Below are positions 1 through 64,000 of a DNA stretch of 64,000 bases, in pieces. The translations under genes and the position numbers were made by a program. The notes under the pieces were generated by a model that had not been told where the DNA came from, ran no database searches, and saw nothing but the letters and a program-made list of their open reading frames with translations. The stretch lies in assembly GCA_029289325.1 (NCBI GenBank), contig JARFTV010000004.1:10960-74959 (forward strand), written 5' to 3'. The DNA is from Alphaproteobacteria bacterium (GTDB lineage Bacteria > Pseudomonadota > Alphaproteobacteria > Rhodobacterales > Rhodobacteraceae). Numbering within the stretch: the stretch's first letter is position 1; each line of letters begins with the position of its first letter.

Positions 1-110
1 CCCCCCCCCGCTGGGCGCCCCGCCCCCCCCCCCCCCTCCCATCCCCCCGACCCCCCCCCTCCCCCCCCCGCCCCCGGGGGGGGGGGGGGGGGCCCCCCCC
101 CCCCCCCAAC
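1..110. other. C/G homopolymer runs at the window edge
   Basis: The first 110 bases are almost only long C runs with one G run of about 17 bases and a few other letters. No coding or regulatory signal can be read in them. This is typical of mis-assembled or low-quality sequence at a contig end, so nothing should be inferred about biology here. Confidence 0.75.
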
Positions 111-117
111 AGCCGAG

Positions 118-144
118 CCGCTTTGCGTTCTTCACGCAAAGCGG
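118..144 (-). terminator. stem-loop at the end of the argH-side transcript
   Basis: Perfect 11-bp arms (CCGCTTTGCGT / ACGCAAAGCGG) around a 5-base loop, lying about 30 bases beyond the stop codon of the last gene of the minus-strand argH group. It lacks a clear T tract, so it may act as a 3' stability hairpin or need Rho. Its far side runs into the unreliable homopolymer sequence. Confidence 0.5.
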
Positions 145-172
145 CGAGAGGAAAGGCTTGCGCGGCACGCGC

Positions 173-493
173 TCAATGCGATGGACGCCCCGAACGCAGG
201 AAAAGGTACAGGGGCAAACCGCAGCTCACGCCGATGCCGAAGGTCGCGGGGATCGCCACCAGATGCCACCAGGCGCGGCGGCTGATCGCCTCGGCCAGGA
301 TCCAGACGGTCAGGGCGATGGCGGCGATTGTCAGGTCCCAGGTCAACCCGGTGGTCGAGGCATTGACATACCAGGCGTCGATCAGGCCACCCAGCCCCGT
401 CCCCGTCTCGCGCATGTAGGTCAGGAACCAGTACATCGGATGCACCGCGCCCCAGACCGCCAGCGCGAGGAAGCACAGGCGCAGCGGGGTCAT
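173..493 (-). CDS. DUF2834-type small membrane protein
   Basis: A 106-residue protein with about three hydrophobic helices (roughly residues 3-25, 48-68, 76-97), including an N-terminal segment that could be uncleaved. Composition and the WFLTYM...GLGGLIDAWYVN pattern fit the DUF2834 family of small integral membrane proteins of unknown function; this assignment is from memory of the family. The ATG overlaps the stop of the upstream lipoprotein gene by 4 bases, so translation is probably coupled. It is the last gene of the argH group. No function can be stated beyond an inner-membrane location. Confidence 0.7.
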   Translation of the reverse strand: MTPLRLCFLALAVWGAVHPMYWFLTYMRETGTGLGGLIDAWYVNASTTGLTWDLTIAAIALTVWILAEAISRRAWWHLVAIPATFGIGVSCGLPLYLFLRSGRPSH

Positions 494-621
494 TTGACGC
501 TGACCACGCCGATCTGCGCCTCGCCGGTGATCGAAATGCCCGGCTTGGCGGGGGGTTGCGGCTCTCCATCCGCGCCGCAGGCGACCAGGACAAGGAGAAG
601 GGGCAGGATCAGGCGGGGCAT
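490..621 (-). CDS. small lipoprotein downstream of argH
   Basis: A 43-residue peptide beginning MPRLILPLLLVLVACGADG: a short charged start, hydrophobic core and lipobox LVAC, so lipidation is expected at Cys15 and the mature peptide is under 30 residues, proline-rich then ending in GISITGEAQIGVVSVK. Short lipopeptides of this sort are common next to argH and lysA or dapF genes in Proteobacteria, where some (LptM in E. coli) assist LPS transporter assembly. Whether this one does so is inference. The start chosen gives a clean lipoprotein signal. It lies 64 bases after argH and overlaps the next gene. Confidence 0.65.
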   Translation of the reverse strand: MPRLILPLLLVLVACGADGEPQPPAKPGISITGEAQIGVVSVK

Positions 622-685
622 CGGGACCTCATGGTGATGTGCCGCAAAGGTGGCAGCGCGGCAGGCGGCTGGCAAGGTCAGGGTT

Positions 686-2089
686 TCAGCCCAGCGCCGC
701 CTGCCAGCGCGCCACCTGCTCGCGCACCCGGTCGGGGGCGGTGCCGCCATAGGAGGTGCGGCTGCGGACCGAGTTTTCCACGCCCAGGACGCCGAACACC
801 TGGTCGGTGATGCCGGAATGGACCGATTGCATGTCGGCCAGCGTCAGGTCGGGCAGGTCGCAGCCCTTGCTCTCGGCCATCGCCACCAGCGTGCCGGTGA
901 CATGATGCGCCTCGCGGAAGGGCAGGTTCAGCGCCTTGACCAGCCAGTCCGCCAGATCGGTCGCGGTCGAGAAGCCCGAGGCCGCGGCGGCGCGCAGGAT
1001 CTCGCGGTTGGCGGTCATGTCCGAGACCATGCCGGTCATCGCGGCAAGGCCCAGCATCAGGCTGTCGGCGGCGTCGAAGACCTGTTCCTTGTCCTCTTGC
1101 ATGTCCTTGGAATAGGTCAGCGCCAGCCCCTTCATCACGGTGAAGAGCGCCACCGTCGCCCCGAGGATCCGGCCCAGCTTGGCACGCAGAAGCTCGGCCG
1201 CGTCGGGATTCTTCTTCTGCGGCATGATGCTGGACCCGGTGGTCCACTTGTCCGAAAGCCGGACGAAGCGGAACTGGGCCGACGACCAGATCACCAGTTC
1301 TTCGGCAAAGCGGGACAGGTGCATGGCGCAGATGCTGGAGGCGGACAGGAATTCCAGCGCGAAGTCGCGGTCGCTGACGGAATCCAGGCTGTTCGCCGTG
1401 GGCCGGTCGAAGCCAAGCGCCTGCGCCGTCATGTGACGGTCGATCGGGAAGCTGGTCCCGGCCAGAGCGGCGGCGCCGAGGGGACATTCGTTCATCCGGC
1501 GGCGGGCGTCCTCGAACCGGCTGCGGTCGCGGGCCAGCATCTCGACATAGGCCAGCATGTGGTGGCCCCAGGTCACCGGCTGGGCGGTCTGCAGGTGGGT
1601 GAAGCCGGGCATCACCCAATCGGCGCCGACCTCGGCCTGCTTCAGGAACGCCTGCATCAGGCCGGTCAGCCCGGCGATGGCCTGGTCGCACTGGTCGCGG
1701 ACCCAGAGGCGGAAGTCGACCGCCACCTGGTCGTTCCGGCTGCGCCCGGTGTGCAGGCGCTTCCCGGCCTCGCCGATCCGTTCGGTCAGGCGGGCCTCGA
1801 TGTTGAGGTGGATATCCTCAAGCTCGGGCGTGAAGGGGAACTGGCCAGCCTCGATCTCTGACAAGATCGCGAGCAGGCCTTCCCCAATCGCCTCGGCATC
1901 CTTATTGCTGATGATGCCCTGCGCAGCCAACATGGCGGCATGGGCCCGGCTGCCCGCGATGTCCTGCGCGTAAAGCCGCTGGTCGAACCCGATCGAGGCG
2001 TTTATCGCCTGCATGATCGCGTCCGGCCCGGCCGAGAAGCGACCGCCCCACATCTGGTTGGCGGCTTTGGAGTCGGGGGTGACGGTCAT
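686..2089 (-). CDS. argH: argininosuccinate lyase
   Basis: Cleaves argininosuccinate to arginine and fumarate, the last step of arginine biosynthesis, in the cytoplasm. At 467 residues it has the family's usual length. Visible motifs are TGRSRNDQ near residue 114, GFTHLQ near 162 and the fumarase/lyase signature [12 protein letters not shown] near 290 with the catalytic Ser loop. It is transcribed away from a TlpA-like gene; the ATG (2087-2089) sits on top of an alternative ATG of that gene, so the two promoters share a very short or overlapping region. Two small genes follow and likely share its transcript. Confidence 0.97.
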
Positions 2090-2111
2090 GCTGGCCTCGA
2101 GGGGTGGAAAC

Positions 2112-2651
2112 GTGCGGAATTTGCTGGTCGTCCTCTACACGGCCTTCCTGATCGGTGCAAACGCGGCTTGGGCCGATGTGGCGGCCCTGCGCGAAGGTGA
2201 CATGAAGAAACTGGCGCTGCATGAGGCCCCGGTCGCGATCCCCGAGGTCGTGCTGCTGGACGCCGAGGACGGAGAGCGCAGCCTGGCCGAGTATCGCGGG
2301 AAATGGGTGGTCCTGAACTTCTGGGCGACCTGGTGCGCGCCCTGCCGGCGTGAGATGCCCTCGCTGGACCGGCTGCAGGCGGCGCTGCCCGAGATTGCGG
2401 TGGTCCCGGTGGCGACAGGGCGGAACGCGGTGGCAGGGATCCAGCGCTTCTATGCCGAGGCCGAGGTCACGGGCCTTCCGGTGCTGCGTGACCCCAAGTC
2501 CGAACTGGCGCGGGGGATGGCCGTCATGGGCCTGCCCGTCACGGTGATCCTGAATCCCGAGGGGCAAGAGGTCGCCCGGCTGATCGGCGATGCGGAATGG
2601 GACAGCGACAGCGCCAAGGCGGTGCTGGCGGCACTGGTGGCCGGTCAGTAG
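2112..2651 (+). CDS. tlpA: TlpA-family periplasmic thiol:disulfide protein
   Basis: A 179-residue exported thioredoxin-fold protein with the active site [12 protein letters not shown]. TlpA-like proteins reduce disulfides in the periplasm, often for cytochrome c or copper-centre maturation of oxidases. I chose the GTG at 2112 because it gives a compact signal peptide ([20 protein letters not shown]) with a GAGGGG stretch about 8 bases upstream; an in-frame ATG at 2088 is possible but would overlap the argH start codon. The proline-containing loop MGLPVTVIL is present. The 3' end abuts the stop codon of the opposing RES gene with no spacer. The exact client is unknown; a nos cluster lies in the same window but far away. 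Confidence 0.88.
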
Positions 2652-3137
2652 TCAGTCCAGCAGCCGGGGATCGAAGTCGAAGGGCTCTACCCGCACAACG
2701 ACCACCAGGTCGATATCCGGGTGGCGCGGATTCAGGACCACGTTCGCCTCAAGCGGGACGACATTCGACGGGACGGACAGGGCCAGACATTCCAGACTGT
2801 CCAGCCAGGCATCGCCCAGCGGTCGGGTCCGCGCCTCTGGCAGCGCGCCGGGAAAGCCCGAGATTTTGCAGAGGTGGTCGGGCAGGTCGTATTCAACCGC
2901 CTGTTGCTCGGGGGTGTGCCCCTTCCGGCGCCGCGCGCGGGGGAGGTTGACCAGCACCTCCAGCGCGGCAAGCGCCAGCGACGAGGCGCAATAGACCGCC
3001 GGGCGGCCGGGGCTGTTCCAGCGCCCCCCGTTCTTGCGGGTGCCTTCGCCGGAAAGGCCGGGAAGCTGCCCCGGTTCGACCAGTTGCCATAGACGCACGA
3101 GATCCCCCACCGCTGATGTCGGGGAATCAGCCGGCAA
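2652..3137 (-). CDS. RES-domain toxin-like protein (orphan)
   Basis: A 161-residue protein with the RES fold hallmarks: RxNxGRWN (KNGGRWNSPG), the Glu in AALEVLVN, and the Ser in PSNVVPLEANVVLN. RES toxins of type II toxin-antitoxin pairs degrade NAD+, ADP-ribosyl-type enzymes related to ART toxins. The family's antitoxin (Xre/MbcA/ParS-type, DUF2384) normally sits directly upstream. Here the upstream gene is exonuclease III only 18 bases away, and the downstream neighbour is a convergent thioredoxin gene. So no antitoxin is adjacent. A GTG at codon 14 (VRLWQLVEP) is also a plausible start. It may be a solitary toxin, an inactive remnant or a protein with a distant partner. Confidence 0.85.
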   Translation of the reverse strand: MPADSPTSAVGDLVRLWQLVEPGQLPGLSGEGTRKNGGRWNSPGRPAVYCASSLALAALEVLVNLPRARRRKGHTPEQQAVEYDLPDHLCKISGFPGALPEARTRPLGDAWLDSLECLALSVPSNVVPLEANVVLNPRHPDIDLVVVVRVEPFDFDPRLLD

Positions 3138-3155
3138 GCGCGGGATTTGTTCCCG

Positions 3156-3944
3156 TCAGAGGTCGAAGCTGGCGAAGACCGGGACGTGATCGCTGGGCTG
3201 TTCCCATCCGCGCACGGGACGAAGGATGCGGCTGGAATGGGCGGCGTTTGAGATATCGGGCGTTGCCCAGACATGGTCCAGCCGGCGGCCCTTGTCGGCG
3301 CTGTCCCAGTCCGGGCTGCGGTAGCTCCACCAGCTGAAGAGCCGGCCTTCGGGAATGTCCTTGCGGGTGATGTCCTGCCAGCCGCCCGAGTCCATCACCT
3401 GGGACAGGTGGTCGACCTCGATCGGGGTGTGGCTGACGATCTTGAGCAAAGCCTTATGGTTCCAGACGTCATCCTCACGCGGGGCGATGTTCAGATCGCC
3501 GACGAGGATCGCCTTTTCCGGGCGTTCGCCGTGGAAATGGTCGCGCATATGGGTCAGGAAGTCGAGCTTCTGGCCAAATTTCACATTCTGCTCGCGGTCG
3601 GGGATATCGCCGCCGGCGGGGACATAGAAATTGTGGATGGTGACCCCGTTTTCCAGCCGCCCCGCGACATGGCGGGCATGACCCAGCGTCGCGAAATCAT
3701 GGCCGCCCACATCCTGCATCGGCAGTTTCGACAGGATCGCGACGCCGTTATAGCCCTTCTGCCCCCGTGCAACGACATGGGTGTAGCCCAGCGCCCGGAA
3801 CCCCTCCAGCGGGATCAGCTCGACCGGGCATTTGCACTCCTGCAGGCACAGGATGTCCGGCGTCTCTTCCGTCATCAGCCGCGAGACCAGCGCCTCGCGC
3901 AGACGGACGGAGTTGATGTTCCAGGTGGCAAGGGTGAAGGGCAT
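3156..3944 (-). CDS. xth: exodeoxyribonuclease III
   Basis: AP endonuclease and 3' repair exonuclease of the EEP superfamily, 262 residues, cytoplasmic. Motifs seen: TWNINSVRLR at the N terminus, LQECK, the catalytic GDLNIAPREDDVWN region, LDHVWATPD and the terminal SDHVPVFASFDL with the catalytic Asp-His. An upstream in-frame start exists, but MPFTLATWNINS matches the family N terminus. It lies 18 bases before the RES-domain gene on the same strand, so the two may be cotranscribed. Confidence 0.95.
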   Translation of the reverse strand: MPFTLATWNINSVRLREALVSRLMTEETPDILCLQECKCPVELIPLEGFRALGYTHVVARGQKGYNGVAILSKLPMQDVGGHDFATLGHARHVAGRLENGVTIHNFYVPAGGDIPDREQNVKFGQKLDFLTHMRDHFHGERPEKAILVGDLNIAPREDDVWNHKALLKIVSHTPIEVDHLSQVMDSGGWQDITRKDIPEGRLFSWWSYRSPDWDSADKGRRLDHVWATPDISNAAHSSRILRPVRGWEQPSDHVPVFASFDL

Positions 3945-4011
3945 CGGCAGGCTCCGGCTTGGGCGGCCGACCCTAAGCCCGACCGCCACAAGTCTCAAGT
4001 GCCCGGCCGGG

Positions 4012-4320
4012 TCAATCGGTCAGCGTGTAGGTGCCGAGGTCGCACAGGTTCTGCGTATCCTCGACCTCGCCGCCCTCGGCGGTGACAAAGCGCATGTCGT
4101 AGTCGCAGACGTCAAGGCCGTCGGCGATCGTCACCTCGCCCGAAACACCGGGTTCGACCACGTCGAACAGGATGTTCTCGCCCCAAAGAGCGGCATCCAC
4201 TTCGGAGACATACATCTCGACGACAGTTTGCGAGCTGTCGTTGACCAGGGTGAAAACCAGGTCTTCGGCCAGGGTCGGGGTCGCTGCAAGGGTGGCAAGG
4301 GCGGCAAGTACGATACGCAT
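4012..4320 (-). CDS. small secreted protein of unknown function
   Basis: 102 residues with an N-terminal signal peptide (MRIVLAALATLAATPTLAED, cleavage near residue 18). The mature part is acidic and contains FTLVNDSSQTVVEMYVSEVD, WGENIL and two cysteines (VCDYDMRF, LCDLG) that could form a disulfide. The pattern of an Asn-Asp/Ser turn, YVSxVxxxxWGE and a late Cys pair recurs in small periplasmic proteins of Rhodobacterales, but I know no function. A 17-bp palindrome lies just upstream of the start. It ends 67 bases from exonuclease III on the same strand. Confidence 0.75.
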   Translation of the reverse strand: MRIVLAALATLAATPTLAEDLVFTLVNDSSQTVVEMYVSEVDAALWGENILFDVVEPGVSGEVTIADGLDVCDYDMRFVTAEGGEVEDTQNLCDLGTYTLTD

Positions 4321-4337
4321 TGGTCTCTCCGTAAGCA

Positions 4338-4354
4338 CCGCAGACTGTCTGCGG
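4338..4354. promoter_or_regulatory. 17-bp palindrome upstream of the secreted-protein gene
   Basis: CCGCAGACTGTCTGCGG is a perfect inverted repeat (8-bp arms, one central base) whose edge is 17 bases upstream of the ATG at 4320. It could be an operator or an RNA hairpin in the leader covering the ribosome entry region. No known regulator was matched. Confidence 0.4.
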
Positions 4355-4436
4355 CCGGGCGCGGTTTTAGCGGGCCAATTGTGCAAACGGCATGGCAGGC
4401 GCGCGCCATGTCCGTGACATTTCGTCCGGGCGCGAA

Positions 4437-4516
4437 ACAAAAAAAGGCCGGGCAAGAAGCCCGGCCAGGTCCAACAGGGAGGATGCCGCGCCATAACCCC
4501 GACGCGACAAGGGGAA
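4437..4516 (-). ncRNA. candidate small RNA, tandem copy B
   Basis: On the minus strand this holds a block of about 44 bases (CCCCTTGTCGCGTCGGGG ... GGCATCCTCCCTGTTGG) followed by a strong intrinsic terminator: arms GGCCGGGC/GCCCGGCC (4446-4466), 5-base loop, then seven T. A near-identical block lies at 4681-4722. The TCCTCCC motif resembles the anti-Shine-Dalgarno CCUCCUCCC loops of the CcsR/cuckoo sRNAs of Alphaproteobacteria, which also occur as tandem homologous copies. That relationship is inference. No promoter was firmly identified; the copy may be processed from the upstream regulator's transcript. Confidence 0.45.
4446..4466 (-). terminator. intrinsic terminator
   Basis: Perfect 8-bp GC-rich arms with a five-base loop followed on the minus strand by TTTTTTTGTTT. 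It closes the minus-strand transcript that runs from the response regulator through the two repeated RNA-like units. Confidence 0.85.
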
Positions 4517-4521
4517 CCCGT

Positions 4522-4534
4522 TGCACAACCTGTG
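4522..4534. repeat. short inverted repeat between the two RNA-like units
   Basis: GCACAACCTGTGC, arms of five bases around three. It lies in the 120-base spacer between the two RNA-like blocks and could be an operator for a promoter firing copy B. A second palindrome, CAGCATGCTG, lies at 4614-4623. Evidence is only the symmetry. Confidence 0.25.
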
Positions 4535-4637
4535 CATGAAAGAAAGGTAGCAAGCGATTTCGGCAACAATAAGTCCTGGGTCGTAACATTTCGCATCTGT
4601 TGCACGAAGGTCGCAGCATGCTGTTGCGCCCCCGCCA

Positions 4638-4722
4638 CAAAATTACCCGGCGACCCCGTCGGGTTGCGCCGGGCCAGGCCAACAGGGAGGAGCCGCGCCA
4701 TGACCCCGACGCGGCAAGGGGA
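4638..4722 (-). ncRNA. candidate small RNA, tandem copy A
   Basis: The second copy of the block described at 4437-4516, here reading GGCTCCTCCCTGTTGG and containing CTCCTCCC. It is followed on the minus strand by a different hairpin (CCCGGCG ... CGCCGGG, 4646-4673, with inner ACCC/GGGT pairing) and then TAATTTTG. So both copies share the same 5' block and a terminator-like 3' end, but with different stem sequences, which suggests selection on structure. It starts three bases after the stop codon of the response regulator, so it is either its 3' UTR or an RNA processed from it. Confidence 0.45.
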
Positions 4723-4725
4723 GCT

Positions 4726-5412
4726 TCAGGCGACCAGCCGGTAACCTCCGCTTTCGGTGACCAGCAGACGCGCGTTCGAGGGGTCGGGCTCGATCTTCTG
4801 GCGCAGGCGGTAGATGTGGGTCTCCAGCGTGTGGGTCGTGACCCCGGCGTTGTAACCCCAGACCTCATGCAGCAGCACGTCGCGCGGCACCACGCCCGAT
4901 TGTGCGCGGTAGAGGTATTTCAGGATGTTGGTTTCCTTCTCGGTCAGACGGATCTTCTTTTCCTTCTCGTCCACCAGCATCTTCTGCGCCGGCTTGAAGG
5001 TGTAGGGCCCCATCTGGAACACCGCATCCTCGGATTGCTCATGCGTCCGCAGCTGCGCCCGGATGCGGGCCAGCAGGACCGGGAACTTGAACGGCTTGGT
5101 CACATAGTCGTTCGCCCCGGCATCCAGGCCGAGGATCGTATCGCTGTCGGTGTCATGGCCGGTCAGCATCAGGATCGGGCATTTCACGCCCCCCTTGCGC
5201 ATCCGACGGCAAAGCTCGCGACCGTCTGTGTCGGGCAGGCCCACATCGAGGATCACCAGGTCGAAAAGCCCGGCCTTGACCTTCTCCATCCCCTCGGCGC
5301 CGTTGCCGGCTTCGAAGACGTCGAAATCCTCGGTCATCACCAGCTGTTCGCTCAGCGCCTCGCGCAGGTCGTCGTCGTCATCGACAAGCAGGATCTTCCG
5401 CAGTCCGGGCAT
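4726..5412 (-). CDS. OmpR-family response regulator (CenR-like)
   Basis: 228 residues: receiver domain (1-120) with the acidic cluster DDDDD, phospho-acceptor Asp in LVILDVGLPD and KPF switch lysine, then an OmpR/PhoB winged-helix domain (about 130-228) with VSTHTLETHIYRLRQKIE-like DNA-contact helix (TTHTLETHIYRLRQKIEP). The overall sequence resembles CenR, an essential cell-envelope regulator described in Caulobacter and Rhodobacter sphaeroides; this is a judgement from memory. No histidine kinase gene is adjacent. Its 3' UTR holds the two repeated RNA-like units and a strong terminator. Confidence 0.9.
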   Translation of the reverse strand: MPGLRKILLVDDDDDLREALSEQLVMTEDFDVFEAGNGAEGMEKVKAGLFDLVILDVGLPDTDGRELCRRMRKGGVKCPILMLTGHDTDSDTILGLDAGANDYVTKPFKFPVLLARIRAQLRTHEQSEDAVFQMGPYTFKPAQKMLVDEKEKKIRLTEKETNILKYLYRAQSGVVPRDVLLHEVWGYNAGVTTHTLETHIYRLRQKIEPDPSNARLLVTESGGYRLVA

Positions 5413-5550
5413 GGGTACCTCCGTCTTGGTCCTACCGGAGATGCGCCGCGATCACGGCTCCAGCAAGAATTGCTACGAAAACCTCACGGGGACGTGTCGG
5501 TTCCGCGACCTATGTTTCAATTCCGCAATCCCAAGGCTATGGATGGGCGC

Positions 5551-6639
5551 ATGAGCCTGAGCCTGTCCACAGCCGAACGCCTGACCCGAGCGCGGGGCGA
5601 CCTGCGCATGGGCGTGCCGGTGGTCCTGTGCGGACCCGAGGGCGCGGCGCTGGTCGCGGCGGTCGAGGCGCTGGATGCCGAGCGGCTGGCCGACCTGCGC
5701 GGCTTCGGCTCGCCGGTCCTTGCGATCACGGCCCGCCGGGCCGAGACGCTGAAAGCCCGCGCCTATGACGGCGATCTGGCGCGGATCCTGCCGCCTGCCG
5801 ATGCCGACCTCGCCTGGCTGCGGGCCGTCGCCGATCCGGCCGACGATTTGCGGGTGCCGATGAAGGGACCGCTGACCTCGGCCCGTGAGGGCACGGCCAG
5901 CCTGCACCGCGCGGCGCTGTCCCTGGCCAAGGCGGCGCATCTGCTGCCCGCCGCGCTGGTGGTTCCGATCCAAGACGCCCTGCGTCTGGCCGCTGACCAC
6001 GGCCTGACCCTGCTGGTGCTGGAAGAGATCGCCCCCGCCTTGGCCGCCCTTCCACCGATGGCCGAAGTCGTCTCGGCCCGTGTCCCCCTCGTCGCCAGTG
6101 AGGCGGGGCGGGTCCACATCTTCCGTCCTGACGATGGCGGCGACGAGCACTATGCCATCGAGATCGGCCGTCCGGATCGGTCGCAGCCGGTGCTCGCGCG
6201 GCTCCATTCGGCCTGTTTTACCGGGGATGTCCTTGGCAGCCTGAAATGCGACTGCGGCCCGCAGCTTCGCGCCGCCCTGGCCCAGATGGGCGAGGAAGGG
6301 GCCGGGGTGCTGCTCTATCTGAACCAGGAGGGTCGGGGCATCGGCCTTGCCAACAAGATGCGCGCCTATTCCCTGCAGGATCAGGGCTTTGACACGGTCG
6401 AGGCCAACCACCGCCTGGGGTTCGAGGATGACGAACGCGACTTCCGCATCGGAGCCGAGATCCTGCGGAAGCTGGGATTCTCCAGCGTGCGGCTTCTGAC
6501 CAACAACCCCAAGAAACTGGCGATGATGGAGGATTCGGGCCTGCATGTGGTTGAGCGCGTGCCGCTGAAGGTGGGCGAAACCGCGCAGAACCGGGCCTAT
6601 CTGGCGACCAAGGCCGCGAAATCGGGGCATATGCTGTGA
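5551..6639 (+). CDS. ribA: GTP cyclohydrolase II with an N-terminal extension
   Basis: Opens GTP to the pyrimidine precursor of riboflavin. The C-terminal half (about residues 165-360) is a normal GTP cyclohydrolase II: zinc cysteines in HSACFTGDVLGSLKCDCG, then LYLNQEGRGIGL and RLLTNNPKK. The N-terminal 160 residues are atypical; they read like a degenerate 3,4-dihydroxy-2-butanone-4-phosphate synthase half (RMGVPVVLCG ... ITARRAETL) without the acidic active-site residues. This layout is common in Rhodobacterales, as far as I recall. The ATG at 5551 or 5539 are both possible. Its TGA overlaps the GTG of the next gene. Confidence 0.92.
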   Translation: MSLSLSTAERLTRARGDLRMGVPVVLCGPEGAALVAAVEALDAERLADLRGFGSPVLAITARRAETLKARAYDGDLARILPPADADLAWLRAVADPADDLRVPMKGPLTSAREGTASLHRAALSLAKAAHLLPAALVVPIQDALRLAADHGLTLLVLEEIAPALAALPPMAEVVSARVPLVASEAGRVHIFRPDDGGDEHYAIEIGRPDRSQPVLARLHSACFTGDVLGSLKCDCGPQLRAALAQMGEEGAGVLLYLNQEGRGIGLANKMRAYSLQDQGFDTVEANHRLGFEDDERDFRIGAEILRKLGFSSVRLLTNNPKKLAMMEDSGLHVVERVPLKVGETAQNRAYLATKAAKSGHML

Positions 6640-7139
6640 AGGCCACGGATCTGGTCGTGACGCCGATGGGGGTGCGCTTCCTTGGGCGGGTCTTCCCCTG
6701 CTCCATCGGTCGCGGCGGGATCGTTCTCGCCAAGGCCAAGCGCGAGGGGGACGGGGCGACCCCCGCCGGGGTGCACCGGCTGGTCGGAATGCTCTACCGC
6801 CCGGACCGGCTGACGCGGCCCGCCGACTGGGCGCTGCCGATCGGTCCGTCGGACCTCTGGTCCGACGACCCGAGGGACGAGGATTACAACCTGATGGTCC
6901 GTGCTCCGCATGGCTTCAGCCACGAACGGCTGCGCCGGGCGGATCCGATGTATGATCTGGTGATCATCACCGACTGGAACTGGCCCCATGCCGAAGCCGG
7001 TCGCGGCTCGGCCATCTTCATCCACCAGTGGCGCCGTCCCGGCGCGCCAACCGCCGGTTGCGTGGCGCTGTCGCGCCGCGACCTGCATTGGATCGCCCCT
7101 CGCATCACTCACCAGACCCGGCTGGTCGTCCGAGCCTGA
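6636..7139 (+). CDS. L,D-transpeptidase (YkuD) family protein
   Basis: 167 residues with the catalytic YkuD signature SAIFIHQW ... PTAGCVALS: His and Cys nucleophile of L,D-transpeptidases that form 3-3 peptidoglycan links or attach lipoproteins. There is no obvious signal peptide; several cytoplasm-like or short YkuD proteins of this size exist in Alphaproteobacteria. It starts at a GTG that overlaps the ribA stop, so it is translationally coupled to ribA. A functional link to riboflavin is not expected. Confidence 0.85.
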   Translation: MKATDLVVTPMGVRFLGRVFPCSIGRGGIVLAKAKREGDGATPAGVHRLVGMLYRPDRLTRPADWALPIGPSDLWSDDPRDEDYNLMVRAPHGFSHERLRRADPMYDLVIITDWNWPHAEAGRGSAIFIHQWRRPGAPTAGCVALSRRDLHWIAPRITHQTRLVVRA

Positions 7140-7225
7140 CCGCGCGACCCGGCGCACGGACCCTTCGATGGATCCGGTCCGATCTCTTTGGAGAAATCGG
7201 CGGCGTGTCTTGGCGGCATCCCCTT

Positions 7226-7241
7226 TCCAAACCGCTTTGGA
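7226..7241. promoter_or_regulatory. LacI-type operator-like palindrome upstream of amylosucrase
   Basis: TCCAAACCGCTTTGGA has 6-bp arms around CCGC and lies 33 bases upstream of the amylosucrase ATG. LacI/GalR-family operators are palindromes of this size with a central CG, and such regulators often control glycoside enzymes. No LacI gene is in the window. Assignment rests on symmetry and context only. Confidence 0.35.
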
Positions 7242-7274
7242 TTGCCTAATCTCGCCGAAACACGGGAGAAAGCC

Positions 7275-9152
7275 ATGGCCAGAACGCCGTCCGTCGCGGA
7301 TGACGAGATCTTCAACCTGCGGCTTGCCCGCTCGGCCCCTGACCTTTTCCCGATGCTTGAGGCGCTTTACGGCGCGCGGCCCGATTACGCCACGTTCCGC
7401 GAAAAGCTGGTGAAGGCGCTGAAAAAGGGCTGGGCCGCGCGCCCGGCGGACCTGAAACGGCTGGACCTGCAGCGCGACCTTGAGCCCGACTGGTTCCAGC
7501 GCCCCGGCATGGCCGGATATGTCTTCTACATCGACCGCTTCGCCGGGACCCTGCGGGGAATCCTGGACAAGCTGGATTACCTTGATGACCTGGGGATCAC
7601 CTATGTCCACCTGATGCCCTGCCTGAAGCCTCGGCCGGGGGACAGCGACGGCGGCTATTCGGTCATGGACTACCGCCAGATCAACCCGGCCTATGGCACG
7701 ATGGAGGATTTCGAGACGGTCGGCACCGCCCTTCGGGCCCGGGGGATCTCGCTTTGCGTCGATCTGGTGCTGAACCACACGGCGAAGGAACATGCCTGGG
7801 CGAAGAAGGCGGCGAAGGGGGATCCGAAATATCAGGACTACTACCTGATGTTCGACAGCCCCGACCTGCCGCAGCAGTATGAACGCACCCTGGTCGAGGT
7901 CTTTCCCGACAACGCGCCGGGCAACTTCACCCATTACCCCGAGCTTGGGAAATGGGTCTGGACCACCTTCAACGAACATCAGTGGGACCTGAACTGGGCC
8001 AACCCGGCCGTGTTCCTGGAAATCGTGGAGGTGATGCTGTTCCTTGCCAACCGGGGCGTGGATGTGCTGCGGCTGGATGCGGTGGCCTTCATGTGGAAGC
8101 GGATGGGGACGCGTTGCCAGTCCGAGCCGGAGGTCCACATGATCCTGCAGGCGCTGCGGGCCTGTTCGCGGATCGCCTCGGCGGCGGTGATCCATCTGGA
8201 GGAGGCGATCGTCGCCCCGGCGGAGATGCTGCCCTATCTGGGGCGCGGCAGGCATGACGGGAAGGAGGGGAACCTCGCCTATCACAACAGCCTGATGGTG
8301 CAGTTCTGGTCGGCGCTGGCCAGCCGGGATACCGGGCTGATGACGCATGTGCTGGCCAGCCATTTCCCGGACCGGCTGACCAATGCGACCTATGCGACCT
8401 ATATCCGCTGCCACGACGATATCGGCTGGGCGGTGACGGATGAGGATGCGGCGGCGGTGGGGCTGTCGGGGCATGGGCACCGCGGTTTCCTGTCGGATTT
8501 CTATGAGGGGTCCTTTCCGGGGACCTTCGCCAAGGGTCAGCTGTTCCAGGTGAACCCGGCGACGGGGGACAAGCGGATCTCGGGGACCTTCGCCAGCCTT
8601 GCGGGGCTGGAGACGGCGGGCGACCCGGCGGCGGTGGAGATGGCGGTGCAGCGGATCCTGATGGGGCACGCGCTGATCGCGGCCTGGGGGGGGATCCCGC
8701 TGATCTACATGGGTGACGAGCTGGCGCTGACCAACGACTACTCCTACCTTGACGAGCCCCACCATGCCCATGACAGCCGCTGGGTGCACCGGCCCCGGAT
8801 GGACTGGGCGGCGGCGGAGGGGCGACATTCGGGGGACACGCCGGGGGCGCGGGTCTTCTGGGGAACGAAGGCGATCCTGGCGCGGCGGGCGGCGACGGCG
8901 GAACTGCATGGGGCGGTGCCGGTGCGGGTGGTGGCCTCGGGGAACCCGGCGGTCTTTGCCTTCCAGCGGGTCGCGCCGACCGGGGTCCTGCTTGCCCTCT
9001 TCAACTTCACCGAGCACTGGCAGGAGGTGCCGGAAGCCTGGGCCCGCGCCCTGGGGGTGGGGGAGATGCGGGACCTGCTGTCGGATCAGCGGGTGGAGAC
9101 CCACCACGGGCAGATCGTGCTGCCCCCCTATGCGCGGGTCTGGCTGGTCTGA
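7275..9152 (+). CDS. amylosucrase (GH13_4)
   Basis: A 625-residue GH13 enzyme that uses sucrose to extend alpha-1,4-glucan and frees fructose. It shows the amylosucrase-type N-terminal helical domain (1-90), then the (beta/alpha)8 barrel with DLVLNHT, the nucleophile Asp in VDVLRLDAVAF, the acid Glu in IHLEEAIV and the conserved CHDDIGW; MGDELALTND follows in a region typical of this subfamily. There is no signal peptide. The ATG at 7275 has GGGAGAA nearby. It stands alone here: no sucrose transporter, fructokinase or glycogen genes adjoin it. A 15-bp inverted repeat follows its stop immediately. Confidence 0.92.
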   Translation: MARTPSVADDEIFNLRLARSAPDLFPMLEALYGARPDYATFREKLVKALKKGWAARPADLKRLDLQRDLEPDWFQRPGMAGYVFYIDRFAGTLRGILDKLDYLDDLGITYVHLMPCLKPRPGDSDGGYSVMDYRQINPAYGTMEDFETVGTALRARGISLCVDLVLNHTAKEHAWAKKAAKGDPKYQDYYLMFDSPDLPQQYERTLVEVFPDNAPGNFTHYPELGKWVWTTFNEHQWDLNWANPAVFLEIVEVMLFLANRGVDVLRLDAVAFMWKRMGTRCQSEPEVHMILQALRACSRIASAAVIHLEEAIVAPAEMLPYLGRGRHDGKEGNLAYHNSLMVQFWSALASRDTGLMTHVLASHFPDRLTNATYATYIRCHDDIGWAVTDEDAAAVGLSGHGHRGFLSDFYEGSFPGTFAKGQLFQVNPATGDKRISGTFASLAGLETAGDPAAVEMAVQRILMGHALIAAWGGIPLIYMGDELALTNDYSYLDEPHHAHDSRWVHRPRMDWAAAEGRHSGDTPGARVFWGTKAILARRAATAELHGAVPVRVVASGNPAVFAFQRVAPTGVLLALFNFTEHWQEVPEAWARALGVGEMRDLLSDQRVETHHGQIVLPPYARVWLV

Positions 9153-9153
9153 C

Positions 9154-9168
9154 TGTCCACGGTGGACA
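9154..9168. repeat. 15-bp inverted repeat, copy 1
   Basis: TGTCCACGGTGGACA starts two bases after the amylosucrase stop and is followed by TTTTTC, so it may double as a weak terminator. The identical 15-mer recurs at 55217-55231, also right after a plus-strand stop codon. Confidence 0.7.
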
Positions 9169-9277
9169 TTTTTCGATTATCCCGCGCAATCAATCGGTTA
9201 CGCGCGGGCGTTAGGAATTTGTTAACCCGTGGCCAGAGGGGCTGCGACGGGCCGGAAAGCGGTCGCCGGGGCGCGGC

Positions 9278-9937
9278 TTACGGGGTCGGATAGGCCCTTG
9301 CGCCGAAGATGGCGCTGCCGACGCGGATATGGGTGGCGCCGTGGGCGATGGCGGTCTCGAAATCGCCGCTCATGCCCATCGAGAGGCCGGAAAGCCCATG
9401 GTCGGCGGCCATCCGGGCCAGCATGGCGAAATGCGGGGTGGGATCCTGATCTTCGGGCGGGATGCACATGAGGCCGTGGGGCGCGAGGTCCATCGCGCGG
9501 CAATCGCGCAGGAAGGCGGAGAGGTCGGCGGGCAGGACGCCAGCCTTCTGCGGTTCCTCACCCGTGTTCACCTGGACGAACAACTGCGGCAGGGCGCCGC
9601 GCGCCTGGGCCAGGCTGGCGAGTTTCGTGGCCAGCGAGGGGCGGTCGAGCGTGTGGATCGCATCGAAAAGATCGACCGCCAGCTTCGCCTTGTTGGTCTG
9701 CAAGGGGCCGATCATGTGAACCTGCAACGGGCCATAAGCCGCGCGCCAGGCGGGCCATTTCGCCGCTGCCTCTTGCACATAGTTTTCGCCAAAGACGCGG
9801 TGGCCCTGATCCAGCACGGCCTGCACCCGGTCAGCCGGTTGCACCTTGGAGACGGCGATCAGCGTGACCGAACCTTCCCCACGCCCCGCCGCCCGTTCCG
9901 CCGCGCGCATCCGCGCGAGAATCTGGTCCAGTGCCAT
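9278..9937 (-). CDS. YggS-family PLP homeostasis protein
   Basis: 219 residues of the alanine-racemase-like barrel fold that binds pyridoxal phosphate and balances PLP and amino-acid pools (YggS/PROSC/PLPBP). Seen: PLP lysine in IAVSKVQPADRVQ, FGENYVQEAAAKW, HMIGPLQTNK, LSMGMSGDFETAI and GATHIRVGSAIFG at the end. It is cytoplasmic and monomeric by family. Downstream it faces amylosucrase; upstream lies the terminator of the porin gene on the same strand. Confidence 0.95.
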   Translation of the reverse strand: MALDQILARMRAAERAAGRGEGSVTLIAVSKVQPADRVQAVLDQGHRVFGENYVQEAAAKWPAWRAAYGPLQVHMIGPLQTNKAKLAVDLFDAIHTLDRPSLATKLASLAQARGALPQLFVQVNTGEEPQKAGVLPADLSAFLRDCRAMDLAPHGLMCIPPEDQDPTPHFAMLARMAADHGLSGLSMGMSGDFETAIAHGATHIRVGSAIFGARAYPTP

Positions 9938-9990
9938 CGTCTTGCCCCCGTCCTTGCACGGGCAACCTAATCGCCGGGCCGGAAAAGAAA

Positions 9991-10012
9991 AGAGCGGGCA
10001 AAAGCCCGCTCT
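9991..10012 (-). terminator. intrinsic terminator of the porin gene
   Basis: Nine-base arms AGAGCGGGC / GCCCGCTCT with a four-base loop, followed on the minus strand by TTTCTTTTC. It lies 25 bases after the porin stop codon and separates it from yggS. Confidence 0.85.
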
Positions 10013-10036
10013 TCCCTGTCGTTCGATCCCGAAGGA

Positions 10037-10966
10037 TTAGAACGAGAACTTCAGGCCGAGGTTCGCGATGGTCGCGTCCGGCGAGACGTCGTTGTTCTGA
10101 CGGGTCACACCGCCAGCCAGGGTCGCGCCGCCGCCCAGGTCGTAGGCAGCGCCCAGACCGAAATGCTTCACGTCGTCGTTGCCGATCTGGTGGTAGGGGT
10201 TCAGTTCGACGCTGGAGTTGCCGTAGTCGGTGTAGAAGGCGGTCAGGGTGGTGTCACCCATCGCGTAATCGACCGACAGAGCGTAGGCGGTGTCGATACC
10301 CGACACGTCCACGTCCGAGACACGGACCTTGACGGTGGCCGGGCCGAAGGTGGCCGAACCGCCGAGCGAGATCATGTCGACGCTGCCGAGGCCAGAATCA
10401 GCACGCTCCCAAGCGAGGGCAGCCGAATAACCATCGGCAGCGTACTTCACGCCGAGGTTGTAGGTATCAAGACCGGTGTCCATCTGGCCGATACCAGCAC
10501 CGAAGGTCAGCGCGCCGGCGCTGTACTCGTAGTACAGGGCGGTTTTGACGGTGCCGATGAAGTTGATTTCCTGGGTGTCGTCGTTCGGGCCGTAGCCAAC
10601 GCCCGAGACCTGACCGACGAGAGCGTCAGCAGCGCCATCAACGTCGCCCATGGTCAGCTTGCCGAAGGCGCCCGAGATGAACACGGTCGAGTCGCCGTTG
10701 GTGGTGCCCGACGAGCCAAGAGCAGCGTCGTTGCCGCTTTCCTGGTCAGCGCGGGTCGAAGCGCCGAACGACAGGCCGGTGTCGGTTTCGCCCGAAGCGG
10801 TAAACACGATGCGGACGCGCGAGCTGAACTGGGTCGAGGAGTCGGCGCTGCCGCCCGGATCCAGGTGAACGATACCCATGCGGGCCGAGCCCGACAGGGA
10901 GATATCCGCAGCAGCGGCACCGGCGGTCAGAACCAGGGCGCTGGTTGCGAGGAGAACCTTTTTCAT
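10037..10966 (-). CDS. Rhodobacter-type outer-membrane porin
   Basis: 309 residues: signal peptide MKKVLLATSALVLTAGAAAA, then a beta-rich protein (ISLSGSARMGIVHLDPGG ...) rich in Gly, Asp and aromatic residues and ending in a terminal Phe (NLGLKFSF), the outer-membrane sorting signal recognised by the BAM complex. It forms a trimeric general diffusion pore by family knowledge (Rhodobacter capsulatus/blastica porins). The start was set by the signal peptide; longer in-frame starts upstream are spurious. Codon choice is strongly biased to C/G third positions as expected of a highly expressed gene. Strong terminator downstream. Confidence 0.93.
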   Translation of the reverse strand: MKKVLLATSALVLTAGAAAADISLSGSARMGIVHLDPGGSADSSTQFSSRVRIVFTASGETDTGLSFGASTRADQESGNDAALGSSGTTNGDSTVFISGAFGKLTMGDVDGAADALVGQVSGVGYGPNDDTQEINFIGTVKTALYYEYSAGALTFGAGIGQMDTGLDTYNLGVKYAADGYSAALAWERADSGLGSVDMISLGGSATFGPATVKVRVSDVDVSGIDTAYALSVDYAMGDTTLTAFYTDYGNSSVELNPYHQIGNDDVKHFGLGAAYDLGGGATLAGGVTRQNNDVSPDATIANLGLKFSF

Positions 10967-11164
10967 GTTTTTCCCTCTTTCCTTCAAGGTAAGCCCGCCG
11001 CAGGGGAATCCGCAGGGGAATGAACCGTATTTCATCCGCGACGCCCCGGATTGCAACGCTAACGGGCAGCCCGGCGCAAAACGGGGGAAAGCTGGTGCAT
11101 CGATGCCACAGGTCGGGAGGGCCTGACCCCACCCCCCCACAGGCGGGGTAAAAGGTGAAAGCCC

Positions 11165-11193
11165 TTGGCAGGCCGGGGGCGCTGGGCTAGACA
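11165..11193 (+). promoter_or_regulatory. candidate sigma-70 promoter for the DUF3576-leuS operon
   Basis: TTGGCA, 17 bases, TAGACA, ending 29 bases before the ATG of the DUF3576 lipoprotein. The spacing is ideal and both boxes match four to five of six consensus bases. The 256 bases between this gene and the divergent porin hold no gene; a short direct repeat GCAGGGGAAT occurs twice near 11000-11023. Confidence 0.4.
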
Positions 11194-11222
11194 GCAGGAC
11201 TATGGAAAGACAGGGTGGACGG

Positions 11223-11756
11223 ATGAACTTGCAGCGGGTCGCACGCATTGCCTTGGCAACCGGGCTGGTCGCCGTCCTTACCGCCTGCGGTGGCGGCGGG
11301 CTGTTCAACCGGGGTGGCTCGGTCCCCACGGAAGATCAGATGGCGCGGAAGGAGCGCGCGGATGCCCAGCGCGCGGCGAACCGGGCGGCGAACCCCGAGC
11401 GGGAACGCGGGTCGACGATCTGGGACCTGTTCGGCAGCTCGGACGATCCGAACACGACGGTCGAGGTGAACAAGTATCTCTGGCAGGCAAGCCTTGAGGT
11501 GTTGAACTTCCTGCCGATCGAATCGGTGGATCCGTTCACCGGCGTGATCGTGACGGGGTATGGGCGGCCTCCGGGTGGGGGTCGGGCCTATCGCGCGACG
11601 ATCTATGTGCAGGACCCGGCGCTGGATGCGCGCAGCCTGAAGGTGGCGCTGCAGGGCCAGGGCGGGGCCTCGGTCGCGCCGGAAACGGTGCGGGCGGTCG
11701 AGGATGCGATCCTGACGCGGGCGCGGCAGCTGCGGGTGCGCGACAGCAGGCTGTAA
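11223..11756 (+). CDS. DUF3576-family lipoprotein
   Basis: 177 residues; signal with lipobox (VAVLTAC, Cys near residue 21) then GGGG. The mature part has a charged linker (residues 35-65) and a domain with STIWDLFGS, VNKYLWQASLEVLNFLPI, DPFTGVIVTGYGRPPGG and DARSLKVALQ, which fits DUF3576. The family almost always precedes leuS and lptE in Alphaproteobacteria, so a role in the outer-membrane or LPS pathway is guessed from context, not shown. A longer start 21 bases upstream is possible but weakens the signal peptide. Confidence 0.88.
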   Translation: MNLQRVARIALATGLVAVLTACGGGGLFNRGGSVPTEDQMARKERADAQRAANRAANPERERGSTIWDLFGSSDDPNTTVEVNKYLWQASLEVLNFLPIESVDPFTGVIVTGYGRPPGGGRAYRATIYVQDPALDARSLKVALQGQGGASVAPETVRAVEDAILTRARQLRVRDSRL

Positions 11757-11776
11757 GGCGGTTCCTCTGGCAGGCG

Positions 11777-11822
11777 CCGGGGCGCGGCCCCGGACCCCCG
11801 GATATTTGCAGACAGGAAATGG
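11777..11822 (+). repeat. GGATATTTG-tailed repeat element, copy 1
   Basis: Stem-loop CCGGGGC-GCG-GCCCCGG followed by ACCCCCGGATATTTGCAGA and an AGGAAATGG tail. Related copies lie at 17850-17902 (minus), 21222-21281, 21291-21327 (minus) and 48514-48568. It sits between DUF3576 and leuS. Confidence 0.6.
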
Positions 11823-11886
11823 AGCGGGGTGGACCTTTTCGCCGTGATCCGTGTAATTGCGCCCGGCAAGCAGTGAGAGGCCCCTG

Positions 11887-14439
11887 ATGTCGCGCTATGA
11901 CCCTTCGGTGATCGAACCCAGATGGCAGGCTGCCTGGGAGGCGGCGGGGGCGTTCACGGCGCGGCGCGACCCCTTGAAGCCCAAGTACTATGTGCTGGAG
12001 ATGTTCCCCTATCCCTCGGGGCGCATCCACATGGGCCATGTGCGCAACTATACGATGGGCGATGTGGTCGCGCGGTACAAATCCGCGAGCGGATTCAGCG
12101 TGTTGCACCCGATGGGCTGGGACGCCTTCGGGATGCCCGCCGAGAATGCGGCGATGGAGCGGGGGGGTCATCCGAAGGACTGGACCTACGGCAACATCGC
12201 GGACATGAAGGCTCAGATGAAGCCCTTGGGCCTGTCGATCGACTGGAGCCGGGAGCTGGCGACCTGTGACCCGGAGTATTACGGCCAGCAGCAGGCGATG
12301 TTCATCGACATGATGGAGGCCGGGCTGGTCTACCGGAAGGCGGCGGTGGTCAATTGGGACCCGGTCGACATGACGGTGCTGGCGAACGAGCAGGTGATCG
12401 ACGGCAAGGGCTGGCGGTCTGGCGCGGCGGTGGAGCGGCGCGAGCTGGTGCAGTGGTTCTTCAAGATCAGCGATTACTCGGAAGAGCTGCTGGGCGCGCT
12501 GGACGGGCTGACCAACTGGCCCGAGAAGGTGCGGCTGATGCAGGCCAACTGGATCGGCAAGTCGCGGGGCTTGCAGTTCGCGTTCGAGACCGTGGGCGCT
12601 CCGGCGGGGTTCGAGGCGCTGGAGGTCTATACGACCCGGCCGGATACGCTGATGGGGGCGAGTTTCGCGGCGATCAGCCCGGACCATCCGCTGGCCCGGG
12701 CGCTGGAGGGCGATCCGGCGGTGGCGGAGTTCGTGGCCAAGTGCCGCAAGGGCGGGACCAGCGCCGAGGAAATCGAGACGGCGGAGAAGATCGGCTATGA
12801 CACGGGCATCCGCGTCAAGCATCCGCTGGACCCCAACTGGGAATTGCCGGTCTGGATCGCGAACTTCATCCTGATGGACTATGGCACCGGGGCGATCTTC
12901 GGTTGCCCGGCGCATGACCAGCGCGACTTTGACTTTGCGACGAAATATGCCCTGCCGATCAAGCCGGTCTTTACCGCGGACGGCAGCGATGCCGCGCTGG
13001 CCGAGGCGTTCGTGCCGATGAAGTCGGAGAAGGTCCACTACATCCGCGGTTTCGCCGGGGAGGCGGTGCAGACCGGAGATGAGGGCGTGGCGGCGGCCAT
13101 CGCCCATGCCGAGGCGAATGGATATGGCAAGGGCGTGACCAAGTTCCGCCTGCGCGATTGGGGGATTTCAAGGCAGCGTTATTGGGGCTGCCCGATTCCG
13201 GTGGTGCATTGCCCAACGTGCGGGGTGGTGCCGGAGAAGAAAGAGAATCTGCCGGTCGAGCTGCCCTATGACGTGAGCTTTGACAAGCCGGGCAATCCCT
13301 TGGACCGCCATCCCAGCTGGCGCGACTGTGCCTGCCCGAAATGCGGTGCTCCGGCCAAGCGCGAGACGGATACGATGGACACGTTCGTCGATTCGTCCTG
13401 GTATTACGCGCGCTTCACCGCGCCGCGCGCCACGACGCCGACCGTGGCCGAGGATGCCGATTACTGGATGAACGTCGACCAGTATATCGGCGGGATCGAA
13501 CACGCGATCCTGCACCTCTTGTATTCCCGCTTCTTCGCCCGGGCGATGCACAAGACCGGCCACCTGCCCGCCAAGGCGGTGGAGCCGTTCAGCGCGCTGT
13601 TCACGCAGGGGATGGTGACGCATGAGATCTACAAGACGACCGATGCGGCAGGCCGCCCGGTCTATCACCTGCCCGAGGACATCATCCGCAGCGAAGGCGG
13701 GGCGACGTTGAAGGACGGGACCAAGGTCGAGGTCATCCCCTCGGCCAAGATGTCGAAGTCGAAGAAGAACGTCGTCGATCCGATGAACATCATCGCCAGC
13801 TTCGGCGCGGATACGGCCCGGTGGTTCGTCATGTCCGACTCGCCGCCCGAGCGGGACGTGGAATGGACCAGCGCGGGGGCCGAGGCGGCGTTCAAGCATC
13901 TGTCGCGGGTCTGGTCGCTGTGCAGCCGGATCGGCGAGATGCCCGCCGACCACAAGGGCGAGGGTGACGCGGAGTTGGCGCGGGCGACCGCCCGGGCCAT
14001 CGACGAGGTGACGAAGGGGATCGAGGGCTTTGCCTTCAACAAGGCGATTGCCAGCCTTTATGCCTTTACCAACACCATCGCGAAGGCCAATGCCTCGACC
14101 CCGGTGATGAAAGAGGCGATCCGCACCCTGGCGCAGCTGATGAGCCCGATGACCCCGCATATGGCGGAGGAGGTCTGGAGCTATCAGGGCGGCGCGGGCC
14201 TTTGCGCCCAGGCTCCCTGGCCCAAGGCGGACCCGGCGCTGCTGGTCGATGACACGGTGACGCTGCCGATCCAGATCAACGGCAAGCGCCGGGCGGAAAT
14301 CAGCGTGCCGAAGGATATGGCCGCGGCCGAGGTTGAAAAGATTGCGCTGGCGAACGAGGATGTGGTCAGGTTCCTTGCCGGGCAGCCGGTGAAGAAGATC
14401 ATCGTCGTGCCGGGCCGCATCATCAATGTCGTCGTTTAA
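11887..14439 (+). CDS. leuS: leucyl-tRNA synthetase
   Basis: 850 residues, class I aminoacyl-tRNA synthetase charging tRNA-Leu in the cytoplasm. HIGH motif in [15 protein letters not shown] (about 42-56), CP1 editing domain in the 220-420 region with [23 protein letters not shown]-type segment, KMSKS as [11 protein letters not shown] near residue 620, anticodon-binding and C-terminal domains. Start at [14 protein letters not shown] matches family N termini. It overlaps lptE by 14 bases, so lptE is translationally coupled. Confidence 0.98.
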
Positions 14440-14911
14440 CCGCCGCTTTCTTCTGCTTGCCCCGCTGGCCCTGGCGGCCTGCGGGTTCACGCCCGCCTAT
14501 GCTCCGGGCGGCGGGGCGGACAAGCTGCTGGGCACGATCTGGGTGCAGGACCCGACGGACAAGAACGGCTTTGACCTGGTCGAGCGGCTGGAGGAACGCC
14601 TGGGGCGGCCCGAGGATATCCGCTATGACCTGGGCTACCGGATCACCACCGAGGCGGTGGGCGTGGGGATCACCACGGATAACCAGATCACCCGCTACAA
14701 CCTGAAAGGCGTGGTGGACTGGACCCTGACCGAGCGCGCGACGGGCGCGCGGATCGCCGGCGGGCGGGTGCAGAACTTCACCGCCTATTCGGCCACGGGG
14801 TCCACCGTCGCGGGGCTTGCGGCCGAGGAAGACGCGGCCTTCCGGCTGATGCGCATCCTTGCCGACCAGATCGTCGCGCGACTGATCGCCGAATCGGCCC
14901 GGCTGCCATGA
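14426..14911 (+). CDS. lptE: LPS-assembly lipoprotein LptE
   Basis: 161 residues; [23 protein letters not shown] gives a lipobox LAAC with Cys19 followed by GFTPAY, the hallmark of alphaproteobacterial LptE. It plugs the LptD barrel in the outer membrane and helps insert LPS. The mature protein keeps the small alpha/beta fold (residues 40-150). Overlaps leuS and, by four bases, holA: the conserved leuS-lptE-holA order. Confidence 0.93.
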
Positions 14912-15921
14912 TCCTGAAGGGGGCCGAGGCCGCGCGCTATTGCGCGAAGCCCGATCCTGCACGTCCGGGCCTGCTGATCTTTGGCGCGGATGCGATGCGG
15001 GTGGCCCTGAAGCGGCAAGAGGCGATTGCCGCCCTCGTCGGCCCCGAGGGCGAGGCCGAGATGCGCCTGACGCGGATGTCGGGCGGCGATTTGCGGCGGG
15101 ATGGCAGTCTGCTGCTGGATGCGATCAAGGCGGTGGGGTTCTTTCCCGGCCCCCGGGTGGCCTTTGTCGAGGAGGCGACCGACGGGCTGTCCGAGGTGAT
15201 CAGGGTCGCCCTGAATGAATGGCGTCCGGGTGATGCGGTGATCATGGTCACTGCGGGGGGGCTGACGGGGAAGTCAGCGCTGAAGGGGCTGTTCGAGAAG
15301 CACCCCGCGGCCGTCTGCATCGGGCTTTATGACGAACCTCCGGGCCGGGAAGAGATCGAGGCGGCGCTGAAGGCGGCCGGGCTGGTCGATATCGACCGCG
15401 AGGCGATGAACGACCTCAACATGCTGGCCCGGGCGCTGGATCCGGGCGACTTCCGGCAGACGCTGGAGAAGATCGCGCTGTACAAATATGGCGATCCCTC
15501 CCCCCTGACCCCCGCGGATGTGGCGGCGATGGCTCCGGCTACCATCGAGGCCGAGGTGGATGAGCTGATCGACGCGGTGGCCGAGGGGCGGGCACAGGCG
15601 ATCGGCCCGCTGTTCCGGCGGCTGGAGGGGCAGGGCACGCAGCCGGTGACGATCTGCATCGCGGCCTTGCGGCATTTCCGCATCCTCCACGCGGCGGCGA
15701 GCGATCCGGGCGGGCCGGGGGCGGGGATCCAGAAGGCGCGGGTGAGCTTCAAGCAGAAGGACGCGATGGGGCGGCAGGCCGGGCACTGGGGGGGGCGGGT
15801 GCTGGAGGCGGCGGTCTCTCTCCTGCTGGAGACGGACCTGACGCTGCGATCCTCCAGCAAGGCGCCGGGAATGGCGCTGATGGAACGGGCGCTGATCCGG
15901 CTGGCGATGATGCGGAGATAG
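14908..15921 (+). CDS. holA: DNA polymerase III delta subunit
   Basis: 337 residues. The clamp-loader delta subunit opens the beta ring during loading on primed DNA. N-terminal AAA+-like domain without a working Walker A, typical of delta; LLIFGADAMRVALKRQEAI near residue 25, then FVEEATDGLSEVIR and the collar domain (FRILHAAASD, alpha-helical, 210-330). It starts 4 bases inside lptE. A 109-residue gene follows after 2 bases and so shares the operon. Confidence 0.93.
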   Translation: MILKGAEAARYCAKPDPARPGLLIFGADAMRVALKRQEAIAALVGPEGEAEMRLTRMSGGDLRRDGSLLLDAIKAVGFFPGPRVAFVEEATDGLSEVIRVALNEWRPGDAVIMVTAGGLTGKSALKGLFEKHPAAVCIGLYDEPPGREEIEAALKAAGLVDIDREAMNDLNMLARALDPGDFRQTLEKIALYKYGDPSPLTPADVAAMAPATIEAEVDELIDAVAEGRAQAIGPLFRRLEGQGTQPVTICIAALRHFRILHAAASDPGGPGAGIQKARVSFKQKDAMGRQAGHWGGRVLEAAVSLLLETDLTLRSSSKAPGMALMERALIRLAMMRR

Positions 15922-15923
15922 GC

Positions 15924-16253
15924 ATGACACAGGCTCTAACCCCGATCGAGACGTTCCTCGCCCCCCTCGCCCGCCATGCCCGGAAGCTGCCCGATATCGA
16001 GGGGCTGGTGTTCTGGGGCGGGGCCGATGGCTGGGAGACCAGCCCGTCCGAGGCGCTGGAGGCAGAGGAGATCGCCTTCTACGCCGAGGGGCTGCTGGAG
16101 GACGGGTTCCGGATGCGTTGGGCGCTGATGGCCAGCGCGGATGCGCCCGACCGGGCAGACCATCTGCGGCTGGAGTTCTGGCAGGACGAGAGCCCGGCCC
16201 CTGCCCTTCCGGCGGGATGGGTGCCGCTGGACCAGGGGCTCTGGCCGGGCTGA
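15924..16253 (+). CDS. conserved-looking small protein, unknown
   Basis: 109 residues, acidic and rich in Trp and Leu, without signal peptide or membrane segment. It begins 2 bases after the holA stop, so it is expressed with holA. Segments such as PDIEGLVFWGGADGWETSPSEA and LRLEFWQDE suggest a compact alpha/beta cytoplasmic domain. I recognise no family and no catalytic motif. Coding is supported by the tight spacing, codon use like its neighbours and the absence of a competing frame. Confidence 0.65.
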   Translation: MTQALTPIETFLAPLARHARKLPDIEGLVFWGGADGWETSPSEALEAEEIAFYAEGLLEDGFRMRWALMASADAPDRADHLRLEFWQDESPAPALPAGWVPLDQGLWPG

Positions 16254-16307
16254 GGGCCTTGTTGCCCCCACCGCGCCCGGTCTAGGCTTCGCGCAGGAGG
16301 ATCCCCG

Positions 16308-17321
16308 ATGCGCGTGCTGTACGACCCCGAACCCCGGACCACCGGGGACATCTTCTCGACCGAGGAGCTTGCCGCCTTCCGGGCGGCGCATGAGGTGGTG
16401 GAATGGCAGGGAGAGGACCGCGACGCCTTCTATGCCCGCCACCTGCCGGAGACAGAGATCCTGATCTCGCAGCAGGAGATGGGGGCGGAGCGGCTGGCGC
16501 TAGCGCCTAAGCTGCGGGCGATCTTCAACGTCGAGACGAATTTCCTGCCGAACATCGATTATGACGAATGCTTCCGGCGCGGCATCCATGTGCTGGCTCC
16601 GGGCGGGGTCTTTGCCGCTCCGGTCGCCGAGATGGCGCTGGGGATGGCGCTGTCGCTGGCGCGGAACATCCACGGCGAGCACGCGGCCTTCCTGCGCGGG
16701 CAGGAGAAATGGCTGTTCGAGGGCAACGGCGATGCCGAGATGCTGGCCGGCTCGACCGTGGGGATCATCGGGTTCGGCGATCTCGGACGGGCGCTGCACC
16801 GGTTGCTTGCGCCCTTCGGCTGCCGCGTGCAGGCGCATGACCCCTGGCTACCGCCCGGCCACCTGCGGCGGCTCGGGGTGGAGCCGGTCAGCCTTGACCG
16901 GCTGATGGCCGAGAACCGCTTTGTCTTTGTCATGGCGGCGATCACCACGGCCAATGCCGGGCTGATCGACAGCCGCGCGCTTGCGCTGATGCAGCCGGGG
17001 GCGATGCTCATCCTGATGTCCCGCGCGGCGGCGGCGGATTTCCCGGCGCTGGTCGCAGCGGCGACCGAGGGGCGGATCCGGGTCGCGAGCGATGTGTTCC
17101 CGGTGGAACCCCTGCCCGCCGACGATCCGATCCGGGCCACGCCGAACATGCTGTTCTCGCCGCACCGGGCCGGCGCGCTGACCTTTGCCCTGCGCGAGAT
17201 CGGCACAAGGCTGCTGGAGGATATGGACCTCATCGCGCGCGGCCTGCCTCCGGTCGCCTGCCGCCGTGCGGAACGCGAGACGGTCGCGATGATGCGGTCA
17301 AAGCCGGTCGACCGCTCCTAG
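16308..17321 (+). CDS. NAD-binding 2-hydroxyacid dehydrogenase family protein
   Basis: 337 residues of the D-isomer-specific 2-hydroxyacid dehydrogenase fold. Rossmann motif GIIGFGDLGRALHRLL, nucleotide Asp in AHDPW, catalytic Glu in DVFPVEPLP and His in SPHRAGAL. The position that normally holds the catalytic Arg (SRG-V-E pattern) reads MSRAAAADFPAL, so the Arg is kept but the following sequence is unusual. Substrate unknown. AGGAGGA lies just upstream of the ATG. It stands between holA group and a convergent transporter gene whose stop it overlaps by four bases. Confidence 0.85.
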   Translation: MRVLYDPEPRTTGDIFSTEELAAFRAAHEVVEWQGEDRDAFYARHLPETEILISQQEMGAERLALAPKLRAIFNVETNFLPNIDYDECFRRGIHVLAPGGVFAAPVAEMALGMALSLARNIHGEHAAFLRGQEKWLFEGNGDAEMLAGSTVGIIGFGDLGRALHRLLAPFGCRVQAHDPWLPPGHLRRLGVEPVSLDRLMAENRFVFVMAAITTANAGLIDSRALALMQPGAMLILMSRAAAADFPALVAAATEGRIRVASDVFPVEPLPADDPIRATPNMLFSPHRAGALTFALREIGTRLLEDMDLIARGLPPVACRRAERETVAMMRSKPVDRS

Positions 17322-17764
17322 AGCCGCGAAAGGACCAGCCCGCCCAGCACCATCAGCGCCGCCGCGATGCGGGTGGGCGTGATCTCGCGCACGGCCATGC
17401 CAAGCGCCCCGGTCGCGTCGATCACCAGCGCGGCGGCCATCTGGCCGAAGACCAGAGCGGCGACCAATGTCACCACGCCCAGCGAGGCCACGCCCCAGAC
17501 GGCGGCAAAGACATACCAGGCGCCCAGAAGCCCGCCCAGCAGCGTCCACATCGGCACCGAACCCAGCTTCAGATAGCTGCCGCCCTGCCCCTGCAGCAGC
17601 GAGACCGCGACCAGCACCACGAACCCCACGCCGAAGGACACCGCCGCCGCCGGAACCGGCGCGCCGAGACCCCGGCCCAGTGCCGCGTTGATCGGCGCCT
17701 GCACCGCGATTGCCACTCCGCCCAGCGCCACCGCCGCCACTGCCAGCCACATCTCCGCCTCCAT
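17318..17764 (-). CDS. DUF606/YdcZ-type DMT transporter
   Basis: 148 residues with five hydrophobic segments (3-23, 36-58, 70-90, 96-115, 126-146). The pattern (NAALGRGLGAPVPAAAVSFGVGF, GGLLGAWYVFAAV) fits the DMT-superfamily DUF606 group of half-size inner-membrane transporters. Substrate is unknown. It diverges from the LysR gene 162 bases away; LysR genes commonly control such divergent exporters. Two ATGs (17764, 17752) are possible starts. Confidence 0.85.
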   Translation of the reverse strand: MEAEMWLAVAAVALGGVAIAVQAPINAALGRGLGAPVPAAAVSFGVGFVVLVAVSLLQGQGGSYLKLGSVPMWTLLGGLLGAWYVFAAVWGVASLGVVTLVAALVFGQMAAALVIDATGALGMAVREITPTRIAAALMVLGGLVLSRL

Positions 17765-17849
17765 CCTTGTCGCGGCCCAGAAACCACGGCCGCGCCACGA
17801 CAACAACCTGCGCTCTTGCACGCTTGCCCTGCGGCGCGGAATCCGCAAC

Positions 17850-17902
17850 TTCTTCTCTGCACAAATATCCCACGGGGGTGCGGGGGTGTGAAACCCCCGC
17901 CG
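17850..17902 (-). repeat. GGGATATTTG-tailed repeat element, copy 2
   Basis: On the minus strand: hairpin GGGGGTTTCACACCCCC, then CACCCCCGTGGGATATTTG and a purine tail. It occupies the space between the divergent DMT transporter and LysR genes, close to the LysR start, so it could affect either leader. Confidence 0.6.
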
Positions 17903-17926
17903 CCGCCGGCAAACGAGAGCCACGCC

Positions 17927-18829
17927 ATGGCCTTCACGCTGCGCCAGCTTCAGTTCTTCGTCGCCGCTGCCGAGGCCGGGTCGGTCTCGGGCGCGGCGCG
18001 CGCGCTGTCGATCAGCCAGTCCTCGGTGACCGAGGCGATCCGGGGGCTGGAGGAGGATCTGGGTGTGGTCCTGTTCGACCGGCAGGCGCGGGGGCTGCTG
18101 ATCACGCACAAGGGCTCCGCCTTCCTGCGCCATGCCCGGAAGATCCTGGCCGATGTGGCCACGGCCCGGTCGGCCTTTCAGGACGAGGCCGAAACGGCGA
18201 CCGGGCGGCTGTCGCTGGGGGTGACCAGCATGGTCGCGGGCTATGTGCTGTCGGACATCCTCGCGCGCTACCGCCGGGCCTTTCCGCAGATCGAGCTGAA
18301 TGTGATCGAGGACAACGGCGATTACCTGCAGCATCTGCTGATCGGAGGCGAGCTGGACGTGGCGGTCCTGCTGACCTCATCCGTCAAGGACCGGCTGGCG
18401 CTGAATGTGGAAACGCTGCTGGTATCGCCCTATCGGCTCTGGCTGCCGCTGGGCCATCCGCTGGCCCAGCAGGAGACGATCACGCTGGAGGAACTGGCGG
18501 GCCAGCCGCTGATCCAGCTCATGGTGGACGAGATCGAGGAATCGACCCGCCGCCTGACCGCCGCCCTGCCCGTGAAGCCCCAGATCACCTTCCGCACCCG
18601 CAGCGTCGAGGCGGTGCGGTCGCTGGTCGCCACGGGGGCGGGTCTCGCGATCCTGCCCAGCCTCGTCTACCGGCCCTGGTCGCTGGAAGGCGACCGGATC
18701 GAGATCCGCGATGTGTCGGGCGATCTGCCGACGGTGCAGGTGGGCCTGGCCTGGCGGAAGGGCGCGCCGCTGTCGGTCCCGGCGCATAACTTCGTGCGCT
18801 CGGCCCAGACGGGGATCAGCACGCCCTGA
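17927..18829 (+). CDS. LysR-family transcriptional regulator
   Basis: 300 residues: winged HTH (1-60, LRQLQFFVAAAEAGSVSGAA, SISQSSVTEAIRGLEEDLG) and a periplasmic-binding-like effector domain (90-295). Start MAFTLRQLQ matches the family. The HTH resembles CbbR/AlsR-like regulators and its ligand is unknown. It lies 131 bases upstream of a ydcSTUVW-like import and oxidation operon in the same direction and diverges from a DUF606 exporter, so either may be its target. Confidence 0.93.
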   Translation: MAFTLRQLQFFVAAAEAGSVSGAARALSISQSSVTEAIRGLEEDLGVVLFDRQARGLLITHKGSAFLRHARKILADVATARSAFQDEAETATGRLSLGVTSMVAGYVLSDILARYRRAFPQIELNVIEDNGDYLQHLLIGGELDVAVLLTSSVKDRLALNVETLLVSPYRLWLPLGHPLAQQETITLEELAGQPLIQLMVDEIEESTRRLTAALPVKPQITFRTRSVEAVRSLVATGAGLAILPSLVYRPWSLEGDRIEIRDVSGDLPTVQVGLAWRKGAPLSVPAHNFVRSAQTGISTP

Positions 18830-18959
18830 CCCATCGGGAAAACCGATACCACGCTTCAACCTTTTGCATTTGCGATTCCAGCGCCGGCGATTAGCTTGCC
18901 CGCAGGACCGGAAAATCGGCGTGCCGTCATCAAGCGGCCCAACCCCAGGGAGTGATGCA

Positions 18960-20117
18960 ATGCAGACCATGAAACTTATGGCCACCACGGCGCTGTGCGC
19001 GCTGACCGGGATCAGCCCGGCCTTTGCGCAGATCACGGCGATCGGCGCTCCGGAAGGTCAGGTGAACATCGTGGCCTGGCCGGGCTATATCGAGCGCGGC
19101 GAGACGATGGCCGAGTTCGACTGGGTCACCAAGTTCGAGGAAGCCTCGGGCTGCAAGGTGAATGTCAAGACCGCCAACACCTCGGACGAGATGGTGGCGC
19201 TGATGAACGAGGGTGGGTTCGATCTCGTCACCGCCTCGGGCGACGCATCGCTGCGACTGGTGGCGGGTGACCGGGTGCAGCCGATCAACACGGACCTGGT
19301 CCCGTCCTGGTCGACGGTGGACGAGCGGCTGCAAAGCGCGCCCTGGCACACGGTGGACGGCGTCCACTACGGCGTGCCCTACATGTGGGGGCCGAACGTC
19401 CTGATGTACAATACCGAGACCTTCCCCGAGGCGCCGACCTCATGGAATGTGGTGTTCGAGGAGATGACACTGCCGGACGGCAAGTCGAACAAGGGCCGCG
19501 TGCAGGCCTATGACGGCCCGATCCACATCGCCGATGCAGCGCAGTACCTGATGTTCCACAAGCCGGAACTGGGGATCACCTCGCCCTACGAGTTGAACGA
19601 GGACCAGTACAAGGCCGCGCTGGATCTGCTGCGCGGACAGCGCGAGCTGGTCAGCCGCTACTGGCACGACGCCTTCATCCAGATCGACGACTTCAAGAAC
19701 GAAGGCGTGGTCGCCTCCGGCTCCTGGCCGTTCCAGCGCAACCTGCTGCAATCCGACGGCCAGCCGATCGCCAGCGTGATCCCGCAGGAAGGCGCGACGG
19801 GCTGGGCCGACACGACGATGCTGCACGTGAACGCGGCCAACCCGAACTGCGCCTATCTGTGGATGGAGCACACGCTGTCCTCGAACCTGCAATCCGACCT
19901 CGCGGTCTGGTTCGGCGCGAACCCGAGCGTCCCGGCCGCCTGCACCGACGGGCGCGGGATGTCGACGGCAGAAAGCTGCACGGCGAACGGGATGGACGAT
20001 TTCGACAAGATCCGGTTCTGGACCACCCCGGTGTCGAACTGCAGCCAGGGCGACGGCGCCTGCGTGCCCTACTACCGCTGGGTGTCGGACTATATCGGCG
20101 TGATCGGCGGGCGCTGA
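18960..20117 (+). CDS. ydcS: ABC importer solute-binding protein, putrescine/spermidine type (YdcS-like)
   Basis: 385 residues with a signal peptide (MQTMKLMATTALCALTGISPAFA). The mature protein is a type-II periplasmic binding protein of the PotD/YdcS group: VNIVAWPGYIERGE, FEEASGCKVNVK, TSDEMVALMNEGGFDLVTASGDASLRL, YGVPYMWGPNVLMYNTE. Gene order binding protein-ATPase-permease-permease-aldehyde dehydrogenase matches E. coli ydcSTUVW. Polyamine or GABA-like substrates are likely but not proven. Three codons upstream an out-of-frame ATG is close to a GGGAG site; the start given fits the signal peptide. Confidence 0.88.
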   Translation: MQTMKLMATTALCALTGISPAFAQITAIGAPEGQVNIVAWPGYIERGETMAEFDWVTKFEEASGCKVNVKTANTSDEMVALMNEGGFDLVTASGDASLRLVAGDRVQPINTDLVPSWSTVDERLQSAPWHTVDGVHYGVPYMWGPNVLMYNTETFPEAPTSWNVVFEEMTLPDGKSNKGRVQAYDGPIHIADAAQYLMFHKPELGITSPYELNEDQYKAALDLLRGQRELVSRYWHDAFIQIDDFKNEGVVASGSWPFQRNLLQSDGQPIASVIPQEGATGWADTTMLHVNAANPNCAYLWMEHTLSSNLQSDLAVWFGANPSVPAACTDGRGMSTAESCTANGMDDFDKIRFWTTPVSNCSQGDGACVPYYRWVSDYIGVIGGR

Positions 20118-20128
20118 TCCCGACCGGA

Positions 20129-20195
20129 GGGTGGGCGAATCGCCCACCCTACTTTTCCCCCTCCCCTGACCAGCGGTGCGCAAGACCGGCGCACC
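20129..20195. repeat. two GGGTGGGCG/CACCCTAC hairpins after the binding-protein gene
   Basis: First hairpin GGGTGGGCG-AAT-CGCCCACCC (20129-20149) then TACTTTT; second GGTGCGC ... GCGCACC (20175-20195) then CTACGG. Both end in CACCCTAC. The first can act as an attenuating terminator, leaving more mRNA for the binding protein than for the ATPase and permeases. A related perfect palindrome lies at 46889-46914. Confidence 0.65.
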
Positions 20196-20208
20196 CTACG
20201 GATGATCC

Positions 20209-21195
20209 ATGACCTCAGCCGTCGAATTCCGCTCTGTCTCGCGCCACTTCGGCCCAGTGAAGGCCGTTGACGGCGTCGACCTGACCATCGCCGAGGGTTC
20301 ATTCTTCGCCATGCTCGGGCCATCCGGCTCCGGCAAGACCACCTGTCTGCGGCTGATCTCAGGGTTCGAGAAACCGACGGGCGGGCAGATCCGCATCTTC
20401 GGCGAGGATGTGTCGAACACGCCGCCCCATCTGCGCAACGTGAACACGGTGTTCCAGGACTACGCGCTGTTCCCGCACCTGAATGTGAGGGACAACGTGG
20501 CCTATGGGCTGACGGTCAAGGGTGTCGGCCGCACAGCGCGCCATGCCAAGGCCGAGGAGATGTTGGCGCTGGTGAAACTCGAGGGTTACGGCGACCGGAA
20601 GCCCGCGCAGCTTTCCGGCGGTCAGCGCCAGCGGGTGGCTCTGGCGCGGGCCCTGGTGAACGAGCCGCGGGTCCTGCTGCTGGATGAACCCCTCGGCGCG
20701 CTGGACCTGAAGCTGCGCGAGGCGATGCAGGACGAACTCAAGGCGCTGCAGCACAAGCTGGGGCTGACCTTCGTATTCGTCACCCATGACCAGCACGAGG
20801 CGCTGTCGATGGCCGACAGCCTTGCCGTCTTCAACGAGGGCAAGATCGCGCAGATCGGCTCTCCGCAAGAGATCTACGACCGCCCCGCCACACGTTTCGT
20901 CGCCGATTTCGTCGGCTCCTCCAACGTCCTGCCGCCCGATCTGACCCGCGCCCTGGGCGGCCCGGCGCAATGGGCCAGCCTCCGTCCCGAGGCCACGCGC
21001 CTTGCCGCGACCGGCCCCGTCTCCGGGACGGTCACGGCGCTGCGCTACCTTGGCTCGGGCACCCGCGTGGTGATCCGCGCCGGAGAGACCGAGATCGCCG
21101 CGCTCGTCCCCGCCGGGCAGCCTGTCCCCGAGGAGGGCGCGACGACCGCCATCGCCTTCGAACCCTCGGCGTTGCACCTGATGGGGGCGTCCTGA
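20209..21195 (+). CDS. ydcT: ABC importer ATPase, PotA/YdcT-like
   Basis: 328 residues. Walker [11 protein letters not shown]-loop [13 protein letters not shown], signature [15 protein letters not shown], Walker [13 protein letters not shown], His switch VTHDQHEA, and a C-terminal TOBE-like domain from about residue 235. It powers uptake through the two permeases downstream. It starts 91 bases after the binding-protein gene, the gap being filled by two hairpins. Confidence 0.93.
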
Positions 21196-21221
21196 TGCGC
21201 CTCTGCCAGAACGCACTGTCG

Positions 21222-21327
21222 AGGGGGGCGCTGCCCCCCGCCTTCGGCTCCCCCCGGGATACTTTGGCAAAGATGAAAGAGATGCGAGGGCCTTTCATCT
21301 TTGCAGCAAATATCCCCGCCGGAGGCA
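21222..21327. repeat. inverted pair of GGGATATTTG-tailed elements inside the operon
   Basis: A plus-oriented copy (GGGGGGC-GCT-GCCCCCC hairpin, CCCCCCGGGATACTTTGG, 21222-21281) meets a minus-oriented copy core (21291-21327). Together they form a 13-bp perfect stem GCAAAGATGAAAG / CTTTCATCTTTGC (21267-21279 with 21292-21304). The pair lies in the 217-base gap between ATPase and first permease genes. Confidence 0.6.
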
Positions 21328-21369
21328 ACGCCCTCTTCCCCCCGCACCACGCCGCAGATGAGGGCGCCC

Positions 21370-21392
21370 AAAATTCTTTCTGCAAGAATTTT
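21370..21392. repeat. perfect 9-bp stem-loop before the first permease gene
   Basis: AAAATTCTT-TCTGC-AAGAATTTT. Much more AT-rich than its surroundings. It ends 20 bases before the permease ATG, just upstream of the GGAGG ribosome site. It may stabilise the downstream mRNA or be an inserted repeat. Confidence 0.6.
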
Positions 21393-21412
21393 GCCGGTCG
21401 GAGGGCGCGCCG

Positions 21413-22351
21413 ATGACGGCCCCCGCGATCCTGCCCGCGAAGGGCGCGGCGGACCGGCTGACCGGGACCTTCTGGCGGCGTCCGAGGCTGCTGCTTCTGC
21501 TGCTCATCGCGCCGCCGCTGCTGTGGCTGGGCGTGGTCTACCTCGGCTCGCTTGCGGCGCTCCTCCTCCAGTCCTTCTACTCGATCGACGAGTTTTCGGG
21601 CGTGGTTAAGCAGGAGTTCACGCTCAAGACCTATGCCGAATTGTTCCGGGCGCAGAATCTGGACATCATCCTGCGCACGGTGGTCATGGCGACCGCAGTC
21701 ACCCTGGCCTGCGCCGTCCTGGCCTTCCCGATCGCTTATTACGCCGCGCGCTACGCCAAGGGGCCGTGGAAGGCCGCCTTCTACCTGGGCGTCATGCTGC
21801 CCTTGTGGTCGTCCTATCTGGTCAAGGTCTATGCCTGGAAGCTGATCCTGGCCAAGGAGGGCATCCTGGGCTGGGCGGCCCAAGGGACCGGGACCGGGTT
21901 CGTCATCGACGGCATCCTGTCGATTCCGGGGCTGCAGGGATCTTCCCTGTCGACCTCGCCCTTCGGGACCTTCCTGGTCTTCGTCTACATCTGGCTGCCC
22001 TACATGATCCTGCCGATGCAGGCCGCGCTGGAGCGGGTGCCGAATTCCATGCTGGAGGCCTCGGCCGATCTGGGCGCGACGCGGTCGCAGACCTTCCGCA
22101 CGGTGATCCTGCCACTGGCCTTGCCGGGGGTGATCGCGGGGTCGATCTTCACCTTCTCGCTGACGCTGGGCGACTACATCATCCCGCAGATCGTGGGGAA
22201 TTCGTCGCGGTTCATCGGCCTTACGGTCTATCAGCTGCAGGGGACTGCCGGGAACACGCCGCTGGCGGCCGCATTCGCGGTAGTGCCGATCATGATCATG
22301 CTGGTCTATCTGACGCTGGCCAAACGCGCGGGGGCTTTCGATGCGCTCTGA
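21413..22351 (+). CDS. ydcU: ABC importer permease, PotB/YdcU-like
   Basis: 312 residues with six main hydrophobic helices (about 27-50, 82-105, 117-140, 175-195, 225-250, 280-300). The EAA loop that docks the ATPase reads [28 protein letters not shown]-terminal [23 protein letters not shown] is typical of PotB. GGAGG lies upstream. It overlaps the second permease gene by 11 bases. Confidence 0.92.
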
Positions 22352-23144
22352 AGCCTCATGGGGTCTGAAACTGGCGGCGCTGGGGGGCTTGCTGTTCCTG
22401 CACCTGCCGATCCTGCTGATCTTCCTTTACGCCTTCACGACCGAAGAGCGCAGCTATGCCTTCCCGCCGCCGGGCTATACCACGCAATGGTTCGGCGTGG
22501 CCTGGAACCGGGCGGATATCTGGCCGCCGCTGTGGCTTTCGCTGCGGGTCGCGGCGATCTCGACCCTGATGGCGATGATCCTGGGGACGCTGGCGGCCGC
22601 GGCGATGGCGCGGGCGCGGTTCTTCGGGCGTGACCAGATCAGTCTCTTGATCCTGCTGCCCATCGCTCTGCCGGGAGTGATCACCGGCATGTCGCTGCGG
22701 TCGGCCTTCGGGATCATGGACATCCCGTTCAGCACCTGGACCATCGTGCTGGGCCACGCGACCTTCTGCATCGTCATCGTCTACAACAACGCCATCGCCC
22801 GGATGCGGCGGCTTTCGGGCGGCATCCTGGAGGCGAGCGCCGACCTTGGCGCGAACGCCTTCCAGACCTTCCGCTACGTCCTCTTGCCGAACCTCGGCTC
22901 GGCTTTGCTGGCGGGCGGGATGCTGGCCTTCGCGCTGTCCTTCGACGAGGTCATCGTCACCACCTTCACCGCGGGCCAGCAAAGCACCCTGCCGATCTGG
23001 ATGCTGAACGAGCTTGTCCGTCCGCGCCAGCGGCCCGTCACCAATGTCGTCGCCATCGTGGTCTTTGCCGCCACCTTCGTGCCGATCCTCATCGCCTACT
23101 ACCTCACCCGCGGCGGGTCCGAGACCGCCGGCATGGGCAAATAG
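22341..23144 (+). CDS. ydcV: ABC importer permease, PotC/YdcV-like
   Basis: 267 residues, six predicted helices, EAA loop [25 protein letters not shown]. It is the partner of the preceding permease; together they form the membrane channel of the polyamine-type importer. The conserved FSFSLDEVIVT-like segment ([12 protein letters not shown]) is characteristic of PotC homologues. The aldehyde dehydrogenase gene follows after 12 bases. Confidence 0.92.
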
Positions 23145-23156
23145 GGAGACATACCC

Positions 23157-24587
23157 ATGACCATCCAGACGAAATTCCTGATCGGTTCCGCCTTCGAGGC
23201 CGGGCAGGAGGCCCCCGAGCAGATCCTGAATCCGCGGACCGGCGGGCTGATCCTGGAAGTGCCAGAAGCCTCGACCGCGCAGGTCGACCGGGCGGTGGCC
23301 GCGGCGCGCAAGGCCTTTGACGGCTGGTCGCGGACCACGCCGTCGGAACGCTCGGCGGCACTGTTGCAGATCGCCGACAAGATCGAGGCCGAGGCGGATG
23401 CCTTCGCCCAGCTTGAGGCGTTGAACTGCGGCAAGCCGATCAACGCGGCGCGGAATGACGAGATCCCGGCGATCGTGGACTGCTTCCGCTACTTCGCGGG
23501 CGCGGTGCGCTGCATGACGGGAACCGTGGCGGGCGAGTATCTGTCGGGCCACACCAGCATGATCCGCCGCGATCCGGTGGGCGTGGTGGCCAGTATCGCG
23601 CCATGGAACTATCCGCTGATGATGATGGCCTGGAAGCTGGGGCCGGCCATCGGCGGCGGGAACACGGTGGTGTTCAAGCCCAGCGAGCAGACGCCCCTGA
23701 CCGCGCTGAAGCTGGCGCAGATCCTTGCGGATGTTCTGCCGGTGGGCGTGGTCAACGTGATCGCGGGGCGCGGACAGACGGTGGGGAACTACCTGATCAA
23801 CCATCCTCAGGTGGACATGATCTCGCTGACCGGAGACGTGGCGACGGGCAAGAAGATGCTGGACGCCGCGGCCAAGACGGTGAAGCGCACGCATCTGGAG
23901 CTGGGCGGCAAGGCTCCGGTCGTGGTCTTTGACGATGCGGACCTGTCGGAAGTGGTGGAGGGGCTGCGGGCGTTCAGCTTCTACAACGCGGGGCAGGATT
24001 GCACGGCGGCCTGCCGGGTCTATGCGGGACGGAAGATCTACGACAATCTGGTGGCCGATCTGACCCAGGCCGCGGCATCGATCGTTCTGGGGGCCGAGGA
24101 TGACACGACGAACGAGATCGGGCCGCTGATTTCGCAGCGCCAGCGGGACCGGGTGGCGAGCTTCGTCAACCGCGCGCGGGAGCTGAACCATGTTCAGATC
24201 ACCACGGGCGGCGAGGTGATGGACCAGGGCTTCTACTACCGCCCGACGGTCGTCGCGGGGGCCAAGCAGGATGACGAGATCGTCCGGCGCGAGGTCTTTG
24301 GGCCGGTCGTCTCGATCACACCGTTCTCGGAGGTCGATGAGGCCGTAGATTGGGCCAATGACAGCGATTACGGGCTGGCTTCGTCGGTCTGGACCAAGGA
24401 TGTGGGCCGGGCGATGGCGACGGCGGCGCGGCTGCGCTATGGCTGCACGTGGATCAACACGCATTTCATGCTGACCAACGAGATGCCCCATGGCGGGCTG
24501 AAGCAGTCGGGCTATGGCAAGGACATGTCGGCCTATGCGCTGGAGGATTACACCGTGGTCCGCCATGTGATGGTGAAGCACGGGTAA
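23157..24587 (+). CDS. patD: gamma-aminobutyraldehyde dehydrogenase (PatD/YdcW-like)
   Basis: 476 residues, aldehyde dehydrogenase superfamily. Catalytic Cys in [11 protein letters not shown], general-base Glu in [11 protein letters not shown] site [10 protein letters not shown] and [10 protein letters not shown]. Length and sequence match E. coli YdcW, which oxidises 4-aminobutanal to GABA in putrescine breakdown. Being last in an importer operon of the ydcSTUVW order, it probably handles the aldehyde from the imported amine. The amine-oxidising or transaminating partner is not in the window. Confidence 0.88.
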
Positions 24588-24651
24588 ACCACCTTCTGCG
24601 ACTTGGTATTCTCGTCGGATGCGGGCGAGGAGCGGGTCGATCAAATAAAAA

Positions 24652-24673
24652 CCCCGGCCCTTGCGGACCGGGG
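24652..24673 (-). terminator. intrinsic terminator of trcR
   Basis: Arms CCCCGGTCC/GGGCCGGGG with a short loop followed on the minus strand by TTTTTATTTG. It also faces the end of the patD transcript, so may serve both directions. Confidence 0.85.
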
Positions 24674-24696
24674 TTTCGTCATTCCGATACGCCGGA

Positions 24697-25452
24697 TCAG
24701 TGGCGCAGGTCGTCCTCGTCCTCGTCGTCGTCCTGACCGCCAGCGGGCAGGTTGAAGAAGCTGTCGGCATCCGAGAAATCGGCGGGCGAGCTGTTGTCCT
24801 TCTCTTCGTCGCCGAAGACCTCCAGCCCCGTGGGAACCTTGGGATCGGGCGACATGCCAAGCGACTGCTCGGTCGAGACCAGCTTCCGACGCTCGTCATC
24901 GGTCATCACCGAGCCTTCGGCGGCCTTCTTGCGGGCGGCGGCCTGGACGGCGGTGTCAAGTTCGGACTGCTTGCAGAGGCCCAGCGCGACCGGGTCGATC
25001 GGCTGGATGTTCGAGATGTTCCAGTGGGTGCGCTCGCGGATCGACTGGATCGTGGGCTTGGTCGTGCCGACCAGCTTGCCGATGGCGCCGTCCGACAGTT
25101 CGGGGTGGAACTTGACCAGCCAGAGGATCGCGGCCGGGCGATCCTGCCGCTTGGACAGAGGCGTGTAGCGCGGACCGCGACGCTTTTCCTCGCCGACGGC
25201 GGCGGCGTTGAACTTGAGTTTCATGCGGTACAGCGGGTTGGCCTGAGCGCGCTCGATCTCGATCGGGTCAAGCTGGTTGTTCGCGATCGGGTCGAACCCC
25301 TTGACCCCGGTTGCCACGTCGCCGTCGGCGATGCCCTGCACCTCAAGCTCGTGCATTCCGCAGAAATCGGCGATCTGCGCGAAGCTGAGCGTCGTGTTGT
25401 CGACCAGCCAGACGGCGGTCGCCTTGGCCATGAGAGGCTTGGACATCGACAT
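24697..25452 (-). CDS. trcR: TrcR-type cell-cycle regulator (DUF1013)
   Basis: 251 residues. The N-terminal region carries the DUF1013 helix-turn-helix-like segment (AVWLVDNTTLSFAQIADFCG) and a second one (GAIGKLVGTTKPTIQSIRER), then a charged linker and a very acidic tail (DDDEDEDD). DUF1013 proteins are named TrcR and regarded as alphaproteobacterial cell-cycle transcription regulators. RBS AAGGAG precedes the ATG at 25452. Strong terminator downstream. The low-complexity acidic C terminus is typical of Rhodobacterales members. Confidence 0.88.
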   Translation of the reverse strand: MSMSKPLMAKATAVWLVDNTTLSFAQIADFCGMHELEVQGIADGDVATGVKGFDPIANNQLDPIEIERAQANPLYRMKLKFNAAAVGEEKRRGPRYTPLSKRQDRPAAILWLVKFHPELSDGAIGKLVGTTKPTIQSIRERTHWNISNIQPIDPVALGLCKQSELDTAVQAAARKKAAEGSVMTDDERRKLVSTEQSLGMSPDPKVPTGLEVFGDEEKDNSSPADFSDADSFFNLPAGGQDDDEDEDDLRH

Positions 25453-25577
25453 CGGATCTCTCCTTTACAAACCTGTCCCGGGCCGGGAAAACGGCTGCGG
25501 GCGGGGCCCGCGAGTTCCACGATTTCGGGGAATTCAGCCGCCCATATACGACTTGTTGGCCGGAAGGAAAAGCGGAA

Positions 25578-26216
25578 ATGCGGGTGATTCTGGCTTTGCT
25601 CGCGGTGATGTGCCTGATCCCGGCGGCACGGGCCGAGGGCGAACGGGCCGGGGAATTCGACTATTACGTCCTGTCCCTGTCCTGGTCCGCCGCCTGGTGC
25701 GCGCTGGAGGGGGACGCGCGGCGCGATCCGCAATGCGACGCGGGGCGGGGGCTGACCTTCATCCTGCACGGGCTTTGGCCGCAGCATGAGAAGGGCTGGC
25801 CCAGCTTCTGCCGCACCGGCGCGCGCGACCCCAGCCGGGCCGAGACGGCGGCGATGGCGGATATCATGGGCGGCGCGGGGCTGGCCTTCTACCAGTGGAA
25901 GAAGCACGGGCGCTGCTCGGGTCTGTCCGCAGAGGGTTATTACCGGGCTGCCCGCCAAGCCTTTGACAGCGTTGTCATTCCCGAGCTTTTCGCCCGGGTC
26001 GACCGGCCACTTTCCCTGCCCGCCTCGGTCGTCGAGGACGCCTTCCTGGAGGCCAATCCGGGTCTGACGGCGGACGGGATCACGATCACCTGCAAGTCCG
26101 GCCTGATCCAGGAGGCGCGGATCTGCCTTACGCGGGAGTTGCAGCCGCGCCGCTGTGGCGAGGACGTGATCCGCGACTGCCGCTTGCCGGACGCGGTTCT
26201 GGAGCCGGTGCGGTAG
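25578..26216 (+). CDS. ribonuclease T2 family protein
   Basis: 212 residues with a signal peptide (MRVILALLAVMCLIPAARAE), thus periplasmic. Catalytic motif CAS I is FILHGLWPQ with the first His; CAS II reads YQWKKHGRC, keeping Lys-His but with Gln where eukaryotic RNase Rh has the catalytic Glu. Six or more cysteines could form disulfides. Bacterial members resemble RNase I of E. coli and degrade RNA nonspecifically. It diverges from trcR. The next 200 bases hold CtrA-like sites and no gene. Confidence 0.88.
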   Translation: MRVILALLAVMCLIPAARAEGERAGEFDYYVLSLSWSAAWCALEGDARRDPQCDAGRGLTFILHGLWPQHEKGWPSFCRTGARDPSRAETAAMADIMGGAGLAFYQWKKHGRCSGLSAEGYYRAARQAFDSVVIPELFARVDRPLSLPASVVEDAFLEANPGLTADGITITCKSGLIQEARICLTRELQPRRCGEDVIRDCRLPDAVLEPVR

Positions 26217-26342
26217 ATGAGCGGCGGGGCCCTAAGACCGGGGTCCTGGGGAGACATAAGGGTTTGCTGAAAATTTGCATTGCCAGGGCAGCTGGGGATC
26301 TGCCGGAAGGCTTAGTGCATGAGGAACAATCACGGCCCCGCC

Positions 26343-26369
26343 TTAACGCAAGTTTAACAAGCTGTTAAT
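26343..26369. promoter_or_regulatory. overlapping pair of CtrA boxes (three half-sites)
   Basis: TTAA-N7-TTAA-N7-TTAA: half-sites at 26343-26346, 26354-26357 and 26365-26368, with exact 7-base spacers and the middle one in the full TTAAC form. This matches the CtrA consensus TTAA-N7-TTAA twice. It lies between two convergent genes, so no obvious target gene follows on either strand. Confidence 0.55.
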
Positions 26370-26416
26370 GGACGCGCACGTGAAAGTTGCGTCAAACTGT
26401 CCAGCTTCAAGGACAC

Positions 26417-27409
26417 TCAGTCTTCGACCTTGAGCACGATTTTTCCGACATGACCTTCGGCTTCGATTCGCCAATGGGCAGCGGGGGCTTCGGTCAGGGG
26501 ATATTCGCTGTCCAACACCACCCGGAAGGCCCCGCGTTCGATCATGGGCCAGACATGGGTTTCGACCTCACGCGCGATGCGGGCCTTCATCAGGTCGGAC
26601 TGCGGGCGCATGGTGGAGCCGGTGAAGGTGAGGCGGCGGGTCATCAGCTCGGCCAAATTGAGCGTGACCTTGGGACCTTGCAGGAAGGCGATCTGCACCA
26701 GCCGGCCGTCATCGGCCAGCGCCTTAAGGTTCCGCTCGATATAGGGGCCGCCGACCATGTCGAGGATCAGGTTCGCCCCGCCCGAATCGCGCAGGGCCTG
26801 GACAAAATCCTCGGTCCGGTAGTTCAGCGCGACCTCTGCGCCCAGGTCGCGGCAGACCTGGACCTTTTCGTCGGAGCCGGCAGTGGCGAAGACGCGGGCG
26901 CCAAGGGCGCGGGCGATCTGGATCGCGGTGGTGCCGATGCCCGAGGTACCGCCATGGATCAGGAAACGCTCCCCAGCCTGAAGGCCGCCGCGCATCACCA
27001 CGTTGGACCAGACGGTGAAGCAGGTTTCGGGCAGGCAGGCTGCGTCGCGAAGCGACAGGCCGCGCGGGATCGGGAGGGCGTGCGATTCGTGGGTGGCGAC
27101 GTATTCGGCGTAGCCGCCGCCCGGCAGCAGCGCGCAGACCTGGTCGCCGATCTGCCAGCGGGTGACGCCGGGCCCAAGCTCGACCACGGTGCCGGAACAT
27201 TCAAGACCGGGCAGCGGCGAGGCCGAGGGTGGCGGGGCATACATCCCGGCGCGTTGCAGGGCGTCGGGGCGGTTCACCCCGGCATAGGCGACGCGGATGA
27301 TGATCTGGCCGTGGCCGGGCACCGGGACCGGGACCGAGGCGGGTTGCAGCACATCCGGCCCGCCGGGCTGCGAGATTTCGACGGCAAGCATGGAATGGGA
27401 AAGCGCCAT
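26417..27409 (-). CDS. NAD(P)H:quinone oxidoreductase-like medium-chain reductase
   Basis: 330 residues of the zinc-independent quinone oxidoreductase branch of the medium-chain dehydrogenase/reductase superfamily. GroES-like domain (1-120) with VAYAGVNRPDALQRAGMYAPPP and LPGLECSG, then Rossmann GGTSGIGTTAIQIARALGARVFATAGSDEK. It probably reduces quinones or enones with NADPH in the cytoplasm. Start 22 bases downstream of coq9 on the same strand, which suggests an operon with the ubiquinone-related gene. Confidence 0.93.
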   Translation of the reverse strand: MALSHSMLAVEISQPGGPDVLQPASVPVPVPGHGQIIIRVAYAGVNRPDALQRAGMYAPPPSASPLPGLECSGTVVELGPGVTRWQIGDQVCALLPGGGYAEYVATHESHALPIPRGLSLRDAACLPETCFTVWSNVVMRGGLQAGERFLIHGGTSGIGTTAIQIARALGARVFATAGSDEKVQVCRDLGAEVALNYRTEDFVQALRDSGGANLILDMVGGPYIERNLKALADDGRLVQIAFLQGPKVTLNLAELMTRRLTFTGSTMRPQSDLMKARIAREVETHVWPMIERGAFRVVLDSEYPLTEAPAAHWRIEAEGHVGKIVLKVED

Positions 27410-27440
27410 GGGTCAGGTTCCGGCTGGTCTGGGCTTCGGG

Positions 27441-28112
27441 TCAGTCCCGGCGCAGGCCGGGCAGGTTGTCGGGCAGCTTGGGTGCCTTGATGCCCTGCAT
27501 AGCCTTGAACGGGCCCGAGAACAGCCCTTTTCCCAGCGGGTTCTCCCTGAATTTCGCCTTCAGCTTCTCGAACTGCATGACGCCCTCGATCCGGCGGTCG
27601 AGGAACTCCCATGTCGCATGGTGGTCGCTGCTGTCGTCGCCCAGCCAGTACAGGACGGTCGAGCCATAGACGGCGGACAGGGTCGCGCGTTTCGTGTACC
27701 AGTTCAGGTCCTGCGATGTGTCGCCCAGCGCGGTCCAGATCCGGTCGGCGGTGGTCCAGATCGCCCGCGCGCCGTCGGCGGCGTGCTGCGGAAGGGAGAA
27801 CAGCGTGGTGCCACGGCGGACCAGCTCGCGGTCGGCGAGGTCAAGCCGGGTGCGAACGGCAAAGACGATGCGGTCGCGGAAGCGCATCGCGGAAAGGTCG
27901 GCGGCGGCCAGCGCGGCAACCATCGCCGCGTCGCCCCGCGCGTGATAGGCGAGCGCAAGGTCCACCCCGCCGCGCGGGAACAGGGCCCGGGCAAGCGCCG
28001 GGTCGATCGCTGCATCCCCGGCGGCGGCGCGCAGGGTGCGGTCGGACCAGCCGTCGAAAGGCACATGGCCCAGCGCGGCATCGAGCAGGCGATCCTTGAG
28101 GTCCTGGGTCAT
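27441..28112 (-). CDS. COQ9-family ubiquinone biosynthesis protein
   Basis: 223 residues. TetR-like fold with a lipid-binding C-terminal part: DRLLDAALGHVPFDGWSDRTLRAAA, then LNWYTKRATLSAVYGSTVLYWLGDDS, the COQ9 core. In mitochondria COQ9 presents lipid intermediates to COQ7; the alphaproteobacterial form is thought to act alike. Start at MTQDLKDRLL. The gene diverges from rpsU, a layout often seen in this order, and the NADPH:quinone reductase lies just downstream. Confidence 0.93.
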   Translation of the reverse strand: MTQDLKDRLLDAALGHVPFDGWSDRTLRAAAGDAAIDPALARALFPRGGVDLALAYHARGDAAMVAALAAADLSAMRFRDRIVFAVRTRLDLADRELVRRGTTLFSLPQHAADGARAIWTTADRIWTALGDTSQDLNWYTKRATLSAVYGSTVLYWLGDDSSDHHATWEFLDRRIEGVMQFEKLKAKFRENPLGKGLFSGPFKAMQGIKAPKLPDNLPGLRRD

Positions 28113-28131
28113 GGGCCGTTTCCTTCTGCGG

Positions 28132-28160
28132 TGGACAAGTGGCACCCCCTTTGTTATAGG
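28132..28160 (+). promoter_or_regulatory. sigma-70 promoter of rpsU
   Basis: TGGACA, 17 bases, TATAGG, giving a start near 28167 and a leader of about 50 bases with GGAAGGTGG before the ATG. Good spacing and two near-consensus boxes upstream of a highly expressed ribosomal gene. It overlaps the start of the divergent coq9. Confidence 0.6.
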
Positions 28161-28215
28161 GCGCACGCCTGCACAAGACAGTGCAACTCTAGCTTAGGAA
28201 GGTGGTGACAACCAC

Positions 28216-28422
28216 ATGCAGGTCAGCGTCCGCGACAACAACGTCGAACAGGCTCTCCGTGCTCTGAAGAAGAAACTTCAGCGTGAAGGGGTGTTTCGGG
28301 AAATGAAGCTCAAGCAGCATTTCGAGAAGCCCTCCGTCAAGAAGGCACGCGAACAGGCCGAAGCGGTCCGCCGTGCAAGGAAACTTGCCCGGAAGAAGCT
28401 TCAGCGCGAAGGCGGTCTCTAA
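28216..28422 (+). CDS. rpsU: 30S ribosomal protein S21
   Basis: 68 residues: [33 protein letters not shown], and the basic tail [13 protein letters not shown]. bS21 binds the 30S platform near the anti-Shine-Dalgarno helix and is needed for initiation on structured leaders. Strong upstream promoter and a terminator right after show it is a monocistronic unit. Confidence 0.97.
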
Positions 28423-28463
28423 GACGTCAAGCGACACTGGGGGAGCGATCCCCGCCCGATCAA

Positions 28464-28485
28464 CCCCCGACCTTTCGGCCGGGGG
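28464..28485 (+). terminator. intrinsic terminator of rpsU
   Basis: Arms CCCCCGACC / GGCCGGGGG (one mismatch) around TTTC, followed by TTTTTCATTG. It lies 42 bases after the rpsU stop. Confidence 0.85.
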
Positions 28486-28547
28486 TTTTTCATTGACTTT
28501 GGCCGGTGGCGGCGGGAATCACTGGCTGAAGCGGAAAGGGCGTGAAG

Positions 28548-29552
28548 ATGCGCAGGGTTCTGATAACGGGAAGCGCAGGCTTCATCGGATACCATCTGGC
28601 CCAGACGCTGCTGGCCGACGGGTTCCGCGTCATCGGCTATGACGGGATGACGTCCTATTACGACCCGGCCCTGAAGCACCGGCGGCACCAGATCCTGCTG
28701 CAATCGCCCGGATTCTCCTGCCAGGAGGGGATGCTGGAGGACATGGACCGCCTGCAGGCCCTGTGCGAGGCGAGACAGCCAGAGGTGATCGTTCACCTCG
28801 CCGCGCAGGCCGGGGTGCGCTATTCGCTGGAAAACCCGCGCGCCTATGTCGCGGCGAACCTGACCGGCACGTGCAATGTGATGGAATGTGCGCGGATGCT
28901 GGGGGTTCAGCATCTGCTGATGGCCTCGACCTCGTCGGTCTATGGCGCGAATGCCGAGTTGCCGTTTCGCGAGGCGGACAAGGCGGACCATCCGCTGACC
29001 CTCTATGCCGCGACGAAGAAGGCGAATGAGGCGATGGCGCATAGCTATGCGCATCTGTGGAAGCTGCCGACGACCATGTTCCGCTTCTTCACGGTCTATG
29101 GTCCCTGGGGTCGGCCCGACATGGCGCTGTTCCGCTTCGTCCGCGCCGCGCTGGAGGGCGAGCCGATCACGGTCTACAATCATGGCCAGATGAAGCGGGA
29201 CTTCACCTATGTGACCGACCTCGTGCGCGGTATCCGGCTGTTGATCGATGCCGTCCCCGCGGAAGGGGCCGAGCCGATTCCCGGTGACAGCCTAAGCCCC
29301 GTCGCCCCGTGGCGCGTGGTGAACATCGGCAACAGCAGCAGCGTGCCGCTGATGGAGTTCATCGCGGAGATCGAGCGCGCCCTAGGCTGCGAGATCGCCA
29401 AGGAATTCACCGAGATGCACAAGGGCGACGTGCCCGAGACCTGGGCCGATTGCGCGCTATTGGAGCGGTTGACGGGATACCGGCCGCAAACCTCGGTCCG
29501 CGAGGGGGTAACGCGGTTCGTGGAGTGGTACCGCGAGTATCACCAGGTCTAG
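28548..29552 (+). CDS. NAD-dependent epimerase, UDP-glucuronate 4-epimerase type
   Basis: 334 residues, extended SDR fold: GSAGFIGYHLA nucleotide site, catalytic Ser/Thr in MASTSSVYG, Tyr and Lys in LYAATKKANE, FFTVYGPWGRPDMALF and NHGQMKRDFTYVTDLV typical of UDP-glucuronate 4-epimerases. Such enzymes supply UDP-galacturonate for surface polysaccharide. I prefer the ATG at 28548 (8 bases after GGAAAGGG) over the GTG 6 bases earlier. No other polysaccharide genes are close. Confidence 0.9.
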   Translation: MRRVLITGSAGFIGYHLAQTLLADGFRVIGYDGMTSYYDPALKHRRHQILLQSPGFSCQEGMLEDMDRLQALCEARQPEVIVHLAAQAGVRYSLENPRAYVAANLTGTCNVMECARMLGVQHLLMASTSSVYGANAELPFREADKADHPLTLYAATKKANEAMAHSYAHLWKLPTTMFRFFTVYGPWGRPDMALFRFVRAALEGEPITVYNHGQMKRDFTYVTDLVRGIRLLIDAVPAEGAEPIPGDSLSPVAPWRVVNIGNSSSVPLMEFIAEIERALGCEIAKEFTEMHKGDVPETWADCALLERLTGYRPQTSVREGVTRFVEWYREYHQV

Positions 29553-30007
29553 ACCGAAAGCGCCGTTGTCTTGACCACGGTGCGCAGGGCGAAGGACGAC
29601 TGCATCTGCCGCACGCCCGGCAGGCGCGACAGGAACTGGCGGTGGATGCGGGCGAAATCCTCGGTATCGGCGGCCATGATCTTCAGAAGGTAATCGGCGG
29701 TCCCGGCCATCAGGTGACACTCCAGAAGGTCGGGGACACGCGCCACCTCGCGCTCGAAGGCGTCGAGCAGGTCCTCGGCCTGGCTTTGCAGGGTGATTTC
29801 CACGAAAACCGTGGTCATCCGGCCCATGCGGCGGGCGTCGAGCAGGGCGACGTAACCGGCGATATACCCCTCTTCCTCAAGCCTTTGCACCCGGCGGTGG
29901 CAGGCCGAGGGAGAAAGGTTCACCTGTTCCGAAAGCTCGGCATTGGTGATGCGGCCGTTCTTTTGCAGGACGGTCAGGATGCGGCGGTCGGTGGCGTCCA
30001 GATCCAT
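29549..30007 (-). CDS. Lrp/AsnC-family regulator
   Basis: 152 residues: N-terminal HTH ([42 protein letters not shown]) and C-terminal RAM ligand domain (65-150). It diverges from alanine dehydrogenase with a 151-base gap, an arrangement in which Lrp/AsnC proteins activate ald in response to alanine (AldR/BkdR-type pairs). This target is inferred from position. Its stop overlaps the stop of the epimerase gene by four bases. Confidence 0.92.
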
Positions 30008-30158
30008 GTTCGCGCAAGATCCTTCGAGAAAAGGGCGGCCTTGCGCCGGAATCTATCCCTCGTGGCGCGCCGCGTCACCCGGAATTCAAAGCATTGCCCG
30101 GAAAACGGGATCAGAGTGGCGACACAGGGGGGCAAGAAGCCCCCGAAGGGAGGATCAG

Positions 30159-31277
30159 ATGAAGATCGGATGTCCGAAAGAGATCAAGCCGCAGGAATTC
30201 CGGGTCGGCATGACCCCAGATGCGGCGCGGGAAGCGGTGGCGCATGGCCATCAGGTGATGATCCAGGCCGGGGCCGGTCTGGGCGCAGGCTTTACCGATG
30301 CCGATTATGCGGCGGCGGGCGCGCGGATCGTCGATACGGCCGAGGAGGTCTTTGCCGAGGCCGAGATGATCGTGAAGGTCAAGGAACCCCAGGCGGTGGA
30401 GCGCAAGCGCCTGCGCGAGGGGCAGCTTCTGTTCACCTATCTGCATCTGGCGCCCGACCCGGAGCAGACCAAGGACCTGCTGGCCAGCGGCGCGACCTGC
30501 ATCGCCTATGAGACGGTGACGGATGCGAGGGGCGGCCTGCCCCTTCTGGCGCCGATGTCCGAGGTGGCAGGGCGGCTGGCGCCTCAGGTCGGGGCCTGGA
30601 CCTTGCAGAAGGCCAATGGCGGGCGCGGCGTCCTGCTGGGCGGGGTGCCGGGCGTGGCTCCGGCGAATGTGGTGATCATCGGTGGCGGAGTCGTGGGCAC
30701 CGCGGCGGCGCGGGTCGCGGTTGGGATGGGCGCGCGGGTGACGGTACTGGACCGCTCGGTCCAGCGGCTGAGCTATCTGGACGACATCTTCCACGGCAAG
30801 CTGGTGACGCAATATTCCAGCGCGGGGGCCTTGGCCGAACTGGCGCGGACGGCGGACATGGTGGTCGGCGCGGTGCTGATCCCCGGAGCGGCCGCCCCGA
30901 AGCTGATCAGCCGGGCGCAACTGTCCGAGATGAAGCCGGGCTCGGTGCTGGTGGACGTGGCGATCGACCAGGGCGGCTGTTTCGAGACCAGCCGCGCGAC
31001 CACCCACCAGGACCCGATCTATGAGGTGGACGGGATCATGCACTATTGCGTGGCGAACATGCCGGGCGCGGTGGCGCGGACCTCGACCCAGGCGTTGGGG
31101 AACGCGACGCTGCCCTTCCTGTTGGCGCTGGCGAACAAGGGCTGGAAACAGGCCTGCGCGGAGGACGCCCATCTGCTGAACGGGCTGAACGTCCATGCCG
31201 GAAAGCTGACCTATGCAGCGGTCGGCACGGCCCTGGGCCTGCCCTCGATCACCGGGGTCGAGGCGCTGGCGCTTTAA
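30159..31277 (+). CDS. ald: alanine dehydrogenase
   Basis: 372 residues; NAD-dependent L-alanine to pyruvate and ammonia. Seen: [18 protein letters not shown] with the Arg of the pyruvate site, VKVKEPQ catalytic Lys region, FTYLHLAPD with the active-site His, NAD site [23 protein letters not shown] and the late [10 protein letters not shown]. Start set by AGGGAGGA upstream. It is likely under control of the divergent Lrp-type regulator. Alanine handling is echoed by dadA near 54 kb. Confidence 0.97.
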
Positions 31278-31332
31278 GGCGACGGAACTGCTGCGCTGCA
31301 GCGTATCTGGGGCATCTGACAACAGGTGCCCC

Positions 31333-31938
31333 ATGACGATCTCTGGCTACAAACCCTCGACCCTGATCCTGTGGGGCGTACTTGCCCTGCCCGCCTTGGG
31401 CATGATCGGCCCGCTGCTCGGCGACGATCCCAAGGCGTTTCGCGCGCTGCTGCATCCGACCGGGGAATTCGCGGCGCGGTTCATGATCATCGGGATGATG
31501 GCCTCGGGCCTGATGCTCTTGTTCCGGGGGCGGCACTGGCCGCGCTGGCTGCTGCATCACCGGCGCGACATCGAGGTGGCGGCGTTCCTTTATGCGCTGC
31601 TTCATCTGGCCGTCTACCTGATCGACCGGGGCACGATGGAGCGGGTGATGGAGCAGCTGGCTCAGGTCCGGATCTGGACCGGCTGGCTGGCGTTCCTGAT
31701 CTTCGTGCCGCTGGCGGTCACCTCGAACGATGCGGCGCAGCGCTGGCTTCGTGCGGGCTGGAAGACGATGCAGCGGCTGGCCTATCCGGCGGCGGTGCTT
31801 GTGCTGGTCCACTGGGCGGCGATGAAGGACTGGGGCGGCTGGCCTCCGGCGCTGATCCATTTCGGACCGCTGCTGGCGCTTTGGGCCTATCGGCTGTGGT
31901 ACTGGTATCTGCGGCCCCGCGCCCCGGCGGTGGCGTGA
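31333..31938 (+). CDS. ferric-reductase-like heme-binding membrane protein (MsrQ-like)
   Basis: 201 residues with six hydrophobic segments and several helix-borne His (LLHPTGEF, LLHHRRD, ALLHLAVYL, LVLVHWAA, ALIHFGPL), fitting the ferric reductase-like transmembrane domain of YedZ/MsrQ proteins, which pass electrons across the inner membrane to the periplasmic Met-sulfoxide reductase MsrP. No msrP is adjacent, so the partner is unknown here. It begins 55 bases after ald and may share its transcript. Confidence 0.8.
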   Translation: MTISGYKPSTLILWGVLALPALGMIGPLLGDDPKAFRALLHPTGEFAARFMIIGMMASGLMLLFRGRHWPRWLLHHRRDIEVAAFLYALLHLAVYLIDRGTMERVMEQLAQVRIWTGWLAFLIFVPLAVTSNDAAQRWLRAGWKTMQRLAYPAAVLVLVHWAAMKDWGGWPPALIHFGPLLALWAYRLWYWYLRPRAPAVA

Positions 31939-31946
31939 AAGCAGGC

Positions 31947-31970
31947 CCGCGGCGGGAAGCCGCGGGCCGT
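31947..31970. terminator. stem-loop between convergent genes
   Basis: Ten-base arms GGCCCGCGGC/GCCGCGGGCC around a four- to five-base loop, followed on the plus strand by GTTTCCTT and on the minus strand by TGCTTTC. It can end both the heme-protein and the mscL transcripts. Confidence 0.6.
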
Positions 31971-31974
31971 TTCC

Positions 31975-32346
31975 TTACTTCTTCCTCAGCTCGGCCAGGA
32001 TTTCCTTGAGCAGGTCGTTGTCCGACGGGCCAGCCGGGGCGGCGGGAGCCTCGGGCTTCTTCGGCATCATCCGGTTCACGGCCTTGACGATCAGGAAGAC
32101 CACCCAAGCGACGATCAGGAACTTGATGATCGCGGTGATGAAGTTGCCGTACATGAACTGGGCATCGCCAAGCCCGACGGAAAGGCCGCTGAAGTCCACC
32201 CCGCCGACGATCAGGCCGATCAGCGGGTTGATCAGGTCGTCGACCAGCGAAGTGACGATGGCGGTGAAAGCCGCGCCGATGACGACACCGACCGCGAGGT
32301 CCAGCACATTACCGCGCGCAATGAACGTCTTGAATTCGTTGAACAT
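31975..32346 (-). CDS. mscL: large-conductance mechanosensitive channel
   Basis: 123 residues: N-terminal amphipathic [27 protein letters not shown], pore helix TM1 (14-42), periplasmic loop, TM2 (about 68-93, [18 protein letters not shown]) and a charged C-terminal bundle [14 protein letters not shown]. Homopentamer that opens under membrane tension to release solutes on hypo-osmotic shock. An in-frame ATG five codons earlier exists; the start given is the family N terminus. Confidence 0.96.
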
Positions 32347-32472
32347 TCCTTGTTCCCTCATGTGCCCCGCCTTGGCGGCGGGCTTTCGTGATTTCAAGCG
32401 GACGCGATAGTCCGGCCACAATATGCCACGGATTCCGCGTGCGCCTAACGAGGATTTTTCCCGATCACATGT

Positions 32473-33630
32473 CTAGGGAGCGGTGCGAAGCTCGGCGATC
32501 CGCGCAAGGAGCGAGGCCCCGATCGGGATCACCGCATCGTTGAAATCATAGGCGGGATTGTGCAGCGGCGGGCCATCGCCCTGCCCAAGGAGCAGATAGG
32601 CGCCGGGCACATGGCGCAGCATCTCGGCGAAATCCTCGCTGCCGGTCTTGGGGTCGGCGTCCAGCTGGGCGAGGTCCGGGCCGACAAGCCCGGCGGCGAT
32701 CTGCATGGCGGCCTCGGCCTGCGCGGGGGAGTTGCAGAGCGCGGAGAACCGGCTGTTGATCTGAACCTCGGCCCGGGCGCCGAAGCCATTGGCGATGGCA
32801 TGGGCAAGATCGGTCAGGCGGCTGGCGATCAGGGCGCGGGTCTCGGGGTCGAAGGTGCGGATCGTGCCGCCAAGCTGGGCGGATTCCGGGATCACGTTGT
32901 AGGCCGAGCCGGCCAGAAGGCGGGTGACCGAGAGGATCGCGGTGCGCAGCGGGTCGACGTTGCGGCTGACGATGGTTTGCAGGGCCTGGGCCAGCGCGGT
33001 GGCGGCCATGACCGGATCGACCGCATGCTGCGGCTGGGCGCCATGTGCGCCACGGCCGTGGAGGGTGATGTCGAAGGTATCGGCAGCCGCCATCGCGACG
33101 CCGGGCTTGAGGCTGATGCGACCCAAGGCTGCGCCGGGCCAGTTGTGGAGCGCATAGATCTCATCGCAGGGGAAGCGGTCGAAAAGTCCCTCGGCCACCA
33201 TGCGGGCGGCACCGCCGAGGCCCTCTTCGGCCGGCTGGAAGATCAGGATGACCGCGCCGGGGAAGCGGCGGGTTTCGGACAGGTATTGCGCGGCGGCGAG
33301 AAGCATCACCGTATGGCCGTCATGGCCGCAGCCGTGGAAACGACCGGCAATGCGCGAGGCATGGGCGGCGCCTGTGCCTTCGTCCATCGGCAAGGCGTCC
33401 ATGTCGGCGCGCAGCCCGATCCGGCGTCCCGGCCCGGTGCCGTGGATCACGCCGACGACGCCGGTTCCGCCGATGCCGCGGTGGGTCTCGATCCCCCAGC
33501 TCTCCAGCCTTTCGGCGACAAGGGCGGCGGTGCGGACTTCCTCGAACCCGATCTCGGGATGGGCGTGCAGGTCGCGGCGGAGCGCGGTCAGTTCGTCCGC
33601 GCGGGCGACAATCTCGTGGATCAGGTTCAT
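32473..33630 (-). CDS. M20-family amidohydrolase (hippurate/N-acyl amino acid hydrolase type)
   Basis: 385 residues. Metal-binding motifs of M20D peptidases: RADMDALPM, GCGHDGH, QPAEEG with the catalytic Glu, and the C-terminal TGSEDFAEML. It deacylates N-acyl amino acids or related amides in the cytoplasm. It follows an MFS transporter gene on the same strand after 55 bases, so the pair probably imports and hydrolyses one compound under the divergent MarR regulator. Substrate cannot be named from sequence. Confidence 0.92.
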   Translation of the reverse strand: MNLIHEIVARADELTALRRDLHAHPEIGFEEVRTAALVAERLESWGIETHRGIGGTGVVGVIHGTGPGRRIGLRADMDALPMDEGTGAAHASRIAGRFHGCGHDGHTVMLLAAAQYLSETRRFPGAVILIFQPAEEGLGGAARMVAEGLFDRFPCDEIYALHNWPGAALGRISLKPGVAMAAADTFDITLHGRGAHGAQPQHAVDPVMAATALAQALQTIVSRNVDPLRTAILSVTRLLAGSAYNVIPESAQLGGTIRTFDPETRALIASRLTDLAHAIANGFGARAEVQINSRFSALCNSPAQAEAAMQIAAGLVGPDLAQLDADPKTGSEDFAEMLRHVPGAYLLLGQGDGPPLHNPAYDFNDAVIPIGASLLARIAELRTAP

Positions 33631-33685
33631 CGGCGCGTCCCTTCAGGCAAAGGCCCCGCGACAGCCTCTCGCGGGGCCGGGGGCA

Positions 33686-34978
33686 TCAGGTCAGGTGGAT
33701 GCGCGAGGTTTCGGGCAAAGCCCGCAGTGCCGCCAGCGAGCACAGGCAGCAGGCGATCACATACCACGCCGGGGCCAGCGGGTTGCCGGTGGCCGCGATC
33801 AGCCAGGTCACGATGAACTGCCCGAAGCCGCCGAAGACCGCCACGCCCAGAGCATAGACCAGCGACATCCCGGTGGCGCGAACCTCGACCGGGAAGATCT
33901 CGGCCGTGGTGAGGATCACCGGGGCGGCCCCGGCCGCGTTCAGCGCGCCAAGGACAACGACGACAGCCAGCAGCGTCGACAGCGTCGGGACGGCATTCAG
34001 GACCAGGAAGGCCGGGTAGATCAGCAGGGCGATCAGCGCATAGCTGGTGGCGATGACGATCTTACGGCCGATCCGGTCGGTCAGCGCTCCGGCAAGCGGG
34101 GCGACGGCAAAGGTCACGAAGCCCGCGGTGATCCCGGCAAGAAGCGCGGTCGTCGGGGCCATGCCCAGCTGGCGGATCGCATAGGTGGACATATAGAGCA
34201 CGATCACCGCATTCGCCGCCGTGCCGCCGATGATGACCGCCACGCCGACGGTGATCTTCGACAGATGCGCCTTCAGCGCCACGCGGAGCGAGCTGACCTT
34301 GCGGGTCTTTTCGCTGGTCTCGTTGGCATGGGATTCCTTCAGCGCACGGCGGAGCCAGAGGCCGACGGGGACGATCATAACGCCGATGATGAAGGGCACG
34401 CGCCAACCCCAGTCCTGCACCTGCTCGGGCGTGAGGAGGGTGTTGATCGACAGCGCGAGGGCGGCAGCGATCATGACGGCAATGCCCTGGCTGGCCAACT
34501 GCCAGCTGCCGAAGAAGCCGCGCTCTGCCGGCGGGGCGTGTTCGGCGAGAAGCGTGGTCGAGGCACCGATCTCCCCACCGGCCGAGAAGCCCTGGATGAG
34601 GCGGCCAAGCACGACAAGGGCGGGTGCCCAGACGCCGATCTGGGCATAGGTCGGGGCAAGGCCGATCATCGCGGTGCCCAGCGCCATGAGGAACAGGGTC
34701 AGGATCGTCGCGGACTTGCGGCCCTTGCGGTCTGCGTAGGAGCCGAGGATCATCCCGCCCAGCGGTCGCAGGAAGAAGCCGACGCCGTAGGTCGCAAAGG
34801 ACAGAAGCAACTGCACCGTCGGGTTTTCCGACGGGAAGAACAGCGCGCCGATGGTGGCGGCGAAGAAGCTGTAGATGACGAAATCGTAGAATTCCAGCGC
34901 GTTGCCGATGGTGCAGGCGGCGATAAGCCGCGTCTTGCCCGTGGCGGGGGCCGCTTGCGCCCCGATCATTGTGGTCAT
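33686..34978 (-). CDS. MFS transporter, metabolite:H+ symporter group
   Basis: 430 residues with twelve expected membrane helices. The opening IAACTIGNALEFYDFVIYSF and the GSYADRKGRKSATI and TDRIGRKI loops are signatures of the MHS subfamily (ShiA, KgtP, ProP relatives), which carry organic acids or zwitterions. Start MTTMIGAQ. It precedes the amidohydrolase gene and diverges from the MarR regulator with 151 bases between them. Confidence 0.92.
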   Translation of the reverse strand: MTTMIGAQAAPATGKTRLIAACTIGNALEFYDFVIYSFFAATIGALFFPSENPTVQLLLSFATYGVGFFLRPLGGMILGSYADRKGRKSATILTLFLMALGTAMIGLAPTYAQIGVWAPALVVLGRLIQGFSAGGEIGASTTLLAEHAPPAERGFFGSWQLASQGIAVMIAAALALSINTLLTPEQVQDWGWRVPFIIGVMIVPVGLWLRRALKESHANETSEKTRKVSSLRVALKAHLSKITVGVAVIIGGTAANAVIVLYMSTYAIRQLGMAPTTALLAGITAGFVTFAVAPLAGALTDRIGRKIVIATSYALIALLIYPAFLVLNAVPTLSTLLAVVVVLGALNAAGAAPVILTTAEIFPVEVRATGMSLVYALGVAVFGGFGQFIVTWLIAATGNPLAPAWYVIACCLCSLAALRALPETSRIHLT

Positions 34979-35043
34979 GTCTGTCCCTCCCAAACGCACA
35001 CGCCCCTCCGCGTGTCGCTGGGTGTGGTTGATACGCGATATTG

Positions 35044-35065
35044 TTGCTGTCTGCAATTATCTTGC
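35044..35065. promoter_or_regulatory. candidate MarR operator (TTGC/GCAA array)
   Basis: TTGC-N5-GCAA-N5-TTGC (35044-35047, 35053-35056, 35062-35065) in the space between the divergent MFS and MarR genes. Alternating inverted tetramers with equal spacing are what a dimeric winged-helix regulator would recognise. The surrounding AT-rich GATACGCGATATTG makes it the likely promoter zone. Confidence 0.4.
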
Positions 35066-35129
35066 ATCGGGACTGTCTCTTCCAGAGATGAACAGCTCAG
35101 GCTATTGTGCCGAAAAGGAGATTTCGCCC

Positions 35130-35585
35130 ATGCTGAGGGAAAGCATCACCTACCAACTCGCCTCGATTTCCGAGGATGCGGTGGGCGCGGCGGCGCGGCT
35201 GTTCCGGGATCGATTCGGCCTGAACGTGCATGAATTGCGGGTGCTGCGGCTGATCGACGACCAGCCTGGAGTCACCTTCACCAGCCTGGCGCGGCAGACG
35301 AAGTTCGAACGGTCCGCGACCTCGCGCATCCTGTCGCGGCTGATCAAGCAGGGGCTGGTGCGGCGCGAGATCGACGAAGCGGATGCGCGGCATTTCCTGT
35401 TGCACGCGACCCCGGCGGGAAAGGCCCTGCGGGAGGAGGCCGATCCGTTGAGCCGCGAGATGGAAGGGCTGGTGCTCTCCACGCTCAGCGAGGCGGAACG
35501 CGTGGAGTTGCGGCGGCTTCTGGACAAGATCAGCGGCTGGCTTGCGACCGGGTTCCCGGCCGAGGTGAAGCGGCGTCACAAATAG
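35130..35585 (+). CDS. MarR-family transcriptional regulator
   Basis: 151 residues, winged helix: VHELRVLRLIDDQPGVTFTSLARQ, KFERSATSRILSRLIKQGLVRREID and the wing DARHFLLHATPAG. RBS AAGGAG lies 9 bases before the ATG. It diverges from the MFS-amidohydrolase unit and is its probable repressor, a layout typical of MarR regulators responding to aromatic or organic acids. Its stop is two bases short of the end of the opposing gene. Confidence 0.92.
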   Translation: MLRESITYQLASISEDAVGAAARLFRDRFGLNVHELRVLRLIDDQPGVTFTSLARQTKFERSATSRILSRLIKQGLVRREIDEADARHFLLHATPAGKALREEADPLSREMEGLVLSTLSEAERVELRRLLDKISGWLATGFPAEVKRRHK

Positions 35586-36527
35586 CTAGCGCGGGGCGGC
35601 GGCGCGGCGGAGGCGGTCGTTGATCGCAAGCCCCAGACCGGTCTCTGGGATCGGGGCAAAGGCGATGCGTCCGCCCGGCCCCGCCAGGCGGTCGGCCTGC
35701 CGCAGGATGTCGAAAAGCCGGGCGGCGGCTTCGATCAGGTCGCCGGCCTCGGACAGGGTCAGCGCGCCCCGGACCGGGCCGAAGCCCACGAGGATCTCGC
35801 CCGGTTCCGCGGAGGTCGCGTTCAGGCGCACCCCGGCCTCGGGTGCGTAATGCGAGGCGAGCTGCCCCGGCGCTGTGGGTTTCCGCGCATCGCCCCCCGT
35901 GGCGAGGGGCTGGCCCAGCGCGGCCTCCAGCGCCTCGACCGGGACACCGCCGGGGCGAAGGAGCATGGGCTCGGGGTCGGCGAGGATAATGGTGGATTCA
36001 AGGCCCACCGCGCAGGGGCCGCCGTCAAGGACAGCAGCGATGCGACCGCAAAGGCCGTCAAGCACATGGTCGGCCCGTGTGGGTGAGACCCGGCCCGACG
36101 GATTGGCCGAAGGTGCTGCAACCGGGCCGCCGAAGGCCCGCAGCAGGCGTTGCGCCAGCGGGTGGGCCGGGACGCGGATCGCGACGGTGGGCAGGCCGGC
36201 GGTGACGAGGTTGGACAGCCCCGCGTCGGTGCGCAGCGGCAGGACCAGGGTCAGCGGGCCGGGCCAGAAGGCCTGGGCCAGCGCGCGGGCCTTCGGACCG
36301 ACCTCGGCGTAGCGGTCCACGGCGGCAAGGTCGGGCAAGTGGACGATCAGCGGGTTGAAACTGGGCCGTCCCTTGGCCGCATAGATCCCCGCCACCGCCC
36401 GGTCCGACCGGGCATCGCCGCCAAGGCCATAGACCGTCTCGGTCGGGAAGGTGACAAGCTCCCCCTCCGCCAGAAGGCGGGCGGCACGGGCAATGCCGGC
36501 TTCGTCGGGGGCGAGGGTCTCGGTCAT
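35586..36527 (-). CDS. threonylcarbamoyl-AMP synthase (Sua5 type)
   Basis: 313 residues: YrdC domain (1-200) with FPTETVYGLGGDA, AAKGRPSFNPLIVHL, FWPGPLTLVL, SANPSGRVSPT, and the extra Sua5 domain (230-313) that marks the longer form. It makes threonylcarbamoyl-AMP from Thr, bicarbonate and ATP for the universal t6A37 tRNA modification. The start MTETLAPDEAG is the best fit; a 108-base gap separates it from the divergent acyl-CoA dehydrogenase gene. Confidence 0.95.
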   Translation of the reverse strand: MTETLAPDEAGIARAARLLAEGELVTFPTETVYGLGGDARSDRAVAGIYAAKGRPSFNPLIVHLPDLAAVDRYAEVGPKARALAQAFWPGPLTLVLPLRTDAGLSNLVTAGLPTVAIRVPAHPLAQRLLRAFGGPVAAPSANPSGRVSPTRADHVLDGLCGRIAAVLDGGPCAVGLESTIILADPEPMLLRPGGVPVEALEAALGQPLATGGDARKPTAPGQLASHYAPEAGVRLNATSAEPGEILVGFGPVRGALTLSEAGDLIEAAARLFDILRQADRLAGPGGRIAFAPIPETGLGLAINDRLRRAAAPR

Positions 36528-36635
36528 CTCTGACGCAGCGTCCGGCTTGAAGGTCGGGGGGAAAGCAGTAGCGTTCGGGCCTGGGGTCGTGCTTACGGCA
36601 GACCCCCCGTCTTGCCAAGCCGTCGGAGACAGACC

Positions 36636-38339
36636 ATGCCCTATCGCGCCCCGGTCAGGGACCTTCACTTCATCCTGGACCATGTGGTCGGCTTCGCTTC
36701 GGTCACCGCTACGCCGCGATTTGCCGAAGCGGGCGGAGAGATGGCGGCGGCGGTCCTGACCGAAGCGGGGCGGATCGCCACCGATGTGCTCGCACCGCTG
36801 AACCGGGCGGGCGACAAGCACCCGGCGCGGCTGGAGAACGGGGCGGTGGTCTCCTCTCCCGGTTTTGCCGAAGGCTACCGCGCGATGGCCGAGGGCGGCT
36901 GGGTCGGCATCGCCGCGCGGCCAGAGCATGGCGGCATGGGCCTGCCGATCAGCCTTGCGCTGGCGGTGGACGACATGTTCGCGGGGGCCTGTCTGGCCTT
37001 GCAGCTGAAGCCGGTGCTGACCAAGGGCCAGATCGAGGCGCTGGAGCATCACGCGAGCGACGCGCTCAAGGCGCTGTATCTGCCCAAGCTGACCTCGGGT
37101 GAATGGTCGGGGACGATGAACCTGACCGAACCGCAGGCGGGCAGCGACGTGGGCGCCCTGCGGACCAAGGCGGAGCCGATGGGCGACGGGACCTATGCGA
37201 TCAGCGGGCAGAAGATCTATATCACCTGGGGGGATAGCGATCTGGTCTCGAACGTCTGCCATCTGGTGCTTGCCCGCCTGCCCGGCGCGCCACAGGGGAC
37301 GCGGGGCATCAGCCTGTTCATGGTGCCGAAGTTCCTCCCCGATGCGGAGGGCCGGCTGGGCGCGCGCAATTCCCTTCGCGTTGTCAGCCTGGAGCACAAG
37401 CTGGGCATCCACGGCAGCCCGACCTGCGTGATGGAGTATGACGGGGCCAAGGGCTGGCTGGTGGGCGAGGAAAACAAGGGCATGGCGGCGATGTTCACGA
37501 TGATGAACAACGCGCGGCTGGCGGTCGGCGCGCAGGGCGTCGGCATCGCCGAGGCGGCCTTGCAGCAGGCGCTGGCCTATGCGGCCGACCGGCATCAGGG
37601 GGCGACCCCCCTGTCGGCCGAGGGGCCGATCCTGGACCATGCCGATGTGCGCCGGATGCTTGCGGTGATGCGGGCGGAGGTCTTTGCCGCGCGGTCGATC
37701 GCCTTGGCCTGCGCGGTGGCGATCGACATGGCCAGCGCCACCGGCAGCGCCGACTGGCAGGCGCGGGCGGCGTTCCTGACGCCCATCGCCAAGGCGCATG
37801 GCACCGACATCGGCTGCGAGGTCGCGCAACTGGGGCTACAGGTCCATGGCGGGATGGGCTATGTCGAGGAAACCGGCGCGGCGCAGTTTGCCCGGGATGT
37901 GCGGATTACCGCGATCTACGAAGGGACGAACGGGATTCAGGCGATGGATCTGGTGGGGCGCAAGATGGCGGACGGGGGCGAGGCCGCCTTCCGCCTGATC
38001 GACGAGGTCCAGCGCGGGGCCGAGGCCGCTCGGGTCACGCTGCCGGATCTGGCGGGCGAGGTCTGGCAGGCGGCCGAGGCGCTGCGCGAGGCGACCGAGG
38101 CCCTGGTGGCGCAAGAACTGAACGACCGTTTTGCCGGGGCGGTGCCCTATCTGCGCGCCTTTGCCCGCGTGCTGGGGGCCGAGGCCCATCTGAAGGCGGC
38201 GCTGGCCGACCCGGATCGGCTGGCGCTGGCACGGGTGATGATCCGCCGCATCCTGCCGGAACACGGTGCCCTGCTGGCGCAGGTCCGCGAGGGGGCTGCG
38301 GGGCTTTACGCGCTGCGGCCCGAGGATCTGGCGGCTTGA
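36636..38339 (+). CDS. acyl-CoA dehydrogenase with C-terminal extension
   Basis: 567 residues. The ACAD core (60-430) shows GGWVGIAARPEHGGMGLP, NLTEPQAGSDVGALRTKA, YAISGQKIYITWGD, QGATPLSAEGP and IYEGTNGIQAMDL; then an extra helical domain (470-567) of the acyl-CoA dehydrogenase C-terminal type. It oxidises fatty acyl-CoA at the alpha-beta bond with FAD. Gene start set at MPYRAPVRDL. The next gene begins at a TTG overlapping its TGA, so the MBL hydrolase is coupled. Confidence 0.93.
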   Translation: MPYRAPVRDLHFILDHVVGFASVTATPRFAEAGGEMAAAVLTEAGRIATDVLAPLNRAGDKHPARLENGAVVSSPGFAEGYRAMAEGGWVGIAARPEHGGMGLPISLALAVDDMFAGACLALQLKPVLTKGQIEALEHHASDALKALYLPKLTSGEWSGTMNLTEPQAGSDVGALRTKAEPMGDGTYAISGQKIYITWGDSDLVSNVCHLVLARLPGAPQGTRGISLFMVPKFLPDAEGRLGARNSLRVVSLEHKLGIHGSPTCVMEYDGAKGWLVGEENKGMAAMFTMMNNARLAVGAQGVGIAEAALQQALAYAADRHQGATPLSAEGPILDHADVRRMLAVMRAEVFAARSIALACAVAIDMASATGSADWQARAAFLTPIAKAHGTDIGCEVAQLGLQVHGGMGYVEETGAAQFARDVRITAIYEGTNGIQAMDLVGRKMADGGEAAFRLIDEVQRGAEAARVTLPDLAGEVWQAAEALREATEALVAQELNDRFAGAVPYLRAFARVLGAEAHLKAALADPDRLALARVMIRRILPEHGALLAQVREGAAGLYALRPEDLAA

Positions 38340-39364
38340 AAGACGGCATAAGGCATCCGTTTGCTGCCCCGCCGGCCGAGGGCGAGGCGATCCGGGTGGC
38401 CGAAGGGATCCTCTGGCTGCGGCTGCCGCTGCCGATGGCGCTGGACCATGTGAACATCTATGCGCTGGACGACGGCGACAGCTGGAGCATCGTCGATGCC
38501 GGGCTGTCCTCGAAACGGGCGAAGGCGATCTGGGAACGGCTGCTTTCCGGGCCCTTGCAGGGCAAGCCGGTGCGCCGGGTGCTCCTGACGCATCATCACC
38601 CCGATCATGTCGGCCTTGCGGGCTGGTTCCAGTCCCGGGGGGCCGAGCTTCTCGCGACCCGCACCGCCTGGCTTTACGCCCGGATGCTGACCCTTGACGT
38701 GCAGGAGCGCCCCTCGCCCGAGGCGCTGACCTTCTACCGCCGCGCGGGGCTGTCCGAGGCCGAGCTGGCAAAACGCTCGGGGGAGCGCCCGTTCAATTTC
38801 GCCGATATCGTCGAGCCGCTGCCCCTGGGTTTTACCCGGGTAAGCGAGGGTTCGCGCCTGCGGGCGGGGGGCCGGGACTGGACGGTGCGGATCGGGCATG
38901 GCCACGCGCCGGACCATGCGACGCTGTGGTCGGATGACGGGATCGTGCTGGGCGGGGACCAGCTTTTGCCCGGCATCTCGGCCAATATCGGCGTCTACCC
39001 CACCGAGCCCGAGGCCGATCCTCTGACCGACTGGCTGGACAGCTGCCGCGCTTTGGCGATCCATGCCCGCGACGACCAGCTGATCCTGCCGGGACACAAG
39101 CTACCCTTCACCGGCCTGCCCTTCCGGCTGGTCCAGATGGCCGAGAACCACGAAAGCGCGCTGGATCGGCTGCTGGACCATCTGACCACGCCCCGCACCG
39201 CCGCCGACTGCTTTCCGCCTCTCTTCAAGCGTGAGATCGGGGCGGCGGAATTCTCGCTGGCATTGGTCGAATCCATCGCCCATCTCAACTGCCTCTTGCG
39301 GCGCGGACTGGTTTCCCGTTCCCTGACCTCGATGGGCGCATGGGCGTGGGAACGGACGGAATGA
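38336..39364 (+). CDS. MBL-fold metallo-hydrolase
   Basis: 342 residues with the metal motif THHHPDH (85-91), further ligands GHGHAPDH, GGDQLLPGIS and LPGH. The extended C-terminal winged-helix-like part (280-340) resembles LACTB2-like hydrolases. It starts at TTG, overlapping the acyl-CoA dehydrogenase stop by one frame step, so both are made together. A thioester hydrolase role for acyl-CoA products is a guess from the pairing. Its stop overlaps the next start (ATGA). Confidence 0.9.
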   Translation: MKDGIRHPFAAPPAEGEAIRVAEGILWLRLPLPMALDHVNIYALDDGDSWSIVDAGLSSKRAKAIWERLLSGPLQGKPVRRVLLTHHHPDHVGLAGWFQSRGAELLATRTAWLYARMLTLDVQERPSPEALTFYRRAGLSEAELAKRSGERPFNFADIVEPLPLGFTRVSEGSRLRAGGRDWTVRIGHGHAPDHATLWSDDGIVLGGDQLLPGISANIGVYPTEPEADPLTDWLDSCRALAIHARDDQLILPGHKLPFTGLPFRLVQMAENHESALDRLLDHLTTPRTAADCFPPLFKREIGAAEFSLALVESIAHLNCLLRRGLVSRSLTSMGAWAWERTE

Positions 39365-39744
39365 CGAAGGCGACGACCCGGAAGTCGAGGCGGAAACCGG
39401 CACGGCAGCACAGCCCGGCCCGCCGGGCCCATGACATGCTGATCGTCTATATCCGCGATTTCGAATCCCAGCTTGATGCGGAACAGGAAGTGGCGATGGG
39501 CTTTGCCGGCGACGAGGCCGGGGTGCTGCGGATAGAGGGGATCGGGTATTTCGATCCGGATATCGTCACCTTCTACGGCACGGACGAGATCGGAGCGAAG
39601 ACCCAGCTGATTCAGCATGTCAGCCAACTTTCAGTCACCCTGCGCGCCGTGGCCAAGGAAAACGAGGAAGATCCGCCCCGGCGCATCGGCTTTCAGCTGA
39701 ACACCGGCTGGACCGGAGGCGATTCCGGCGACGGCTCGGTGTGA
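39361..39744 (+). CDS. uncharacterised cytoplasmic protein (DUF6173-like)
   Basis: 127 residues: a basic N terminus (TKATTRKSRRKPARQHSPARR) followed by a beta-rich domain with MLIVYIRDFESQLDAEQEV, IEGIGYFDPDIVTFYGTDE, LIQHVSQLSVTLRAV and PPRRIGFQLN. I recall a Rhodobacterales family of this make-up numbered DUF6173, but that number is not certain. The ATG overlaps the preceding TGA. Function unknown. Confidence 0.7.
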   Translation: MTKATTRKSRRKPARQHSPARRAHDMLIVYIRDFESQLDAEQEVAMGFAGDEAGVLRIEGIGYFDPDIVTFYGTDEIGAKTQLIQHVSQLSVTLRAVAKENEEDPPRRIGFQLNTGWTGGDSGDGSV

Positions 39745-39828
39745 CACCAGTGCCCGCGCCGCCCCCGTGACAGGCCGGGTCGAATAGTCTATGGGGCAGG
39801 AAAGACGCAAAACAAGGGAACCGGACCG

Positions 39829-39975
39829 ATGGCCGACCACAACCAAGAACACCAGCACGGCACGATGGACATTCGCGAACAGGAAAAGACCTTCGCGGGC
39901 TTCATCCGCATGTCGATCTGGGTCGCCGTGATCTCGATCGCGGTTCTGGTCTTCCTCGCCCTCGCCAACGCCTGA
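39829..39975 (+). CDS. aa3-type cytochrome c oxidase subunit IV
   Basis: A 48-residue single-helix protein, [20 protein letters not shown] then [27 protein letters not shown]. The [13 protein letters not shown] pattern just before the helix is the mark of the alphaproteobacterial aa3 oxidase subunit IV (Paracoccus/Rhodobacter type). It sits on the membrane beside subunits I and III and its role is minor. The gene is too short for most gene callers, and no other oxidase gene is near; AAGGGAACC precedes the ATG by 6 bases. Confidence 0.88.
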
Positions 39976-39995
39976 TCCGAAAATCCGGGGGTCCC

Positions 39996-40610
39996 ATGCT
40001 GCGCCTTGCATTCTGCCTGATGGCCTTCGTGGGCCTGGCCGCCTGCGGGGCCGAGCCGAAATGGGCACCGGAGGAACAGGTCCAGGCCGCCCGATACGTC
40101 GCGAACGAGCCGCCGCATGTCACGCTTTACACGGTGGTGAACAAGCGCAGCGGGTCGGGCGCGCATTCGGCAATCCTGGTCAATGCCTCCGAACGGCTGA
40201 TCTTCGATCCGGCCGGAACCTGGCACCACCCGAGGCTGCCGGAACGCAACGACGTGCATTTCGGCATGTCCGACAAGGCGATCGCCTTCTACATCGATTA
40301 CCATGCGCGCGCGAGCTATGACGTGATCGAGCAACGGATCGAGGTGTCGCCCGAAATCGCGGCGCTGGTGATGCGCCGGGTCAAGGAATACGGCGCGGTG
40401 CCCAAGGCGATGTGCACGCAGGCGACCTCCTCGGTCCTGCGCGGCGTGCCGGGATTCGAGAGCCTGCCCTCGACCTGGTATCCGAAACGACTGTCGGACG
40501 CGTTCGGCGAATTGCCGGGCGTGACGACGCGGCGGATCACCGATGACGACGACGACAGCAACCACGGCGTCCTTCTGGTCCAGGCAAACGGGAACCCGCT
40601 GGAGGGTTAG
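39996..40610 (+). CDS. lipoprotein with a possible permuted papain-like fold
   Basis: 204 residues with lipobox VGLAACG (Cys18). The mature part has His in GSGAHSAILVN, an Asp in IFDPAGTWHH and Cys in AMCTQATSSVL. His first and Cys later is the order of circularly permuted papain-like (LRAT/YiiX-type) hydrolases, which act on lipids or peptidoglycan. That is inference from motif order only. It follows the oxidase subunit gene by 21 bases and probably shares its transcript. Confidence 0.75.
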   Translation: MLRLAFCLMAFVGLAACGAEPKWAPEEQVQAARYVANEPPHVTLYTVVNKRSGSGAHSAILVNASERLIFDPAGTWHHPRLPERNDVHFGMSDKAIAFYIDYHARASYDVIEQRIEVSPEIAALVMRRVKEYGAVPKAMCTQATSSVLRGVPGFESLPSTWYPKRLSDAFGELPGVTTRRITDDDDDSNHGVLLVQANGNPLEG

Positions 40611-40732
40611 GATCAGGCCGGGGTGCAAGATCCCTTCGACTGCAGGCTTTTCCAGGTGTCGCGCCCTGCCGCACCGCTTGCGCCCGTCGCCTGACCGTTT
40701 AGGCTGGCTCTCTGCAATCTGGGAACCATACC

Positions 40733-41320
40733 TTGCGCATATTCGGGGTCATCCTGGCCGGAGGGGAAGGCCGTCGCATGGGCGGGGCCGACAAGGCGCT
40801 GCTGCCCTTGGCCGGCCGTCCGCTGATCGCGCATGTCCTTGACCGGCTGGAGCCGCAGGTGGAGCGGGTACTGATCTCGGCCAATGGCGACCCGGCGCGC
40901 TTTGCGGCTTTCGGCTGCCCGGTGCTGCCTGACGCCCGGCCGCAGGGGCCGCTTTCGGGCATCCTTGCGGCGCTGACGGCGGCGAAGGCGATAGGCGCGA
41001 CGCATCTGGTCTCGACCCCGGTGGACACGCCGTTCCTGCCGGGCGATCTGGTGCCGCAGCTGATGCTTGCGGCCGAGGGTTCGGGCGGGCTGGCCCATGC
41101 CGCTGACCCGGACAAGGACCACCCGGCAACCGCGCTTTGGCCCGTGGCGCTGATCCCGGCGCTGGAGGCGTATATCGCGGCGGGCGAGGCGAAGGTGACC
41201 CGGTTCACCGAGGCGCAGGGGGCGGGCCGAGCCATCTTTCCCAATCCGCGGGCTTTCCTGAACCTGAACCGGCCCGAGGACCTCACCCAGGCCGAGGCGA
41301 TGCTGAAAGGTGGGGCATGA
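40733..41320 (+). CDS. mobA: molybdenum cofactor guanylyltransferase
   Basis: 195 residues. GT-A nucleotidyltransferase: ILAGGEGRRMGGADKALLPLAGRPL, ISANGDPARFAAFGCPVLPD, and STPVDTPFLPGDLV (the Asp pair that binds Mg). It links GMP to molybdopterin, giving the MGD cofactor of DMSO-reductase family enzymes. Start at a TTG codon (40733) to keep the full N-terminal strand. The ATG of mobB overlaps its stop. Confidence 0.95.
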   Translation: MRIFGVILAGGEGRRMGGADKALLPLAGRPLIAHVLDRLEPQVERVLISANGDPARFAAFGCPVLPDARPQGPLSGILAALTAAKAIGATHLVSTPVDTPFLPGDLVPQLMLAAEGSGGLAHAADPDKDHPATALWPVALIPALEAYIAAGEAKVTRFTEAQGAGRAIFPNPRAFLNLNRPEDLTQAEAMLKGGA

Positions 41321-41808
41321 GGCTTTACGGCGTCATCGGCTGGAAGAATTCCGGCAAGACCAGCCTGATGGAGCGGCTGGTGGCGGAATTCACCGGGCGG
41401 GGGTTTTCGGTTTCCACCGTCAAGCACGTGCATCACACCGTCGACCTGGACCAGCCGGGGAAGGACACCTTCCGTCACCGGCAGGCGGGCGCGCGGGAGG
41501 TCGTGCTCGCCTCGGCCGACCGTTTCGCGCTGATGTCCGAACATCGGGGGCCAGAGCCGGAGCTGCCTGCGATACTGTCGCGACTGGCCCCGGTCGATCT
41601 GGTGCTGGTCGAGGGCTACAAGCGCGACGCCCATCCCAAGGTCGAGGTCTGGCGGGCCGAGACCGGGCATCCGCTGATCCAGCCCGGCGATCCGCTGGTC
41701 CGCGCGGTGGCGACGGATGCGGCGCTGCGCTTGCCGGTGCCGGTCCTGGACCTGAACGACACCCGCGCGGTGGCCGACTTCATCCTGCGCGAGGTCGGGC
41801 TTGTTTGA
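41317..41808 (+). CDS. mobB: molybdopterin-guanine dinucleotide biosynthesis protein MobB
   Basis: 163 residues. P-loop GTPase with Walker A GWKNSGKTSLMERL, HTVDLDQPGKDTFRHRQAGA and VLVEGYKRDAHPKVEV. It helps MobA by supplying or binding GTP. It overlaps mobA by four bases (ATGA) and the next gene by eight bases, so all three are one tightly coupled transcript. Confidence 0.95.
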   Translation: MRLYGVIGWKNSGKTSLMERLVAEFTGRGFSVSTVKHVHHTVDLDQPGKDTFRHRQAGAREVVLASADRFALMSEHRGPEPELPAILSRLAPVDLVLVEGYKRDAHPKVEVWRAETGHPLIQPGDPLVRAVATDAALRLPVPVLDLNDTRAVADFILREVGLV

Positions 41809-42667
41809 TCGCGTGATCGTGGTCGACTGGTCGGCGGCCAATCTGCCCACCAGCCCGACCAACCGGGCCAATGCCGTCTGGATCGGCTGCCACGACGCCG
41901 AGGGCGGGGCGGAATGGCATCACCGCACCCGCGCGGCGGCCGAGGCGCAGCTGGGCACCCTGCTGGACACCGCGCGGGCGGACGGGCTGCGGGTGTTGGT
42001 CGGCTTCGACTTTCCGATGGGCTACCCGGCCGGCTTCGCCGCGCGGCTGACCGGGGGCGATACGCGCGCACTTTGGGCCTGGCTGGCGGACCGGATCACC
42101 GACGCGCCTGACAACCGCAACAACCGCTTTGCCGTCGCTGCGGACATCAACGCCGCCTTCCCTGAAGGCCCCGGCCCGTTCTGGAGCCATCCGACCGGGC
42201 AAAGCTGGCCCGGCCTGCCCTTCCGCCGGGCGGGCATCGACTATGCCGCGCTTGGCCTGGCCGAGATCCGCGCGGCCGAGGCGGCGGTGCCGGGGGCAAA
42301 AAGCCCCTGGATGCTGTTCAACCCCGGCTCGGTCGGGTCGCAAACCCTGCTGGGCTTGCCAATGATCCATCGGCTGTCGCAGCGGCCGGGCGTCGCAGTC
42401 TGGCCCTTCGACGCGCCCGAGGCGCCGGTGGTGCTGGCCGAGGTCTACCCCTCGCTTATCGCCGGTCCGGTGGCGATCCTGGCCAATGCGCAGGGCCTGC
42501 CCGCCGATCAGGCGCAGGTCCGGCTTCTGTCGCAGGCGCTGTATCGGCTGGCGCGGCGCGACCGGCTGGCACCGCTGTTCGAGACCCCGCCCGAGGCGCG
42601 GGAAGAAGGTTGGATCCTGGGCGCGGGCAACGCGCCCCTCCTGGCCGAGGCGCTGGCATGGGCGTGA
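41801..42667 (+). CDS. DUF429-like protein next to mobB
   Basis: 288 residues, no membrane or signal segments. The start FDRVIVVDWSAANLPTS and later DFPMGYPAG and VLAEVYPSLIAG suggest an RNase H-like fold as in DUF429 proteins; VxDWSAxN with an early Asp could be a metal-binding site. In Rhodobacterales such genes are often annotated as molybdopterin-guanine dinucleotide proteins because of this position; no function is demonstrated. It starts at TTG (41801) inside mobB and overlaps the GNAT start by ten bases. Confidence 0.75.
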   Translation: MFDRVIVVDWSAANLPTSPTNRANAVWIGCHDAEGGAEWHHRTRAAAEAQLGTLLDTARADGLRVLVGFDFPMGYPAGFAARLTGGDTRALWAWLADRITDAPDNRNNRFAVAADINAAFPEGPGPFWSHPTGQSWPGLPFRRAGIDYAALGLAEIRAAEAAVPGAKSPWMLFNPGSVGSQTLLGLPMIHRLSQRPGVAVWPFDAPEAPVVLAEVYPSLIAGPVAILANAQGLPADQAQVRLLSQALYRLARRDRLAPLFETPPEAREEGWILGAGNAPLLAEALAWA

Positions 42668-43257
42668 CGATCTTCCGCGGATTGCACGCCAACCTTCGCC
42701 CTGACGCGGCGCGGCTTTACTGGGAGGCCTTCGGAGGCAAGCTCGGCCGGGTGATGGGACCCGAGGACCGGGCGCTGGCCTTCTTCCAGCGGGTGATCCG
42801 CACCGACCTTTGTTTCGCGGCGCTGGATGGCGAGGGGAGACTGGTCGGCATCGCCGGCTACAAGACCCCGGCCGGGAGTTTCGCGGGCGGAAGTTGGGCC
42901 GATCTGATCACCGTCTACGGCCCCTTCGGGGGGCGCTGGCGCGGCTGGATCCTCTGGGCGCTGAACCGGGGCGTGGACAACGACCGCTTCCTTGTCGACG
43001 GCATCTGCGTCACGCGGGCCGAACGCGGACGGGGCGTCGGCTCGCTGCTGCTCGCCGCACTTTGCGACGAGGCGCGGGAGCAGGGTTATCCCGCGATCCG
43101 GCTGGACGTGATCGACACCAACTGGCGCGCCAGGGCGCTGTACGAACGGCATGGCTTCACTGTGGCCGGGGCAGAGCGATTGGGCCTCCTGCGCTATCTG
43201 TTCGGTTTTTCCACGTCCTTCACCATGGTGCGCCCACTTGCCCCCGAGGCGGAGTGA
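42658..43257 (+). CDS. GNAT-family N-acetyltransferase
   Basis: 199 residues. Acetyl-CoA motif A VTRAERGRGVGSLLLAALCDEARE, followed by IRLDVIDTNWRARALYERHGF, the typical GNAT strand-helix pair. Substrate unknown. It overlaps the upstream DUF429-like gene and so belongs to the mobAB transcript by position; whether it touches the cofactor pathway is unknown. Confidence 0.88.
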   Translation: MGVTIFRGLHANLRPDAARLYWEAFGGKLGRVMGPEDRALAFFQRVIRTDLCFAALDGEGRLVGIAGYKTPAGSFAGGSWADLITVYGPFGGRWRGWILWALNRGVDNDRFLVDGICVTRAERGRGVGSLLLAALCDEAREQGYPAIRLDVIDTNWRARALYERHGFTVAGAERLGLLRYLFGFSTSFTMVRPLAPEAE

Positions 43258-43323
43258 CGCCCCCTTGCCCCTGCGGCCCCAGGCTGCCAGAATATGATCA
43301 AATCCGCCACGGAGGGCCGAGCC

Positions 43324-44769
43324 ATGATCACCAAGCGTGAGTTCTACATCAACGGGACCTGGGTTCCGCCCCTTGCCCCGCGGGATTGCCCGGTGATCGA
43401 TCCCTCGACCGAAGAGATTTGCGCGGTGATCTCGCTCGGGTCCGAGGCCGACACCGACGCTGCGGTGGCGGCGGCGAAGGCGGCGTTTCCTGCCTGGGCC
43501 GCGACGCCCCCCGCCGAACGCCGCGCGGTGGCTGAGCGGATCCTTGAACAGTATTACCTGCGCAAGGAAGAGATGGCCCGGGCGATCAGCCTGGAGATGG
43601 GCGCCCCCATCGACATGAGCCGCAACGACCAGGCGGAATGTCTGCCCTGGCACCTGAAGAACTTCCTGACCGCCTTCGACCATATGGAATGGATCCGCCC
43701 GCTGGGCCCCCATGCGCCCGACACGATGATCGCGCTGGAGCCGATCGGCGTGGTGGGTCTGATCACGCCTTGGAACTGGCCGATGAACCAGGTGACGCTC
43801 AAAGTGATCCCGGCGCTGTTGGCGGGCTGCACCTGCGTCCTGAAACCTTCCGAGGAATCGCCGCTGTCCTCGATGCTGTTCGCCGAGTTCTGCCATGACG
43901 CGGGCGTGCCTCCGGGGGTGTTCAACCTGGTGAACGGCGATGGCGCGGGGGTTGGGACGCGGCTGTCCAGCCACCCGGATGTCGAGATGATCAGCTTTAC
44001 CGGCAGCACGCGGGCCGGGCGGGCGATCTCCAAGGCTGCGGCGGAGACGCTGAAGCGCGTCACGCTGGAACTGGGCGGCAAGGGCGCGAACCTGGTCTTC
44101 GCCGATGCCGATGCCCGCGCGGTGGAACGCGGCGTACGGCATATGATGAACAACTCGGGTCAAAGCTGCAACGCGCCGTCCCGGATGCTGGTGGAGCGGA
44201 GTTTCTACGACCGGGCGGTGGAGATCGCGGCCGAGGTGGCGAACTCGATCAAGGTCGGGCCGGCCAGCGAGCCGGGCAAGCATATCGGGCCGGTGGTGAA
44301 CAAGCGACAGTGGGATCAGATCCAGGGCTATATCCAGAAGGGCATCGACGAAGGCGCGCGGCTGGTGGCTGGCGGTCTGGGCCTGCCCGAGGGGATGAAC
44401 AAGGGCTTCTACGTCCGCCCGACGATCTTTGCTGACGTGACGCCCGGAATGACCATCGAGCGCGAGGAGATCTTCGGCCCGGTGATGTGCATGATGCCCT
44501 TCGACAGCGAGGAAGAGGCGGTTCGGATCGCCAATGACACGCCCTATGGCCTTACCAACTATGTCCAGTCCGCCGATGGTGCGCGGCGCAACCGGCTGGC
44601 GCGGCAGTTGCGCGCCGGGATGGTGGAGATGAACGGCCGGTCGCGCGGTGCCGGGGCTCCGTTCGGCGGCGTCAAGGCCAGCGGCCGGGCTCGGGAAGGC
44701 GGCGTCTGGGGGATCGAGGAGTTCCTTGAGGTCAAGGCAATCTCTGGCTGGGACGTGGCTGCGGAGTAG
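43324..44769 (+). CDS. NAD(P)-dependent aldehyde dehydrogenase
   Basis: 481 residues, superfamily motifs TPWNWPMNQ, SFTGSTRAGRAIS, LELGGKGAN (Glu base) and NNSGQSCNAPSRM (Cys nucleophile). GGAGG precedes the ATG at 43324. Sequence is not close enough to a named enzyme to give a substrate. It is followed by three stem-loops and then by an Fe-S flavoprotein of the demethylase/reductase type in the same direction, so the aldehyde might come from that reaction (formaldehyde or a semialdehyde); this is conjecture. Confidence 0.92.
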   Translation: MITKREFYINGTWVPPLAPRDCPVIDPSTEEICAVISLGSEADTDAAVAAAKAAFPAWAATPPAERRAVAERILEQYYLRKEEMARAISLEMGAPIDMSRNDQAECLPWHLKNFLTAFDHMEWIRPLGPHAPDTMIALEPIGVVGLITPWNWPMNQVTLKVIPALLAGCTCVLKPSEESPLSSMLFAEFCHDAGVPPGVFNLVNGDGAGVGTRLSSHPDVEMISFTGSTRAGRAISKAAAETLKRVTLELGGKGANLVFADADARAVERGVRHMMNNSGQSCNAPSRMLVERSFYDRAVEIAAEVANSIKVGPASEPGKHIGPVVNKRQWDQIQGYIQKGIDEGARLVAGGLGLPEGMNKGFYVRPTIFADVTPGMTIEREEIFGPVMCMMPFDSEEEAVRIANDTPYGLTNYVQSADGARRNRLARQLRAGMVEMNGRSRGAGAPFGGVKASGRAREGGVWGIEEFLEVKAISGWDVAAE

Positions 44770-44836
44770 CGATTTCTTCGAAGAAATCGCATCGGAGCCT
44801 TTGAAGGCTCCGTTCCGGAGTTTTTGAAAACTCCGG
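44769..44836. repeat. row of three perfect stem-loops
   Basis: 44769-44790: arms GCGATTTCTTC/GAAGAAATCGC, no loop. 44794-44811: GGAGCCTTTGAAGGCTCC (arms of eight with TG centre). 44815-44836: CCGGAGTTTT/AAAACTCCGG with a TG centre. The three follow one another with 3-base spacers, directly at the aldehyde dehydrogenase stop. None has a clear T run, so they look more like a repeated mobile or mRNA-stabilising element than a terminator. Confidence 0.7.
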
Positions 44837-44848
44837 CGCGCGCAAAAC

Positions 44849-44877
44849 TTGACACAGGTGTCGAGAATGGCTGACAT
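44849..44877 (+). promoter_or_regulatory. candidate promoter for the Fe-S flavoprotein gene
   Basis: TTGACA, 17 bases, TGACAT. The -35 box is perfect and the spacing ideal, but the -10 is weak. The implied start near 44884 would leave only the GGAGG site as leader. An inverted pair ACAC/TGT surrounds the spacer start. Weak support. Confidence 0.3.
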
Positions 44878-44897
44878 GGGGGCGAATGGAGGCCCCC

Positions 44898-46874
44898 ATG
44901 ACCCAGCATCCCCGCCTGATGTCCCCTCTGAAACTGCGTGACCACACGCTGCGCAACCGCATCGTCTTTGGTGCGCATACGGCGAACATGTCGGACCAGG
45001 GGATGCCGGGGCCGCGCTTCGGCAAGTACCTGCTGGAGCGTGCCTTGGGCGGCGCTGCGATGGTGGTGGCAGAGCCCGTGCCGGTGCATCGGACAGGCGT
45101 GCTGACGCGGGGGAACTTCCTGCATTCCGATGACCGGGTGATCCCGGCGTTTCGCACCATCACCGACGAGGTCAAAGATGCCGGCGCGGTCATCATCCAG
45201 CAGCTATACCACGTCGGCGCGCATGGCGATTCCGACCTGAGCTTCGCGCCGCATTGGTCTCCGTCCGGGGGGCCGTCCTATCACGACAGCGACGGCAGCC
45301 ACGCCATGACCGGGACCGAGGTCGAGGAACTGCTGGAGGCACATGTCGCGGCGGCGGTGCGCGCCAAGGCGGCGGGGTTTCAGGGGGTGGAGGTCTGGGC
45401 GGCCTATCACTCTCTCCTGGACCAGTTCTGGACGCCCTGGTCGAACCAGCGGACGGACCAGTGGGGCGGGTCGCTGGAGGGGCGGACGCGGTTCTCGCGC
45501 CAGCTGATCGAGCGGGTGCGCCGGGCCTGTGGCGAGGAGTTCATCGTTGGTCTCGCGGTGAGTTACTCCGAGGCCTACGAGATAACGCTGGGAGCCGAGG
45601 CTCTGTGCGAGATCCTTAGTCTGCACGACCGGACGGGGCATGTGGATTACGTGACCGTGGGCGCCGGGTCGTATCTGGAGTTCGAGTCGATCATCCCGCC
45701 CTTTACCCATGGCGAAAAGTTGACGACGCCTCTCACGCAGCAGCTCAAGGGCCTATTGAAGCACGCCGTCGTGACCTCGGAGGCAGGGGTCAGGACGCCG
45801 GAGAATGGCGATGCGATCATCGCATCGGGTCTGGCGGACCTTGTGTCGATCGTGCGCGGCCAGATCGCCGACCCCCATCTGGCACGGAAGGTGGCAGAGG
45901 GACGACCAGAGGACATCCGGGGATGCATCAGCTGCAACCAGATGTGCTGGGGGCGACGATCGCGGGACTACTGGATCTCCTGCCTGATCAACCCCAGCGC
46001 GGGACGGGAATTCGAATGGGGCGGGGACAGGTTCGTTCCCGCGGCCGCGGCCCAGGACGTGCTGGTCGTCGGCGCGGGGCCCGCGGGGCTGGAGGCGGCG
46101 CGGGTCGCGGCCGAGCGGGGGCATCGGGTGGAGATCGTGGAGGCTGCGGGAGTGGTTGGCGGGCAGTTCCGGCTGGCCGGGATGCAGCCCCGGCGCGGGC
46201 AGATCCTGGAGCTGATGGACTGGTACGAACGCCAGTTCCAGAAACTGGGGGTGCGGCTGCGGCTGAACACCTTCCTCGACGCCGAGGAGGTGGCGGCGCA
46301 TCCCGCGCAGGTGGTCGTGGTCGCGACAGGCTCGCTGCCGGACGAGATCGGGTTCCAGCGCTGGGTGCCGGCGGAGGCCACGCTGCCGGGGATCGAGGCG
46401 GGGGGCGTCTGGTCTCCCGAGGCGGTGCTCCGGCGCGAGGCGCGGCTGGGCGATGCGGTGGTGGTCTATGACGAAGGCGGCAACTGGCGCGGGGTCGGGA
46501 CGGCCTGGGCGCTGGCCGAGGCGGGTCGCAAGGTGACCATCGTGACGCCGGAACCCTTCGTCGGGAAGGAGCTTGCGCGCACGGCGGCGGACGGGGTGGT
46601 TCGGCGGCGGCTGGGGGCGCTGGGGGTGCGGATGCTGGCCGAGCATCGTCTGGTCCGCTGGCACGGGAACGGCGTGACCGTGCGGTCCTTTCTGACGGGA
46701 GAGGAGGAGGTCATCGCCGCCTCGGCCCTGGTGATGGCGACGACGAACCGGGCCTTCGATTTGTTGCCCGAGACCCTTCCGGGCAAGGTCATGCACCGGA
46801 TCGGCGATTGTGCAGCGCCGCGGCTTGCGGCCTATGCGTTCCACGAAGGGCGAAAGCTGGCACTGGCGATGTAG
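44898..46874 (+). CDS. NADH:flavin oxidoreductase of the trimethylamine dehydrogenase / N-methyl demethylase type
   Basis: 658 residues. N-terminal old-yellow-enzyme barrel (1-370, FMN; MSPLKLRDHTLRNRIVFGAHT, EVWAAYHSLLDQF), a [4Fe-4S] site CISCNQMCWGRRSRDYWISC, and a C-terminal FAD/NAD domain (385-650, VLVVGAGPAGLEAARVAAERG). This is the three-domain layout of dienoyl-CoA reductase, TMA dehydrogenase and stachydrine or N-methylproline demethylases. Start set at 44898 because GGAGG lies five bases upstream; the ATG 12 bases earlier is also open. Substrate is not determined. Confidence 0.88.
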   Translation: MTQHPRLMSPLKLRDHTLRNRIVFGAHTANMSDQGMPGPRFGKYLLERALGGAAMVVAEPVPVHRTGVLTRGNFLHSDDRVIPAFRTITDEVKDAGAVIIQQLYHVGAHGDSDLSFAPHWSPSGGPSYHDSDGSHAMTGTEVEELLEAHVAAAVRAKAAGFQGVEVWAAYHSLLDQFWTPWSNQRTDQWGGSLEGRTRFSRQLIERVRRACGEEFIVGLAVSYSEAYEITLGAEALCEILSLHDRTGHVDYVTVGAGSYLEFESIIPPFTHGEKLTTPLTQQLKGLLKHAVVTSEAGVRTPENGDAIIASGLADLVSIVRGQIADPHLARKVAEGRPEDIRGCISCNQMCWGRRSRDYWISCLINPSAGREFEWGGDRFVPAAAAQDVLVVGAGPAGLEAARVAAERGHRVEIVEAAGVVGGQFRLAGMQPRRGQILELMDWYERQFQKLGVRLRLNTFLDAEEVAAHPAQVVVVATGSLPDEIGFQRWVPAEATLPGIEAGGVWSPEAVLRREARLGDAVVVYDEGGNWRGVGTAWALAEAGRKVTIVTPEPFVGKELARTAADGVVRRRLGALGVRMLAEHRLVRWHGNGVTVRSFLTGEEEVIAASALVMATTNRAFDLLPETLPGKVMHRIGDCAAPRLAAYAFHEGRKLALAM

Positions 46875-46888
46875 ACGTTGCGCGGGCG

Positions 46889-46914
46889 TAGGGTGGGCGA
46901 TATCGCCCACCCTA
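46889..46914. repeat. perfect 26-bp GGGTGGGCG palindrome
   Basis: Arms TAGGGTGGGCGAT and its exact complement, no loop. It falls between the flavoprotein gene and the convergent RluA gene and could end both transcripts. Same motif as 20129-20149. Confidence 0.7.
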
Positions 46915-46927
46915 ACTTGCGGCCCGT

Positions 46928-47617
46928 CTAGAACGGGACCGGGGCGCTGAAGCTCATCCATTCCCCCGTCTGCGGGTGATGCAGCGCCAGCGTCTCGGCG
47001 TGCAGCATCAGGCGCGCGTGCTGGTCCCTGGTTTCCGGGGCATAGATCTGGTCGCCCAGGATCGGGTGGCCCAGCGCCAGCATATGGACCCGCAGCTGGT
47101 GGCTGCGCCCGGTGTGGGGCTTGAGCCGGACGCGGGTCTCCGTGTCGGTCTGGTCGATCACCTGCCAGTCGGTGACGGCCGGGCGGCCGTGGACATGGTC
47201 CACCTTCTGGCGCGGGCGGTACTCCCAATCGCTGCCCAGGGGGAGATCGACAGTGCCACTGCCCCGCTCCAGCCGCCCCTTCAGACGGGCGACATAGGTC
47301 TTCTGCGCCCGACGCTGTTCGAACTCCTGGCCCAGGAAGCCCTGCGCCTGCTTGGTCCGGGCGAAGATGATGACCCCGGAGGTGTCGCAGTCCAGCCGAT
47401 GCACCGTCAGGGCATCCCAGCGCGCGGCCTGCAGGCGGGTGATCAGGCAATCCTGCCGGTTCTCAAGCTTGCCCGGCACGGTCAGAAGGCCGGCCGGCTT
47501 GTCCACGACGATGATCGCCGCATCCTCGTGGAGGATGCGCAGAGGCTCATCCGGCGGGTCATAGGCGAAATCGGGGATCAGCGAGGGCTTATGCAATCCG
47601 GTGCCCCTCTGCGACAA
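46928..47617 (-). CDS. RluA-family pseudouridine synthase
   Basis: 229 residues. Catalytic Asp in HRLDCDTSGVI, VVDKPAGLLTVPG, HTGRSHQLRVHMLALGHPILGD, all RluA signatures. It isomerises uridines in rRNA or tRNA. No S4 domain, which fits RluA rather than RluC/D. The stop of the methyltransferase gene upstream (47589) overlaps its start, so the two are coupled. Confidence 0.93.
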   Translation of the reverse strand: MSQRGTGLHKPSLIPDFAYDPPDEPLRILHEDAAIIVVDKPAGLLTVPGKLENRQDCLITRLQAARWDALTVHRLDCDTSGVIIFARTKQAQGFLGQEFEQRRAQKTYVARLKGRLERGSGTVDLPLGSDWEYRPRQKVDHVHGRPAVTDWQVIDQTDTETRVRLKPHTGRSHQLRVHMLALGHPILGDQIYAPETRDQHARLMLHAETLALHHPQTGEWMSFSAPVPF

Positions 47618-48479
47618 GGCGGCCGTGCAGGTGCCGGATATGCGCCGGCCCGACCTCGCAGCAGCCGCCGATCAGGGTGGCCCCCTGCCCGACCCAGCCC
47701 AGCGCGAAGTCCGCATAGCGTTCCGGCGTCAGGTCGTGGCGGGCGCCATAGTCCGGCGCAGAGGTGCCGTGGCTGTGCGGAGTGATCTCGGAGAAGCCAT
47801 TGGCATAGGCCCCGAAGGGCAGGCCGAACGGTTTAAGCGCATCGAGGGCCGCGGCCATCGCCTCGGGCATCGAGCAATTGGCGAGAACCACGTCGGCGGG
47901 GCTTTCGACCAGCACCTCGGCCAGCGCCGCCACCGGCTCACCCGAGCGAAGCCGGGAGCCGTCTCGGTCCTGGACCGAGACCGAAAGCCAGACCGGCCGA
48001 CCCGTGGTCCGCGCGCCCCGCAACGCGCCACGGGCGAGGTCGAGCGAGGAGATCGTCTCGATCAGGATCAGGTCGACATGGGGGGCAAGCAGGCGGGCCT
48101 TCTCGGCGTAGAGCGCCGTCGAGACCTCGACCGGCGGGGTCAGGTCTGGGCGGTAACTCTCGCCCAGCGGGCCCATGGATCCGGCAATGAGACCGCGTCC
48201 GGCGGCGGCGCGGGCCTCATGCGCCTCGGCCAAAGCGCGGAGGTGGAGCGCGTGGTAGAGCTGATCGAGGCCATGCGGGATCAGCCGGTCGTGCAGGATA
48301 TTGTAGGTGTTCGTCGTTGCAAGGCTGGCCCCGGCGGCGAAATAGTCCTCGTGAATCTGCCGCACAAGGCCTGGGTGGTCCAGCATCACCCGCGTCGCCC
48401 AGAGCGGGCCGGGGTCGCGGCCCGCGCGGGCGATCAGTTCCTGGCCCATGCCTCCGTCGAGGAGGGTGATGGTGGTCAT
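47589..48479 (-). CDS. homocysteine S-methyltransferase family protein
   Basis: 296 residues. Zinc cysteines in VVLANCSMP and IGGCCEVGPAHI, LDGGMGQELIARAG at the start. It moves a methyl from S-methylmethionine or a similar donor to homocysteine (MmuM/BHMT class). No mmuP is present. The gene overlaps rluA by 29 bases. Upstream, a GGGATATTTG-tailed repeat separates it from msrC. Confidence 0.92.
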   Translation of the reverse strand: MTTITLLDGGMGQELIARAGRDPGPLWATRVMLDHPGLVRQIHEDYFAAGASLATTNTYNILHDRLIPHGLDQLYHALHLRALAEAHEARAAAGRGLIAGSMGPLGESYRPDLTPPVEVSTALYAEKARLLAPHVDLILIETISSLDLARGALRGARTTGRPVWLSVSVQDRDGSRLRSGEPVAALAEVLVESPADVVLANCSMPEAMAAALDALKPFGLPFGAYANGFSEITPHSHGTSAPDYGARHDLTPERYADFALGWVGQGATLIGGCCEVGPAHIRHLHGRLVAEGHRIA

Positions 48480-48513
48480 CTGCGGATCCTTGCGTTGCGT
48501 CGGGGACCACCGC

Positions 48514-48568
48514 TGGGGGGTTTCACACCCCCCAGACCCCCCGTGGGATATTTGGAGAAGAGAAAGGA
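48514..48568 (+). repeat. GGGATATTTG-tailed repeat element, copy 5
   Basis: Hairpin GGGGGGTTTCACACCCCCC then AGACCCCCCGTGGGATATTTG and a purine-rich tail GAGAAGAGAAAGGA. It fills the gap between the homocysteine methyltransferase start and the end of the reductase gene upstream. Confidence 0.65.
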
Positions 48569-48586
48569 CAATTTGAATCGAATTCT

Positions 48587-49063
48587 TCAGGTCGCGTCGC
48601 GGAAAACCTCGGCGAGGAGAGGGACCAGCCAGTCCTCATCGGCCTTGGTGAAGGCGGCGGGGGTGTCGCTGTCCAGGTCGAGGACGCCGAGAAGCCTGCC
48701 CTGCCCGTTCCAGACCGGCAGCACCAGCTCGGACCTTGTGCTGGAGGAGCAGGCGATATGGCCCGGAAAGGCCTCCACATCCGGGACGTTCTGGATCTGG
48801 CCGGTGCGGGCCGCCGCGCCGCAAACGCCGCGCGAGAAGGGGATCACCAGGCAGCCGTGGCCGCCCTGATAGGGGCCGATCTTCAAGAGCTCCGGCGCGG
48901 TGACGCGGTAGAAGCCGGTCCAGTCGCACAGCGGATGGGCATGGTGGATCTCGCAAACGACGGTGGCCATCAGCGCCACGGTGTCGGTCTCGCCACGGGT
49001 CAGGGCGCGGATCGCCTGGGTGATCGCGGGGCGGTCGATCTCAGTAACCAAGGGCGCAGCCAT
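48587..49063 (-). CDS. msrC: free methionine-(R)-sulfoxide reductase (GAF type)
   Basis: 158 residues, GAF fold. The three cysteines of fRMsr enzymes are present in order: GCLVIPFSRG, GVCGAAAR, GHIACSSSTRSELVLPV. These reduce free Met-R-sulfoxide through a Cys relay with thioredoxin. GPYQGGHG matches the family loop. The start (49063) overlaps the GGT stop by 23 bases; a longer start was rejected because it has no family support. Confidence 0.9.
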   Translation of the reverse strand: MAAPLVTEIDRPAITQAIRALTRGETDTVALMATVVCEIHHAHPLCDWTGFYRVTAPELLKIGPYQGGHGCLVIPFSRGVCGAAARTGQIQNVPDVEAFPGHIACSSSTRSELVLPVWNGQGRLLGVLDLDSDTPAAFTKADEDWLVPLLAEVFRDAT

Positions 49064-50627
49064 CCTTTCTGGGGTCCGAGCCGCCGACCAGCAGGTCGCC
49101 GTCGATACGGATCGCCTGGGCACCGCCAAGCGGCGTGTGTGGCACGACGACCTGGTGGCCCATTGCGGCAAGCTCGGCGCGGACGGTGTCGCTGTAGCCC
49201 CGTTCAACCTCCATCCCCTCTGTGCCGGAGAAGCAGCGCGGCGCGTCGATCGCCTCTTGCAGGTCCATCCCGTAGTCGGTCAGGTTCGAGACAAGGCGGG
49301 CATGGCCGCAGGGCTGGTACGCGCCACCCATAACGCCGAAGGGCATCAGTACCTTGCCGTTCTGCCGGATCATGCCGGGGATGATCGTGTGCATCGGGCG
49401 CTTGCCACCCGCCGCCTCGTTCGGGTGGCCTTCCTGCAGCGAGAACCCGGCGCCGCGGTTCTGGAAGTTGATCCCGAACCTTGACGATGCGAGCCCCGCG
49501 CCAAAGCCCCAGAAGATCGAGTAGATCAGCGAAACCGCCATCCGGTCGCGGTCGACGACCGTGATGTAGATCGTGTCGCGGTGCATCGCTTCGGTCAGCG
49601 GGGCAGCCTGTGGCATCGCCCTTTTCGGGTCGATCAGCGCGGCCAGTTTCGCGGCGGTTTCCTCGCGGAGCATGTAGTCGAGCCGCGTCATATGGTCCGG
49701 GTCGGCGATGAAGCGGTTGCGCGCGTCATAGGCGAGCTTCGATGCCTCGGCCTCGATATGCGCGCGCTGCGTGCCCAGCGGATCCATCGATTTCAGGTCG
49801 AAGTGCTTGAGGATGTTCAGCAGAAGGATTGCCGTCGCACCCTGGCCGTTCGGCGGATGCTCCACCAGTTCGATCCCGTGGTAAGGGCCCGAGACCGGGG
49901 TGGTATAATCGCAAGCCGTGGCGGCAAGATCGTCCAGGGTATGGGTGCCGCCCAGCGCCTGCAGCGAGGTGATCATATCCTCGGCCACCTCGCCTTCATA
50001 GAACCCGGCGCGGCCTTCCTTTGCGATGCGGCGCAGGACCTCGGCCTGGCCGGGGGCGCGGAACACCTGGCCGACCTTCGGCGCCTGGCCGTTTAGCGTG
50101 AAGAAGTCGCGCGCCGCACCTTTCAGGCAGGGCAGGTCGTCAACCCAGTCGAAGGCCACGCGGGGCGCGACGGGGATCCCTTCTTCGGCATAGTGGATGG
50201 CCGGGGCGAGGATTTCGTCCAGCGATTTCAATCCGTAATCGGCATTCAGGCGGCAGAAGGCATCGATGGCGCCCGGAAGGGTCACCGATTCTATGGCCTG
50301 GATCGGCATCGCGGTCAGGCCCCTTGCCCGAAGCTCGGCAGCGTTCAGCCCCATCGGCGCGCGGCCGGAGCCGTTCAGCGCGACCACCTCCTCGGACCCC
50401 GGGGGTTTCAGCAGGACAAAGCAATCACCACCGATCCCGGTCATCTGCGGCTCGGCAATGTTCAACACCATTGCGCCCGCGATCGCCGCGTCCGCCGCGT
50501 TACCGCCCGCCTTCAGCACCTCGACCGCAACCTGAGCCGCAATCGGATGCGAGGTCGCGCAGATCCCGTTGCGGGCATAGACGGCCGAGCGGCCGGGCAA
50601 GTGAAGGTCGCGCATCTGTTCCCCCAT
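49041..50627 (-). CDS. gamma-glutamyltransferase family protein
   Basis: 528 residues, Ntn-hydrolase that self-cleaves before a nucleophilic Thr. N-terminal ATSHPIAAQVAVEVLKAGGNAADAAIAGAM, MTGIGGDCFVLL; the cleavage Thr is most likely in RDTIYITVVDRD. No signal peptide is obvious, unlike E. coli GGT, so it may be cytoplasmic (as GGT-like acylases and gamma-glutamyl-transferring paralogues are). MRDLHLPGRS (four codons in) is another start. Downstream it overlaps msrC. Confidence 0.9.
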   Translation of the reverse strand: MGEQMRDLHLPGRSAVYARNGICATSHPIAAQVAVEVLKAGGNAADAAIAGAMVLNIAEPQMTGIGGDCFVLLKPPGSEEVVALNGSGRAPMGLNAAELRARGLTAMPIQAIESVTLPGAIDAFCRLNADYGLKSLDEILAPAIHYAEEGIPVAPRVAFDWVDDLPCLKGAARDFFTLNGQAPKVGQVFRAPGQAEVLRRIAKEGRAGFYEGEVAEDMITSLQALGGTHTLDDLAATACDYTTPVSGPYHGIELVEHPPNGQGATAILLLNILKHFDLKSMDPLGTQRAHIEAEASKLAYDARNRFIADPDHMTRLDYMLREETAAKLAALIDPKRAMPQAAPLTEAMHRDTIYITVVDRDRMAVSLIYSIFWGFGAGLASSRFGINFQNRGAGFSLQEGHPNEAAGGKRPMHTIIPGMIRQNGKVLMPFGVMGGAYQPCGHARLVSNLTDYGMDLQEAIDAPRCFSGTEGMEVERGYSDTVRAELAAMGHQVVVPHTPLGGAQAIRIDGDLLVGGSDPRKDGCALGY

Positions 50628-50818
50628 GTCTGCGCCAACCCTACGGCTGCGTGGGCGGAGTGCAAGAGCGGAAGGTCGGCTGGCGCCCGGACGGGTAGGG
50701 GCGGAAGATCCGGGTGCCAGCGGGGCCGATGTCCGGCCACGCGAACAGACTCGTCCCGGCCAGCGGCGTAAACGGACTGGCGGTGTGGCAAAGTCGGGGC
50801 CGATCCCGACAAGTCGAC

Positions 50819-51268
50819 CTATTCCTGCAACGGGATGATGAAGGTCAGCCGGTTGGTCCCCCGCTGGCGCCGATACTGCAGGTCGCGCGTCATTGTGCGG
50901 ATCAGATGCCAGCCGAAGCCGCCTTCCGGCAGATCATCCTTGGGCAGGCGTCCTTCGGGCAGGGTGCTGCCGGGCATCGGTGCGCCTTCATCGACCACTT
51001 CGCACCAGAGTACGCCCGGCTGGAGCGCGACCGTCACCGCCACATGGCCGGCGCTGTCGGCATAGGCGTGTTCAGCCACGTTGTTCAGCACCTCGGCAAG
51101 TACAAGCTCGACCGTGCCGCGCAGGTCGGGGGACAGGTCGGCGACCGGGGAAACCGCCGTCACCGCCAGAAGCGCAGCCCGGACCGAGGCCGGTTCCGCC
51201 CGCAGCACCAGATCATGCGTGTCCGCCTGGACGAAGGGGTCAGGTGCCGGTTGCATGTGAAACGGCAA
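50819..51268 (-). CDS. rbaW: RsbW-type anti-sigma factor (RbaW-like)
   Basis: 149 residues, GHKL ATPase fold: VELVLAEVLNNVAEHAYA (N box), VVDEGAPMPG (G1), GGFGWHLIRTMTRDLQYRR and TNRLTFIIPL at the end. Such kinases bind a sigma factor and are neutralised by a STAS antagonist that they phosphorylate. The STAS gene overlaps its start by 29 bases, the RbaV-RbaW arrangement described in Rhodobacter capsulatus, where they affect gene transfer agent production. Identity with RbaW is inference. The RbaY phosphatase is absent here. Confidence 0.85.
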   Translation of the reverse strand: MPFHMQPAPDPFVQADTHDLVLRAEPASVRAALLAVTAVSPVADLSPDLRGTVELVLAEVLNNVAEHAYADSAGHVAVTVALQPGVLWCEVVDEGAPMPGSTLPEGRLPKDDLPEGGFGWHLIRTMTRDLQYRRQRGTNRLTFIIPLQE

Positions 51269-51581
51269 CCTCGACCGAGGGATGGATGGTGAAGATCGAA
51301 TCCATGCGCGTCAGGCGGAAGACCTTTTCAACCGTCGGGGTAAGGCCCGAAAGTTCCAGCGGGCGGTCGGGACCCAGCATCTTCTTCACTGCGACGATGG
51401 CGCCCAGCCCGCTGGAATCAAGGAACTGAACCCGCGCCAGGTCAAGGACCACGCGCTGGTCGCCCGTCCTGGTGATGTCGCGCATGCGTTCCTTGAACTG
51501 GATGGCGGTGGCGGCGTCGATCCGATCCTCCATCACCTCGACCGTCAGGACCCGGGGCCTGCTCTGGGTTTTCAGCTGCAT
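51240..51581 (-). CDS. rbaV: STAS-domain anti-sigma factor antagonist (RbaV-like)
   Basis: 113 residues, single STAS domain: VLDLARVQFLDSSGLGAIVAVKK, with the phosphorylated Ser in DSSGLG, and ERMRDITRTGDQRV. It is the partner of the RsbW-like kinase that follows with 29 bases of overlap. Its promoter is expected between it and hspQ: the 51-base gap holds the TTAAGCGTCAGTTGA stretch. Confidence 0.88.
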   Translation of the reverse strand: MQLKTQSRPRVLTVEVMEDRIDAATAIQFKERMRDITRTGDQRVVLDLARVQFLDSSGLGAIVAVKKMLGPDRPLELSGLTPTVEKVFRLTRMDSIFTIHPSVEVAVSHATGT

Positions 51582-51632
51582 GTTGGCTCCATTGGCTGCA
51601 TTTCCTGCAGACTAGGGCCAAAGAGTTAAGCG

Positions 51633-51959
51633 TCAGTTGAGTTGGAAGGTCACCGGATAGCGCCCATCCTCGAAATCTCCGAAAAGATCGCCAAGATCGG
51701 GGTGATCGACGGGTTCGCCGGTCTCGTCGGGGACAAGGTTCTGCTCGGAGACATAGGCCACGTAATAGCTTTGCCCATTCTCGGCGAGAAGGTGGTAGAA
51801 GGGCTGGTCCTTCGCGGGGCGGCTGTCCTCGGGGATGTTGTCGTACCATTCCTCGGTGTTCGAGAACATCGCATCAACGTCGAAGACGACACCACGAAAC
51901 GGGTGCTTCCGATGGCGGAGCACCTGACCCAGATGGTACTTGGCGTGGGTTGTCTGCAT
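51633..51959 (-). CDS. hspQ: heat-shock protein HspQ / YccV domain
   Basis: 108 residues. Small beta-rich hemimethylated-DNA-binding family domain: KYHLGQVLRHRKHPFRGVVFDVDAMFSN, NQPFYHLLAENG and YVAYVSEQNLVPD. In E. coli HspQ is a specificity factor for Lon and helps degrade DnaA. The start MQTTHAKYHLG is the family's. The 204 bases upstream, before the divergent lipoprotein gene, hold nothing identifiable besides the two promoters they must contain. Confidence 0.93.
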   Translation of the reverse strand: MQTTHAKYHLGQVLRHRKHPFRGVVFDVDAMFSNTEEWYDNIPEDSRPAKDQPFYHLLAENGQSYYVAYVSEQNLVPDETGEPVDHPDLGDLFGDFEDGRYPVTFQLN

Positions 51960-52162
51960 CGCGGCCCCCATGCCGGTCTTCTACGCCGACTGGCTCGGGC
52001 TGTCCACCGGGCAGGGCCGAATCAGCGGAAACAGTCTGTGGAGCTGTAACTTACAGTTGTGCAGCTGGCGGATTTATGATCGGCGTGTGGGGAGTTCCCC
52101 ATTTCATCGCTCGCCCCGTTGCGATATTCTCCGTCCAAAAGAAGAACGAGCACGAGGGGCAG

Positions 52163-52747
52163 ATGAGCAGGTTTCTCCGTGCGTCGCTTTTGGTGGCGTT
52201 CCTTGCGTCATGCGGGGGCGGCGGCAATTATTCGGCGCCAAGGCAGCTGGACGATGCATGCGCAATCATCCGTGAACGCCCGCAGTATCTGCGGGCGATG
52301 GAGCGGACCGAGCGGCGCTGGGGCGTTCCGGTGCATGTGCAGATGGCGACGATCCATCAGGAATCGAAGTTCATCGGCAATGCGCGCACGCCGCATACCT
52401 TTGCACTGGGCGTGATCCCGATGGGGCGGCAGAGCACCGCCTATGGCTATAGCCAGGCGTTGAACGGGACCTGGGAGGAATACCAGAAAAGCGTCGGCGG
52501 ACGCCGCGCCAAGCGCGACGACATCGCGGATGCGACCGATTTCATGGGCTGGTACATGGACCAAAGCAGCCGCTCACTGGGGATCCCGAAGACCGATGCC
52601 CAGGCGCAGTACCTCGCCTATCACGAGGGACGTACCGGTTACGCCCGGCAGTCCTATCTGGGTAAGCCCTGGCTGGTCGAAGTTGCGGCGCGGGTCGGCT
52701 CCCGGTCAGAGATGTACCGCAACCAGCTCGCCTCCTGCCGCCGCTAA
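52163..52747 (+). CDS. lytic transglycosylase-like lipoprotein
   Basis: 194 residues. Lipobox AFLASCG (Cys16) then glycines. SLT-type lysozyme fold: MATIHQESKFIGNAR has the catalytic Glu, then AYGYSQALNGTWEEYQ and LAYHEGRTGYARQSY. It probably cleaves peptidoglycan glycan strands at the outer membrane. GAGGGGCAG lies 7 bases before the ATG. Confidence 0.88.
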   Translation: MSRFLRASLLVAFLASCGGGGNYSAPRQLDDACAIIRERPQYLRAMERTERRWGVPVHVQMATIHQESKFIGNARTPHTFALGVIPMGRQSTAYGYSQALNGTWEEYQKSVGGRRAKRDDIADATDFMGWYMDQSSRSLGIPKTDAQAQYLAYHEGRTGYARQSYLGKPWLVEVAARVGSRSEMYRNQLASCRR

Positions 52748-52964
52748 CCTTCGCGGCGCAGGGGCTGCGAGTCAGGTTTCGCCATATCCGCCAGCTGGAA
52801 GTCTTCGAGGTGGGTTCGCCGCGCGCATGGTCGGCGGCCACGAGGAACAGGCCTTCGCGAATCGTGCCGTCCGGGTGAAACCGGGCGATCGCCTGAACCC
52901 TGGAAAGCGCCACGACAAGACCATCGGCACAGGTGGCGGCGGTCGTCTTGAGCAAGGAAAACAT
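52748..52964 (-). pseudogene. decayed start of a PAS-type chemoreceptor gene
   Basis: On the minus strand ATG at 52964 begins a reading frame whose first 34 residues, FSLLKTTAATCADGLVVALSR then VQAIARFHPDGTI, strongly recall the PAS start of methyl-accepting proteins (the ...LSRSQAVIEFDPDGTI pattern). After about residue 35 the sequence leaves the family and the frame passes into the opposite-strand transglycosylase gene. No HAMP or signalling domain is present. A frame shifted by two bases ends in EDFQLADMAKPDSQPLRREG before a stop. I read this as a remnant with deletion; coding cannot be excluded. It explains the 305-base gap before lolA. Confidence 0.4.
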
Positions 52965-53007
52965 GGTGCGGCCCGGTTGTCTTTACCGGACGGTAGCCAG
53001 CTTCCCC

Positions 53008-53022
53008 TTAAGAATCGGTTAC
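53008..53022. promoter_or_regulatory. CtrA-like site upstream of the chemoreceptor remnant
   Basis: TTAA-GAATCGG-TTAC, a one-mismatch CtrA box with exact 7-base spacing, 44 bases before the ATG at 52964 (minus strand). CtrA controls motility genes in Rhodobacterales, so it fits a former chemoreceptor promoter. Confidence 0.4.
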
Positions 53023-53052
53023 GGCGCCCCGGCGGATTGGGCAGCGTTTGAC

Positions 53053-53652
53053 TCAGTTGCGTCGCTTCTGGGTCTCGGCGGTAATGTCGAAGAGGCTGGC
53101 GCCCATGCTGCCACCCTCGCGCAGTTCACCCAGGATCACGGTGGTCTGCGCGCCGAGATCATCGGTGATGACCCATTGCCGCAGTTCCACCGGGTTGGAT
53201 GTGAAGACCAGCTCGATCGAGCCGTATCCGGGGTTCTCAGGATCCTGGGCGCGGACGCGGGTGGAGGTCCCGTCCGCCTCATGTCCGACGACCATCCTGG
53301 CGCGCGACAGGTCGATGTTCTGCGCAAGGATCAGGTTCAGCGGAGTGCGCTTCAGCGGGTACTGCTCGGGCGGCTGGTTCGACTTGGCGTCGAAGATCGC
53401 GACCTGCTGCCCGCCGGCAATGACCAGGCTGCGGTCGGGCGGGGCATATTCGAAACGCACCCGGCCGGGACGGCGGATGAAGATCTTGCCGGTCGAGATC
53501 GTCCCGTCCGAGTTGACCTGGGTAAAGTCGGCCTCGACCGTCGTCAGACTGTTCAGATAGTCCGAGATCGCGCCAAGCGGGATCTTCTCCGCCGCGGCAG
53601 GCAGCGGCAGAAGCAGGGCAAGCGGGGCCAGAAGGGCGAAGCGACGGTTCAT
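53053..53652 (-). CDS. lolA: outer-membrane lipoprotein carrier LolA
   Basis: 199 residues with signal peptide MNRRFALLAPLALLLPLPAAAEKI. The LolA fold is shown by VEADFTQVNSDGTISTGKIFIRRPGRVRFEYAPPDRSL-type strand pattern and LNLILAQNIDLS. It ferries lipoproteins from LolCDE to the outer membrane through the periplasm. Start chosen by the signal peptide; a much longer start is spurious. Confidence 0.93.
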   Translation of the reverse strand: MNRRFALLAPLALLLPLPAAAEKIPLGAISDYLNSLTTVEADFTQVNSDGTISTGKIFIRRPGRVRFEYAPPDRSLVIAGGQQVAIFDAKSNQPPEQYPLKRTPLNLILAQNIDLSRARMVVGHEADGTSTRVRAQDPENPGYGSIELVFTSNPVELRQWVITDDLGAQTTVILGELREGGSMGASLFDITAETQKRRN

Positions 53653-53805
53653 GTCCTGATATATAGCGCCGCGACGGGCGCGATGCACCCCTGTGACAAT
53701 GGCTTCGCAAGGACGTGCCGATCGCGTGAGGCCGCGTGAAGCGCAAGGCTGTGCGACAGGATTCGCATTGTGGTGAAGAATCTTCGGGCAGTAATTCAAA
53801 CAGCA

Positions 53806-53858
53806 GGGATTTCTTCCACTCCTTTCGGATTTCTCGCCCGAAATCCCGAAGAAATCCC
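53806..53858. repeat. nested stem-loop upstream of dadA
   Basis: Outer arms GGGATTTCTTC (53806-53816) and GAAGAAATCCC (53848-53858), with inner arms GGATTTC / GAAATCC (53827-53833, 53840-53846). The whole 53 bases lie 54 bases before the dadA start and use the same ATTTCTTC word as the triple stem-loop at 44769, hinting at a related element. It could be a leader attenuator. Confidence 0.55.
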
Positions 53859-53911
53859 AAGTGGACCGGCTATCCTTCTACTCAACCTGGATTTGGATCG
53901 GATGGCGGAAG

Positions 53912-55216
53912 ATGAAGGTCGTTGTACTTGGCGCGGGCGTGATCGGGGTGACCTCGGCCTGGTATCTGGCGAAGGCGGGGCATGAGGTCACGGTAATCGA
54001 CCGGCAGGCGGCCCCGGCGCTGGAGACCTCTTTCGCCAATGCTGGCGAGATCAGCCCCGGCTATGCCTCGCCCTGGGCGGCGCCGGGCATCCCGCTCAAG
54101 GCGATCAAGTGGATGTTCCAGGAACATGCGCCGCTGATCGTCCAGCCGCGGCCGGACTGGGCCAAGCTGAGCTGGATGGCCCGGATGCTGATGAACTGCA
54201 CCGAGGCCGCCTATGCGGTCAACAAGAGCCGGATGGTGCGGCTGGCGGAGTATTCGCGCGACTGCCTGAGGGAACTGCGGGAAGAGACCGGGATCGCCTA
54301 TGACGAGCGGACGCAGGGCACGTTGCAGCTGTTCCGCACCGAAAAGCAGGTGGCGGCGGCAGAGAAGGACATCGCGGTCCTGAAGGCGGACGGGGTGCCG
54401 TTCGAGGTGCTGGACGCCGACCAGTGCGTCGCGGCCGAGCCGGGGCTGGCGGCGGCGCGAGGCAAGATCGCGGGCGGGTTGCGGTTGCCGGGCGACGAGA
54501 CCGGGGACTGCTTCAAGTTCACCGAACGCCTGTCGCAGCTGGCAGAGGGGCTGGGGGTGACCTTCCGCTACGGGGTCGGCATCGAGGCGCTGGAGGCCGA
54601 GGCGGGGCGGATCGTGGCAGTGCGGACCAGCCAGGGGCGGGTCACGGCGGATGCTTTCGTGGTGGCTCTGGGGTCCTATTCGCCACAGCTGGTGGCAGAG
54701 TTCGGGATCAAGCTGCCGGTCTATCCGGTGAAGGGCTATTCGATCACGGTTCCGATCGTGGAGGAGAGCAAGGCTCCGGTCTCGACGGTGATGGATGAGA
54801 CCCACAAGATCGCGATCACCCGGCTGGGCGACCGGATCCGGGTGGGGGGCATGGCTGAGATCGCGGGGTTCGACCTGTCCCTGAAAGCGAAGCGGCAGGC
54901 GACGCTGACCCATTCGGTCGAAGATCTGTTCGGCGGGGCCGGGGATCAGTCGCGGGCGTCGTTCTGGTGCGGGCTGCGGCCGATGACGCCGGACGGGACG
55001 CCGGTGGTGGGGCGGTCGCCGATCGGCAACCTGTTCCTGAATACCGGGCATGGGACGCTGGGCTGGACCATGGCGGCGGGGTCGGGGCGGGTGCTGGCGG
55101 ACCTCATGTCCGGCAAGCGGGCCGAGATCGAGGCGGCCGACCTTGGCTATGCCCGCTACCTGCGGGAGGGCCGGAAGGGGATGCAGGCGGGGGTCGGATC
55201 GCCGGTCCCGGCGTGA
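53912..55216 (+). CDS. dadA: D-amino acid dehydrogenase
   Basis: 434 residues, FAD-dependent membrane-associated oxidase of D-alanine and other D-amino acids, feeding electrons to the respiratory chain. [26 protein letters not shown] is the FAD-binding start; [33 protein letters not shown] and [12 protein letters not shown] are DadA hallmarks. No alanine racemase gene (dadX) follows. GAAGAT lies before the ATG. Together with ald, it points to use of alanine as carbon source. Confidence 0.95.
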
Positions 55217-55231
55217 TGTCCACGGTGGACA
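55217..55231. repeat. 15-bp inverted repeat, copy 2
   Basis: TGTCCACGGTGGACA, identical to 9154-9168 and beginning right after the dadA stop (one base, versus one base at the other copy). A GTTAACC word follows 42 bases later in this copy and 52 bases later in the first. Confidence 0.7.
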
Positions 55232-55293
55232 GATTGGGGTTTTACCATTCTGTCCAAGGACTTGGCAAAATCCGTTAACCGTTTGGAAAGAAT

Positions 55294-55325
55294 TGGCGGC
55301 GGGCCCTGAAACGGGTCCGCCGCCG
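55294..55325. terminator. stem-loop between dadA and nosX
   Basis: Arms GGCGGCGGGCCC / GGGTCCGCCGCC (one G-U pair) around TGAAAC. It is followed on the minus strand by AATTCTTTCC, so it most likely ends the nos operon transcript, and may serve dadA too. Confidence 0.6.
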
Positions 55326-55329
55326 TCGT

Positions 55330-56226
55330 TCAGACCGGCACCACGGCCTCGATCCGCGCACCGGTGAAGGCGGCGCAGAAGTCCAGGACGGACTGCTCGG
55401 ATGTCATCAGACAGGCTGCGGTCGACAGCGCATCGGCCAAGGCGGCCGAGGGAGCCGAAACCGAGACCGAGGACCAGACCGCCCGGAGCGGCGCGCCGGT
55501 CCGGGGGTCGAGGATGTGGCTTGAGACCCCATCCCCGCCGAAGGTCATGCCCAAGGGCGCAGAGGTCGCCAGCGCGCGGTCCTGCAGGGTGATCCCGCCA
55601 CCCGAGGCGAGCGTTACCGGCCAGTCGCCTTCCGGCAGGGCGCGCAACTCTCCGGTGTCCACCAGGGCGCGCGTCAAGCCATGATCGGCCAGAAGCGCGG
55701 CCACGCGGTCGGCGATATAGCCCTGCGCGATCCCGTTCAGGGTCAGCGCCAGGCCGGGGCGGAGGGTGATGGCGGTCGGCTCCAGCGTCACGCCGTCCCA
55801 GCCGATCAGGGCCCGGGCCTGCGCCCGTTCGGCCGGGGTGAGCGGTGCGCCACGGGTCAGCGCCGCTGCCTCGGCCTGCCAGAGCGGTTGGACGCTGGGA
55901 TCGAAGGCGCCGCCGCTGGCGCGGTGGACGGCCCCGGCCAGGGTGAGACACTCCAGCAGCTCGAACGGAGGCGCGTCCAGCCGGGCGTCGCGATTCAGCC
56001 GGACCAGAGCCGAGTCCGGCAGGAAAAGGGAGAACACCCCCTCCAGCCGCCGGATTTCCGCCATGGCCAGCGCGGCGATGCGCGGGGCGTCGGGGTGCTG
56101 CAACCGCAGGGTCACGGTTGCGCCCAGCGCAATGCCGGTCTCGACATGCAGGTCGGGCGTGCGGGCCACCGCCATCGCGGGGGCGAGGGCGGCGGAAATG
56201 GCGATGAAGCGGCGACGGGTGAGCAT
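55330..56226 (-). CDS. nosX: NosX (ApbE-type FAD:protein FMN transferase)
   Basis: 298 residues with a Tat-like signal (TRRRFIAISAALAPAMAVA). ApbE fold: GIALGATVTLRLQ, SGGAFDPSVQPLW, LNGIAQGYIADRV and LATSAPLGMTFGG. It attaches FMN to the NosR flavin domain in the periplasm, letting NosR feed electrons to N2O reductase. Last gene of the nos cluster, 3 bases after nosL; a stem-loop follows. Confidence 0.93.
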   Translation of the reverse strand: MLTRRRFIAISAALAPAMAVARTPDLHVETGIALGATVTLRLQHPDAPRIAALAMAEIRRLEGVFSLFLPDSALVRLNRDARLDAPPFELLECLTLAGAVHRASGGAFDPSVQPLWQAEAAALTRGAPLTPAERAQARALIGWDGVTLEPTAITLRPGLALTLNGIAQGYIADRVAALLADHGLTRALVDTGELRALPEGDWPVTLASGGGITLQDRALATSAPLGMTFGGDGVSSHILDPRTGAPLRAVWSSVSVSAPSAALADALSTAACLMTSEQSVLDFCAAFTGARIEAVVPV

Positions 56227-56229
56227 GGC

Positions 56230-56775
56230 TTAGCCTCTGGTCAATGCCCGAAGGCGGTCGGAATAGTCGTCGGGGCCGTCCTCCTCCTCCCCAGGGACGA
56301 GGACGGCGCTGGTCGGGATCTCATCCAGCGGCAGGATCCGGCCGCCGTGGCTGGCGACGAATTCCTGCGCCTTGTCGAAATCGGCGAAGGGGGCCAGTTC
56401 CGGCGCGCCCATCCCCCCGGCAAGGTCGCCGCCGACGACATAATGCGCGGTTCTGGCGTCGATCCAGTTCGTCTCGCCCGGCATCTCCCAGGTGGCACCG
56501 GGGGCACCCATGTCGCTGACATAGATCGCAAGGATGTTGTGGCTTTGCTCGGGCAGGCGGAGGTAGGTGACCAGATCGCTGACCTGGCTGAAGAAGAGCG
56601 GCGCGCCGGGCAGGCCCTCAAGATGGACCTGACCCTTGGGGCCGTCGTGTTCAAGCAGGTTCATCTGGCAGTAAAAGCCGATGGTTTCGGCCCGAAGCGC
56701 CACGGGTTCGACGTTCTGGGTGATCTCGTCCTGGCAGGCGGCCAGGGCAAGGACGAAGAGCAGGGCGCGTTTCAT
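56230..56775 (-). CDS. nosL: NosL copper chaperone lipoprotein
   Basis: 181 residues, signal with lipobox ALAACQDE (Cys14). The copper site is the FYCQMNLLEHDGPKGQVHL segment with Cys and Met. NosL gives Cu(I) to the NosZ CuZ assembly machinery (NosDFY). GATWEMPGETNWIDARTAHYVVGG follows the family. It overlaps nosY by four bases. Confidence 0.92.
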   Translation of the reverse strand: MKRALLFVLALAACQDEITQNVEPVALRAETIGFYCQMNLLEHDGPKGQVHLEGLPGAPLFFSQVSDLVTYLRLPEQSHNILAIYVSDMGAPGATWEMPGETNWIDARTAHYVVGGDLAGGMGAPELAPFADFDKAQEFVASHGGRILPLDEIPTSAVLVPGEEEDGPDDYSDRLRALTRG

Positions 56776-57593
56776 GGCGTGACCTTTCGGAAGGCGGCGG
56801 CGGCAAGCGCCAGGGCGGCGAGGGGCCAGAGGAGGACCGAGCTGAGCGATTGCCAGAGCGGTATGGCATCGGCCGCGCCCCCTACCCCAGCGGCGGCGGC
56901 TGTGGCCCCGCTGGCGGTGAGGTTGAAGAGCCGGAAGGCATCGGCGGGATTGGCAAGAAGCGCGATCGGGAAGCCGGTGGTGGTGAACCAGCCGCCGTTG
57001 TCGGCGACGATCGCGGTCAGGAGGGCGAGGTCGTACAGGACGACAAGGCCAAGCCAGAGGCCGATGGCAAGCCCCGCGGCCCCGGACGGGCGACGGGAAA
57101 GGGCGGAGAGCGCATAGCCAGCGCCAAGGAAGGTCGCCCCGAGCAGGACCGAGGACCAGCTGAGCCGGGCCAGCGCCGGAAGGCCCTGAATGGCGGTGTC
57201 ATCGGTGGAGATGGCGACAGCGGCGGCGAGGCCGTGCCCAAGGAGGACGGCGAGGCTGAGGATCGCCAGATGCGCGATCAGCTTGCCCAGCAGGATTTCC
57301 CACCTTGCGATCGGATAGGCGAGGAGAAGCGGCAGGGTGCCGCGTTCCGTCTCACCGGCGATGGCGTCGAAGCTCATCAGGAGGGCGAGGAGCGGGATGA
57401 GGTAGACGGAGAGCGAGGTGAGCGAGGCCACCGTGACGGAAAGCCGGTCGACGCCGAGGCCCCCGGTCGGGGCGGAGCCTGCGAGGGACAGGACAAGCGA
57501 GAAGACCGCCATCAGAAGCAGCGCGATGGCGACCCAGCGGTTGCGAAGGGCGATGCGGAACTCGGTGCCCGCGGTGGAGAGGATGCGGATCAT
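56772..57593 (-). CDS. nosY: NosY membrane permease of the CuZ maturation ABC complex
   Basis: 273 residues, six membrane helices expected (18-38, 55-75, 100-125, 140-160, 170-195, 245-265), ABC-2 type fold. It forms with NosF and NosD a complex in which ATP hydrolysis drives CuZ assembly in NosZ. The ATGA overlap with nosF and nosL shows tight coupling. Confidence 0.92.
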   Translation of the reverse strand: MIRILSTAGTEFRIALRNRWVAIALLLMAVFSLVLSLAGSAPTGGLGVDRLSVTVASLTSLSVYLIPLLALLMSFDAIAGETERGTLPLLLAYPIARWEILLGKLIAHLAILSLAVLLGHGLAAAVAISTDDTAIQGLPALARLSWSSVLLGATFLGAGYALSALSRRPSGAAGLAIGLWLGLVVLYDLALLTAIVADNGGWFTTTGFPIALLANPADAFRLFNLTASGATAAAAGVGGAADAIPLWQSLSSVLLWPLAALALAAAAFRKVTP

Positions 57594-58486
57594 CGCGCGG
57601 CCCCCTGGCTGAAGTGGGAATAGAGGTCCTCGAGGCTGGGCGGCAGGATTTCCAGATCGGCCACCTTGTCGCCGAGGCCCGCGATGCGGCCGAGGGTTTC
57701 CAGCTTGTCGCCCTGCGCACAGGTCAGGTGGAGGGCTCCGTCGACGAGGATCGCCCCCGGCAGGGCGCGGACGATGTCGGGGGCGTAGCCGTTCCGGGCC
57801 GTGACGTGGAGGGTGACGGGCAGGTCGGCACGGCGGCGCAGGTCGGGGAGCGAGCCTTCGGCGACCAGCCGGCCTTTGGAAAGGATGAGGATGCGGTCTG
57901 TCCGCGCCTCGACTTCCGTCAGGGCGTGGGAGGAGAGGAGGATCGACGCGCCCTGTGCGGCGAGGTCGTCGAGAAGGGCATAGAACTCGCGCCGGGAGAT
58001 CGGGTCGAGGCCGGAGGTCGGCTCGTCCAGGACAAGGAGGCGGGGGTGGCCGATCAGCGCCTGGGCCAGGCCGACACGCTGGCGCATCCCCTTGGAATAG
58101 GTGCCGATGCGGCGGCGGGCGGCCTGGCCGAGGCCGACTTTCTCGAGCAGCGGCATGGCGAGGGAGGGGCTTTCGCCGCGGAGCGCGAGGTAGTGGCGGA
58201 TCTGTTCCAGGCCGGTGAGGGCGGGGTGGAAGGCGGCATTCTCCGGCAGGTAGGCCACGGCGCGGCGGGCGGCGGGCGAGCCGGGGGCGGCGTCGCAGAT
58301 GGTGATCTCGCCGCTGGTGGCGGGGATCAGGCCGAGGATGATCTTCATCAGCGTGGATTTGCCCGCGCCGTTGTGGCCGAGCAGCGCCACACGCTCGCCC
58401 GGTGCGACGGTCAGGCTGACGCCGGTCAGCGCCGCGACCTCGCCGAAGCGCTTAGTGAGAGTCGAGATCGTCAGGGTCGATGTCAT
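57590..58486 (-). CDS. nosF: NosF ATPase of the CuZ maturation complex
   Basis: 298 residues. Walker A LLGHNGAGKST, signature SKGMRQRVGLAQAL, Walker B LLVLDEPTSGLD, His switch SSHALTEV, and a C-terminal extra domain (210-298) of unknown role. It pairs with NosY. The gene overlaps nosD upstream by 35 bases. Confidence 0.94.
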   Translation of the reverse strand: MTSTLTISTLTKRFGEVAALTGVSLTVAPGERVALLGHNGAGKSTLMKIILGLIPATSGEITICDAAPGSPAARRAVAYLPENAAFHPALTGLEQIRHYLALRGESPSLAMPLLEKVGLGQAARRRIGTYSKGMRQRVGLAQALIGHPRLLVLDEPTSGLDPISRREFYALLDDLAAQGASILLSSHALTEVEARTDRILILSKGRLVAEGSLPDLRRRADLPVTLHVTARNGYAPDIVRALPGAILVDGALHLTCAQGDKLETLGRIAGLGDKVADLEILPPSLEDLYSHFSQGAAR

Positions 58487-59777
58487 CGTAATGGCCTTTG
58501 GTCCAGCGTCCGGCGATCTCGGCCTCGAGGGCGGCGATGTCGTCGGGGACGGGGATGGTGAGGGGCTGCATAAGCGGGTGGCTGTCGGTCACGCCGCCCG
58601 GCAGGATCGCCGGGAAGGAGGACTGCGACCAGCGCACCAGCTGGACGGCGGGAGAGCCGGTGAGGAGCGCGGCGGCGGGTTGGGACCAGAGGATATGGTC
58701 CATCAGGTCGTTGGGGCGGAAAACCCCGTCGGCGATGCCGTCGCCGTTCAGGTCGAAGGCGGGATGGTCGGACCAGAAGTTGCCGCGGCCCTCGAAGCTC
58801 CATTCCATGAAGCGGGTACCGACGTATTTCACCTGCTCCTGATTGGCGATGAAGGCATTGCCGGTCAGCATGTTGCGTTCGGACCCGGCGGTGAAGTGGA
58901 TGCCGATGCCGCAGTTCTGGAAGCGGTTGCCGAAGATGAGGTTCTTGTGGGCGTTGTAGATGAAGAGGCATTTCTTCGTCCCGCCCCGGACAAGGTTTCC
59001 GGCCACGTCCGCCCCGTTGGCGAAGTTCAGCATCACCCCATGCTCACGGTCGCCGAGCGAGAGGTTGTCGCGGATCACCACGCGGTCCGAGAACATGATG
59101 GCGAAGCCAAGGTGGTTGCCGATGGAGACGTTGCCCGAGACCTCGCTGTCGTGGGTGTACATGTAGTGGACGGCAAAGCGGAGGTCGCGGAAGGTGTTGT
59201 TGCGGTAGGTGCCCTTGCGCGAGGCGTTGGAGAAGATGCCGTCGCGGCCCCAGCGGACGGTATTGCCCTCGATCACCGTGCCGGGGCTGTTCCAGACGTA
59301 AAAGCCGTTGCCGCGTTCGTTCATCCGGTGATTGCGGCGGCCCTCGACCACATTGTCGCGGACCAGCGCGTCAAGCCCGCCGTGCACGTCGATGCCGTGC
59401 ATGTTTTCGGTCAGCCGGTTGCCTTCGATCCGCACGCGGTCGGCGCCCTTGAGGATCTTGATGCCGGCGTCGAGATCGGCGTTCACGCCGCCCGAGCCGG
59501 TGACATGCAGGCCGGTCAGCACCACTTCGGGCGCGGTGATGGTGATGACGGTGCCCTGCCCCTGCCCGTCGACGGTGGCCGAGCCGTCGCCTTGCAGGGT
59601 CAGCGTCCGGTCGATGGTGACGGGGCCAAGATAGGCCCCGCCGGAAAGCATCAGCACATCGCCGGGGTTGGCCCCGGCGATGGCGGCGGCAAGCGTGCCC
59701 TCGCCCGGCGCGACATGCACCTCTTCCGCCCAGAGGGGCGTTGCGAGCATGAGCAGGGCAAGGACACGCAGCATCAT
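58452..59777 (-). CDS. nosD: NosD periplasmic copper-site maturation protein
   Basis: 441 residues, with a signal peptide (MMLRVLALLMLATPLWAEE) and a right-handed beta-helix made of repeated parallel strands (e.g. GITIEGNTVRWGRDG, DGIFSN, NRLTENMHGIDV). It binds NosFY and guides NosL-borne copper into NosZ. It starts 2 bases after the nosZ stop. The start codon was set to give a standard signal peptide. Confidence 0.94.
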   Translation of the reverse strand: MMLRVLALLMLATPLWAEEVHVAPGEGTLAAAIAGANPGDVLMLSGGAYLGPVTIDRTLTLQGDGSATVDGQGQGTVITITAPEVVLTGLHVTGSGGVNADLDAGIKILKGADRVRIEGNRLTENMHGIDVHGGLDALVRDNVVEGRRNHRMNERGNGFYVWNSPGTVIEGNTVRWGRDGIFSNASRKGTYRNNTFRDLRFAVHYMYTHDSEVSGNVSIGNHLGFAIMFSDRVVIRDNLSLGDREHGVMLNFANGADVAGNLVRGGTKKCLFIYNAHKNLIFGNRFQNCGIGIHFTAGSERNMLTGNAFIANQEQVKYVGTRFMEWSFEGRGNFWSDHPAFDLNGDGIADGVFRPNDLMDHILWSQPAAALLTGSPAVQLVRWSQSSFPAILPGGVTDSHPLMQPLTIPVPDDIAALEAEIAGRWTKGHYDDIDPDDLDSH

Positions 59778-59779
59778 CT

Positions 59780-61729
59780 TCAGGCCCCCGCGGGTTCCAC
59801 GAACATCCGGCCGCGCATCTCCATGTGGAGGGCGTGGCAGAACCACTGGCAGTAGTACCAGTAAACCCCGGCCTGCGCCGCGGTGAAGGTGACGGAGGCG
59901 GTGGCCTGCGGCCCGACCTCCATCGCGACACCATGGTTGCCCAAGGTGAAGCCGTGGGTCAGGTCGTCGATGTCATCAAGGTTGGTGACGATCACCGTGA
60001 CCTCATCGCCTTCCTTGACCGTGAAGGACTCCAGGCTGAAAGAGGGCGCCTGGCTGGTCATGTAGACGCGAACCTTCTTCGGGTCGTCCTTGTCGCGGAT
60101 CACCTGATCCTGCCAGTCGTCGAGATCGACCCCGTCCGCCACGGCCTGGGCGCGGGTTTCTTCCCAGATCGGGTCGTTGCGGTCCCAGGCGGAAAGCGGG
60201 TTCACCTTCGAGGCCGCCACGGCGATGGCGTCGTGCGGCTCGGCGAAGTTCGGGCCGTCGTGGACCACGACCATCTTGTCGCCCGAGATGTCGATCAGCT
60301 GGTCATTCTCGGGCTTCAGCGGGCCGACGTTCAGGAAACGGTCCTTGGAGAACTTGCAGAGGCAGACAAGCCAGTTGTTCTCGGCGTCCAGCGTCTCGCC
60401 CATCACCGTCTTGAGGTGGCCGGGCTGGTAGTGCACGTCGACCTTGTCCTTGATCGGGTCCACGGCCTCGCCCGCATAGGCGCGGATCGCGTCCTCGATC
60501 GACCACTTCACCACCTGGCTGTCGAGGAACAGCGAGGTGTAGGCGAAGCCACGGCCGTCAAAGGCGGTGTGCAGCGGGCCGAGGCCAAGCTCGGGTTCCG
60601 CGACGACGACGCTGCGCGGATCGACATCGCTGTCGAACAGGGTGTCGAACTTGGTCACGTCCAGCACGGTGACGGTGGGCGAGAGCTTGCCGCCGATGCA
60701 GAGGTGCTTCTTGTCCGGCGCCATGTTGCAGCCGTGCGGGTTGTTGGCGATGGGCACATAGCGGGTGAACTGGCTGTTCGCCTCTTTCCGCCCGTCGAGG
60801 ATGCGGACGCCGTTCAGCTCCTGCCCCTCGCCCGCGGCGACGGCGGCCTCGATCGCGGCGATGTTGAAGATCACCACATGGTCCATCTCGGCCGCGGTCA
60901 TGTCGGCCAGCGTCATGCCCATTTCCGAGTTGTACGAGGTCGAGAAGGCCCATTTGCCTTCATAATCCGCGTCGCAGTTGTCGAGGTTGCCCGAGACGAT
61001 CACCTGCCAGGCGGGCAGCATCGCTTCGGCATCGACAGCGGTGAAGAGGTTCACATAGGTCGAGACGTCGTCCATCGTGGAGCCGTCGTTGACCAGCGGG
61101 GCCTCATCCTCGCCGTTGCAGAAGATATACTTGGTGCCGGGGAACTTCTGCGGCCGCATCCCGTGGATCGCCTTGGCGTTCGGGATTTCGAGGATCGCGT
61201 CGGTCTTCATCACGTCGCAGCGCACCCGCGCGACGCGGGTGTTGGCCTTGTCGTTCATGAACAGGTACTTGCCGTCATACTTGCCGTCGGTGAACGACAT
61301 GTGGACGTGGTGCAGGTCGCCGTTGTCGTGGATCTGCTTGCCGTTGGCTTCCAGGAACTTCTTGGTCTTGTCGGTCATCGTCCGCTGGTGGATGCGGATC
61401 GATTCATTGGTCTGCCCCCAGCCGGTGGCCGAGCAGCGGTTGAAGACCGGCACGCGCATCAGCTCGCGCATGGACGGGATGCCAAGGATGCGCATCTCGC
61501 CGGTCTGGCCCGAGGACCAGAAGCCGTAGTGCGTGTCCAGCTGGCCGGGCGGGACGCTGCCGTCGCCGGCCGCAAGGGCGGCGGTGCTGCCCAGGGCGAG
61601 CGCGCCGAGGCCGGCGCCCGTGCCGAGGGCGAGGCGCCCGCCGCCAAGGGCGCCGGCCAGCGCCGCGCCGCCTGCCGTGGCTCCCAGAAGGCCGCGGCGT
61701 GAAATCCCCGTTGTGGATCGATCAGACAT
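59780..61729 (-). CDS. nosZ: nitrous oxide reductase, Tat-exported (clade I)
   Basis: 649 residues. Tat signal [19 protein letters not shown]. Seven-bladed propeller for the CuZ cluster (about 60-510) and C-terminal cupredoxin domain with the CuA ligands [12 protein letters not shown] (Cys627, Cys631, His635, Met638 in order). It reduces N2O to N2 in the periplasm. The Tat signal and the nosR-first gene order show clade I. The order nosRZDFYLX is intact, with no frame break. Confidence 0.98.
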
Positions 61730-61741
61730 GGTCTGTCCCTT

Positions 61742-63919
61742 TCATTCAGCAGGTTGGGGTTTGGGTTGGTTCGGATGGCCCGTGAGATCACGGGCGGGCG
61801 AGGCGGACGCAGTCTCGCGCCGCTTCAGCTTCTTGATGACCACGGGGCATTTCGTGGTGGATTGGTAAAGCACCTGGCAATGCAGGCAGTTGATGCATTC
61901 GTTCGGGTTGATCTCGCCCGTCGGGTGGATCGACTGCACCGGGCATTCATGCGCGCAGGTCTGGCAGGGGTTGCCACATTCGCGGTAGCGCTTGAGCCAG
62001 TCGAACATGCGCATCCGGGCCGGGATCGCCAGCGCCGCGCCCAGCGGACAGAGGTAGCGGCAGTAGAACCGCTCGACAAAGAGGCCAGCCGCCAGAAGCG
62101 CCAGCGCATAGGCGACGAAGGGCCAGGCCCGGACGAATTTCAGGACGATGGCGGTCTTGAAGGGCTCGACTTCCGCCAGACGCTCGGCCTGTTCGATGCT
62201 GGCCAGGCTGACGCCGAAGAGGCCGAGGAAGATCACGTATTTGATCGGCCAGAGCCGTTCGTGCAGGCCCCAGGGCAGGGTCCATTGCGGGATGCGCAGC
62301 TTGCGGGCGATCTGGTTGGTCAGCTCCTGCAGCGCGCCGAAGGGGCAGAGCCAGCCACAATAGGCGCCGCGGCCCCAGAAGATCAGCGCGGCGGCGACCG
62401 AGAACCAGAGGATGAAGGTCAGCGGGTCCAGAAGGAACGCCTGCCAGGAGAAGCCGGTGACCAGAGAACCGAAGAGGGCCATCAGGTTCACGACCGAAAG
62501 CTGCGCATTGGCGTACCAGCCGAGGAAGACCAGCGTGACGGTCAGGAAGCCCATGCGGAACCAGTAGAAGCGGCGCTCGCTGCGGACGGCGAAGTGCTGG
62601 AAGAAGAAGACCAGCGTCAGGACGGCAAGCATCGCGGCCGTGACGGCGATTTCCACCTGCTTGTCCTGCCAGATCCGGCGCCAGAGGGCCTGATGGGCGG
62701 CGGATTCCTCTTGCGCGGCGACAGCCTCGGCCGGGGCGGTCTCTTGCGGCGCGGCGATGGGGATCGGGCGGAGGTATTGCGGCGGGAGCTGGTAGCCCAG
62801 GTCGAAGGTGGTGAAGACCTTTTCGATCGGCCCGACCTCGCGCTGGACCAGAAGCTGGAGGCGGAACGGCTTGGTCGGGTCGAAGCCGACGTCGGAGGGG
62901 ATCTTGAAGAGGTCGGCCTCAAGGAATTCCGGCGCGCCTTCGGCCTGAACGGCGACCAGCCGCTTGTGCATCTTGTCGCGGAAACGGACCGAGATATCGT
63001 CCTGGATCAGCACGATCCGGTCGAAGATGCCGCCGCGCACATAGCCCGAGCCCTTGAAGCTGTAGAGCCCGCGGCCGACGATCACGATGGCATGTTCGCC
63101 GGGGGTCAGCCAGCGTTCAAGGTTGGCGGCCTCGCCCTCGCCCAGGATCGAGCGGGCGATGGCCGGATGCGAGACGAGGGCGGCCTGCATCTCGATGAAG
63201 GTGGTCTCGGGTGCCTCGGTCAGGGCGCGGGCGGTGGCGCGCTCATCCCCAAGCGCGGCAAAGGCGGCGTTGACCTGGCCCACGTCGAGCGAGAGCCGGC
63301 GCAGGGTGCCGTCGCCCTCCAGCGTCATCCAGTCGGGGGCGGCCGTGGCCTCGGGGTTCAGTTCGAACCGGGGGCCGGTGGCGGCGACGTCGGGGGAAAG
63401 TCCCCCAAGGCCCAGCACGCGGGCGACCTTCAACCCGGCGCGCACGATGGAATCGTCGATGACCATCACGGTCACGGTCGCGCCCGAGATGATGTCGACG
63501 TCATGCCCGGTTCCGCCGGACTTTGCCTCGGCAACGAGGTCGAGGCCGACATAGCCCTGGACCATGGCGGCGACCTTGGCCTCGGGGATGCCGATCAGCA
63601 CGATGGGTTCAGAATGCTTGACCAGCTTCAGCCCGACGATGCGGGCGTCCTTGTCCACCGCGACCAGCGTGTGGATCGGCTTGCCGGAGTAGCCGGTGGT
63701 CGAGACGAAATCCGAGGTCACGAAAGCCCAGGCCACCGTCTCGCCGCCCTTCAGGACGGGGGCCACCGGGTGGTCGGCGCTTGGCGGACCATAGGCTTCC
63801 GCGCCGGGGACCAGAGTCTCGGCGGGGACCTCGGACAGGAATTTGGGGAGAACGGGCTCGGCCAGTGCGGGAAGGCCGACAAGCGACAGAAGGGCTACGA
63901 GAAGGCGGAGGAGGGTCAT
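61742..63919 (-). CDS. nosR: NosR flavoprotein regulator and electron donor
   Basis: 725 residues: signal sequence, periplasmic FMN-binding domain (about 60-190) with the covalent-flavin Thr in IISGATVTVMV, five or six membrane helices (about 420-630), CGWLCPFG and CRYLCPLG motifs, and two [4Fe-4S] clusters near the C terminus (CGNPCQTCAHECP, CINCLHCQVLYQS, KCP). It passes electrons from quinol to NosZ and is needed for nosZ expression. It begins with an ATGA overlap with the gene upstream, suggesting that gene is part of the operon. Confidence 0.95.
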   Translation of the reverse strand: MTLLRLLVALLSLVGLPALAEPVLPKFLSEVPAETLVPGAEAYGPPSADHPVAPVLKGGETVAWAFVTSDFVSTTGYSGKPIHTLVAVDKDARIVGLKLVKHSEPIVLIGIPEAKVAAMVQGYVGLDLVAEAKSGGTGHDVDIISGATVTVMVIDDSIVRAGLKVARVLGLGGLSPDVAATGPRFELNPEATAAPDWMTLEGDGTLRRLSLDVGQVNAAFAALGDERATARALTEAPETTFIEMQAALVSHPAIARSILGEGEAANLERWLTPGEHAIVIVGRGLYSFKGSGYVRGGIFDRIVLIQDDISVRFRDKMHKRLVAVQAEGAPEFLEADLFKIPSDVGFDPTKPFRLQLLVQREVGPIEKVFTTFDLGYQLPPQYLRPIPIAAPQETAPAEAVAAQEESAAHQALWRRIWQDKQVEIAVTAAMLAVLTLVFFFQHFAVRSERRFYWFRMGFLTVTLVFLGWYANAQLSVVNLMALFGSLVTGFSWQAFLLDPLTFILWFSVAAALIFWGRGAYCGWLCPFGALQELTNQIARKLRIPQWTLPWGLHERLWPIKYVIFLGLFGVSLASIEQAERLAEVEPFKTAIVLKFVRAWPFVAYALALLAAGLFVERFYCRYLCPLGAALAIPARMRMFDWLKRYRECGNPCQTCAHECPVQSIHPTGEINPNECINCLHCQVLYQSTTKCPVVIKKLKRRETASASPARDLTGHPNQPKPQPAE

Positions 63920-64000
63920 TTTGCAGGCATCCGGAAAGCCGCGATGGCCGGGGGGCCGCGCGGGACGGGGAAGAGCGCCGGCAGGGGCGGAGGCACCTCT
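63916..64000 (-). CDS. 3' end of a gene just upstream of nosR (partial)
   Basis: An open frame enters at the window's right edge and ends at a TGA sharing the ATGA of nosR: ...EVPPPLPALFPVPRGPPAIA AFRMPAK. Only about 27 codons are visible. The proline-rich RGPPA stretch resembles C termini of small DUF2946/NosC-like proteins found before nosR in Rhodobacterales; that is recall, not proof. The coupling overlap and open frame are the evidence that it is coding. Confidence 0.4.
   Translation of the reverse strand, partial: EVPPPLPALFPVPRGPPAIAAFRMPAK

Follow-up and report, generated by a model that had tools for sequence, protein, structure and literature searches.

A tandem of SorX-type small RNAs downstream of a cenR orthologue

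Two SorX-type small RNAs lie in tandem behind a cenR orthologue in the window, the 64,000-nucleotide stretch of DNA analysed here; their identity and common ancestry are firm. Each unit, of ∼75–87 nt, would comprise a 5′ hairpin, probably folded into a pseudoknot, a mostly single-stranded seed, CCUCCCUGUUGG, and a Rho-independent terminator. We consider it likely that the copy next to cenR (proximal) is cut from the cenR mRNA, that the second copy (distal) is a transcript of its own, and that the two share one repressing seed. The presence of SorX beside cenR is already known; the new parts are the second SorX copy and a possible pseudoknot fold. The features of the locus are as follows.

4726–5412, minus strand: cenR orthologue, OmpR-type response regulator gene upstream of both units (Pfam Response_reg and Trans_reg_C)
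4639–4724, minus strand: proximal SorX paralogue (RF02784 44.4 bits, E 1.6e-9 over 4639–4721; R1 model 49.9 bits)
4718–4721, minus strand: proximal CCCC, 5′ strand of the proposed pseudoknot stem, pairable with GGGG at 4704–4707
4692–4715, minus strand: proximal hairpin 1, with GGGG in the loop (fold and pair counts)
4679–4690, minus strand: proximal seed CCUCCCUGUUGG, anti-Shine–Dalgarno type (sequence)
4638–4674, minus strand: proximal terminator-like hairpin with a weak U tract (fold; absent from the terminator scan list)
4544–4572, minus strand: promoter-like element, TTATTG (4567–4572), 17 nt, TACCTT (4544–4549) (genus conservation)
4522–4536, no strand: palindrome TGCACAGGTTGTGCA near the expected distal start, possible operator (conserved, though somewhat variable, across the genus alignment)
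4440–4517, minus strand: distal unit, SorX (RF02784 75.1 bits, E 1.2e-18 over 4440–4514; 83 bits with the R1 model, which includes this copy)
4511–4514, minus strand: distal CCCC, 5′ strand of the proposed pseudoknot stem, pairable with GGGG at 4497–4500
4486–4507, minus strand: distal hairpin 1 (fold and covariation)
4471–4482, minus strand: distal seed CCUCCCUGUUGG, invariant in 30/30 rows of alignment A1
4439–4466, minus strand: distal intrinsic terminator with U tract (terminator scan and fold)

The ∼44-base block at 4471–4515 recurs in the same orientation at 4679–4722, with a start-to-start distance of 207–208 nt. Repeat comparison aligned the two blocks over 31 nt at 94% and 23 nt at 83% identity; by eye, the differences amount to two substitutions and a single-base indel. 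Together with the SorX model matches, both on the minus strand, this upholds the observation of an earlier note on this DNA that a near-identical block is present twice. Both units lie downstream of the same-strand response regulator gene, whose product is 91% identical to CenR of the locus that we took as R. sphaeroides 2.4.1 (L125). A protein-coding reading of the region, based on a 229-aa minus-strand frame running through it, was set aside; relatives carry indels there, and RNA pairing accounts for the conservation. Beyond the distal unit lies a small open frame (4012–4320, minus strand, 102 aa) that matched no Pfam family.

When the whole window was searched at Rfam gathering scores, the distal copy alone was reported as SorX, its 75.1 bits comparing with a gathering score of 46.6 bits for RF02784. 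The proximal copy, at 44.4 bits, falls below that score and is therefore termed a SorX paralogue rather than a SorX member. The position of the locus, directly 3′ of a cenR/RSP_0847 orthologue, is that of SorX. In R. sphaeroides, SorX, formerly named RSs2461 (PMC5036791), is reported to derive from the 3′ UTR of RSP_0847, with which it is co-transcribed, and to be processed from 116 to 75 nt out of the cenR mRNA; release by RNase E, binding of Hfq and repression of potA have also been reported (PMC5036791 among the sources), and reviews cite SorX as a 3′-UTR-derived sRNA. RSP_0847 is reported to be CenR (PMC9275681), so that the pairing of SorX with an envelope regulator is already known and a link of this kind is not new, contrary to what the earlier note had supposed. 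The main text of the CenR paper (PMC9275681) does not contain the words SorX, sRNA, small RNA or UTR. Action of CenR on SorX through a TGA-N8-TGA site was considered and set aside as improbable, the same paper placing that site upstream of cenR.

Conservation behind cenR is widespread. A covariance model was built from 30 SorX copies, and 80 cenR loci were listed from one genome collection in which more matches existed. A SorX-model match (E up to 0.1) was found in 62 of the 80 listed loci, in every one of which at least one match lies no more than 500 nt downstream of cenR and none lies upstream; two of the 18 loci that gave no match (L010 and L021) end within 132 nt past cenR. More than one plus-strand match was present in nine listed loci (L008, L011, L013, L014, L015, L016, L027, L029 and L075), the extra matches in L014 and L029 lying more than 500 nt away. 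In a family sample of 150 genomes, to which stricter filters were applied, 141 had at least one SorX match and 120 had one above the cut-off, while the sole match among 14 control genomes, in Caulobacter vibrioides, was below it. Within the genus of the window, 31 of 32 genomes have a SorX match. A second match on the same strand, starting 197–254 nt closer to cenR than the best one (proximal type), occurs in eight of the 32 (G000, G001, G007, G010, G013, G018, G021 and G026), and in four of these eight the proximal copy is above the Rfam cut-off; a second match ∼100 nt to the far side occurs in three (G023, G025 and G028). The proximal seed lies 39–42 nt after the first base of the cenR stop codon in all six proximal copies measured, that of the window included, a set that leaves out a drifted copy (L106) and an unanchored one (L109). 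A few distant relatives (L023, L043, L129 and L144) have a single copy in a proximal-like placement. The genome of the window also carries three more SorX/SorY-like sites on contigs other than that of cenR (L003, L004 and L005, on C105, C37 and C30), all below the SorX cut-off; L003 scores 55.2 bits against SorY, for which the cut-off is 111.

The RNAalifold consensus comprises hairpin 1 and the terminator. Compensatory change, for which the earlier note had proposed a check, is present, as all pairs of hairpin 1 (7/7) show changes on both sides. When the whole structure is counted, pairing holds in 98.2% of cells, as compared with 26–44% when the structure is slid, part of this excess stemming from the derivation of the structure from the consensus itself. 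Covariation and conservation across relatives thus support the proposal that these are selected small RNAs rather than a chance duplication.

SGGG opens the loop of hairpin 1, and CCCS at the 5′ end of the RNA could pair with it across the hairpin. We scored this crossing stem in 95 rows, that is, 102 distinct rows less six that have no clean hairpin 1 and one with a short 3′ strand. The loop is CGGG in 44 rows, 43 of which have CCCG upstream, and GGGG in 47 rows, 40 of which have CCCC upstream; among the seven exceptions to the latter, four have CCCU, a wobble match, and three (L061, L024 and the extra copy of L015) do not fit the crossing stem. Other loops occur in four rows; CCCC is also found in five of the CGGG rows and CCCG in two of the GGGG rows. 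Most of the evidence for the stem comes from a single pair that alternates between G-C and C-G; on a CenR tree of 100 rows, built quickly and with weak support, the type of this pair changes at least nine times. Loops of 1–3, 0 and 4 nt surround a 7-bp stem in 75 of 83 rows, a geometry that suits an H-type pseudoknot. Family-wide covariation at the hairpin and at the crossing CCCS/SGGG stem suggests that the 5′ domain may adopt such a fold.

The proximal copies, taken by themselves (n = 8), retain much of this architecture. In these, 95.6% of cells pair, against 36–46% when slid; hairpin 1 folds in seven of the eight, the crossing complement is retained in all eight (100% of cells pair, two of them as G-U), and in the terminator stems three pairs have changed on both sides with pairing preserved. 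No pair of the crossing stem has changed on both sides in the eight copies, 24 of 500 shuffles have at least as many doubly changed pairs as this set, and the proximal copy of the window has an unremarkable fold, matched by 27 of 200 shuffles (z −1.00). The proximal copy could, then, be a decaying duplicate, now merely the 3′ end of the cenR mRNA with its terminator, so that only the distal SorX acts in trans; this we regard as unlikely, although it is the strongest of the alternatives. It draws on the missed cut-off, on the poor U tract, on the 24 of 32 genus genomes that gave no proximal match, and on drift in relatives: CCUCCCUGUUG is kept in six of the eight proximal copies, is changed internally in two and has lost the G that follows it in a third, the drift in seed or seed flank being that of L086, L101 and L106. 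A tree built from cenR DNA of the genus and its neighbours (34 rows, L109 left out; 5 of 31 inner branches well supported) requires at least six changes in the presence of the proximal copy, which therefore seems to have been gained or lost repeatedly. Against decay stand the retained hairpin 1, the crossing complement and the both-sided changes in the terminator stems.

The two terminators differ in quality. The distal one has a strong stem followed by U7 and is on the terminator scan list, in a scan that returned 2 sites overall where shuffled sequence would give 1.1; the proximal one forms a stem when folded, has the poor U tract UAAUUUU and is not on that list. The earlier note had described each copy as followed by its own, non-homologous terminator-like hairpin. 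Each copy does have its own, but the proximal copy of one relative (L088) carries a standard SorX terminator and other relatives retain stem bases of the GGCCCGG..CCGGGC type, so that the two look homologous but diverged.

How the two units might be expressed is suggested by their surroundings. The proximal unit starts within a few bases of the cenR stop codon; this leaves no room for a promoter in between, and the unit is most probably a 3′-UTR product released by cleavage of the cenR mRNA, in the way reported for SorX in R. sphaeroides. For the distal copy, a conserved promoter-like element lying behind the proximal terminator makes separate transcription most likely, possibly with some read-through still reaching it. 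This element is within one mismatch of TTATTGTTGCC in 26 of 28 cenR-anchored genus loci, has TANNNT at the 17-nt spacing in all 28, and, with up to 3 mismatches allowed, has no second occurrence in the same genome. In several other genera, hexamers resembling these and equally spaced were seen by eye just past the cenR stop codon, in a search that also gave loose matches at 3–4 mismatches, which were left uncounted. A strict sigma-70 scan listed no promoter at the distal spacer, the element being far from the sigma-70 consensus, and in R. sphaeroides the element was not found at up to 4 mismatches. We read TTATTG-17-TANNNT as the likely promoter of distal SorX. A conserved TGCAACA element (window 4597–4604) is also present near this site, besides the palindrome TGCACAGGTTGTGCA.

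Conserved GCAACA and palindromic elements in the spacer, and the reported co-transcription of R. sphaeroides SorX with RSP_0847, would also suit a locus in which distal SorX lacks its own promoter, one cenR transcript covers both units and the spacer holds a protein-binding site or processing signal. This arrangement appears somewhat less probable even than decay of the proximal copy, given the paired hexamers 17 nt apart with TANNNT in 28/28 anchored genus loci, their counterparts by eye at the same spacing in several other genera, and the terminator-like hairpin that separates cenR from the distal copy. With a proximal copy cut from the cenR mRNA and a distal copy transcribed separately, a double input, from the cenR mRNA and from the distal promoter, is likely.

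Elsewhere in the family a different sequence recurs at this place. TTGA-N6-TCAA, an FNR-type box, is present in 31 of 108 distinct cenR-to-seed segments, a set that takes in near relatives (Ruegeria or Silicibacter account for seven of the 31). The same half sites at spacings of 4, 5, 7 and 8 gave 1, 0, 0 and 1 occurrences, three permuted motifs gave 0 each, and 300 letter shuffles of the segments gave a mean of 0.17 boxes and a maximum of 3. In 25 of the 31 the box precedes a full SorX, and a start 41.5 nt past the box centre would fall 2 or 3 nt before the 5′ CCC in 20 of these 25 and 4–17 nt off in the other five. Class II spacing thus puts the predicted start on the 5′ end of SorX, for example in L119, L116, L118, L120 and L133. 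In the remaining six the box precedes a short copy that lacks hairpin 1, its centre lying 41–46 nt before the seed, as if transcription began at the seed. Such mini-SorX-like sites, consisting of the seed and terminator-like sequence with no 5′ hairpin and having an FNR-type box centred 41–46 nt before CCTCCC, were noted on the plus strand at L104 1638, L013 2971, L015 2897 and L027 3038, and likewise at L014 4187, L029 3037, L050 2757 and L057 2759. FnrL is the putative binder of these boxes in other lineages. The window has no FNR-type box between the cenR stop codon and the distal seed, even with one mismatch allowed. A one-mismatch box, TTGCGTGAGATCAA, spans the cenR stop codon of R. sphaeroides; an FnrL ChIP-seq study of this species is reported to have found a site in the putative RSs2461 promoter region, without pursuing it further there (PMC4263372, 2014). 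The reported 5′ end of R. sphaeroides pre-SorX lies upstream of the place expected for a −41.5 start, and therefore gives no support for an FNR start in that species.

The seed can cover GGGAG Shine–Dalgarno sites. CAACNGGGAG occurs 2–9 nt before ATG nine times in the genome of the window, as compared with none for the reversed sequence, and six times as against one in R. sphaeroides; a search with AACAGGGAG added two further own-genome sites, giving 11 distinct sites overall. Unextended CCAACAGGGAGG, with up to 1 mismatch, gave 21 sites versus 12 reversed. Nine of the 11 own sites were scanned with Pfam (L181 and L182 were left out as doubtful starts), and five of the nine predicted targets are periplasmic binding proteins of the ABC or TRAP type; in R. 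sphaeroides two of five are, with L190, antisense to SorY itself, left out. Control GGGAG starts, the first 30 listed of 385 matches and from contigs C1–C5 only, gave 4 of 20 after 10 with frames below 100 aa were left out. As 5/9 against 4/20 corresponds to p 0.07, we do not claim enrichment for periplasmic binding proteins. One control start (L222, 1174–1503, minus strand, contig C5) matched a type III secretion needle family (PF09392, E 1.1e-10). The same genome has five potA-model matches above the cut-off; at the starts of these potA-like genes duplex energies are within background and no strong seed site is present, and a near-perfect site, CCAACTGGGAG, precedes a solute-binding-protein gene adjoining one of the five. 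The predicted uptake-gene targets fit the transporter roles reported for SorX and SorY, the enrichment being suggestive only. Both copies would pair through the same seed with GGGAG-type Shine–Dalgarno sites, presumably with Hfq, and so repress translation, chiefly of uptake-transporter genes.

A wider reading, entirely possible though short of probable, is that SorX is a modular, repeatedly duplicated RNA behind cenR, with a pseudoknot domain and a fixed seed, whose input has been swapped. The input would be the cenR mRNA where SorX abuts the cenR stop codon, a conserved sigma-type promoter in the genus of the window, and in many other lineages an FNR-family class II promoter starting at the 5′ end of SorX or, for mini-SorX, at the seed. 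The window, with two inputs, would then bring envelope state, via CenR, and a second signal onto one seed. In a literature search whose scope stopped short of the primary 2016 SorX paper, neither a tandem SorX pair nor a pseudoknot in SorX was found, nor any comparative treatment of FNR boxes associated with this RNA.

Among known systems, CcsR1–4 of R. sphaeroides resemble the window pair in being repeated, 3′-UTR-derived copies, and they carry a CU-rich motif, as the window copies do. In CcsR/cuckoo RNAs CCUCCUCCC lies in hairpin loops; in the window copies CCUCCC sits between hairpin 1 and the terminator, bridged in some folds by weak 2–3 bp pairing. Membership of both units in that family, the kinship proposed in the earlier note on the strength of the CCUCCC-type motif and the repeated copies, is most improbable, given the strong SorX match, an upstream gene that is a response regulator, cenR, and not the reported CcsR host gene ccaF1, and nine Rfam matches (E up to 1 over 601 bases) none of which is named CcsR or cuckoo, in a database that may not contain such a model. 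AbcR1 and AbcR2 of Rhizobiales offer a functional parallel, as tandem sibling alphaproteobacterial sRNAs reportedly linked to ABC-transporter mRNAs (PMC3712013, PMC5461406); their neighbourhood is different and no regional Rfam match (E up to 1) bears their name, so that the likeness is one of analogy only. SorY of R. sphaeroides (RF02651) shares a CCUCCCUGUUGGAC seed with the window copies, its model matches them below threshold (39.3 and 17.5 bits, cut-off 111) and the SorX model in turn gives a sub-threshold match to SorY itself (L173). SorY differs in its 5′ hairpin and in its reported location elsewhere on the chromosome behind its own promoter.

The closest system is SorX of R. sphaeroides, which the window units resemble in sequence, hairpin, seed, terminator and place after cenR/RSP_0847. 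The R. sphaeroides locus has one seed within 1200 nt after cenR and the window has two copies; SorX there is reported as processed from the cenR mRNA, whereas the distal copy of the window lies behind a promoter-like element. If SorX is elsewhere a primary transcript, or is made both ways in one locus, this would afford a direct view of 3′-UTR-derived sRNAs gaining or losing promoters, and the proposed pseudoknot would alter the reading of SorX stability and processing. A precisely placed FNR-type box would tie SorX to oxygen limitation, which fits the FnrL ChIP-seq site reported at the putative promoter region of RSs2461 (PMC4263372).
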